DNA from: Cyanobacteria bacterium M_DeepCast_100m_m1_067
GTDB taxonomy: Bacteria; Cyanobacteriota; Cyanobacteriia; PCC-6307; Cyanobiaceae
NCBI GenBank assembly: GCA_016882385.1
Contig: VGQC01000003.1
Coordinates: 1-43,874 of the forward strand
Direction of reading: 5' to 3'
DNA length: 43,874 bases
Shown here: positions 1-43,874 of the stretch, piece after piece
Numbering within the stretch: position 1 is the first letter of the stretch
Layout of the letters: each line of letters opens with the position of its first letter
Notes under the pieces: generated by a model
Database searches by the model: none
Seen by the model: the letters and a program-made list of their open reading frames with translations, nothing else
Told to the model about the DNA's origin: nothing
Program-made: the position numbers and the translations under genes

Positions 1-1
1 G

Positions 2-85
2 GATCCCGGCCTTGAGCTCCACTATCGGGGCCAGGTGTATCACCACCGCCGCGCCGAAGCCGCGAGCCAGGTGGCCGATCGGTAA
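2..85 (+). CDS. 3' end of a small protein, DUF4278-like (partial at window edge)
   Basis: Open frame from the window edge: DPGLELHYRGQVYHHRRAEAASQVADR*. The 'L.YRG..Y' motif resembles cyanobacterial DUF4278 proteins. Confidence 0.45.
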   Translation, partial: DPGLELHYRGQVYHHRRAEAASQVADR

Positions 86-95
86 CGCTTGCTAC
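82..95 (+). promoter_or_regulatory. Candidate NtcA box GTA-N8-TAC
   Basis: GTAACGCTTGCTAC matches GTAN8TAC exactly. It overlaps the stop codon of the upstream gene and lies directly before a terminator, so its function is uncertain. Confidence 0.35.
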
Positions 96-101
96 CCAAT
101 G

Positions 102-143
102 CCCCGGTTGTTGCCGCTACAGCGGCACCAGCCGGGGTTTTTT
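102..143 (+). terminator. Rho-independent terminator
   Basis: Near-perfect 16-bp stem CCCCGGTTGTTGCCGC-TACA-GCGGCACCAGCCGGGG followed by TTTTTT. Confidence 0.85.
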
Positions 144-464
144 GTGCAATCCGCCAACTTTGGGTTCGATTCCAGCCCCACCGTCGCCCTTGATCCCGCC
201 ACTGCCGATCTGGCCCTGATCGAGATCCGCCAGGGCTTTCGTCTGCTGCCCGCCAGCGTGCCCGGCCTGGTTTGGTTGCAGACCCATTTCGAGTCTGGGT
301 CCTGGCCCGCTCTGGCCGCCGGTCAGGTGCGCCTGGATGTCGCCTCCAGCGAACAGCTCGCCGGCGATGCCGGCGATGCCGGCCTGCGGGTGGCCCGCAT
401 TGGCCTTGACCTGCCCTCCCCCACGGCTGCGGTTGCTACAGAACGGCAGCTCGGGCCTGGCTAA
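144..464 (+). CDS. Hypothetical protein (start uncertain; ORF is open from 12)
   Basis: Open frame VQSANFGFDSSPTVALDPATADLALIEIRQGF...; upstream ATGs are inside or before the terminator, so a GTG at 144 or a later start is more plausible. Confidence 0.35.
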   Translation: MQSANFGFDSSPTVALDPATADLALIEIRQGFRLLPASVPGLVWLQTHFESGSWPALAAGQVRLDVASSEQLAGDAGDAGLRVARIGLDLPSPTAAVATERQLGPG

Positions 465-491
465 ACAAGCTCAGATCTTCTTTGGTATCAC

Positions 492-833
492 ATGAAACAG
501 ATTCAAGCTGTCATCCGTCCGGAAAAGCTGGATGCGGTGAAAGACGCCCTGGTGAGCCTGGGCATCAACGGCATGACAGTTACCTCCGTTCAGGGGTTCG
601 GCAAGCAGTTGGGGCATGCCGAGGTGTACCGGGGGGTCAAGGTTGAGGCACGTTTGTTGCCCAAGGTGATGGTCACTGCGGTGGTGACTGATGCGGCCAT
701 GGCCGGAGTGATCGAGGCGATCAAAGCCTCCGCCCAGACGGGGGACATCGGCGACGGCAAGATCATCGTCACCCCGGTGGAGGCGTCGATTCGCATCCGC
801 ACCGGTGAAACCGGCGACGCCACCCTCGACTGA
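492..833 (+). CDS. P-II family nitrogen regulatory protein (divergent T-loop paralogue)
   Basis: MKQIQAVIRPEKLDAVKDALVSLGINGMTV...GDGKIIVTPVEASIRIRTGETG: P-II fold with both conserved signature regions. Confidence 0.93.
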   Translation: MKQIQAVIRPEKLDAVKDALVSLGINGMTVTSVQGFGKQLGHAEVYRGVKVEARLLPKVMVTAVVTDAAMAGVIEAIKASAQTGDIGDGKIIVTPVEASIRIRTGETGDATLD

Positions 834-866
834 TTCAGCGCTCCCCTGGCGGGCTCGCCGACCCAT

Positions 867-901
867 AAAAAACTCCCGTTCCCTCGAGGGGGCTGGGAGT
901 T
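867..901 (-). terminator. Rho-independent terminator read on the minus strand (downstream of cpcB remnant)
   Basis: Stem AACTCCC...GGGAGTT; on the minus strand it reads GGGAGTTTTTTATGGG, giving a T-run after the stem. Confidence 0.75.
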
Positions 902-929
902 GGTGTGAGGCCTGAATGGCCAAGACTGA

Positions 930-1307
930 TCAGCCGACTGCAGCAGCAGCGCGGTCGAAGTAGGTGCCAACTTCGGACATCAGGGCGGAGCAGTCGCCGC
1001 GGCGTCGCCGGTGAAGATGGCGTAGGTGACGTAGCGAAGGATGATCTCCATGTCGCGCAGGCAAGCAGCCATGCGGCGATAGGTGTAGGCATTGCCGCCG
1101 GGGGCGATCAGGGCGGGCTGCTGATCGAAGAGATCGCGAGCCGCGTTGGTCACGATGGCGGAAGCGTTGGAGGTGATGCGGTTCACCGTGTCCATGCGCT
1201 TGTTGCTGTCAGCAACCATGGCCGCGAGGTGCGTCGATCTGACCGGCGTTGATGAATTCGCCACGGGCATCAGCCTGGGCAACAACCTTGGTGAAGGCGT
1301 CGAACAT
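930..1307 (-). pseudogene. cpcB: Phycocyanin beta subunit remnant (frameshift plus internal deletion)
   Basis: [25 protein letters not shown] | frameshift | [76 protein letters not shown] | deletion | [22 protein letters not shown]. Confidence 0.9.
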
Positions 1308-1393
1308 CGAAACGCGCTACCGAAACATCGCTTGTCGCCCTAGGGAACGCGCTACCGGGGCTGCGAGCCACTAGAAACGAGACTGGTGCAGGG

Positions 1394-2692
1394 ATGGGGA
1401 TGGCGCCGATGGCGAACGCAGAGCTGAGCTGGCACGAGCTCGAACGTCTGGCGGCGCCCCCAGCCGATCCCGTCAACGGTCCCACCAGCGCCCAGGCGGG
1501 GCTGCGTCTGTTTGGTCAGCCGGAGCAGGCCGTGCGGGTCACCCTGTTTCGCGATCATCACGCCTGGTGCCCCTATTGCCAGAAGGTGTGGCTGTGGCTG
1601 GAGGAAAAGCGGATCCCCTACCGGATTCGCAAGGTCACCATGTTTTGCTACGGCGAGAAGGAGGCCTGGTTTCGGCGGTTGGTGCCATCCGGCATGCTCC
1701 CTGCCCTGGAGCTCGATGGTCGCCTGATCACCGAGAGCGACCGCATTCTCGAGGCCCTCGAAGGGGCCTTCGGCAGCCTGGGCCCGGGCATGGCCGACCC
1801 CGTGGTGCTGACCCTGCGCCAGCTGGAGCGGGTGTTGTTTCGCGCCTGGTGCCAGTGGCTGTGCAGCCCTGGTCTCCGTCCCCAGCAGGAGGCCTCAGCC
1901 CAGGCGGCTTTTCAACGCATCGCTGCTGCATGGGAGCAGGCGCTCGACCAACACCCCGGACCGTTCCTGCTGGGGGAGCTGGGCACGGCCGATCTGGTGT
2001 TCGTGCCCTATGTGGAGCGGATGTCGGCCAGCCTGGCCTACTACAAAGGGTTTTTGCTGCGCCGCGAACACCCGGCCATTGATCGTTGGTTTGCGGCGCT
2101 GGAGCAGCGCTCCACCTACCTCGGCACCCAGAGCGATTTCCACACCCACGCCCACGACCTGCCGCCCCAGATGGGCGGCTGCTACGCCAGTGGCACGCCA
2201 GCCCAGCGCGATCTGGTCGCCCGCATCGATCACGGCCCCTGGCCGATCGATGCACCCGATCCGGAAACCAGCCACGGCGAACCGGCCGATGCGGCGGCGG
2301 TGGCTCTGGCCCGGGTGCTCAAACACCGCCAGGCGATCTTGGCGCGCAGCTCCCTCGGGCCGGCCGGATTCGATCAGCCCCTGCGCACCGCCCTCACGGC
2401 CCTGATCCTGTGCGAAACGCAAGGCAGTGGCGCAACGCAAGGCAGTGGCGAGAGCCTGGTGCCAGCGGCCGGCAGTGCGGCTGCCCTGCGCTATCTGCGC
2501 GATCGCATCAGCGTGCCGCGGGACATGCCCCTGCATGCGGCCCGGCGCTTGCGTCAGGCCCTGGAGGCCACCGCCTGCCGCGATCCCGAGGACGGCACCG
2601 CCCAGGGCCCGCCCATTCCGGTGGCCCATCGCCGCGACCAGGACCCCCGGCCATTTCTGCAGGCCGCCTCTAGCGTTTTTCCAGCCGCTTAA
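1394..2692 (+). CDS. Glutathione S-transferase family protein
   Basis: Thioredoxin-like N-terminal GST domain: [33 protein letters not shown]...[25 protein letters not shown]. Confidence 0.85.
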
Positions 2693-2699
2693 AGCCCTG

Positions 2700-3281
2700 G
2701 TGCCTGTGCCCCGTCTTCGACGTGTCGCCGTAGCGCTCGGCTGGGCCCTTGCCAGCTGCGTCGCCGCGGCTCCGGCCTTGGGGCCAGGTGTGATCCCCGC
2801 CGCTCGGGCTCTGGAACTCCAGGGTGCCACCTACTTCACCAAGGCTCCCTGGACGGTGGACCTGGTGAGCTACTACACCACCATCTGGCAGACCCGTGCG
2901 GAGTACTACTTCACGATCACGCTCGATCCGGATGCGGGCGCGGCCCTGGGTGGCCTGACGATTCAGCAGACCCGTGGGGTGGATACTCGCTTTCCCTTCT
3001 TTGTGGATCGCACCTCCGCGTTCCTGGGCCGGCCGCGTCAGAAGGGCCCCCGCGTGCCGGTGCAGGCTCAGTTTGACAGCGCTGCGCGCCGCTTCACCCT
3101 CAGTTTCCCCGAGCCCGTTCCGCCCGGGGCCACGCTCACCGTGGTGCTCAAGCCCTGGAACAACCCAGCCTTCTCCGACACCTACATGTTTCAGGTGACG
3201 GCCTATCCCGCTGGCCCCAACCCCTCGCCAGCGCCGGTGGGATTTGGCACCCTGCGCATCTACGACCCCGATTGGCGCTGA
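2700..3281 (+). CDS. DUF2808 domain-containing secreted protein
   Basis: Signal-peptide-like N-terminus then TYFTKAPWTVDLVSYYTTIWQTRAEYYFTITLD...GFGTLRIYDPDW; GTG start. Confidence 0.75.
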   Translation: MPVPRLRRVAVALGWALASCVAAAPALGPGVIPAARALELQGATYFTKAPWTVDLVSYYTTIWQTRAEYYFTITLDPDAGAALGGLTIQQTRGVDTRFPFFVDRTSAFLGRPRQKGPRVPVQAQFDSAARRFTLSFPEPVPPGATLTVVLKPWNNPAFSDTYMFQVTAYPAGPNPSPAPVGFGTLRIYDPDWR

Positions 3282-3298
3282 GCCCGATCCCCTGAGCC

Positions 3299-3967
3299 AT
3301 GACCCATCGGAGCTGGCCCGTGCTGTTGCCGCTGCTTCTGGCAGCGGTGGGGGGGCAGTCGTTGCTGCGGGCTCAGAGCGCAGAGCCCCAGGCGTTGCTG
3401 CCCCCGATGCCCCTGGAGCTGCCGCGCCAAACGTTGGTGCCGGATGTGCGGCTCCTCGGATCGGAGGGATCTCTGGCCCGAGGCGCCTTGCCGGCACCAG
3501 GGCTGGACCCCGCGGCGCCGCTTCTGGCCTATCCCTTGGCCCAGCTGGCCGAAAGCCTGGACCCCTGGGGCTGGCGCTACTCGGAGCGCCGCTCGGCCTG
3601 GCGGTTGCATACCGGCATCGATCTGGCGGCCCCGCAGGGCACGCCAGTGCTCGCCTCCCGGGCTGGACGGGTGCTGCTGGTGGAATCGATCAGTGGCTAT
3701 GGCACCACTGTGCTGCTGGACCATGGCGAGGGTTGGCAGACGCTGTATGCCCACCTGCATGAGGCCACGGTGCTCAGCGGCGCTTGGCTTGAGCAGGGGC
3801 AACCCCTGGGCACGGTGGGCATGACCGGCTCGGCCACGGGTCCCCATCTGCACTTCGAACTGCGCCGTCATGGCGCGGAGTTGCTGGCTCTGGATCCCAC
3901 GCCGCACCTGCCACTCCTGCTGCCACCCCCAGCCCCGCCGCCGGTGCTTGCCACAATCAACCCTTGA
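3299..3967 (+). CDS. M23 family metallopeptidase (LytM-like)
   Basis: HTGIDLAAPQGTPVLASRAGRVLL...GPHLHFELRRHG: canonical HxxxD and HxH motifs. Confidence 0.9.
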   Translation: MTHRSWPVLLPLLLAAVGGQSLLRAQSAEPQALLPPMPLELPRQTLVPDVRLLGSEGSLARGALPAPGLDPAAPLLAYPLAQLAESLDPWGWRYSERRSAWRLHTGIDLAAPQGTPVLASRAGRVLLVESISGYGTTVLLDHGEGWQTLYAHLHEATVLSGAWLEQGQPLGTVGMTGSATGPHLHFELRRHGAELLALDPTPHLPLLLPPPAPPPVLATINP

Positions 3968-3983
3968 TTTCACCCCAAGCCCC

Positions 3984-4262
3984 ATGCAAGCCCAGTGGAA
4001 CGGTCGGGTGATTGCCCGCAGCGACGACATCGTCAGCGTGGATGGCAACGCCTATTTCCCTGCCGACGCCCTCGACCCCAGCTGCATTCGCCCCTCCTCC
4101 CACACCTCGGTGTGTGGCTGGAAGGGCACGGCCCACTATTACGACCTGGTGGTGGACGGTGAGGTGAACGCCAATGCCGTTTGGTTTTATCCCGAGCCCA
4201 AGGAAGCGGCTGCCAACATCCGCGGCCGGGTGGCCTTCTGGAAGGGCGTGCAGGTGAACTGA
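3984..4262 (+). CDS. DUF427 domain-containing protein
   Basis: MQAQWNGRVIARSDDIVSVDGNAYFPADAL...CGWKGTAHYYDLVVDG...AFWKGVQV. Confidence 0.85.
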   Translation: MQAQWNGRVIARSDDIVSVDGNAYFPADALDPSCIRPSSHTSVCGWKGTAHYYDLVVDGEVNANAVWFYPEPKEAAANIRGRVAFWKGVQVN

Positions 4263-4270
4263 TCGGCAGA

Positions 4271-4774
4271 TCAGCTGGGCACCAGGGAGGAGTGGTGGTG
4301 CAGGATCCGCCACTCCCCCTCTCGCCTGCCGTAGACGAAGGTGTAGCGGGCGTCGACCTGGGCCTCGGGATCGTGCAGGGCGAAGCGGTAGGTGCCCTCG
4401 TCGACGGCCAGGTTGCAGCCCAACTCGATCTGACGCTGGGTCACCGTGCCGCTGGGATGGCGGCTCAGGAAGGTGGCGAAATAGTCGGTGATGGCTTCGG
4501 GCGTGTCGCGAAGCTGAGCCGACAGGGTGGGCAGCAGCAGGGCGTGGCGGTCGTAGAGCTGGGCAACTTTGGCAGGATCGCCGCTGGCAAGGGCCTCGTT
4601 CCACCGCTCAAACCAACCCTCAACTTGTCGCGCGTTGAGCGGCCTGCAGGCCTGAATCGGCGCCAGCTGGAGCGCCTGGGCTGCCGGAGCATCCAGCGTC
4701 AGGGCGAGCACGGGCAGCACGAGCACCAGCACAAGCAGGACCGACCGAAGCTGGCGCGCCAGTGAGATCAGCAC
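4271..4774 (-). CDS. SgcJ/EcaC-type (CaMKII association / DUF4440-like) secreted protein
   Basis: VLISLARQLRSVLLVLVLVLPVLALTLDAPAAQA (signal peptide) then WFERWNEALASGDPAKVAQLYDRHALLLPTLS...WRILHHHSSLVP. Confidence 0.75.
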   Translation of the reverse strand: MLISLARQLRSVLLVLVLVLPVLALTLDAPAAQALQLAPIQACRPLNARQVEGWFERWNEALASGDPAKVAQLYDRHALLLPTLSAQLRDTPEAITDYFATFLSRHPSGTVTQRQIELGCNLAVDEGTYRFALHDPEAQVDARYTFVYGRREGEWRILHHHSSLVPS

Positions 4775-5019
4775 CCCGGAAAGCGCAAGGTGCGCCAGTT
4801 GCCGCTGGCCGTGCTCACCTCCACGCCGATCTCGACGGGATCCTGGTTGCCACCGCTGTGCTCCTGCCACCAGCCCATCGCCTCGCTCCAGGCCGCATCC
4901 AGCGAGTCGTAGAGATCGTCCAATACCGGATGGGGTGCCCCCTGGCGATCGACGAGACGGTAGTGCCGTACGTGGTTGGCGAAGGGGGGTCGCAGGGTGT
5001 GAGTTTGCGGTGTTGTCAT
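4768..5019 (-). CDS. Conserved hypothetical protein
   Basis: MTTPQTHTLRPPFANHVRHYRLVDRQGAPHPVLDDLYDSLDAAWSEAMGWWQEH...; stop overlaps the downstream start by 7 nt. Confidence 0.7.
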   Translation of the reverse strand: MTTPQTHTLRPPFANHVRHYRLVDRQGAPHPVLDDLYDSLDAAWSEAMGWWQEHSGGNQDPVEIGVEVSTASGNWRTLRFPGC

Positions 5020-5057
5020 GCCTTTCTGCACTGCTCCTTGTTTGCATCATGGACTGT

Positions 5058-5078
5058 GTGACAGATCGAAACTGTCAC
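5058..5078. promoter_or_regulatory. Perfect inverted repeat, operator candidate
   Basis: GTGACAG-ATCGAAA-CTGTCAC, 38 nt upstream of the minus-strand start at 5019. Confidence 0.5.
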
Positions 5079-5123
5079 CTTCACAACATCTTTCGGTGTC
5101 GGGCGCCACGCGCAGCTGGCGCC

Positions 5124-7337
5124 TCAGCGCACGAACAGCATTTCTCGGTAGCTGGGCAGCGGCCAGAGGTCGTCGTCGACCAGGCCTTCGAGGCCATCCA
5201 CCGCCGAACGCAGGGCGCCGATCAGGGGCATCAGGGTGTCGGCGCAGTGGCGCATGTGGGCTTCGGTGTGGTCAGCCCCCTCGCCGTGACTGCCGCCGCT
5301 GAGGGCCTCTTCGAGGGCATCGCAGCCGTTGTTGAGCTGCTCGAGCAGCTCGCCCAGCTGGTTGCGCAGCTTGAGGTTGGGATGGAGACCCATGGCCTGC
5401 TGCTCCTGCAGCGCCTGGCCCAGCTCGCCGACATAGCGCACCGCCGCCGGATACACCTGGGTGCGGGCGATCTGCAGGGCCAGCTTGGCCTCTACTTCGA
5501 TGGCGAGCACGTACTGCTCGCTGTACACCTCAAAGCGGCTCTCCAGTTCCACCGGGCTCAATACACCCTGGCGCTCGAACAACTCCCGCACCTCCTGGCG
5601 CTGCAGCACGGGTAGGGCATCGGCGCAGGTGCGCAGGTTTTCCAGGCCGCGCTGCTCAACGGCCATCCGGTGCCACGCACTGGAGTAGCCGTCGCCGCCG
5701 AACACCACGGCGCCGTGCTCCTGCATCACCTGTTGAAGCACGTGGAAGGCGGCTTCACCGAGGGCCATGCCGGCGTTGAGCTGGCTCTCCAGCTGGTCGG
5801 CGATCCAGCCGATCGAGTCGGCCAGCACGGTGTTCATGGCCACCAGCGGGCCAGCCACCGACTGGTTGGAGCCGACGGCGCGGAACTCAAAACGGTTGCC
5901 GGTGAAGGCAAACGGTGAGGTGCGGTTGCGGTCGCCCGGGTCTTTGGTGAATTCCGGCAGAGTGTCGACCCCAAGGGTCATCACGCCACCTTTGGCCGAG
6001 GTCTGCAGGTTGCCTTCGCGGATCTGGTTGAACACATCCTCGAGCTGGCTGCCGAGGTACACCGAGATGATCGCCGGGGGTGCTTCGTTGGCGCCGAGCC
6101 GGTGGTCGTTGCCGGCGGTGGCCACCACCGAGCGCAGCAGCGGGCCGTAGCAGTGGACGCCGCGGATCACGGCAGCGCAGAAGAGCAGGAACTGGAGGTT
6201 GTCGTGGGGGGTCTGGCCGGGATCGAGCAGGTTGCCCTGGGTGGCGTTGCCGATCGACCAGTTGACGTGCTTGCCGCTGCCGTTGATGCCGGCAAAGGGC
6301 TTCTCGTGGAGCAGGCAGGTGAACCCGTGCTTCTTGGCCGTGCTCTTGAGCACGGTCATGGTGAGCTGCTGGTGGTCGGTAGCGACGTTGGCGGCCTCGT
6401 GGAAGGGCGCGATCTCGAACTGCCCGGGCGCCACTTCGTTGTGGCGGGTCTTGGCGGGTACGCCGAGCCTGTAGAGCTGCCGCTCCACGTCCTGCATGAA
6501 CACCTGCACCCGCTCGGGGATGGCACCGAAGTAGTGGTCGTCAAACTGCTGCCCCTTGGCGGGAGGAGCGCCAAAGAGGGTGCGTCCGGCCAGGAGCAGG
6601 TCGGGGCGGAGGGAGATGAAGGCGCTGTCAACGAGGAAGTATTCCTGCTCGGCGCCGCAGCTGGAGTTGACGGGAGCTACGTCGGTTTCACCGAGGAGGC
6701 GGAGCAGGCGCTGGGCCTGCCGGTTCATCGCGGCGTTGGAGCGGAGCAGGGGGGTTTTCTTGTCGAGGGCCTCACCGGTCCAGGAGACGAAAACCGTGGG
6801 GATGCAGAGGGTGACCCCGTTGGGGGTCTGCATGAGGTAGGCGGGGCTGGTGATGTCCCAGGCGGTGTAACCGCGGGCCTCGAAGGTGGAGCGGATCCCG
6901 CCGTTGGGGAAAGAGGAGCCGTCGGGCTCGCCCTGCACCAGCAGCTTGCCCGTGAATTCGGTGATCACCCGCCCATCGCTCTTGGGCGAGATGAAGCCGT
7001 CGTGCTTCTCGGCGGTGGAGTTGGTGAGCGGATAGAAAACGTGCGCGTAGTAGAGGGCGCCACGGCCGGTGGCCCAGGTCTTCATGGCGTCGGCCACGGC
7101 ATTGGCCACCGACAGGTCGAGCTTGCCGCCCTCACGGATCGTGCGCTGGATCGATTTGAAGATGCGTCCGGGCAACGCATCCTTCATCTTCTCGAGGGTG
7201 AACACATCGCTCGCCCAAAGCTCCCCGAATGGAGCGGTTGGTGCCGTCGCCGCCGGACGCCGCCGCTGAATCTGCTGCAGGGCGGCGAAGCGCTGGGGGC
7301 TGGGCATGGGAGGCGCTGATCGGATGGCCTTCATCAC
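5124..7337 (-). CDS. glnN: Glutamine synthetase type III (true start possibly at 7307)
   Basis: GSIII features: [37 protein letters not shown]...[14 protein letters not shown]...[14 protein letters not shown]. Confidence 0.95.
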
Positions 7338-7361
7338 ATTGCCGCGCCCCAGCCCTTTCGT

Positions 7362-7375
7362 GTAGCGGTTGCTAC
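7362..7375 (-). promoter_or_regulatory. NtcA-binding site upstream of glnN
   Basis: Exact GTA-N8-TAC (GTAGCAACCGCTAC on the minus strand) with a CAATGT -10-like element 20 nt downstream. Confidence 0.75.
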
Positions 7376-7409
7376 CAAAATTTCGAAAATCCCGTTGGGG
7401 CGTTCGGCC

Positions 7410-7844
7410 TCAGACCAGGTAGCGCCGGATGCTGGGTCGGCACCAATACACCAGTGCGGCCGTGGTCGCGGCCCAGAGCAGGGCGGAGAGCAGCGCCGTC
7501 AGCAGCCGTCCCTCACTCAGCAGCACCAGGCGCACGATGCCGTAGGGCAAGCCCACGGCCAGGGCCATGGCCAGCGCCACGATCGCCAGAATCTGTCCCC
7601 AGGCGCGCCACTTGAGCAGGGCGATCGAGGCCACCAGGCCCACCACGGCCGTGGGCAGCACGGCGCTGGCACCCACCACAATGTTGGTCAACCGCCAGGT
7701 GGGATCCAGCAAAATCACCGCCAGGCCAAGGGGGATGGCCAGGGCGTTGGCCCCCAGGCCCAGCCAGGCCAGGGTCACGTAGCCGCGGGGGGGCTGCTGC
7801 AACATCGCAAACTCGGGCGCCAGCGACTCACCATGCTCGGTCAT
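7410..7844 (-). CDS. Conserved cyanobacterial membrane protein
   Basis: MTEHGESLAPEFAMLQQPPRGYVTLAWLGLGANALAIPLGLAVILLDPTW... with several hydrophobic segments. Confidence 0.75.
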   Translation of the reverse strand: MTEHGESLAPEFAMLQQPPRGYVTLAWLGLGANALAIPLGLAVILLDPTWRLTNIVVGASAVLPTAVVGLVASIALLKWRAWGQILAIVALAMALAVGLPYGIVRLVLLSEGRLLTALLSALLWAATTAALVYWCRPSIRRYLV

Positions 7845-7871
7845 GGGGGTCGGTGATCGGCAGGCGGCAGG

Positions 7872-8888
7872 ATGGTCGCTTCCGGAATGCATCAACCCCT
7901 GCTCTTCAGTTCGTCCCAATCCGCCGAGCCCCAGACTTCGCCCCCGCCGGCAACCTTTCCGCCGCTCTGGCGCGGCCCCCTCGCCACCCTGCAGGTGAAC
8001 CTGGGCTACCGCTGCAATCAGGCCTGCAGCCACTGCCATGTGAATGCGGGGCCGACCCGCACCGAAATGATGGATCCGGCCACGGTCGCCCTGATCCCGC
8101 CGGTGCTCACTGCCCGCGGGCTGGCCTGCCTCGATCTCACCGGTGGGGCCCCCGAGCTCCATCCCCAGTTTCGGGAGTTGGTGGTGGCGGCCCGGCGGTT
8201 GGGGGTGGAGGTGATCGATCGCTGCAACCTCACGATCCTGTCGGAACCTGGCCAGCACGACCTGGCCGCCTTCCTGGCGGATCAGGGCGTCACGGTGGTG
8301 GCCTCCTTGCCCTGCTATTCCGAAGGCAACGTCGATCGCCAGCGGGGCTCCGGTGTGTTTACCCGCAGCATCGCGGCGCTGCAGCAGCTCAACCGGCTTG
8401 GCTACGGCCAGCCCGGCAGCGGCCTGCACCTGCACCTCGTCTACAACCCCCAGGGGCCGACGCTGCCGCCTCCCCAGGCCCAGTTGGAAGCGGAATACAA
8501 GCGCGTGCTCGCCGCCGACTTCGGGGTGGTGTTCAACAGCCTCTATGCCCTCGCCAACATGCCGATCCAGCGGTTTGCCAGCTGGCTCCAGGCTCAAGGA
8601 CAGCTGGAGGACTATCAGGCGCTGCTGCGCTCCAGTCACCGCCCTGAGCATCTCGAGCAGGTCATGTGCCGCTCGCTGATCAGCGTTGATTGGCAGGGTT
8701 GGCTGTTCGATTGCGATTTCAACCAGCAGCTCGGTTTGGCTGCGGCGGCGCCAGTGCAGCCCCGGCGGCATCTGCGGGAGCTGCTGGCGCGCGATCCCGA
8801 GGGCGATCCGATTGCGGTGGCTGAGCACTGTTTTGGTTGCACCGCCGGTGGTGGTTCCAGCTGCGGCGGAGCCCTGCAGGCCTCTTAG
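7872..8888 (+). CDS. arsS: Arsenosugar biosynthesis radical SAM protein ArsS
   Basis: NLGYRCNQACSHCHVNAGP radical SAM CxxxCxxC; LTGGAPELHPQFRELV; C-terminal HCFGCTAGGGSSCGGAL. Confidence 0.93.
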   Translation: MVASGMHQPLLFSSSQSAEPQTSPPPATFPPLWRGPLATLQVNLGYRCNQACSHCHVNAGPTRTEMMDPATVALIPPVLTARGLACLDLTGGAPELHPQFRELVVAARRLGVEVIDRCNLTILSEPGQHDLAAFLADQGVTVVASLPCYSEGNVDRQRGSGVFTRSIAALQQLNRLGYGQPGSGLHLHLVYNPQGPTLPPPQAQLEAEYKRVLAADFGVVFNSLYALANMPIQRFASWLQAQGQLEDYQALLRSSHRPEHLEQVMCRSLISVDWQGWLFDCDFNQQLGLAAAAPVQPRRHLRELLARDPEGDPIAVAEHCFGCTAGGGSSCGGALQAS

Positions 8889-9000
8889 GGCGTCGGCCCC
8901 AGCTTCTGTCAGACGGCGTTTTTTGCCTTCTGCTGCCAATGCTGCGCGCAGTTCTGAACACGTCTGGCCAAGGGGTGTCGCTGCGTCAATCGCTCCCTAT

Positions 9001-9026
9001 GGTTGATGCCAATGGTTGCTGCCAAT
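9001..9026 (+). repeat. Two 13-bp tandem repeats
   Basis: GGTTGATGCCAAT / GGTTGCTGCCAAT (12/13 identical). Confidence 0.7.
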
Positions 9027-9071
9027 CCGGCTTGCTGGTCCGCGACGTTCTGGCCGTTGATGCAGATCAAT

Positions 9072-9097
9072 CATTCAGATCGAGCATTCAGAGCGTT
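9072..9097 (+). repeat. Two imperfect 13-bp tandem repeats
   Basis: CATTCAGATCGAG / CATTCAGAGCGTT, directly before the ATG at 9099. Confidence 0.6.
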
Positions 9098-9098
9098 C

Positions 9099-9740
9099 AT
9101 GCTGGCTGCGGGTGTTGCTGTTGCGCTCCGGCATGGCGTTCGGCGGATTCGGTTGATCAGGCGATCCATCCCCTTTGCGCTCCTGACGGCCCTGGGGGGC
9201 GCTCTCGCTGCTCCGGGGTCTGCCCTGCAGCGCCCGGTTGATCCGGTGGCGGTCTGTGTTGTGTCCCCCCGGGTGGAAGCGGTGGAGGAAGGGGATGCCG
9301 CGGGTGTGGTGCCCACGCCGAGCCCCCAGCTGGTGGTGGTTGAACCGCTCCTGGAGCTGCGCATTGAGCGCCGGGGCCGGCTCGTGTGGCGGCGGCTGGC
9401 GTCGGCGGGGCAGGGTCTCCCGGTGCCCTTGGCCTGGCCTTTGGATCCGATCACCCCTGGCGAAGTGGTGCTGTTGCGGCTGCGTCCCGAGCAGGCTCCG
9501 GAGGGGGCCTTTGCCCATGTGCACTTGGTGGGTGCCTCCCCCGAACGGATGGCGAGCACCGCCGCCCTGATCCGCTCCCTCGCTCAGAACCCCCTGGCCT
9601 GGTTGGCGGCCATCGAAGCGGCCCTGGAAGCTGAGGATGTGCCGTTGGCTTGGACCTTGTTGTTTGCGCCGCAGCTGCCCGATGCCGCCGATCTCACGGC
9701 CCTGCGGGCTGAGGTGGTGCGGCGGGGCTGCGGCGACTGA
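9099..9740 (+). CDS. Hypothetical secreted protein (ORF open from 9003)
   Basis: MLAAGVAVALRHGVRR...ALLTALGGALAAPGSA signal-like segment then SPQLVVVEPLLELRIERRGRLVWRRL... Confidence 0.65.
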   Translation: MLAAGVAVALRHGVRRIRLIRRSIPFALLTALGGALAAPGSALQRPVDPVAVCVVSPRVEAVEEGDAAGVVPTPSPQLVVVEPLLELRIERRGRLVWRRLASAGQGLPVPLAWPLDPITPGEVVLLRLRPEQAPEGAFAHVHLVGASPERMASTAALIRSLAQNPLAWLAAIEAALEAEDVPLAWTLLFAPQLPDAADLTALRAEVVRRGCGD

Positions 9741-9782
9741 CGCACGGGCTTGGTCGCACGGCTTTAGCCGCACAGCCCTGGT
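9741..9782 (+). repeat. Three imperfect 14-bp tandem repeats
   Basis: CGCACGGGCTTGGT / CGCACGGCTTTAGC / CGCACAGCCCTGGT between the stop at 9740 and the UmuD-like gene. Confidence 0.6.
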
Positions 9783-9826
9783 TCAAATGTACTATCGTGT
9801 CTGTTGTGTTGCGGAGGGCGGCGGTG

Positions 9827-10351
9827 ATGGCCTGTTCCCCCACCAGCGATTTGATTTGGTTGGGTCCTTTGCGGCAGGAGGAGGAGCCCCTGCACCTACC
9901 CCTGGCGGTGGAGTCGGTGGCGGCGGGGTTTCCGAGTCCTGCCGACGACTATGTCGAGGCGGCTATCGACCTCAACGGCATTTTGATGCCGCGCCCGAGC
10001 TCCACCTTTTTGATGCGGGTGGATGGTGAGGCGATGCGCGGCGACGGCATCCATCACGGGGATCTGCTGGTGGTTGATCGCAGCGTGGCGCCGCGCTCAG
10101 GTTCCACCGTGGTGGCGGTGCATGAGGGGCGCTTTGTGCTGCGGCGGCTTGAGGGGCGTCCCGCCCAGTGGTGCCTGGTGGCGAGTGATGCAACGACCGC
10201 CGCGATTGCCTTGCAAGGTGAAGACCCAGATCTGCTGATTTGGGGTGTGGTGATTCATGCGGTGCATCACCTCTGCAAGCCGCTGTCGGGATCGCGACGG
10301 CGAGGTGCCGTCGCTGGAGGCTCACCAGAAGCCCTGGGAGTGGAGCCATAG
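9827..10351 (+). CDS. UmuD/S24-family protein lacking catalytic Ser and Lys
   Basis: AAGFPSPADDYVEAAIDLN...PSSTFLMRVDGEAMRGDGIHHGDLLVVDRS...RFVLRRLEG...WGVVIHAV; GGAGGG ribosome-binding site before ATG 9827. Confidence 0.88.
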   Translation: MACSPTSDLIWLGPLRQEEEPLHLPLAVESVAAGFPSPADDYVEAAIDLNGILMPRPSSTFLMRVDGEAMRGDGIHHGDLLVVDRSVAPRSGSTVVAVHEGRFVLRRLEGRPAQWCLVASDATTAAIALQGEDPDLLIWGVVIHAVHHLCKPLSGSRRRGAVAGGSPEALGVEP

Positions 10352-10549
10352 CCCCAGCAGCCCCATCGGCACAAACACGGCACCGAGGATTTGCAGCTTG
10401 ACCGTGCGGGGAGAGGGTTGCTTCTTGGGGGGCATGGAGGCGTTGGCAGGGCCGCAGGCGAATGAACAGGGATCGAATGAGCGGAGGGCTTGCTGGCGCA
10501 GATCGGCCAGCTCCTCCAGAACGAAGTGAAGCGATGGGTGGCCAGTCAT
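10322..10549 (-). CDS. Small protein with C-terminal transmembrane segment
   Basis: MTGHPSLHFVLEELADLRQQALRSFDPCSFACGPANASMPPKKQPSPRTVKLQILGAVFVPMGLLGLWLHSQGFW. Confidence 0.6.
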   Translation of the reverse strand: MTGHPSLHFVLEELADLRQQALRSFDPCSFACGPANASMPPKKQPSPRTVKLQILGAVFVPMGLLGLWLHSQGFW

Positions 10550-10569
10550 GGCGAGACGGGACGGGCGAC

Positions 10570-10893
10570 TCAGGCCGACCGGGAAAACAGAATCGGACGG
10601 TAGGTGGGCCGTGCGGAGGGCGACAGGCTCCACTTCACCCGGCAGGTGAAGGTGCCGTATTCCCCCTTGATCGCAGTCGACACGCGCATGGCCGTCACCG
10701 TGGCGTTCTGGGGAATGCGGGATTGGGCCTGGTTGCAGGAGTCCACCTCGGAGATGGCGGAGCTGTCGTTGCTGGTGCCGCTGGCGGGAGTCTTCTGGGC
10801 GGCTGTTGGTTCGGCCTGGACCAGGCCAGGCTGGAGGAGGGCGGTGGCTGCACAGAGGGCGAGCAGCCGGGGGCCTACAGCGATGGGGCGCAT
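10570..10893 (-). CDS. Hypothetical secreted protein
   Basis: MRPIAVGPRLLALCAATALLQPGLVQAEP signal peptide; two Cys (DSCNQ, FTCRVKW). Confidence 0.65.
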   Translation of the reverse strand: MRPIAVGPRLLALCAATALLQPGLVQAEPTAAQKTPASGTSNDSSAISEVDSCNQAQSRIPQNATVTAMRVSTAIKGEYGTFTCRVKWSLSPSARPTYRPILFSRSA

Positions 10894-11114
10894 GGCCAGA
10901 GAAGAAGGTGCATCCGTCCTAGCCGAACTTGCTCTGATCTGCTTCTGGCGGCAGGCAGTGCGACTTGCTGGTGGGTCGCGATGGTCGGGATTCTGGTGAA
11001 CTGAGCAATCCGACAAATCAAGCGCAATAGACGCCTGGCGTTGCGTTGCTGTTGCAGCTGGTGGGTCGCCGCTGGTGGGGGGCATGCTTGTTGCGTCAAC
11101 GCCTTGTCATCGCT

Positions 11115-12662
11115 ATGGCTCCACCCGATTCGGCCCTTGCGCGTCTCCGGAGCCATCTGCACCAAACGCGCCTGCTGGGCTCGATCAGCAGTGCCCTCTA
11201 TTACGACCAGAACACGGTGATGCCCGCGGCTGGGGCCGCTTGGCGGGGGGACCAGCTGGCCCTGTTGGCCGGCCAGCTGCATGAGCGCCAGAGCAGCGCC
11301 GACTACGCCGAGCTGGTGGCCGCGGCTGAGGACGAGCTCGACGCCGATGCGCTGCCGGAGCGCCGCCGCAACCTGCAGTTGCTGCGGCTGGAGCTGGAGC
11401 GTCAGCGTTGTCTCGATCCAGCCTTGGTGGCGGCCCTCGCCAAGGCCCAGTCGCGTGGCAATGCCGTCTGGCAGGACGCCCGCGCCCGCAACGATTTCGC
11501 CGCCTTCGCCCCGGCCCTCCAGGAGCTGATCGCTCTGCGCCGCCAGCAGGCCAGCCAGCTGGCCGCCGCTGAGCCGGTGGCCCGCAGCCCCTGGGAGGTG
11601 CTCGCCCAGCCCTTCGAGCCTGAGGTGACCAAGGCGCGGCTGGAGGAGCTGTTTGCGCCACTCAAAACGGAGCTGCCGCACCTGCTGCAGCAAGTTGCAG
11701 GATCGCGCTCCGTCGAGCCGGCCTGCACCAGCCGCGGCGGTGCTGAACCGCTGGATTGGCCTGAGGCCATGCAGGAGGAGCTCTGCACCGCATTGCTCGA
11801 GCGCTGGGGCTACGACGCCAGCCGCTGCCAGCGCTCCCGCTCCGCCCATCCGTTTTCCTGCACCGTGGGCCCCCAGGACTTCCGCATCACCACCCGGGTG
11901 GTGCCGGGCCAGCCGCTCTCGGCCTTTTTGGCCACCGCCCACGAGTGGGGCCACTCCCTCTACGAGCAGGGCCTGCCCCGCTCAGGCGACCACTACTTCC
12001 CCTGGCCCCTGGGGGAGGCCACCTCGATGGGGGTGCACGAAAGCCAGAGTCTGTTCTGGGAATGCCGCGTGGCCCGCAGCCGTGCTTTTGCCGAGCGCTG
12101 GCATCCGCATTTTTGCGCCGCTCTGGGCCGTGAGCCCTGGGGCGACGCCGAGGGCTTCTGGCGCGCCCTCAACCCCCTGCGGCCCGGTCTGATCCGGGTG
12201 GAGGCCGATGAGCTCAGCTACTGCCTGCACATCGTGCTGCGCTACGAGCTGGAGCTGGCGCTGCTCGAGCAGGACATGCCGGTGGAGGCTCTCCCTGAGC
12301 AGTGGAACCAGCGGATGCACAACCTGCTGGGCATCCAGCCGCAGAGCGATGCCGAGGGCTGCCTCCAGGACATTCATTGGGCGGAGGGGCTGTTTGGCTA
12401 TTTCCCCAGCTACGCCCTCGGCCATCTGATCAGCGCCCAGTTGGCAGAAGCCATGGAGCAGGAGTGGGGTGAGGGCGCCATCGAGGCGGCGATCGGCGCG
12501 GGCCAGGAGAGCCGCTTGCACGACTGGTTGGCCCAGCGGGTCTATCCCCTGGGCCGCAGCGTCGATGCCGAAGGGCTGGTGCAGCAGGTGAGTGGTGCCC
12601 CTCTCAGCGCAGCCCCGTTTCTCCGTTATCTGCGCCACAAGCTCGAGCCGCTTCAGGCCTGA
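11115..12662 (+). CDS. M32 family carboxypeptidase (carboxypeptidase Taq)
   Basis: AHEWGHSLYEQGLP (HExxH) and HESQSLFWE motifs; DQNTVMPAAGAAWRGDQLALLAGQLHE. Confidence 0.92.
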   Translation: MAPPDSALARLRSHLHQTRLLGSISSALYYDQNTVMPAAGAAWRGDQLALLAGQLHERQSSADYAELVAAAEDELDADALPERRRNLQLLRLELERQRCLDPALVAALAKAQSRGNAVWQDARARNDFAAFAPALQELIALRRQQASQLAAAEPVARSPWEVLAQPFEPEVTKARLEELFAPLKTELPHLLQQVAGSRSVEPACTSRGGAEPLDWPEAMQEELCTALLERWGYDASRCQRSRSAHPFSCTVGPQDFRITTRVVPGQPLSAFLATAHEWGHSLYEQGLPRSGDHYFPWPLGEATSMGVHESQSLFWECRVARSRAFAERWHPHFCAALGREPWGDAEGFWRALNPLRPGLIRVEADELSYCLHIVLRYELELALLEQDMPVEALPEQWNQRMHNLLGIQPQSDAEGCLQDIHWAEGLFGYFPSYALGHLISAQLAEAMEQEWGEGAIEAAIGAGQESRLHDWLAQRVYPLGRSVDAEGLVQQVSGAPLSAAPFLRYLRHKLEPLQA

Positions 12663-12711
12663 GGACCCTGCTCCTTAGGATGCCGCCCGATCCCGTTTTG
12701 AAGCCGCGCCC

Positions 12712-13299
12712 ATGGCGAACATCGACCACGCCCCGAGCCGCACGATGCTCAACCTGCTGCACGTGCTGCCGGCCTTCGCCGATGAAGCCGAGCTGCGTCT
12801 GAACGCGATCGTGGAGCTCAACTCCATGACGATCAACAAATACGAGCTGATCACCGAGACCGGCCACCTCAAGCTCGATCGCGTCGGCTATTCCTCCCTG
12901 GCCTATCCCTTCGCCTACGGCTGCATCCCGCGCACCTGGGACGAGGACGGCGATCCCCTCGACATCGAAATCGTGGGCGTGACCGAACCCCTGGTGCCCG
13001 GCTCCCTGGTGGAGGCCCGCATCATCGGCATCATGACCTTCGACGATGGCGGCGAGGTGGACGACAAGGTGATCGCCGTGCTGGCCGATGACAAGCGCAT
13101 GGACCACATCACCAGCTACACCCAGCTCGGTGCGCAGTGGGTGAAGGAAACCCAGTACTACTGGGAGCACTACAAGGATCTCAAGAAGCCCGGCACCTGC
13201 AAGGTGAACGGCTTCTTCGAACCCGCCGAAGCCGTGCGCATCATCAAGGAGTGCGAGCAGCGTTACCGCGACACCATCGATGCCAAGTTGGTGAACTGA
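12712..13299 (+). CDS. ppa: Inorganic pyrophosphatase, divergent family I paralogue (intact)
   Basis: LKLDRVGYSSLAYPFAYGCIPRTWDEDGDPLDIEIVG: DxDxxD-type motif of soluble PPases. Confidence 0.88.
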   Translation: MANIDHAPSRTMLNLLHVLPAFADEAELRLNAIVELNSMTINKYELITETGHLKLDRVGYSSLAYPFAYGCIPRTWDEDGDPLDIEIVGVTEPLVPGSLVEARIIGIMTFDDGGEVDDKVIAVLADDKRMDHITSYTQLGAQWVKETQYYWEHYKDLKKPGTCKVNGFFEPAEAVRIIKECEQRYRDTIDAKLVN

Positions 13300-13355
13300 G
13301 CCAGAGCGCGAAGCTTGAGTTTTCAGTCTGAGTTCGACGTTTGCGCGCATTGCCG

Positions 13356-13718
13356 ATGACTGCTTCCTTCAAAGCCCTCTGGCTTGCAGCTGCCGCTTCG
13401 CTGGTGGTGCCGGTCTGGGCCCAGGACACCCCTGTGGGCCGGTTCACGGTCCAGAACAAGGTGGTCAATCCCAAGCACCAGAGCACCAAGAGCGGCAAGA
13501 TCAATGCCACCGTTGGACCCAATGGTCCCTTGGGCGACCGCTGGCTGGGGTTCCAGCAGAGCGGTCCGAACCAATACGGGATCCATGGCACTCCGTCGGC
13601 CTGGCCGTGGACGGTGACCTCCCGCGCCGCCGTGACCAATGGCTGCGTGCGCATGCTGCATGAGCATCTGCGCAAACTGGTTGATCTGGCGGATGTCGGG
13701 ACGCCGGTGATTGTGTAG
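13356..13718 (+). CDS. L,D-transpeptidase (YkuD domain)
   Basis: Signal peptide; YGIHGTPSAWPWTVTSRAAVTNGCVRM catalytic region. Confidence 0.8.
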   Translation: MTASFKALWLAAAASLVVPVWAQDTPVGRFTVQNKVVNPKHQSTKSGKINATVGPNGPLGDRWLGFQQSGPNQYGIHGTPSAWPWTVTSRAAVTNGCVRMLHEHLRKLVDLADVGTPVIV

Positions 13719-13867
13719 CGTTGATGGGTGCAGCATTGATACTGCAGCGCTGATCGGCCATCCCCAGAAAACATTCTGGAGATCGACGGTTCTCCGGCTG
13801 AAAGTCGCAGTAACACTGGTACTTTGTAAGGCCCTAATGAGGCCATGGGCCTCCCTCGGCCCCGTTC

Positions 13868-14041
13868 ATGTCCCCGGCTTCCCCGTCCCACCAACCTGCC
13901 GATCCCCAGGCCAGCACCACGCTCAAGTGGGCCAGCGATGGTGAACTGTCGTCCCTCGACCTTGAGCGGATCCTCGAGCGCTTGTGTGCCGTCGATCCGG
14001 CAGCCCAGCCGCTCACCGGTGCCCTTCAGGCCCAGTCCTGA
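13868..14041 (+). CDS. Small hypothetical protein, 57 aa
   Basis: [57 protein letters not shown]; below the ORF-track length cutoff. Confidence 0.5.
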   Translation: MSPASPSHQPADPQASTTLKWASDGELSSLDLERILERLCAVDPAAQPLTGALQAQS

Positions 14042-16044
14042 GCTGGCTGCAACTGCCGGGCCAACGCCCGGGCCATGCCATCGCGACTGGCCAGACCCCG
14101 CAGCGCTTCGACGGGGAGGCCTGGATTGGGCAAGCCATGGGGCAGGGCCGCCGCCAAGGCCGACGGCACATCGAACACCGGCACTTGGCGTAGGCCATTG
14201 GGGGTGAGCTGGTCCTCCAGTTGGGCCAGTTGGGCCGACAGGGGCAGCCACACCAGATCACCGCGGCGGCAGTCCATCAGGCTGGGCATCAAGGCCGCTC
14301 CGGTTGGGCTGCGCGAGGGTTCGGCACTGAGGGCCCGCTGCAGGTCCGCCAGGGTCACCAGCCCCACCACCCAGGCCCCATCGGCCACCACCAGGCAATG
14401 GCCGTGGGCTTCCACCAGCTGGCGCAGGGCCAGGTGGGCCGGCAGCTCGGCCGGCAGCACCAGCGGGGCTTCCGGCTCAAAGGCTTCTCCCACCGGCAAG
14501 GCCGCCAGCTGGCGGCGGCGGTGCTCCTCCAGGGGATCGGGGCCGAGCAGCCCCGGATCCGCCAGCCCCTGCCAGCGCTCCACCAGGGCGGCGCTGAGGC
14601 CGGCCGCCGCCATCAGCGGCAACACGATGCGGATGTCGCGGGTGAGCTCAAACAGCAGCAGCAGCGCGGTGAGTGGCGCCCGGGCGCTGCCCGCCAGCAC
14701 GGCCGCCATGCCCACCATCGCGTAGGCCGGCGGTTCGGCCACCGGCAGGTGCAGGCCGCTGGCACCGAGCAGCTGGCCGTAACAGTTGCCAAGCACGGCC
14801 CCGAGAAACAGCGAAGGGGCAAATCCCCCGCCCACGAAGCCGGTGGCGTTGCTGATGCCGGTGGCGAGCAGTTTCACGCCCAGCAACACCAGCAGGGTCA
14901 ACAGCGGCACCCCGCCGTCACTGCCAAGCAGGGCTTCAATCGTGTCGTAGCCCACCCCCAGCACCTGGGGAAACACCAGGGCCATCAGGCCCACACAGGC
15001 TCCGCCCAGGGCGGTGGGCAGGCCTGGTGGCAACTGGGCCAGCCAGCCCTGCAGCCGTTCACTGCGGCCGGCGGCCAGCAGGCTGATCAGGGCCCACGAC
15101 ATCAAGCTGGCCACCAACCCAAGCCCCAGGTAGAGGGGCAACTCGAGCGGGGAGCGCACCTCATAGGCCGGCAGCCGCAGGATCGGCGTGTCCCCGAGCA
15201 GCAGCTGGGTCACGAGCGAGGAGGCCACCGCCGCCACCAGCACGGCCCGCAGGCTGGGGCGGCCCTGGACGGCGCTGAAACTTCCCTCAAAGGCAAAGAA
15301 CACCCCTGCGATCGGGGCCTTGAAGCCCGCCGCCAGGCCGGCGGCCACCCCGGCCGCCACCAGCGCTTTTTGGCTCTGGGGCGAGAGCCCGCCGCGGAGG
15401 GCCACCCAGAGCCCGAGGTTGCCGCCGCTCTCCACGCTGGGGCCCTCGGGTCCGAGGGAGGCGCCGCTGCCCAGGCTCAGGGATGCGCCCAGCAACCGCT
15501 GCAGCGGCAGCCGGGGCTGGGCCGGCACCGCCCCATCCGCCATGGCCATCAGGCTGGGCAGTCCTGGGCCGAGGTCGCCGCCATAGCGGCGCAGCAGACC
15601 CACGGCCAGCCCCCCCAGCGTTGGCACCACCACCACCGGCCAGAGGCTGATCCACTCGGGGAGTGACGAGACGGGTAGGGGGGGCGGCTCGGGCGCTGCC
15701 GGCGGCGGCGGCAGAAAGCCCAGGCCCCCCAGCCCCACCTGCAGCAGGGCTCGCAGGGGCGTGCCCGTATCGGGCGGCAGGGCGGGCAGCTCGGGCGGGA
15801 GCTCGGGCGGCTGGTTGCGGCCGACGGTCAGCAGGCCCTCGACGAACGGCCCAAACAGCCCGTTGTTGATGAAGCCGAGCAACTCGTGGAAGCCCACCAC
15901 GGCCAGCCCGGTGAGCACGCCCACCAGGGCTGCCCAGGCGAGCAGATTCCACTGGTAGGGGAGGGCGCGGGCCTCGGCTTCTGCCGGGGCCTGGTTCTCA
16001 GCGGGTTCGGAGGTGGTTTCAGGCTTCAGGCCGGACCGTTGCAA
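14026..16044 (-). CDS. ClC-type chloride channel/transporter with C-terminal CBS-like domains
   Basis: [50 protein letters not shown] motifs. TTG start at 16044 has GGAGGAG upstream and overlaps the hemC 3' end. Confidence 0.9.
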
Positions 16045-16981
16045 AGATCTCCTCCAGGATTTCTCCTGCCCCCTGGGCCTTGAGGGTGTGGGCCAGGGCG
16101 ATGCCGATGGACTCGGGATCCTCCTGGGGCCCTCGGGCCTCATCGCGGATCAGACGCAGGCCATCGAGGCTGGCCACCATGCCGGTGAGGATCAGCTCGC
16201 CGGTGTTGTCGGGGCCTGCAAAGCGGGTGTTGACGCCGATCGGCACCTGGCAGCCGCCCTCCAACTCCCGCAGGAAGGCTCGCTCCGCCAGGCAGCGGCG
16301 CGCGGTGGGGGTGTGCTCCAGCACCTTGATCTGCTCCAGCACGGCGCTATCGCCCTCGCGGCACTCGATGCCCAGGGCCCCTTGCCCCACGGCGTGGAGG
16401 GAGATGGAGGGATCGATCAGTTCGTGGATGCGGTCGCCCAGCCCCAGCCGCCCCAGGCCAGCCGCCGCCAGGATCAGGCAATCGAATTCACCGGAATCGA
16501 GCTTCTCCAGGCGGGTGATCACATTGCCGCGCACGTCCTTGAAGGTGAGGTGCGGATAGTGGTGGCGCAGTTGGGCCAGGCGGCGCAGGGAGCTCGTGCC
16601 GACCACGGCACCGGCGGGCAGGGTGGCCAGGGTTTTGTCGTTGTGTTTGGCGTGCACCACCAGGGCATCGGCGGGATCTTCCCGCTCGGTGATGCAGCCC
16701 AGCATCAGGCCTTCGGGCAGGTTGGTGGGCAGGTCCTTGAGGCTGTGGACGGCGATGTCGGCCTGGTCGACCAGCATCTGGGCCTCCAGCTCTTTGGTGA
16801 ACAGGCCCTTGTCGCCGATTTTGGCCAGGGCCACATCCAGGATCTTGTCGCCTTGGGTGGCCATCGCCTCGATGCTGATCTCCAGGCCGCTGTGGGCCTT
16901 GGCCAGCTCATCGCGCACCCAATGGGTCTGCACCATGGCCAGCTGGCTGCGGCGGGAGGCGATGCGCAGGGGGTTGGCCAT
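16019..16981 (-). CDS. hemC: Hydroxymethylbilane synthase (porphobilinogen deaminase)
   Basis: [18 protein letters not shown]...[18 protein letters not shown]...[29 protein letters not shown]. Confidence 0.96.
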
Positions 16982-17061
16982 CGGTGCCAGATCACAGCCG
17001 CCTAGCCTAAGGAGTGGAGCTCTCCAGCACCGCCTGCGCTGTCACAAACGCGAGGGATCGC

Positions 17062-17454
17062 TCAGGCGGCAAACAGATCGAGGGGAAAGGGCCCCCAAGT
17101 GTCTTCGGCATCGGGATTGGCACTGCCGTGGCCAGTGATGAGAAGCCCTTCCCCCAGCCCCGTTTCACGCCGCACCAGAAAGCGGCCCGTGTTCTGGTTG
17201 GCCTTGAGAAACACCGGCCCTTCGATGGCTTCTAGGGCTTCGCAGCCCGGATCCAGCGCGAGGGGGCTCCAGCCCAGGGCTGTCTCCAGCTGGCGCAGGC
17301 AGGTTGCCGCCGTGGCGGCGGTGGGAGCCATCACCCCCACCGTGAACCAGTCACAGGCAGCCAGCAGCGGCTCGAGCTCAGCCCGCAGGGCCGTGTAGGC
17401 CGCCGCATCGAGCTCGGGGGCCGTGCGCAGCCCCCGCAGATCCTGCAGCCCCAT
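17062..17454 (-). CDS. DUF1824 family protein
   Basis: GPVFLKANQNTGRFLVRRETGLGEGLLITGHGSANPDAEDTWGPFPLDLF. Confidence 0.8.
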   Translation of the reverse strand: MGLQDLRGLRTAPELDAAAYTALRAELEPLLAACDWFTVGVMAPTAATAATCLRQLETALGWSPLALDPGCEALEAIEGPVFLKANQNTGRFLVRRETGLGEGLLITGHGSANPDAEDTWGPFPLDLFAA

Positions 17455-18741
<1,287 letters not shown>

Positions 18742-19224
18742 GGGATACGGAAACGAAGAGAGATAGAGCGTGGGGGAGGAAGCGGGTTTCCAGAGACTGC
18801 CCGTCGGCATTCAGCACGACGGCACAGCCGAAGGCGGTTGGAAACGGCGATGGTCGGTCGGGTGGCTGGCCTTCGAAAGGCCTCAAGGGTTTGAGGAGAG
18901 TCGACAGTGATGCGAGTGGAGCCGCGAGTGGGGCAAACAGTGCTGTCGACAGGGAAGCCGAGCAGTGGGGTCGACGGGACACCTCACGACTGAAAACGAC
19001 CTGATGGAACAAGAAGGTCGGCGGCCGAAGCCTGATTGGATGGCCGAAGCCATGAAATTGGCTGGAGCCAAGCAGTGCTGTCAGGGGTGGTCGCAGACCG
19101 GGAGGCCGAATGGTGGGAGGCTGGCTCCCGGGGTCTCTCTTCAGGTCTTCCCGCTGGACGGAACTCTGCTCGGTTCCGACGGCAGTCATTGGACTGCCCA
19201 ACCCCCACATTCTATGAATGGGCT

Positions 19225-21459
19225 GTGACCTTTGCAAGCGCGACGCCCCCGTGGCTGCAGATCTGGCTTGAGGCCGGCCGGGAAGGCCAGGTCTTCACCT
19301 ATGCCAACAGCGCTGAGACCCCTGCTGGGATCGGTGATCTGGTGCGGGTGCGCCTGCAGGGCCGCCTGCACACCGGACTGGTGGTGGAAGCGCTCGATCA
19401 GCTGCCAGCCAGCCTGAGCGGCAAGACGATCCAGCCGATTCTGGCGATCTGGCAGCGGGCCGCCGTCGATCCCCAATGGCAAGGGTTGATTGAAAGCGTG
19501 GCCGAGTCGTGCCACACCAGCCTGTTCAAAACCCTCAAAAGCGCCCTGCCCCCGGGCTGGCTCGGCCAGCGCAGTCAGGGGCCCAGCCGCACCAGTCGTC
19601 CCATCTGGTTGGTGGAACGCTCTGCCGCGCCGCTCCCCAGCCAGCCCCTCACCCCCCGGCAGCAGCAGCTGTTGGCACACCTGGAGCGTCAAGCCGCTCC
19701 GCTGCCCCTGCGGCAGCTCTGCAGCGCGGGTGGCTACAGCCGGGCCGTGCTGAAGGGGCTGGAGGCCCGGGGATTGGTGGTGCGGCGTTCGGGGTCGCTG
19801 CCGGGGTGCGGTTCTGCGGGGCTGCCGGCTGCCGCCTGGCCTGCCCTCACCACCGCCCAGGCCGCTGCGGTGCAGGCCCTGGCCGGGGCGGGCCCAGGCG
19901 CTGCGTTTCTGCTCTGGGGCGTCACCGGCGCCGGCAAGACCGAGGTGTATCTGCAGGCGGCTGCCCGGGCACTCGCCGCGGGGGAGGGCTGCCTGCTGCT
20001 CACGCCGGAGATCGGCCTGATCCCCCAGCTGCTTGACCGGGCCCGTGAGCGCTTTGGCTCCCGGGTGGTGGAGTTTCACAGCGGCCTCGCCGATGGCGCC
20101 CGGGTTGCCACCTGGCGTCGCTGCCTCGAGGAGGAGCCGGTGGTGGTGGTGGGCACCCGCTCGGCGATCTTTCTGCCCATGCCCCGGCTGGGCCTGATCG
20201 TGCTGGATGAGGAGCACGACAGCTCCTACAAGCAGGACAGCCCAATGCCCTGCTATCACGCCCGCGATGTGGCGCGGCTGCGGGCCCGGCGCAGCGGCGC
20301 TCGGCTGGTGCTGGGCAGTGCCACCCCATCGCTGGAGAGTTGGCTGGCGTGCCAGGGGCCCCAGGCCTCCACCCGCCTGCTGCGGCTGCCGGACCGGATT
20401 GGTGCCCGGCCGCTGCCCGCCGTGCGGGTGATCGACATGCGCCATGAGTTGGCCGAGGGCCACCGCCGCCTGCTCAGTCGGGCCCTGATGGGGCGGCTTG
20501 AGCAGTTGCAGGAGAAGGGGGAGCAGGCCGTGGTGCTGGTGCCCCGCCGCGGCTACCGGGCCTTTCTGAGCTGCCGCAGCTGCGGCGAGGCGGTGCTGTG
20601 CCCCCATTGCGATGTGGCCCTCACGGTGCACCGCTCCAAGGGCGGCCAGGAGTGGTTGCGCTGCCACTGGTGTGATCACCGTGCCGAATTGGGGGATCGC
20701 TGCGGCCACTGCGGCTCCACCGCCTTCAAGCCCTTCGGTGCCGGCACCCAGCGGGTGATGGAGCAGCTGGCTTCCGAGCTGGAGGGGCTGCGGCTGCTGC
20801 GCTTCGACCGCGATACCACCCGGGGCCGCGATGGCCACCGCCGCCTGCTCGACCGGTTTGCCCAAGGCGAGGCTGACGTGCTGGTGGGCACCCAGATGCT
20901 GGCCAAGGGGATGGACCTGCCCCGGGTCACCCTGGCTGCGGTGCTCGCGGCGGATGGGCTGCTGCATCGCCCCGATCTGCGCTCCTCGGAGCAGTGCCTG
21001 CAGCTGCTGTTGCAGCTGGCGGGCCGGGCCGGGCGCGGTGAGAAGCCGGGGGAGGTGCTGGTGCAGACCTACAGCCCCGATCACCCCGTGATCCGCCATC
21101 TCGTGGATGGGCGCTATGAACAATTTCTGGCCGAGGAGAGCCAGCTGCGTCGCCAGGCCGGCTTGGTGCCATTCAGCCGGGCCTGCCTGCTGCGCCTGAG
21201 CGGCCCCACGGCCAGCGGCACCGCCACCGCGGCAGCGGCCCTGGCGGAGCGGATTCGCGGGGAGCTGGAGGCGGCCGGTTGGCTGCTCATCGGTCCCGCC
21301 CCGGCCCCGGTGGCCCGGGTGGCGGGCAAAAGCCGCTGGCAGCTGCTGTTGCATGGGCCGGCCGGCCAGCCCTTGCCCCTGCCCAGTGAGGCCGTGTTGC
21401 GCCAGGGCTTGCCGGCGGGGGTGGGGCTGGCGATCGACCCCGATCCCCTCACCCTGTAA
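19225..21459 (+). CDS. priA: Primosomal helicase PriA
   Basis: LLWGVTGAGKTEVYLQAA, LDEEHDSSYKQ, zinc-binding CRSCGEAVLCPHCD...CHWCDHRAELGDRCGHCGS; GTG start. Confidence 0.95.
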   Translation: MTFASATPPWLQIWLEAGREGQVFTYANSAETPAGIGDLVRVRLQGRLHTGLVVEALDQLPASLSGKTIQPILAIWQRAAVDPQWQGLIESVAESCHTSLFKTLKSALPPGWLGQRSQGPSRTSRPIWLVERSAAPLPSQPLTPRQQQLLAHLERQAAPLPLRQLCSAGGYSRAVLKGLEARGLVVRRSGSLPGCGSAGLPAAAWPALTTAQAAAVQALAGAGPGAAFLLWGVTGAGKTEVYLQAAARALAAGEGCLLLTPEIGLIPQLLDRARERFGSRVVEFHSGLADGARVATWRRCLEEEPVVVVGTRSAIFLPMPRLGLIVLDEEHDSSYKQDSPMPCYHARDVARLRARRSGARLVLGSATPSLESWLACQGPQASTRLLRLPDRIGARPLPAVRVIDMRHELAEGHRRLLSRALMGRLEQLQEKGEQAVVLVPRRGYRAFLSCRSCGEAVLCPHCDVALTVHRSKGGQEWLRCHWCDHRAELGDRCGHCGSTAFKPFGAGTQRVMEQLASELEGLRLLRFDRDTTRGRDGHRRLLDRFAQGEADVLVGTQMLAKGMDLPRVTLAAVLAADGLLHRPDLRSSEQCLQLLLQLAGRAGRGEKPGEVLVQTYSPDHPVIRHLVDGRYEQFLAEESQLRRQAGLVPFSRACLLRLSGPTASGTATAAAALAERIRGELEAAGWLLIGPAPAPVARVAGKSRWQLLLHGPAGQPLPLPSEAVLRQGLPAGVGLAIDPDPLTL

Positions 21460-21468
21460 GGACTGGGT

Positions 21469-22611
21469 TTAGGCCGGCAGCTCGGGCAGGCCGAAGCCCA
21501 GCAGCCGGCGCAGGCGCTCGAGTGCCAGCACCAGGCCTAGGCCTGCCGCGATCAGCAGGCCGCCCAGCCCCAATCCGCTCCAGCGCCAGCAGCTCAGCTG
21601 CAGGGTGTTGCGCGCCCCGAAGCGCAGCGGCCAGAGCAGGCTCTGCTGACCTGGAAGCGCCTGGGCCGGCTCTGGGCCAGCGTGTTGAACGGCCCCGCTG
21701 CTGGTGGGGCTCAGCTCAACGGCGGCGCTGAAGCCCGGAAGAGGCTGCACCTCCCGCAGGTCTACGGCCAGATCGAGCGTCTGGTGCACCCCCACCAGCC
21801 AGTTGCGCTCCTGCAGCCGGAGCTCCGGAGCCGGCAGGGTTATCCCGGCGAGCTGGGCCGCATCGCTGAGGTTGCGGGCCAGCAATTCCAGGGCCCGCGG
21901 TGCGGCCAGCACCGGGCTCTGGAGCCGTTGTTGCCAGTCCCCGGGGGCCGGGGCCGCTGCGCCGGTGGGGGTCGGCCGAAAGCCCTGGCTCTGCAGGATC
22001 TGGCTGAACTGGCGCGCCCAGGGGGGCGGCTGGGCGCCAGCGCTGATCAGCCCATGGGCGATCTGCAGCCGGCCCGGTCCCTTGAACGCGAGCTCGGTGC
22101 GCACCTCCATGCAGCCGCCGAGCAGCACCGTGAGCAGCAGCAACACCAGCGCCAGCAGGGCAAAGCCCACCGGGGCCCGGGTGGGGCCAACGGGCGGTGG
22201 CGGCGGCGGCGGTGGTTTGTTGGGGCGGCGGCTGCGGGCCAGTTGCTGCATCTGGCTGCCCATCGCTTCGGCTGAGCCCAGATCGGGCAGGGTGATCGAC
22301 CAGTCGCGGGGCCGCTCCAGGGCGGGGGCCTCCAGCACGGTGAGCAGATCCTGAGCCTGAGCCCGCAGGGTGGCATCCCGGCAGCGCTTGATCAGCCGGC
22401 AGCACACCATGGCGCGGGCGTTGTCACCCTGACCCATCCAGGCCGTGGCCAGCAGCAGCTGGATCTCGGCCCCCGTCCCGGTGGCGGAGGGGTGTTCGCG
22501 GGCCAGGGGTTCCAGCAGCCGCACCACCCGCCCGTAGTCGCCCCGCTCCAGAGCCGCGCGTGCTGCGGCTAGCTGTTCCTCGAGGGGCGCATCCAGGGGC
22601 GCATCAGCCAT
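21469..22611 (-). CDS. DUF3153-type membrane protein with N-terminal helical-repeat-like region
   Basis: [41 protein letters not shown]...; poly-Pro linker; [24 protein letters not shown]. Confidence 0.75.
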
Positions 22612-23500
22612 GGCAGGCGCGTTGGCTGCCCACCACCATCGTGCCGATGCCCGCGTCGGTGAACACCTCCAGCAGCAGGGCGTGGGGCACCCGGCCATCG
22701 ACGATGTGGGCGGCGCTCACCCCCTGGGCCAGGGCGCGGATGCAGCACTCGGTTTTCGGGGTCATGCCGCCGTCCACCACGCCATCGTGGATCAACTGCC
22801 GCGCCTGCGAGAGGCTGAGCTGGCGGATCAGGGAGCTGGGATCGTGGCGATCCTGCAGGATCCCCGCCGTGTCGGTGAGCAGGATCAGTTTCTCGGCCTG
22901 GAGAGCGGCGGCCAGTTCGCCGGCCACCGTGTCGGCGTTGATGTTGTGGGCCTGCCCTTCGCCGTCGGCTGCCACGCTCGAGATCACCGGGATGTAGCCG
23001 GCGTCCAGCAGCGGAAACAGCACGGAGGGGTCCACCGCCGCCACCTCCCCCACCAGGCCATTGGCGCCGTCGGCGTAGGTGCGGGCCCGCACCAGGGAGC
23101 CATCGCTGCCGCACAGGCCCACGGCCCGGCCGCCGACGCGGTTGAGCCCGTTGACGATGTGCTTGTTGACCCGGCCCACCAGCACCATCTCCACCACGTC
23201 CATGGTTTCGGGGGTGGTCACCCGTAGGCCATTGCGGAAGGCGGGTTCGATGTTGAGGCGGGTCAGCCAGTCATTGATCTCCGGCCCGCCGCCGTGCACC
23301 ACCACCGGTTGCACGCCGACGGAGGCCAGCAGCACCAGGTCGCGGTAGACGGCATCGCGCAGGTCGTCGCGCACCATGGCCGCACCGCCGTACTTGACCA
23401 CCACTCGGCGGCCAGCAAAGCGCTGGATGTAGGGAAGGGCCTCACTGAGGACCGACACCCGCAGGGTGTCCTGGCTGCTGATCAAGGGTTCGGAGCTCAA
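22604..23500 (-). CDS. argB: Acetylglutamate kinase
   Basis: [43 protein letters not shown]...[15 protein letters not shown]. Confidence 0.96.
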
Positions 23501-23542
23501 GGCGGGGCGCAGAAACGACGACGAAAGGGGAACAAGCGGGTC

Positions 23543-24091
23543 TTAGCTCGTTGCAGCCTCGGGCACCAGGGCGAGGCTGAAGGTGTCGCGGCGCTCCGGT
23601 TGAATCTCGGCCTGGAGCCCTGGCCCGAAAAAGCGCCCGAGGCGGTCAACCCGGGCCTGCCAGCGCTCCAGGGGCACCCCTTCACAGCGAAACCGCAGCT
23701 TGAGTCCGTAGCGGCCGTCGCAATCCAGCTCTTCGACGCTGATCAACTGGGGCGGGGCATCTTCATCCCAGAGCTTCAGCACCTCCAGCGAGCTCTCCAG
23801 ATGGGCTTTCTGGCCGTAACGCCAGCGGTCCACATCGGCGAGCAGTTTGCGCAGCGGTTCGCTCTCTGGGAGCTCCCGTAGCGCCTTGTACTGGGCGGCG
23901 GGGGTGAGGCGCTGGGGGGGCGGTAGCTCCGAGGATTTCAGGGCCAGGCCGCCCAGCAGGATCGGAATGCCGTAAAAAATCGTCGGCAGGCTGAGGTTGG
24001 GGATGTCGGTGGCGTAAGCGATCGAGCCGATCACCGTGAGCACCGCTCCCGCAATCGTGACCAGGCTTCCGGGGGAGAGGAGTGCTTGCAT
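23543..24091 (-). CDS. DUF2854 family membrane-associated protein
   Basis: MQALLSPGSLVTIAGAVLTVIGSIAYATDIPNLSLPTIFYGIPILLGGLALKSSELPP... Confidence 0.8.
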   Translation of the reverse strand: MQALLSPGSLVTIAGAVLTVIGSIAYATDIPNLSLPTIFYGIPILLGGLALKSSELPPPQRLTPAAQYKALRELPESEPLRKLLADVDRWRYGQKAHLESSLEVLKLWDEDAPPQLISVEELDCDGRYGLKLRFRCEGVPLERWQARVDRLGRFFGPGLQAEIQPERRDTFSLALVPEAATS

Positions 24092-24111
24092 ACAGCCATC
24101 TTCCTGTATGC
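24088..24111. promoter_or_regulatory. Perfect 24-bp dyad containing both divergent start codons
   Basis: GCATACAG-CCATCTTC-CTGTATGC, 8-bp perfect arms. Confidence 0.65.
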
Positions 24112-24308
24112 CCATGGCCTCCGACGCCTCCAGCGCGGCCGCTGAGCCCAGCACCCCTGCTTTGATCGAAGCGCTCAAGGCCGATCGGCTCTGGTTGTTG
24201 CGTCAGATCGACGCCGGCCGTTGGCCCCAATGGCGCCTCGACCTGGCCGCCCTGGAGCGCGAACTCGGCCAGCTGCTCGACCAGGCCAGTGAGCGGGAGG
24301 CCGGTTAG
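24108..24308 (+). CDS. Small conserved hypothetical protein
   Basis: MPMASDASSAAAEPSTPALIEALKADRLWLLRQIDAGRWPQWRLDLAALERELGQLLDQASEREAG. Confidence 0.6.
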   Translation: MPMASDASSAAAEPSTPALIEALKADRLWLLRQIDAGRWPQWRLDLAALERELGQLLDQASEREAG

Positions 24309-24316
24309 GGCTCAGT

Positions 24317-24841
24317 TCAGAAGGGGATGTCGTCGTCGTCGGGCAGATCGGGCACCAGCGGCGAGGTGTTCCAGGTGGGGGGTTGGGCAGCCGGCTGGGC
24401 TGTGCTGGGAGGAGCCGTGCTGGGCGAGGCGCCGCCTGGAGCTGGTGCCATCCCGGAGCCGGCGGCGCGGCGCACCGGTGGTGCACTGGCACTGGTACTC
24501 GCACTGGCACTGGCGCTGGCACTCGCACTGGGCGCGGGGGCACCCAGGGGGTGGAGGCGGGCCAGGGTGAATTCGGCGCGCTTTTCCTTCACCCCGTCCT
24601 GCCGCGTCACGGTGTTCATGCGCAGGCGGCCTTCGAGCATCAGCCGCTGGCCCACCTGCACGCGGTTCTGGAGCTCCTGGGCCAGATTGCCCCAGCCCAC
24701 CACCTTCAACTGGCCGGGAGGATCATCGGGACGCAGACCGTCGATCTGCACAGCCATTTCCGCCACCGGCGTCTGGTTGTCTTGGGTGTAGCGCACCTGG
24801 GGCGCTTCCAGCACCTCGACCTCGAGCAGACAGTGATTCAC
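24317..24841 (-). CDS. ssb: Single-stranded DNA-binding protein
   Basis: OB-fold N-terminus MNHCLLEVEVLEAPQVRYTQDNQTPVAEMAVQIDG; disordered linker; acidic tip DDDDIPF. Confidence 0.9.
   Translation of the reverse strand: MNHCLLEVEVLEAPQVRYTQDNQTPVAEMAVQIDGLRPDDPPGQLKVVGWGNLAQELQNRVQVGQRLMLEGRLRMNTVTRQDGVKEKRAEFTLARLHPLGAPAPSASASASASASTSASAPPVRRAAGSGMAPAPGGASPSTAPPSTAQPAAQPPTWNTSPLVPDLPDDDDIPF
24484..24531. repeat. Hexamer repeat tract (ACTGGC-type) in ssb linker
   Basis: actggcactggtactcgcactggcactggcgctggcactcgcactgg encodes the SASASASASASTSASA linker. Confidence 0.7.
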
Positions 24842-24873
24842 TCCCCAGCAACCATTGGGCGACGCCCATCCTG

Positions 24874-25689
24874 ATGCACCGAGCCGACATGCACCAGGAC
24901 TGCCGCAACCAGGGCTCTCGCAACCAGGACTGTCGGCGCCTGTGGTTGGTGGCTGGCACCGGCGAGGGCCCCGAGTTGGCCGAGAGGCTGCTGGCCCTCG
25001 GCTGGCAGCTGACGGTGAGTGTGGTCAGTGCGCCTGCGGCCCTGGCCTACCGGCCCCACCCGGCGCTGAGCCTGCGGGTTGGCGCCCTCGCGGGAGAGGC
25101 GGCTGTGGAGGCCGAACTGGCGGCCGCCGCCACCAGCGGCCATCCCTACGCGGTGGTGGTGGACGCCAGCCATCCGTTTGCCTGCCAGGTGAGCCGCCAG
25201 CTCGAGGCGGGTTGCACGCGGCGGGGGCAACGGCTGCTGCGTTTGCAGCGCCCCACCCTCAAGGGCCCGGCCACCCTGCTCCCGACCCTCGAAGATCTGC
25301 GGGCTGTGCCGCTGGCGGGTCAGCATCTGCTGCTGGCTATCGGCGCCCGGCAGTTGGCTGCAGCCGTTTCCCTCAGCCCCGGTGCCCTTCACCATGCCCG
25401 CCTGCTGCCCAGCGCCAGCTCCCTGCAACAGGCCATGGCGGCGGGCCTGTCGGGCGAGCGGGTTGCCTGCCTCAGGCCCGGGTCGACGCTGGCGGTGGAG
25501 CGGGCCCTGGTGCGTCGCTGGCGCATCAGCACGGTGTTGGCGCGCCAGTCTGGCGGCTTCACTGAGGAGCTTTGGCGCAGGATCTGCCGCAGCGAGGGTC
25601 TGAGCCTGCTGCTGTTGTGCCGGCCTCAGGAGCTGGCCGGGGTGGAGAGCCTCGATGCAGCGGCGCTGCTGGCGACACTGGCCGGCTGA
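24874..25689 (+). CDS. cobK: Precorrin-6A/cobalt-precorrin-6A reductase
   Basis: LWLVAGTGEGPELAERLLALGWQLTVSVVSA...VVVDASHPFACQVSRQ...VARQSGGFTEE-type C-terminus. Confidence 0.88.
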   Translation: MHRADMHQDCRNQGSRNQDCRRLWLVAGTGEGPELAERLLALGWQLTVSVVSAPAALAYRPHPALSLRVGALAGEAAVEAELAAAATSGHPYAVVVDASHPFACQVSRQLEAGCTRRGQRLLRLQRPTLKGPATLLPTLEDLRAVPLAGQHLLLAIGARQLAAAVSLSPGALHHARLLPSASSLQQAMAAGLSGERVACLRPGSTLAVERALVRRWRISTVLARQSGGFTEELWRRICRSEGLSLLLLCRPQELAGVESLDAAALLATLAG

Positions 25690-25704
25690 ACGCCCCCCCC
25701 GCCC

Positions 25705-26058
25705 ATGACGGACGCCAACACCAACCAGCCCTTGCAGCTTGTGCTCACCACCGAGGCCAGTGCAGAGCGGGCCCGGGCTCTGGCGGGTGAGCTCCTGGAG
25801 CGGCGCCTGGTGGCCTGCGCCAGCCTGCTGCCGGTGCAGTCGCACTACCGCTGGCAGGGGCAGATCACCTCCAGCGAGGAAGTGCAGCTGCTGTTCAAGA
25901 CCAGCCCCGAGCGGCTGGAGGCCCTACGCGAGGCGTTGTTGGCACTGCATAGCTACGACACCCCCGCGTGGATTCACTGGAGTGCTGCCAGCGCCGGTGC
26001 CTATGGCCAGTGGCTGGTCGAGAGCCTCAGCCCAGATGCTGGGCCACCAGCTCCTTGA
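25705..26058 (+). CDS. cutA: Divalent-cation tolerance protein CutA
   Basis: VLTTEASAERARALAGELLERRLVACASLLPVQSHYRWQGQITSSEEVQLLFKTS. Confidence 0.92.
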   Translation: MTDANTNQPLQLVLTTEASAERARALAGELLERRLVACASLLPVQSHYRWQGQITSSEEVQLLFKTSPERLEALREALLALHSYDTPAWIHWSAASAGAYGQWLVESLSPDAGPPAP

Positions 26059-27016
26059 GGGACCCCTGGGGGCGGGGGCCCAGCTGGGTCACCACCTGAC
26101 CAGCGCAGAGCGAGCCGAGGCGGCCGCAGGCGTCCAAACCCTGGCCCTGGGTGTAGCCGTGCAGGAAGCCGGCGGCATAGAGATCACCCGCGCCGGTGGT
26201 GTCCACGAGGGGGCCGAGCTGGAAGGGCTCAATGCTGTGGGTGCCGGAGCCATTGAGGATCACCGAGCCCAGTTCGCTGCGGGTCAGGGCCGCCACCTTG
26301 CAGCGCCCCCGCACCTGGTCGGCGGCCTCTTCAAAGCTGTTGGCTTTGTAGAGGGCCGTGATCTCCATCTCGTTGGCAAACAGGATGTCGACGTGGCCAT
26401 CCACCAGCTCCTGGAAGCTGTCGCGGTGGCGCTCGACGCAGAAGGCATCGGAGAGGCTCAGGGCCACCTCACCGCCATGGGCGCGGGCTACCTCGGCCGC
26501 GGCGATGAAGGCCGCCTTGGCCTCCTCGCTGTCCCACAGGTAGCCCTCGAGGTAGAGCACTTTGGTCTGGGCCACCAGGTCCAGATCCAGGTCGGCTGGA
26601 TCGAGGCCCACCGACGCCCCCAGGTAGGTGCACATGGTGCGCTGGGCATCGGGGGTCACCAGGATCAGGCAGCGGGCCGTGGACGGCCCCGTGGTGGCGG
26701 CCGGGGTGTCGAACCGGGCGCCGACCGAGCGGATGTCGTGGGCAAAGATGCCCCCGAGCTGGTCGTCGCGCACCCGGCCGATGAAGCCGGCCCGCCCGCC
26801 CAGCTGAGCCACCCCGGCGAGGGTGTTGGCGGCTGAGCCTCCGGAGGTTTCCAGGCCTGGCCCCACGCTGGCGTAGAGCGTTTCGGCCTGGTGCTCATCC
26901 ACCAGGGCCATGGTGCCCTTGGTGAGCTCGAAGTTGTCGAGCAGGTCGTCGTCGGCCTGCACCAGCACGTCCACGATGGCGTTGCCGATGCCGACAACGT
27001 CGAAATGTTTGGTCAT
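26027..27016 (-). CDS. PfkB-family carbohydrate/nucleoside kinase (adenosine kinase-like)
   Basis: [19 protein letters not shown]...GGSAANTLAGVAQLGG...DTTGAGDLYAAGFLHGY. Confidence 0.92.
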   Translation of the reverse strand: MTKHFDVVGIGNAIVDVLVQADDDLLDNFELTKGTMALVDEHQAETLYASVGPGLETSGGSAANTLAGVAQLGGRAGFIGRVRDDQLGGIFAHDIRSVGARFDTPAATTGPSTARCLILVTPDAQRTMCTYLGASVGLDPADLDLDLVAQTKVLYLEGYLWDSEEAKAAFIAAAEVARAHGGEVALSLSDAFCVERHRDSFQELVDGHVDILFANEMEITALYKANSFEEAADQVRGRCKVAALTRSELGSVILNGSGTHSIEPFQLGPLVDTTGAGDLYAAGFLHGYTQGQGLDACGRLGSLCAGQVVTQLGPRPQGSLKELVAQHLG

Positions 27017-28329
27017 CAGACGCTCAACAGGGCTCGCTTGGGACCGTGGATGGGATCTTCCACCACGATGGTCTGGTCGCGGTTGGCGCCCAGGGAGACG
27101 ATCGCAATCGGCACTTCCATCAGGTCGGCCAAAAAGCGCAGATAGCTCATCGCCGTGGCCGGCAGCTCCTCGAGGCTGCGGCAGTCGGCGGTGGAGGTCT
27201 GCCAACCCGGCAGGGTTTCAAAGATGGGCTGGCAGCGGGCGAAGTCTTCCGAGCTGCTCGGGAAATACTCAATCCGTTCGCCCTCGAGCTCGTAGGCGAC
27301 GCACACCTGAATCTCATCGAGCTCATCGAGCACGTCGAGTTTGGTGATGGCCAAACAGTCGAGACCGTTCACCTCCACGGCGTAGCGGCCAATCACGCCG
27401 TCAAACCAACCACAGCGCCGGCGTCGACCGGTGGTGGTGCCGAATTCGCCGCCGCGGTCGCAGAGGTGATCGTTGAGGCTGCCTTCGAGCTCGGTTGGGA
27501 AGGGACCCTCGCCCACCCGGGTGGTGTAGGCCTTGGCCACGCCGATGACCCGGTCGATCAGGGTGGGACCCACGCCGGCACCGATGCAGGCGCCGCCACT
27601 CACCGGGTTAGACGAGGTGACGTAGGGATAGGTGCCGTGGTCAAGATCGAGCAGGGTTCCCTGGGCGCCCTCAAACAGGATGTTCTTGCGGGCCCGCGCG
27701 GCCTGGTGGATGGTGCGCGTGCAGTCGACGACGTGGGGGGCTAGGCGCTGGCCGTAGGCCACGTATTCGGCCACCACCTCCTCGAACACAAGCGGCTCGA
27801 GCCCGTAGAGCTTCACCAGAATTTCGTTCTTCTCGGCCAGCGGCCCGGCGAGCCGGTCGCGCAGGCGGCCCTCGTCAAGGATGTCGAGGATGCGGATGCC
27901 ATTTCGCTCCGACTTGTCGGCGTAGGTGGGGCCGATGCCCCGGCCTGTGGTGCCGATCCGACGGTCGCCGCGGCGCTGCTCCATCGCCTGGTCCAGCAGG
28001 CGGTGGTAAGGCATGGTCACGTGGGCCGTGGAGGCCAGCTGTAGCCCTTCCACGCCAATGCCGTTCTCGGCCAGCATGTCCAGCTCACCGAGCATCACCT
28101 TCGGGTCCACCACTGTGCCGGAACCGATCAGGCAGACGGTGTCGGGATAGAGGATGCCGGAGGGGATCAGGTGCAGCTTGAGCACCTTGTCGTCCACGAC
28201 GATGGTGTGGCCGGCGTTGACCCCGCCCTGATAGCGCACCACAACGTCGGCGGAGCGGCTGAGAAGATCTGTGATCTTGCCCTTCCCCTCGTCGCCCCAC
28301 TGTGCACCGATGACGACAACGTTGGCCAA
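27016..28329 (-). CDS. purA: Adenylosuccinate synthetase
   Basis: (TTG)[43 protein letters not shown]...; stop overlaps the downstream start as TGATG. Confidence 0.97.
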
Positions 28330-28335
28330 GGACGC

Positions 28336-28416
28336 AGCGGCCCGCAGCCGCTTCTGAGCACAAGGCGAGAGCCTCTCAGATCGCGGTGCCGTTCGTCAAA
28401 GTCGGAACGGCACCGC
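28336..28416 (-). promoter_or_regulatory. Three consecutive stem-loops in psb27-purA intergenic region (candidate purA leader)
   Basis: Perfect 12-bp stem 28383-28416; 6-bp stem with inner GGC-loop-GCC stem 28353-28380; 6-bp stem 28336-28352. Confidence 0.6.
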
Positions 28417-28444
28417 TCGCTGTCCAGGCGGGTGAACCAAGGGC

Positions 28445-28879
28445 TCAAGCACCCCGGACGACGTTGGTTTCGGCCTTTTTCAGCTCTTTGCTGATGCGCT
28501 CCTTGAGGGCGTCAGGCACCGGCCGATTCGGGTAGTTGGTGTAGTGGCCGGCCAGGGAGTTGAGGGCGGTCTGCATGGTGGTGAAGGAGCCGAGGCCGTT
28601 CACCGCGCTGCGGGGGCGGTAGCGCGCCATGTAGCCGTTGATCAGGCTGCGGGCTTCGGTCTCAGCTTCCGCGCGGCCGGGATCGTCCGCCCCCAGGCTG
28701 ATGGTGGCCAGGAGGCTGTCGGCAACCGCCACGGTGTCCTCGACGTAGTTGCCTGTGAGGCCGCTACTGGCGGAGCTGCAGGCCGTCAGGGTCAGGCTCA
28801 AGCAGAGCACCAAGGCGATCGCCAGCCGCGAGATCAGCAGCCTCAGCCGCTGGCTGAGAGGGGCGAGCACAGCGGCCAT
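28445..28879 (-). CDS. psb27: Photosystem II assembly lipoprotein Psb27
   Basis: Lipobox LTLTACSS; LTGNYVEDTVAVADSLLATISLGADDPGRAEAETEARSLINGYMARYRPRSAVNGLGSFTTMQTALNSLAGHY. Confidence 0.93.
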   Translation of the reverse strand: MAAVLAPLSQRLRLLISRLAIALVLCLSLTLTACSSASSGLTGNYVEDTVAVADSLLATISLGADDPGRAEAETEARSLINGYMARYRPRSAVNGLGSFTTMQTALNSLAGHYTNYPNRPVPDALKERISKELKKAETNVVRGA

Positions 28880-28915
28880 GGGTGGGATGCAAGTGCTTTG
28901 ATCCTAGAAGCCGCC

Positions 28916-30739
28916 TCAGAGAAGACCCTGGCGCTGGCTCTCCAGGCTGGGCAGCAGGGCTTCGAGCAGCTCGCTGGCGGGGAGCTCCCGCTTGTCGCCA
29001 CTGGAGCGTTCCACCAGCTCCACCAGGCCGGCTGAGGCGCCGCGGCCCACCACAATCCGCCAGGGGATGCCGATCAGGTCGGCATCCTTGAACTTCACCC
29101 CAGCCCGCTCGCCGCGGTCATCCAGCAGCACGTCCACCTCGGCCTGCTGCAGCTGGTCGTAGAGCTGTTCGCCGAGGTTGGATTGGTCGGGGTCGGCTCC
29201 GTTCGCCACCACCACGATCACCTCAAACGGAGCGATCGATACGGGCCAGCAGATGCCGTTGCCGTCGTGGTGCTGCTCCACCGCCGCCTGGGCCAGCCGC
29301 GAGACCCCGATGCCGTAACAGCCCATCCACAGGGCTTCCTCAACGCCGGCTTCGTTGGTGAAACGGGCGTCGAGGGCTTCCGAGTATTTGCGGCCGAGCT
29401 GGAAGATGTGGCCCACTTCGATGCCACGGCTGGCCTCCAGCTGCTGGCTGGGATCGTGCTGGCAGCGATCTCCAGGCTGGGCGGCCCGCAGGTCCACGCT
29501 CTCGGGCGCAGGGCAGAGCGATCCCCAGGCAGCTCCCACCAGGTGGGTGTCCAGCGTGTTGGCCCCACAGACAAAGGCCTCGAGCGCGGAGGCGGTGGGG
29601 TCGGCAAGCCGCAGGAAGTGCGGCGCCCAGCTGCGGGCGCTGGCCAGGGCGCCATCGCTGAGTTGGGGCCCCATGAAGCCGAAGGGGATGGGCTCCAGGC
29701 CTTCCTTGGCGGCTGCTTCGGCGCTGAGCGGGCTGATGTCGAGCAAGGCGCCGTGCTCGGCGGAGCTTCTGCCGGTCACCGCATTGGCCAGCTTGACTTC
29801 ATTGAGCTGTTGATCCCCCCGCAGGCTCACCAACAGGGGCTGCTGGTGGCCGTCTTCGAAGCGGGCCAACAGCAGCAGCACCTTCACCGTCTGGGTGGGA
29901 TCGAAACCATGGGCGGAGCAGAGGTTTTCGATGCTGCTCTGCCCAGGGGTCGTGAGGGGTTCACCCTGTCCACCGGCGCGCACGCCGCCCGGCAGGGCCA
30001 CCGCTTCAGGTGCCAACGACACGGCCCGTTCCTGGTTGGCGGCGTAGCGCCCGTCGCCGCTGGCCAGGATCAAGTCCTCGCCAGCCTCGGCGGTAACCAT
30101 GAACTCCTGGCTTGCGGATCCGCCGATGGCACCGCTATCGGCTTCCACGGCCACGGCTCGGAGGCCGCAGCGGGCAAAGACGCGGCGGTAGGCCTGGTCC
30201 ATCGTCGCGTAGCTCTGCCGCAGGGAGTCTTCGTCGGCGTGAAAGGAATAGGCATCCTTCATGATGAATTCCCGTCCGCGCATCAGCCCGAAACGAGGAC
30301 GGATCTCATCGCGGAATTTGCTCTGAATCTGATAAAGATTCACGGGCAGCTGCCGGTAGGAGCGCAGCAGGTCGGCGGCCAGTGTCGTGATGACCTCTTC
30401 ATGGGTGGGTCCCAAGCCGAGCTCTCGCCCTTGGCGATCCTCCAGGTGAAACATGATGCCCTCGCCAGCGGTGTAGCCGGCCCAGCGGCCACTGCGCTGC
30501 CAGAGCTCTGCTGGCTGCAGCTGCGGCAGCAAGGTTTCGAGGGCACCGGCCCGATCCATCTCCTGGCGCACAATCCGGGACACCTTCTGGAGCACCCGCC
30601 ACATCAGCGGCAGGTAGGCGTAAATCCCGGAGGCCACCCGGCGGATATACCCCGCCCGCAGCAACAGCTTGTGGGAAGGGATCTCGGCCTCGGCCGGATC
30701 ATCGCGAAGCGTCACCAGCATCAGGCGGGAGACGCGCAT
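28916..30739 (-). CDS. proS: Prolyl-tRNA synthetase
   Basis: MRVSRLMLVTLRDDPAEAEIPSHKLLLRAGYIRRVASGIYAYLPLMWRVLQKV...MKDAYSFHADEDSL. Confidence 0.97.
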   Translation of the reverse strand: MRVSRLMLVTLRDDPAEAEIPSHKLLLRAGYIRRVASGIYAYLPLMWRVLQKVSRIVRQEMDRAGALETLLPQLQPAELWQRSGRWAGYTAGEGIMFHLEDRQGRELGLGPTHEEVITTLAADLLRSYRQLPVNLYQIQSKFRDEIRPRFGLMRGREFIMKDAYSFHADEDSLRQSYATMDQAYRRVFARCGLRAVAVEADSGAIGGSASQEFMVTAEAGEDLILASGDGRYAANQERAVSLAPEAVALPGGVRAGGQGEPLTTPGQSSIENLCSAHGFDPTQTVKVLLLLARFEDGHQQPLLVSLRGDQQLNEVKLANAVTGRSSAEHGALLDISPLSAEAAAKEGLEPIPFGFMGPQLSDGALASARSWAPHFLRLADPTASALEAFVCGANTLDTHLVGAAWGSLCPAPESVDLRAAQPGDRCQHDPSQQLEASRGIEVGHIFQLGRKYSEALDARFTNEAGVEEALWMGCYGIGVSRLAQAAVEQHHDGNGICWPVSIAPFEVIVVVANGADPDQSNLGEQLYDQLQQAEVDVLLDDRGERAGVKFKDADLIGIPWRIVVGRGASAGLVELVERSSGDKRELPASELLEALLPSLESQRQGLL

Positions 30740-30880
30740 GGCCGCAGATTTCAGGGGATCGCGGAACCTATCACCGACCCCAGCCCAGGGACGCAGTCAT
30801 CAGGGTGACCATCGCTGCAGCGGAGCCTCGTAACCCCTGCTAACGTCTGCGACAAATCCCAGTCGTCCTAGGTCTGTCTC

Positions 30881-31390
30881 ATGTCTCTCCACCCCGGTGC
30901 CGCTCATGCCATGGGGTTGGGTGCGGCGGGATTGCCTCAGAAGGTGGCCATGCCGCTGGAGGAGGCGGCTCCGGTCGGATCTGGGGAGGTGGGGTCGGAA
31001 GCCAGCGAAGGGTTGATCGGTATTGACGAGGTTCAGAAGGCCCTCAACCGCTCGCGCGCCTCGGTCTACCGCTACACCAACACCGATCCGCGCAATCTCA
31101 ACCCGCCGTTCAATCCGCGCAAGCTGAATCCGGAATACCGCAGCGATCAGAAGGATCCGCTGATGTTCCACCCCAACGAGGTGGCTCGCTTCGCCCGGGA
31201 CGTCCTGCGGATCAAGGAGGTCACGGTGGAGGTGCTCAACTCCCCCTCCACGGCCACCCAGCAGTTGCTCGGTGCCATCCTCGAGGAGTTGCGTGTCATC
31301 CGCACCCGTCTCGATCACTTCGACGGCCGGCCGGCCGACCTCAGTGCCCGCCGCGATCAGCACGATCAGGGTGCCCGCCCCGCCGCCTGA
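30881..31390 (+). CDS. Conserved cyanobacterial HTH-like (resolvase-annotated type) protein
   Basis: GIDEVQKALNRSRASVYRYTNTDPRNLNPPFNPRKLNPEYRSDQKDPLMFHPNEVARFARDVLRIKEVTVEV. Confidence 0.7.
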   Translation: MSLHPGAAHAMGLGAAGLPQKVAMPLEEAAPVGSGEVGSEASEGLIGIDEVQKALNRSRASVYRYTNTDPRNLNPPFNPRKLNPEYRSDQKDPLMFHPNEVARFARDVLRIKEVTVEVLNSPSTATQQLLGAILEELRVIRTRLDHFDGRPADLSARRDQHDQGARPAA

Positions 31391-31498
31391 ACAAGACCGG
31401 CCGCCTGGCGGAGCTCGCTTGGCAGAAACAGTGCCAGAATTATTGAAGTCTTTTGTGTCGTTACTGGTGGATGGGGTGCCTGCACCCTCCACAGCCCC

Positions 31499-31822
31499 AT
31501 GGATCGTGTTTCCCGAGATTCCCCGTCGACCCTCAGGCCCATCGGCAGGGCCGACTGCCCCACGCCGATCCCGTTGGCCAGTCAAGAGCCCTTGGGCGAC
31601 GATGCGGATGACCCTTACAGTCCGGGCCCCCGAGCCCTGCCGCTGCTTCTGGGCAGCCTGATTGCCTTGGCCACAGCCGTCGTGCCACTGACCACGGTGG
31701 TGACCGGCAGATCGTTAACTCCCATCCCGCCGAGCTTCGATGGAGCTGCGCCATCTGCCGGCCTCCCCGGCGCCTGGGCTGGTGAACCTGGTGGTGGAAA
31801 TCCCCGCCGGCAGCCGCAATAA
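31499..31822 (+). CDS. Hypothetical small membrane protein, overlaps the ppa-type ORF
   Basis: ...[35 protein letters not shown]: one hydrophobic segment; start preceded by a hairpin. Confidence 0.45.
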
Positions 31823-32256
31823 ATACGAATACAACGAGCAGGCCGGGGTGATGGCCCTCGATCGGGTGTTGCATTCGTCGGTGCGCTACCCGTTTGATTA
31901 CGGCTTCGTGCCCAATACCCTCGCCGAGGATGGTGCCCCCCCTCGACGCCATGGTGCTCATGGAGGAGCCCACTTTTGCGGGCTGTCTGATTCGCGCCCG
32001 GCCGATCGGCATTCTCGACATGGTCGATTCCGGCGCCCACGACGGCAAGCTTCTGTGTGTGCCGGAGGCTGGTTTCCGGCACAAGGAGATCCGCTCGATT
32101 CGTCAGATCGCGCCCAACCAGCTGGAAGAGGTGGTGGAGTTTTTCCGCACCTACAAAAACATGGAGGGTCGGGTCACCGAGATCACCGGTTGGCTGGATG
32201 TGGAGGCGGTGCCGGCCCTGCTGCAGAGCTGTGTCGAGGCTGCTAAGGCCAGCTGA
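31740..32256 (+). pseudogene. ppa: Inorganic pyrophosphatase, frameshifted (+1 in C7 run at 31936-31942)
   Basis: N-part [56 protein letters not shown]-part in the next frame [29 protein letters not shown]...[18 protein letters not shown]. Confidence 0.88.
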
Positions 32257-32267
32257 CGACCCTGGCC

Positions 32268-32930
32268 TCAGAGACGGCGCTGCAGTAGGAAGCCCTCGTA
32301 GCCCAGAGCTTGGAAGATCCGGGCTGGGTCGCTGAAGCCGGCCGCGTTCACCAGGGCGGTGAGGCGGGCCTCGCCGATGGGGTGGAGCCCCTGGGTGAGG
32401 GGCTCCAGGTCGTGTTGCTCCGCCTCCAACCCGCTGGCCCGCTGAAAGCCCAACCAGGCTGCGTCCACCTGGGTTTGCAGAGGGGAGCGTTCCGGCGCCA
32501 TCAGATCCACCAGCACCAGCTGGCCGCCCGGCTCCAGGCTGCGGGCTAGGGCCGTGAGGAAAGCCAGTTTGGTGCCGTCATCCGGCAACGACTGCAACAC
32601 CAGCACCGACAGGGCCCCGGCAAAGCAGGCATCCGCCTGGAGCTCCTCCACCGTGGTTTGACGCCACTGGATGCCCTCGCTCCCCAGGCGCTTCTGGGCC
32701 GCGGCGAGCATCTCTGCGGAGGGATCAATGGCGGTCAGCTGCCAGTCGGGACGCTGGGCCCGGGCTTCCACCAGTTCAGCCCCCGTGCCGCAGCCTGCCA
32801 CCAGCACACCGGCACCGGTGCGGCTGGCCAGCGGTGAAGCCGCCAGCAGGGCCACCGCCAAACGGGCCAGGCTGGCGTATCCCGGGATCAGCTGCTGCAC
32901 GATCAGGTCGTAGCCGAGGGGAGCTGACAA
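32268..32930 (-). CDS. Class I SAM-dependent methyltransferase
   Basis: VLVAGCGTGAELVEARAQRPDWQLTAIDPSAEMLAAAQKRL...LEPGGQLVLVDLM. Confidence 0.85.
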   Translation of the reverse strand: MSAPLGYDLIVQQLIPGYASLARLAVALLAASPLASRTGAGVLVAGCGTGAELVEARAQRPDWQLTAIDPSAEMLAAAQKRLGSEGIQWRQTTVEELQADACFAGALSVLVLQSLPDDGTKLAFLTALARSLEPGGQLVLVDLMAPERSPLQTQVDAAWLGFQRASGLEAEQHDLEPLTQGLHPIGEARLTALVNAAGFSDPARIFQALGYEGFLLQRRL

Positions 32931-33012
32931 GGCTTGAACACGTGGACTCTGATGCTAGGCATCGGGGCGGGCGTGGCTTAAGTTGGGCGGCGCACTTTGC
33001 CCCAGCTCGACC

Positions 33013-33375
33013 GTGCCCACCATCCGTTTTGAACAGGAAGGCCAGCAGGTCGGTTGCATCGAGGGGGCCAATCTCCGTAAGGCCGCTCTGGATGCGGGCA
33101 TCAACCCCTACAAGGGTCTCAACAACGTCAACAACTGCGGTGGCCTTGGCCAGTGCGGCACCTGTGTGATGGAGGTGGTGGAGGGCATGCAAAACCTCTC
33201 GCCCCGCAGCGATGTGGAAGAGGTGTACCTGTCCGATCGTCCCGCCAACTTCCGCCTCAGCTGCCGCACCACCGTCAACGGCGACGTCACCGTGCGCACC
33301 CGGCCCACCAACGCCGTGGGCAAAGGCTCCAACAGCCTGGTTGGGGCGCTGAAGTCGTTGATTGGCAGGGGCTAG
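33013..33375 (+). CDS. 2Fe-2S ferredoxin
   Basis: NCGGLGQCGTC (Cx5Cx2C) and distal C in FRLSC; GTG start. Confidence 0.9.
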   Translation: MPTIRFEQEGQQVGCIEGANLRKAALDAGINPYKGLNNVNNCGGLGQCGTCVMEVVEGMQNLSPRSDVEEVYLSDRPANFRLSCRTTVNGDVTVRTRPTNAVGKGSNSLVGALKSLIGRG

Positions 33376-33739
33376 GCCGCTGAAGCTCTACAGCTACTCC
33401 CGTTGCAGCACCTGCCGGAAGGCCATCGCGTGGTTGGCCGCCCGAGAGCTGCAGCCTGAGATCCTCGACATCACCGAGCAGCCCCCAAGCCCCGCGGAGC
33501 TGGAGCAGGCCTTGGCGCAACTGGGGCGCCAGCGCCTGTTCAACACCAGTGGCCAGAGTTACCGCGCCCTTGGAGCTGCTGCCGTGCAAGCCCTCAACGA
33601 TCAGGCGGCCCTCGCCGCTCTGGCTGCTGACGGCAAGTTGATCAAGCGGCCCTTCCTGATCACCGACGCCGGCCGCATCCTCACTGGCTTCAAGGAGCCG
33701 GAATGGGCAGCGCTTCTGGACCTCCAGGCTCCCGGTTAG
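33362..33739 (+). CDS. ArsC/Spx/MgsR-family thioredoxin-fold protein
   Basis: LYSYSRCSTCRKAIAWLAARELQPEILDITEQPPS...KRPFLITDAGRILTGFKEPEW. Confidence 0.85.
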   Translation: MAGARPLKLYSYSRCSTCRKAIAWLAARELQPEILDITEQPPSPAELEQALAQLGRQRLFNTSGQSYRALGAAAVQALNDQAALAALAADGKLIKRPFLITDAGRILTGFKEPEWAALLDLQAPG

Positions 33740-35264
33740 GGCCCTGCTCGTCTTCGGGCTTGACCGGGGCGGTGATCAATTGATCCAGCTCCTGGATCAG
33801 AGCCTCGATGCCGGCCCGGTTGATCTGGCTGAGGTAGGTGCCCTTGGCGCCATCGATCAGGGCGCAGAGGAGCTCCTGGGAACGCTCCAGGGCGGGCCCG
33901 CTCTCCAGGGCGGCCGCCAATTCTTCCCAGAAGCGGTCGATGAAGCGCTGCAGCAGGTCCAGCTGAACATCGTCGCGCCGGGAGAGCCGGTTGCCGGTGC
34001 TGCGGGAGAGCTCCAGCAGGCTGTCGACCATGCCCGAGGCCAGCTGGCGACTGATGCCTGTTTCCACCTGCAGCAGGGGCTGCAATTGGCGCAGCGGCGG
34101 TGGCACCACGGTGCGATCCAGGCTCTGGCGCAGGCTGTAGCCCAGTAGCCCCTGCAGCTCCGGGGCCAGCCGCGGGGCCACCTGGCTGAGCAGCAGCGGC
34201 GCCCAGATGCGCACCAGCTCCACCAGCGCCCGCTCGTCGCTGCTGCTGGCCACGCTCTGGTGGCTGCGCAGCGCCCGCAGCCGCTGGGGCCAGCGCCGTG
34301 AGCGGATCAAGCCCTGGGTGCCATCGAGGATCTGCAGCGACAGCACTTCGAACAGCTCCACCGCCAGCAGCGCCACCACGCCGCGGCTGACCACGGCACG
34401 CAGCGGCTCGAAATTGACCAGCCCAGACGTCTGCAGCCGCTCCAGCACCGGCACCACCCGCAACCAGCGCCAGAAGGGCAGCAGCAGGGGCAGGTCGCTC
34501 CAGCGCCTCAACAGGGCATCGCCCCAGCTCAGCCCAGGCAGCCGCCGCCGCAGTCGGATCAGCCGCAGCAGGATGTCGAGGGCGAAGACGCTCTGGAACA
34601 GCAGCAGGTCGATGCGCCAGAAATGGTCGGTGGGGCGGCCGTTCTCATCGATGGACCGCCAGTAGTTGGTGGCCACCAGCGGCAGGATCTGGCCGCTCCA
34701 GAAGCGGCGCTCCTGGCTCCAGCCCCGGCTCTGGATCCAGGCCGGGTCCAGCAGCACGGCGGAGGCTTGGCGGGCGGAGTCCTGGTCGGCCCGCTGCCGC
34801 AGTCGGTTTTTGATCTTCTCGAGGGTGCCGGAGGCCTCCGAGGCCAGGAAGGGGTTGCTGTCGATCAGCTGGGCGGTGAGCTGGGCGTGGCGGTTGAGCA
34901 GGGCCACTTGGGCCGCCTGGGGTGCCTGGCCGGCGGGCAGGGCCAGCAGGGCCGCATCCAATTGGCGGTACTGCTCGAGATAGGCCTGGGTTTCGCGGTG
35001 GGGTTCGATGCCCTTGATCGGATCCACCAGCGGTGTGACATCCGGGATCACGGTGAGGGGCACCACCAGCGGCACCGAGGGGATCGGGTAGAGGTTGCGC
35101 TGCAGCCAGAAGGTGCGCAGTGGCACGTAGGTGAGGTCGAAGGCGACCCACAGCAGGTTGAGGCTGGCCCACACCGCCACAAAGCGATCCCAGCTCCGTG
35201 CCCACTGCCCCGATGACGCCGCCATCGACGCCGCGGTTTGAGCTTGCCAGCGGGGGCGCGCCAT
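33690..35264 (-). CDS. Conserved cyanobacterial membrane protein of unknown function
   Basis: WASLNLLWVAFDLTYVPLRTFWLQRNLYPIPSVPL...DLLLFQSVFALDILLRLIRLRRRLPGLSW...; long uninterrupted frame. Confidence 0.75.
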   Translation of the reverse strand: MARPRWQAQTAASMAASSGQWARSWDRFVAVWASLNLLWVAFDLTYVPLRTFWLQRNLYPIPSVPLVVPLTVIPDVTPLVDPIKGIEPHRETQAYLEQYRQLDAALLALPAGQAPQAAQVALLNRHAQLTAQLIDSNPFLASEASGTLEKIKNRLRQRADQDSARQASAVLLDPAWIQSRGWSQERRFWSGQILPLVATNYWRSIDENGRPTDHFWRIDLLLFQSVFALDILLRLIRLRRRLPGLSWGDALLRRWSDLPLLLPFWRWLRVVPVLERLQTSGLVNFEPLRAVVSRGVVALLAVELFEVLSLQILDGTQGLIRSRRWPQRLRALRSHQSVASSSDERALVELVRIWAPLLLSQVAPRLAPELQGLLGYSLRQSLDRTVVPPPLRQLQPLLQVETGISRQLASGMVDSLLELSRSTGNRLSRRDDVQLDLLQRFIDRFWEELAAALESGPALERSQELLCALIDGAKGTYLSQINRAGIEALIQELDQLITAPVKPEDEQGPNREPGGPEALPIPAP

Positions 35265-35351
35265 GGAGCGGGGCGGATGGTGGGGTGCCTAACGTGCCGA
35301 GTCTGGCCAGGGGACCCTGACTCCGCAGGGCCAGAGGCCCTTGCGTCAACA

Positions 35352-35383
35352 CAATGATGCGGCCAGGCAATGATGCGGCTGGG
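35352..35383 (+). repeat. Two 16-bp tandem repeats upstream of lepB
   Basis: CAATGATGCGGCCAGG / CAATGATGCGGCTGGG. Confidence 0.7.
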
Positions 35384-35437
35384 CCTGCTAGAGCCCGGCT
35401 TCCCCCAGCGCCCTCCCGTTTTTAAAGGCCTCACCTG

Positions 35438-36235
35438 TTGAACAGCCCGTTGAACACCCCCGAAAGCCTGGATCAGCCCTCCCCGTCGCCGGCTGAGCCC
35501 CCCGCCGAGGCGCCAGCGCAGACGCCAGCTCAGGCGCCAGCTCAGGCGCTTGCGGAGACACCTGAAAGCCCCTGGGCCTTCTGGCGCAGTGTGGTGATCA
35601 CCCTGGCCGTGGCGTTGGGCATTCGCCAGTTTCTGGTGGAGGCCCGCTACATCCCGTCGGGTTCGATGCTGCCGGGGTTGCAGCTGCAGGATCGCTTGCT
35701 GGTGGAAAAGCTCAGCTACCGCCAGCGCGCTCCCCGCCGCGGCGAGATCGTGGTGTTCCACTCGCCCCACCATTTCGACCCGGTGCTCTCGGCTGGTGCC
35801 AGCCGCAACCCCCTGCGCTGCCTGGTGGTCAATTTCCCCCTGCTGGGCAGCTTGCCCGGGGTGGCGAACCCCGCCTGCGATGCCTACATCAAGCGGGTGG
35901 TGGCGTTGCCGGGTGAGCGGGTGATGGTGGATCCCCGGGGGCATGTGTTCATCAACGGCCAGCGGCTTGCTGAGCCCTACGTGCAGAACGACTGCCCGGT
36001 GGACAGCCAGGGGATGGGGCCCTGCAGGACCCTCAATGCGGTGGTCCCACCCGGCCATGTGCTCACCCTGGGTGACAACCGTGCCAACAGCTGGGACGGA
36101 CGCTTCTGGCCAGGGGGCCCTTTCCTCCCCCAGAGCGAAATCATCGGCCGCGCTTTTTGGCGCTTTTATCCTTTCAACCAGACGGGGGCGCTGGGGGTGA
36201 CAGGCTCCAGTGATCGGCCGGCGTCAAGCCGGTAG
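35438..36235 (+). CDS. lepB: Signal peptidase I
   Basis: VEARYIPSGSMLPGLQLQDRLLVEKLSYR; YIKRVVALPGERV; TLGDNRANSWDGRFW. Confidence 0.95.
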   Translation: MNSPLNTPESLDQPSPSPAEPPAEAPAQTPAQAPAQALAETPESPWAFWRSVVITLAVALGIRQFLVEARYIPSGSMLPGLQLQDRLLVEKLSYRQRAPRRGEIVVFHSPHHFDPVLSAGASRNPLRCLVVNFPLLGSLPGVANPACDAYIKRVVALPGERVMVDPRGHVFINGQRLAEPYVQNDCPVDSQGMGPCRTLNAVVPPGHVLTLGDNRANSWDGRFWPGGPFLPQSEIIGRAFWRFYPFNQTGALGVTGSSDRPASSR

Positions 36236-37496
36236 CGCGCACGGCCCCGTTGATGGTCTGGCCTCCCAGGGGTTGGTTGGCTGCGCGGGACAGCGACTGG
36301 CTTGGCTCCCAGGCCCATTGCTGATGCGGGTCGAACAGCAGCCAGCGGCGCGATCCCACACGGAGCTGTTCGGGCGGCAGCCCCAGCAGCGCCGACCCGC
36401 CCCAGCTCATGGCCTGCCAGAGCTGCTCCACTGGCCAGCTGCGGCGTCCCACCAGCTCCTGCCAGAGCAGCGGCAGCACCAGTCCGCGGGGGGCGCCGTG
36501 GCCGGCCAGCCCCGGCCGCCGCTGGTCGAGGGGCAGCAGCTGCTCCTCCGCATCAAGCGGCAGGTGATGCACCGCCACGGCGGTGAGCACGCCATCGGCG
36601 AGGGCGTTGATCAGGGCCTGGCGATCGTCCGCTGTGCCCAGGGAGGGGTGCAGCCGCCAGCCCTCAGCGGTGGGATCCAGGTTGCTGCTGTCGGCCAGCA
36701 GGTGCCACCAGCTGACGCTGGCCAGGGGGCGGTGCTGGGCCGCCCGCAGCAACGCGACGCCAGCGGCGGTGGAGAGGTTCATCAGCCGCAGGGCTGCCTC
36801 GGGACGGCTGGCGGCCAGGGTGAGCAGGCTCTGCAGCGGCAGGCTTTCGCTCAGCACCGGATCCGGCGGCCAGCCGGCCCGCAGGGCGTCGACGCCCTCG
36901 CGCACGAAGCCGCCGCCGGTGAGGCTCCCATCCCTGGGGGCCACCAGCACGGGCCGCGGGCCCATCTCGCCGAGCAGCAACCCCCGCTCCAATAGGGCCA
37001 GGGGGGGGAGTTGGTCGTGGCAGGCCAGCCCAAGCGCCCCCGCGGCGATCTGATCGGCGTGGGGAGCCAGCTCCTGATCGGCTCCCTCCAGGCTGAAGCT
37101 GCCCCAGCGCTGCAGGGTCAGTGGCTCCAGTCCGGGCGGGTTCAGGTTGAGGTTGAGGTTGAGGCGCTCGGGCCGGTCCCGCCAGGGGCTGGACCAGGGC
37201 AACAGGGCCACGGTGCCGTAGCCCCCCGCCGCTGCGGCGGCAGCCAGGCTGGTGAGGTTCTCAGCCCGCCCATCCCAGGGCTGCTCCAGCACGCTGTGGG
37301 GATCCACCAGCATCGGGGCCAGAAGCCAGGCCTGGGCAGCGGTGGGGGAGAGTCCGAGGGCTGCGGCGTGCTGCCCGGCCGGCTCTCCCCAGCTGAGCAG
37401 CGCACCGCTGGCATCGATCAGGGCATCCGCGCGGCTGAGGGGCTGGCCTGGCCCTGTGAGCAGTTGAACCTGCTGAAGCCAGAGGGGGCTTGTCAA
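36174..37496 (-). CDS. Dihydroorotase-like protein, degenerate metal-binding motif
   Basis: LAPMLVDPHSVLEQPWDGRAENLTSLAAAAAAGGYGTVALLPW; amidohydrolase/DHOase layout with HxH replaced by HSV. Confidence 0.75.
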   Translation of the reverse strand: MTSPLWLQQVQLLTGPGQPLSRADALIDASGALLSWGEPAGQHAAALGLSPTAAQAWLLAPMLVDPHSVLEQPWDGRAENLTSLAAAAAAGGYGTVALLPWSSPWRDRPERLNLNLNLNPPGLEPLTLQRWGSFSLEGADQELAPHADQIAAGALGLACHDQLPPLALLERGLLLGEMGPRPVLVAPRDGSLTGGGFVREGVDALRAGWPPDPVLSESLPLQSLLTLAASRPEAALRLMNLSTAAGVALLRAAQHRPLASVSWWHLLADSSNLDPTAEGWRLHPSLGTADDRQALINALADGVLTAVAVHHLPLDAEEQLLPLDQRRPGLAGHGAPRGLVLPLLWQELVGRRSWPVEQLWQAMSWGGSALLGLPPEQLRVGSRRWLLFDPHQQWAWEPSQSLSRAANQPLGGQTINGAVRATGLTPADHWSLSPPAPPSG

Positions 37497-37499
37497 AAT

Positions 37500-38834
37500 T
37501 CAGAGCGCACCGGCGGCGGTGCGGTCCAACACGCCGCCCAGGTGTGGGGTGAGGTTCATGGCCGCCACCACCGGGCGACCGCCGGCTCCTTCGGGGTAGT
37601 CGATCACGGTGACACCCCCATTGCCCTGCTTGATGGCCCAGATGTCGGCGGGTTGCAGGCCCAGCAGGCCGCAGAGAATGGTTTTGTTGACGGCGTCATG
37701 GGCCACCACCAGGGCGGTTTCGTCGTCACCGAGGCTGGCGGCGATGCGGGCCCAGGTGGCCAAGGAGCGGTCCCAAACCTGCTGCAGGGTCTCCCCCTCC
37801 GGCATCTGCACGGTCTGGGGCGCCCGCTTCCAGTCGGCGAGCAGCTGGGGCCAGCCCTCGGCGATCTCCTGCTCCAGCCGGCCCTCCCAGAGCCCGTGGC
37901 CGATTTCCACCAGGCCGGTGCTGCTGGTGAGGGGCACGCCGGGGTGGGAAGCCAGGATCGCTTCGGCGGTCTGGCGGGGGCGGGCCATGCAGCTGGTGTA
38001 GGCCCGGTTGATCGTGACCGGCGCCAGGAACCGACCAGCCGCTTCGGCCTGGGAGCGGCCGGTGGCATTGAGGGGAATGTCGATCTGCCCCTGAAAGCGG
38101 CCTTCGCGGTTCCAGTCGGTTTCGCCGTGGCGCACCAGCAGCAGGCGCGGCCCCGGCCCCTTGGAGGGCAGGGGGTCGCCGAGGTGGGCCAGCCCGTTGA
38201 GGGATTCCACCTGCACCCCGCCGCCACTGAGGTTGAGCACCGAGAGCGAGCAGTTGTCGACCCGCAGCCGGCGGAAGCCGGACAGGGGCAGATCCAGCAG
38301 CGCCAGCAGCAGGCAGCGCAGGATGGCGTTGTGGGCCACCACCAGCACCGTCTGGGCAGGACCCTGCTCGTCGGCGATCGCAGCCCCATGGCGCTCCAGC
38401 AGCTGCTGTCGGAACTGCTGGGCCTGGGCCATCAGCTCCTGCAGGGGGAGGTAGGTCTGGCCATCGGCCCGCTGCAGTTCGAGCCGTTCCGGCGCCTGAC
38501 GCCACTGCCGCTCTTGATCGGCGTGACGCTCGCGCAGCTCCTGGCGGAGCAGTCCGCTCCAGGGGGCCAGATCAATTTCCAGCAACTGCGCATCGCTCGT
38601 CGCGGCCAAGCCCTGACCCTGCTCGGCCAGCAACAGCTGGGCGGTTTCGGCGGCCCGGCGCAGCGGCGAGGTGTAGGCCGCAGTGAAGGTCAGATCCCGC
38701 AGCGCGGCACCCGCGGCGCGGGCCTGGGACTGGCCGGTGGCGGTGAGGGTGGAGAGATCGTCGCGACCCTGGATGCGGTGCTCCACATTGAAGCTGCTCT
38801 GCCCATGGCGCACCAACACAATCCGAAGGGGCAC
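37500..38834 (-). CDS. Histidine phosphatase family protein with two PGM-like domains
   Basis: Two RHG motifs: RIVLVRHGQSSFNVEHRIQGRDD and RLLLVRHGETDWNREGRFQGQIDIPLN. Confidence 0.93.
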   Translation of the reverse strand: MPLRIVLVRHGQSSFNVEHRIQGRDDLSTLTATGQSQARAAGAALRDLTFTAAYTSPLRRAAETAQLLLAEQGQGLAATSDAQLLEIDLAPWSGLLRQELRERHADQERQWRQAPERLELQRADGQTYLPLQELMAQAQQFRQQLLERHGAAIADEQGPAQTVLVVAHNAILRCLLLALLDLPLSGFRRLRVDNCSLSVLNLSGGGVQVESLNGLAHLGDPLPSKGPGPRLLLVRHGETDWNREGRFQGQIDIPLNATGRSQAEAAGRFLAPVTINRAYTSCMARPRQTAEAILASHPGVPLTSSTGLVEIGHGLWEGRLEQEIAEGWPQLLADWKRAPQTVQMPEGETLQQVWDRSLATWARIAASLGDDETALVVAHDAVNKTILCGLLGLQPADIWAIKQGNGGVTVIDYPEGAGGRPVVAAMNLTPHLGGVLDRTAAGAL

Positions 38835-38917
38835 GGGCTTGACGCTGCTCTGGACCCATCGTATGGGAGGGGGTGCGGGCAGAATCCCCCCACCCGTAAG
38901 CCCTGGAGGGCCTGCGC

Positions 38918-40318
38918 TTGAACGCCAGTCCCCCCCCGCAACCCCGTCAGAGCGCAGGGTGGACCGCTGGGCTGGCCCTGCTCAGCCTGGTGCTCAGTGG
39001 CCTGCTCTGGCTCAATGGCCTGGTGGACAGCCTGCAGCGCCCATCGGTGGGCAATGCCCTGGAGCTGCGCCAGCGGGAGCTGACGGCCCTGGCGGCCCCC
39101 GCCCTGCCCGCCAACCTGCGCCCGCTCCTGGCTGGGGATCAGCCGCTCCAGGCCTTGCAAAAGGAACTCCTGCAGCAGGTCAACGACGCGCCGCTGCCCC
39201 CTGCTCCCGAGCAGCAGCTGCAACTGGCTCTGCTGCAGGGTCAGACGGGGCAGCAGGAGGCGGGCCGGCAACGGTTGCAGGATCTGCAACAGCAGGTGCC
39301 TCCCGAGCAGCGGCCCCTGTTGGCGGCCCTGATCGCCCCGCCTATGAACCGGGCCGCTCGTCCGGCGGAGTCGCTCTGGGCGGGCTGGCAACCCTCGCCC
39401 CTCACCCGAGCCTTGGCCTGCCAGGCCCTGGGCGGGAGTGTTGACGGCTGCAGCGATCGGCCGGCCCAGCGGGCGGCGGTGCTGCGCCTGTTGGGCACGG
39501 GGGTGGTGCCGGTGCTGTTGTTGCTGCTGGGCATCGGCCTGCTGCTGCGCGAGCTCTGGCTGCGCTGGCGCGGCAAGGCCCAGCCCCGGGCGCCCCTGCA
39601 GGGGCCGCCCCTGACCCTGGCTGAGGCAACCCTGCTGATCGCCGGGGGCTTTGTGGTGGTGGGTGAGTTGCTGGTGCCGTTGCTGCTGGCCCCCGTGCTG
39701 CAGGGTGCGCTCGGGCCGCTGGCCGCCCAGCCCGCCCTGCAGCAGGGGGTGTTGGTGCTGGGCCTTTACATGGGATTGATGGCGGTACCGCTGGCCCTGC
39801 TCTGGGGCCAGTTGCGGCCCCACGGCCAGCGGCCCCTGGGGGGTTGGCTGCAGTGGCACTGGCGACCGCTGGGCGGCACCCTTCGCCGTGCTGTGGCCCA
39901 GGTGCTGATGGTGCTGCCCCTGGTGGCCTTGGTGGGCTGGCTTCAGGAGCGGTTGGTTGGTGATCCTGGCGGCAGCAATCCCCTGCTCGAGCTGGTGCTC
40001 ACCAGCGCCAATCCTCTGGCGTTGCTTTGTTTTGCCGTTACGGCCCTGGTGCTGGCACCCCTGTTTGAGGAAACCCTGTTCCGCGGCGTGCTGCTGCCGG
40101 TGCTGGCCCAGCGCTGGGGCGGCCTCTGGGCCGTGCTGATCAGCGCCCTGGTGTTCAGCGTTGCCCACCTCAGCATCGGCGAGTTTCCGCCCCTGTTTGT
40201 GCTCGGCTTGGGCCTGGGCTGGCTACGGCTCCAGAGCGGGAGGTTGGGGGCGAGTGTGTTGATGCACGGCCTTTGGAATGGCCTCACCTTTGCCAATTTG
40301 CTTCTGCTGGCCGGTTGA
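38918..40318 (+). CDS. CPBP family intramembrane glutamic endopeptidase
   Basis: LAPLFEETLFRGVLLPVLAQRW (EExxxR) and VFSVAHLSIGEFPPLFVLGLGLGWL; multiple TM segments; TTG start. Confidence 0.92.
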   Translation: MNASPPPQPRQSAGWTAGLALLSLVLSGLLWLNGLVDSLQRPSVGNALELRQRELTALAAPALPANLRPLLAGDQPLQALQKELLQQVNDAPLPPAPEQQLQLALLQGQTGQQEAGRQRLQDLQQQVPPEQRPLLAALIAPPMNRAARPAESLWAGWQPSPLTRALACQALGGSVDGCSDRPAQRAAVLRLLGTGVVPVLLLLLGIGLLLRELWLRWRGKAQPRAPLQGPPLTLAEATLLIAGGFVVVGELLVPLLLAPVLQGALGPLAAQPALQQGVLVLGLYMGLMAVPLALLWGQLRPHGQRPLGGWLQWHWRPLGGTLRRAVAQVLMVLPLVALVGWLQERLVGDPGGSNPLLELVLTSANPLALLCFAVTALVLAPLFEETLFRGVLLPVLAQRWGGLWAVLISALVFSVAHLSIGEFPPLFVLGLGLGWLRLQSGRLGASVLMHGLWNGLTFANLLLLAG

Positions 40319-40430
40319 AGGCCCCCAGTCCCCTTGCTGCCTGGCAACTGGGGTGGTTCAATCGCGCAGTGCTCGGGCCGTCCCCTTGGTTGCCTCCCTC
40401 TCGCCCCGGCAGGCTCCCGAAAAGCCACTG

Positions 40431-40859
40431 ATGGCAGGGGGACACGCCAGCCGCCGGGCCCAGCGGCGCACCCTTCAGCTGATTCAGGGCTCCCTCTCGG
40501 GTCGCAAGCTGGAGCGCCGAGCCCCCTGGATCAGCAATCTCCACCGCGCCACCGATGGCACCCTGGCGGGCCTCGGCATCTGCATGCTCGCCCTCAGCGC
40601 CTTGACTCTGCACTGGCAGAACCGCTGGGGTGTGAGCTATCAGCAACTGGAGGCCTCCCAGATGTTGGAGCACAAGCTGCAGGAATCGTCGGCGCTGCTG
40701 GAGCAGCACCACCTGGGCGCGGTGAAGCGCCCGGGCTGGCTGGTGCCGACCAGCAGTGAAAAACTGGTGTACCTCCCGCCCCCCAAGTCCGCCTCTCTCC
40801 CCCTCGGCTTGCCCCTGCTGAGCAGCATTCAGCTTCGTCAGATCCGCTCGGGTTACTGA
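40431..40859 (+). CDS. FtsL-like membrane protein upstream of ftsI
   Basis: RATDGTLAGLGICMLALSALTLHWQNRWGVSYQQLEASQMLEHKLQESSALLEQHHL: single TM plus coiled-coil-like region, 3 nt before ftsI. Confidence 0.7.
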   Translation: MAGGHASRRAQRRTLQLIQGSLSGRKLERRAPWISNLHRATDGTLAGLGICMLALSALTLHWQNRWGVSYQQLEASQMLEHKLQESSALLEQHHLGAVKRPGWLVPTSSEKLVYLPPPKSASLPLGLPLLSSIQLRQIRSGY

Positions 40860-40862
40860 TTC

Positions 40863-42656
40863 ATGTCGATGACGCCCAGTCGTCGCCGCGGTCCCAGCCG
40901 TCGTCGCAGCAGTTCTCCCCAGCGGGTCGTGGCGATCCAGCCGGTCCCCACCGGTCGCTTGCTGGCGGTGTATGGGCTGCTGTGTGCCGGCCTGGTGGGG
41001 CTGGCCGGACGGCTGGCCTGGTTGCAGGTGGTCGATGCGACCAACCTCCAGAACCGGGCCCACGCCATTCAGACCCAAACCACCAAGCCAATCGGCAAGC
41101 GGCGCACGATCGTTGATCGCAACGGGCGCCTGGTGGCCCTCGATGAACAACGCTTCACTCTCTGGGCCCATCCCCGCTATTTCAATTTCCCGGGCGACGA
41201 CCCCCAGAAGATCCGCAGTGCCGACGAGGTGGCCAGCAAGGTGGCGGCGGTGTTGGCCCTGCCGAAAGCCGGGCTTCTGCAAACGATGGCGGGCCGCCGC
41301 AGTGGCATCAAGCTGCGCACCGACCTGGATCCAGAGACGGCTGAGCGGGTGCGGCAGCTGGGGATCAGTGGCCTGGATCTCGAGGCCTACCCCCACCGCA
41401 TCTATCCCCAGGGCCCCCTGTTTGCCAACGTCGTTGGCTTCCTCAACCTGGAGCGTGTGCCCCAGGCCGGCCTGGAGCAGAGCCGGGATGGCGACCTCAA
41501 GCGCCAGGAAACGGCCCTGCAGATGCGCCGCGGCGCCGATGGCACCCCGCTGCCCGCTGGCTTGACGGCCGGCTCCCTCTACGGCGACGACCTGCGCCTG
41601 CAGCTCACCCTGGATGCCCGGCTGCAGCAGGTGGCCCAGCAGGCCCTGGTCAAGCAGGTCAAGAAGTGGAATGCCAAGCGCGGTGCGGCCCTGGTGATGG
41701 ACGTGCGCAACGGCGAGATGCTGGCGCTGGCGTCCACCCCCACCTACGACCCCAACGCCTTCTGGAAGTTCAATCCCGCGCTGTTCCGTGAGTGGTCGGT
41801 GCAAGACCTCTACGAACCGGGCTCCACCTTCAAGCCGATCAACCTGGCCCTGGCCTTGCAGGAGAAGGCGATCCAGGCCGATGGTCGGGTGGCCGATACC
41901 GGTCAGCTGACGATCGGCGGCTGGCCGATCTTCAACCACGACAAGCGGGCCAATGGCCTGATTGATTTCCCCACCGTGCTGCAGGTGTCCAGCAACGTGG
42001 CCATGGTGAAGGCGATGGCCCAGGTGAAGCGGGATCGCTTCTGGCAGTGGCTGCGCACCTTCGGCATTGATGAGACGCCCGACACCGATCTGCCGGGGGC
42101 GGTAGCCGGGGAACTCAAGCCCCGCAAGGCCTTCACCAGCCAGGCGATCGAGCCCGCCGTGGCCGCCTTTGGCCAGGGCTTTTCGCTGACGCCGCTGAAG
42201 CTGCTGCAGCTGCACGCCATGTTGGCCAATGGGGGCCGGCTGGTGAGCCCGCACATCACCCGCGGTCTGCGCTCTGGCGATGCACTGGCCAGCGCTCCGG
42301 GTGGGAGCGGGCTGCCGTTGCTCGATCCTGCCGTCACCCGCACGGTGATGGGTTGGATGGAGTCGGTGGTGGAGAACAGCAGTGGCTTGGGCATCAAGAT
42401 CCCCGGCTACCGGATCGGCGGTAAGACCGGCACCGCCCAGAAAGCGGAGCGGGGTGTCTACATCCCGGGGGCTCTGATCACCAGTTTTGTCGGGCACCTG
42501 CCCATCGACGATCCGCGCTACGTCGTGCTGGTGGTGGTGGATGAACCAAAGGGCGGCAACACCTACGGCTCCACGGTGGCGGCCCCGGTCGCCCGCCAGA
42601 TCATCGATGCCCTGCTGGTGCTGGAGCGGATTCCGCCGTCGCGCCCCAAGGCCTGA
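40863..42656 (+). CDS. ftsI: Peptidoglycan transpeptidase FtsI (penicillin-binding protein)
   Basis: YEPGSTFKPINLALAL (SxxK), SSNVAMVKAM (SxN), GGKTGTAQ (KTG). Confidence 0.95.
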   Translation: MSMTPSRRRGPSRRRSSSPQRVVAIQPVPTGRLLAVYGLLCAGLVGLAGRLAWLQVVDATNLQNRAHAIQTQTTKPIGKRRTIVDRNGRLVALDEQRFTLWAHPRYFNFPGDDPQKIRSADEVASKVAAVLALPKAGLLQTMAGRRSGIKLRTDLDPETAERVRQLGISGLDLEAYPHRIYPQGPLFANVVGFLNLERVPQAGLEQSRDGDLKRQETALQMRRGADGTPLPAGLTAGSLYGDDLRLQLTLDARLQQVAQQALVKQVKKWNAKRGAALVMDVRNGEMLALASTPTYDPNAFWKFNPALFREWSVQDLYEPGSTFKPINLALALQEKAIQADGRVADTGQLTIGGWPIFNHDKRANGLIDFPTVLQVSSNVAMVKAMAQVKRDRFWQWLRTFGIDETPDTDLPGAVAGELKPRKAFTSQAIEPAVAAFGQGFSLTPLKLLQLHAMLANGGRLVSPHITRGLRSGDALASAPGGSGLPLLDPAVTRTVMGWMESVVENSSGLGIKIPGYRIGGKTGTAQKAERGVYIPGALITSFVGHLPIDDPRYVVLVVVDEPKGGNTYGSTVAAPVARQIIDALLVLERIPPSRPKA

Positions 42657-42742
42657 CGGCTCGTGTTGCCGTTCCCTCAAGGATCGGTCTGCCGTCTGGG
42701 TGCACCCGGCCACACTGGCTAGCGTGATGGCACCCAGGGCTG

Positions 42743-43874
42743 ATGCCCAGCCAGCTCGACCCCTCCCTGCCCATGGCCAACCTGCTCGATCAACTCGCTG
42801 CCATGACCGTGGTGGTGTCCGACACCGGCGATATTGATGCGATCAAGCAGTTCACCCCCCGCGACGCCACCACCAACCCGTCGCTGATCCTGGCCGCAGC
42901 CCAGATTCCCACCTATCAAAACCTGATTGATCGCTCCCTGCAGGAGTCGCGCCAGGTGATGGGTGCCGATGCCGGCGCCGACGCGGTGGTGCGGGAAGCC
43001 CTCGATGAAATCTGTGTCACCTTCGGCAAGGAGATCCTCAAGATCGTGCCCGGCCGCGTGTCCACTGAAGTGGATGCCCGCCTCAGCTACGACACCGAGG
43101 CCACCATCGCCAAGGCCCGCAAACTGATCGGCCTGTACAACCAGGCGGGCATCAGCAACGACCGGGTGCTGATCAAGGTGGCGTCCACCTGGGAGGGCAT
43201 TTGCGCCGCCCATCAATTGGAGCAGGAGGGCATCCACTGCAACCTGACGCTGTTGTTCGGCTTTGCCCAGGCGGTGGCCTGCGCTGAGGCCGGCGTCACC
43301 CTGATCTCCCCGTTCGTGGGGCGCATCCTCGATTGGTACAAGAAGAGCACCGGCCGCGACGGCTACCCCGGCCCAGAAGATCCCGGTGTGATCTCCGTGA
43401 CCCAGATCTTCAACTACTTCAAAACCTACGGCTACAAAACCGAGGTGATGGGAGCCAGCTTCCGCAACATCGAGGAGATCATTGAGCTGGCGGGCTGTGA
43501 TCTGCTCACCATCTCGCCGGCGCTGCTCGATCAGTTGCGCCAGACCGAAGGGGAACTGGAACGCAAACTCAACGCCTTTGATCCGGCTCCCACCGAGGCC
43601 CAGATCCATCTCGATGAAGCCCACTTCCGCCAGATGCTGGCGGCCGATCCGATGGCCACCGAGAAGCTGGATGAGGGGATCCGCGGCTTCTGCAAGGCGA
43701 TCGAAGCCCTCGAGGCCCAGCTGGCCCATCGCCTGGCCGAGCTGGAAGGCGGCGCCGCCTTCAGCCATGCCGTGCACGAGATCTTCCTGCTCAACGATCT
43801 CGATGGCGACGGTTGCATCACCCGCGAGGAGTGGCTGGGCAGCGATGCGGTGTTCGATGCTCTCGACACCGACA
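42743..43874 (+). CDS. tal: Transaldolase with C-terminal EF-hand (truncated by window edge)
   Basis: [20 protein letters not shown]...[16 protein letters not shown]...[15 protein letters not shown]-terminal [15 protein letters not shown]. Confidence 0.95.

Follow-up and report, generated by a model that had tools for sequence, protein, structure and literature searches.

The window, a 43,874-nucleotide stretch of DNA from a member of the Cyanobiaceae, encodes a UmuD homologue that retains the N-terminal arm and cleavage site of the self-cleaving UmuDs and has lost both catalytic residues, while a second, umuC-linked UmuD of the same genome retains the catalytic residues and has lost both the arm and the site. 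We consider it probable that the two genes represent a natural division of UmuD into an enzyme and a substrate, in which the short UmuD would cut the catalytically dead orphan in trans, and the orphan would then act as an arm donor to the polymerase.

The dead gene is an ORF on the forward strand (9827..10351) that encodes a protein of 174 residues. Its original recognition as a UmuD-like protein with an intact cleavage context is borne out by the translation, by the NCBIfam UmuD model NF007621 (118.4 bits; cut-off 110), by the Pfam Peptidase_S24 model (71.4 bits; cut-off 23.3) and by structure, with E. coli UmuD and UmuD' as the nearest solved structures. An AlphaFold2 model of the protein has a core with pLDDT values of 90-96 and an arm of low confidence, and its top Foldseek matches are the UmuD' structures 1ay9 and 1umu (TM 0.86-0.89 by target length). 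The LexA equivalog scores 51.7 bits, below its cut-off of 110.95, and the protein consists of the S24 domain only, with no LexA N-terminal DNA-binding domain. Likewise, the HumD model scores 78.7 bits, below its cut-off of 120, and the protein does not have the short architecture of that group. Instead, it possesses an N-terminal arm of residues 1-33 (9827..9925, +), which aligns with residues 1-24 of E. coli UmuD plus an extension and is predicted to be removed. The predicted scissile bond joins Ala33 and Gly34 (9923..9928, +), a small residue-Gly pair that is Ala/Gly in 46 of 46 dead copies with a short partner and in 31 of 31 canonical UmuDs. The cleavage context reads VAA/GFPSPADDY, the slash marking the bond, which lies in VAAGFPSPADDY; its GFPSPADDY segment (9926..9952, +), the predicted N-terminal arm after cleavage, is near-invariant in 34 aligned dead copies. 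A Shine-Dalgarno-like GGAGGG (9813..9818, +) stands 8 nt before the ATG at 9827, and this spacing, together with the position of the GTG at 9797 at the promoter, favours the ATG as the start. A 245-residue ORF lacking a Pfam match (9003-9740, +) is located directly upstream. No Y-family polymerase gene adjoins the dead gene, so that it is not encoded directly before umuC; as had been noted originally, the next ORF is convergent, and the convergent ORFs downstream have no Pfam match.

In the alignment to E. coli UmuD, Ala69 (GCG, 10031..10033, +) falls on the catalytic Ser60 and Arg106 (CGG, 10142..10144, +) on the catalytic Lys97, precisely the two replacements on which the original prediction had been built. 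Between them, Val104 (10136..10138, +) replaces Thr95, a position occupied by Leu, Val or Ile in all dead copies. Ala and Arg occupy positions 60 and 97 in 54 of 54 dead copies, and the alignment offers no substitute Ser/Lys pair in the active site of any of them. An S24 protein without its nucleophile does not cleave itself by the known S24 mechanism, and with its nucleophile lost the orphan should be unable to do so. As judged from these residues, the gene is a UmuD-derived pseudoprotease that falls outside the self-cleaving UmuD class, because the dyad is absent; its product probably retains a role within Pol V.

The draft assembly (G000) to which the window belongs, as contig C3, spans 1.7 Mb and is 83.7% complete. 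The catalytically intact UmuD and the UmuC that were to be sought elsewhere in the genome both lie on contig C1, where the only Y-family polymerase gene of the assembly, umuC, has a second UmuD (P0002) directly before it; S24 matches in the draft genome are confined to these two loci. The dyad of P0002 is intact, in GESM and TLKR motifs, and its core is folded with confidence by AlphaFold2. The protein starts past the cleavage site, and the arm, the Ala-Gly pair and GFPSPADDY are all missing, which gives it the short HumD/UmuD'-like architecture with no pre-cleavage arm and an intact dyad. In the genus of the window the start codon of the short gene is not ATG and is TTG or CTG, an assignment of which we are unsure. 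In their anatomy the orphan and the short UmuD are mirror images, each without what the other has. The simple notion that the short copy is a constitutive UmuD' was rejected, as it is without the GFPSPADDY arm that E. coli UmuD' needs.

The two genes also appear to share regulation. Using a position weight matrix built from published cyanobacterial LexA boxes (PMC3091678), we identified a putative LexA/SOS box ahead of the window gene (9780..9793, -; AGTACATTTGAACC on the reverse strand, GGTTCAAATGTACT on the forward strand), which overlaps a possible -10 element, TACTAT (9790..9795, +). It scores 17.3 bits, a value reached by 0 of 200 shuffles. In the entire 1.7-Mb assembly there are exactly two copies of the box core, GTACATTTGAACY, one ahead of the orphan (9780-9792) and the other ahead of the short umuD and its umuC. 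On this predicted box and its shared core the window gene would belong among the LexA-controlled genes, and across genomes the matrix places a LexA box upstream of the dead, short and canonical genes with few exceptions.

Both genes could be read in 45 genomes from six genera of the family and aligned to E. coli UmuD. The partnered dead copies uniformly combine A/GFPS with Ala, an aliphatic residue (Leu, Val or Ile) and Arg at positions 60, 95 and 97 (46/46), Thr95 being found in none of the 46. Each of the 46 short copies retains Ser60 and is without the cleavage site, and in the 45 that are long enough to read, Lys97 is present in every one and Thr95 in 44. A further 31 genomes have a single kind of UmuD, adjoining umuC, with site and dyad in one protein. 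The classes are otherwise unmixed in the genomes read, the exception being eight genomes with the dead copy alone. The designation of the dead gene as an orphan holds at the window locus but not in six genomes of the genus g71, where it shares a strand with the short umuD-umuC pair and precedes it by 0.5-1.7 kb. Named records with the dead gene include Synechococcus sp. 8F6, Cyanobium sp. T1B-Tous, Cyanobium sp. FACHB-13342 and Synechococcus sp. CS-1331. A search of plasmids with the window protein returned only UmuDs, all below 60% identity, and a class-wide search for the presence of UmuD showed that numerous UmuDs occur outside the family. Four genomes additionally carry second copies or fragments of umuD-umuC on other contigs (L186/L187 in G376, L194 in G107, L195 in G241 and L193 in G342).

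A tree of the core domain, from which the arm and catalytic columns were left out and which rests on only 101 columns, unites the short copies in one clade (support 98/92) and the dead copies in another (100/99), the latter including a third, siteless family of dead UmuDs. This topology is consistent with a single duplication after which each copy lost a complementary part. Both the dead and the short genes evolve under purifying selection; in pairwise comparisons the dN/dS of the dead-gene core is 0.07-0.59, mostly 0.1-0.3, and that of its arm and site 0.06-0.75, with all defined pairs below 1 in both cases. A single clean origin of the split was sought on the UmuC tree and not found, as split and single-copy genomes interleave there with 4-8 changes. 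From this interleaving, the history must include later loss, reversion or transfer and exchange.

The third family (L071-L078, L189, L190, L232, L235 and a viral contig, L254:1088-1516) has Gly or, in some cases, Arg at Ser60, Arg at Lys97 and no GFPSP site, and carries an SOS box about 15-20 nt before the start. It is probably mobile, since its members are near-identical across genera, occur in several copies in some genomes and are 95% identical on an IMG/VR contig; they might act as dominant-negative forms of UmuD'. In several genomes and on the viral contig, a 72-residue protein with no Pfam match (MAPDLKHPATGDLIVLADGEQLWRIGW...) is encoded directly upstream of this gene (L075:1868-2083, L189:1599-1814, L254:695-1045).

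The eight genomes with a dead copy and umuC (G097, G147, G327, G338, G343, G380, G392 and G395) have no umuD before umuC and no other short UmuD detectable at an E-value of 1e-9. That they retain the dead copy alone shows that it can be worth keeping without the short UmuD. At P1, the residue before the scissile bond, these unpartnered copies have Thr (2), Ser (3) or Ala (3), so that Ala is found in 46 of 46 copies with a partner versus 3 of 8 without one (Fisher 1.8e-5, a value that ignores relatedness); on the tree the eight form three lineages, in two of which P1 has changed. This pattern suggests that the P1 residue is held in place by the partner protease. LexA-like matches remain in most of the lineages without the short UmuD. 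At the corresponding loci (L246-L253) umuC has no umuD in front and, in several cases, its own visible SOS box, and from their gene content these genomes are predicted to run a Pol V that lacks an intact UmuD protease altogether.

In the scheme that we favour, an ancestral self-cleaving UmuD would have been duplicated and its copies would have lost complementary parts, the window copy keeping the arm and Ala-Gly site at the expense of the Ser-Lys dyad, and the umuC-linked copy the reverse. Upon DNA damage, LexA would release both genes, and we infer that the two proteins would pair and that on RecA filaments the short UmuD would cut the orphan in trans between Ala33 and Gly34. The cut orphan would supply its GFPSPADDY arm to UmuC, and the short subunit, retaining its Ser/Thr/Lys pocket, would bind the UmuC C-terminus; the product would be an asymmetric Pol V composed of UmuC, the short UmuD and the processed orphan. 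Parts of this scheme have a precedent in studies on E. coli. With RecA present, heterodimers of an engineered armless UmuD, Delta1-17, and UmuD S60A show efficient trans cleavage of the S60A subunit (PMC5342242). The computational model of Pol V is itself asymmetric, with the UmuC C-terminus on one UmuD' and the arm of the other near the UmuC active site (PMC11791011; PMC12926913), and the UmuC C-terminus contacts S36, T71 and K73 of UmuD' (PMC11791011), which by our own renumbering are S60, T95 and K97 of UmuD. By analogy with this model, the natural pair appears to divide exactly along its lines. Against the scheme, the short copy might conserve S60, T95 and K97 for the binding of UmuC and not for proteolysis, and eight genomes have a dead copy and no detectable short UmuD; three of these keep Ala at P1, and the change at P1 amounts to two lineages only. 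The mingling of split genomes with single-copy ones on the UmuC tree also counts against it. To the stronger version, in which the enzyme and substrate genes are obligate, each Pol V contains two different UmuDs and some relatives have moved on to a Pol V with only the dead UmuD, we give about an even chance.

Among the options of the original prediction, a substrate cut in trans by its dimer partner is the one we favour. An uncleaved decoy is harder to reconcile with the scissile Ala-Gly and the residues that follow it, which show little or no variation wherever the protease partner is present. The decoy idea would make the uncut orphan an inhibitor that pairs with the active short UmuD and either blocks Pol V activity or hands the short protein over to ClpXP. 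Precedent exists in the preference of E. coli for UmuD/UmuD' heterodimers, in which the uncut arm brings the partner to ClpXP (PMC5342242), and without such a brake an active UmuD lacking the arm might be on permanently. Such a role leaves the invariant site and GFPSPADDY unexplained, however; moreover, armless UmuD' dimerises but is by itself defective in supporting E. coli mutagenesis (cited in PMC11791011), and orphans persist where the short UmuD has been lost, all of which makes inhibition unlikely. We regard as similarly improbable a purely structural specialisation, whereby the two UmuD' positions became two genes, a tail binder and an arm donor, with S60 and K97 kept in the short copy for binding the UmuC tail and trans cleavage incidental. 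The contacts of S60, T95 and K97 with the UmuC C-terminal carboxylate are indeed made by one UmuD' only (PMC11791011), short copies retain all three positions whereas dead copies have lost all three, and umuC is retained in genomes without the short copy. Yet the UmuC C-terminus does not mark the state of a genome, being alike in all three states including that with the Ala/Arg copy alone, P1 Ala is invariant only in canonical proteins or beside a partner, and a full pre-cleavage arm under selection is not something that arm donation requires.

Cleavage of the orphan by another S24 protease, such as LexA, in place of the short UmuD would account for the eight orphan-only genomes, and most relatives do have S24 proteins of the LexA type. 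Of the three lineages that lack the short UmuD, however, two have Ser or Thr at P1 even as LexA-like matches remain in most, and neither co-distribution nor interaction supports this reading, so we hold it to be very improbable. The loss of both catalytic residues might by itself hint at a decaying duplicate or a sequencing error, the latter having been anticipated as an objection from the outset. The identical two replacements in 53 genomes exclude such an error, and this conservation, together with the dN/dS values and conserved SOS boxes, leaves decay with practically no credibility.

With one gene supplying both UmuD' subunits, it has so far been difficult to tell cis from trans cutting by UmuD or to assign a role to each subunit. 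In these freshwater picocyanobacteria the two roles apparently reside on two genes in many species, so that each could be deleted or mutated alone. If the proposal is true, it would provide a clear example of an autoprotease divided between two genes after duplication, each copy having lost what the other kept, and activation of the error-prone Pol V would need both proteins together. A survey recorded a duplicated umuD in Cyanobium gracile PCC 6307 and nothing further (PMC5101192), and we found no published description of such a UmuD split in the open-access literature.

Several known systems resemble parts of this arrangement. With E. coli UmuD, the self-cleaving S24 manager subunit of Pol V, the window protein shares the fold, the arm, the Ala/Cys-Gly site, the GFPSPA.DY motif and SOS control; it differs in the replacement of Ser60, Thr95 and Lys97, in its location away from umuC and in having a separate dyad-bearing paralogue. 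HumD of phage P1 is a naturally short, UmuD'-like protein with an intact dyad, whose sequence starts past the cleavage point. The umuC-linked partner shares both features, but, unlike these forms, it also lacks the GFPSPADDY that UmuD' keeps and is accompanied by a dead full-length paralogue. The duplicated archaeal PolB2 accessory protein PPB2 presents a comparable asymmetry, in that the N-terminal motif inserted into the polymerase survives in one copy only (PMC11791011), although it belongs to an unrelated family and involves no protease. In UmuDAb of Acinetobacter, a UmuD has likewise been turned to a new role (PMC4807011), in that case as a repressor that cleaves itself and carries an N-terminal domain of its own, neither feature being shared by the window protein. 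The engineered combination of UmuD Delta1-17 and UmuD S60A (PMC5342242) similarly joins an active site without a usable arm to an arm without the Ser, with cutting in trans in heterodimers; those are laboratory constructs, whereas here the two halves are natural genes known from their sequences, in which Lys97 has also been lost and the arm has been lost to beyond the cleavage site.
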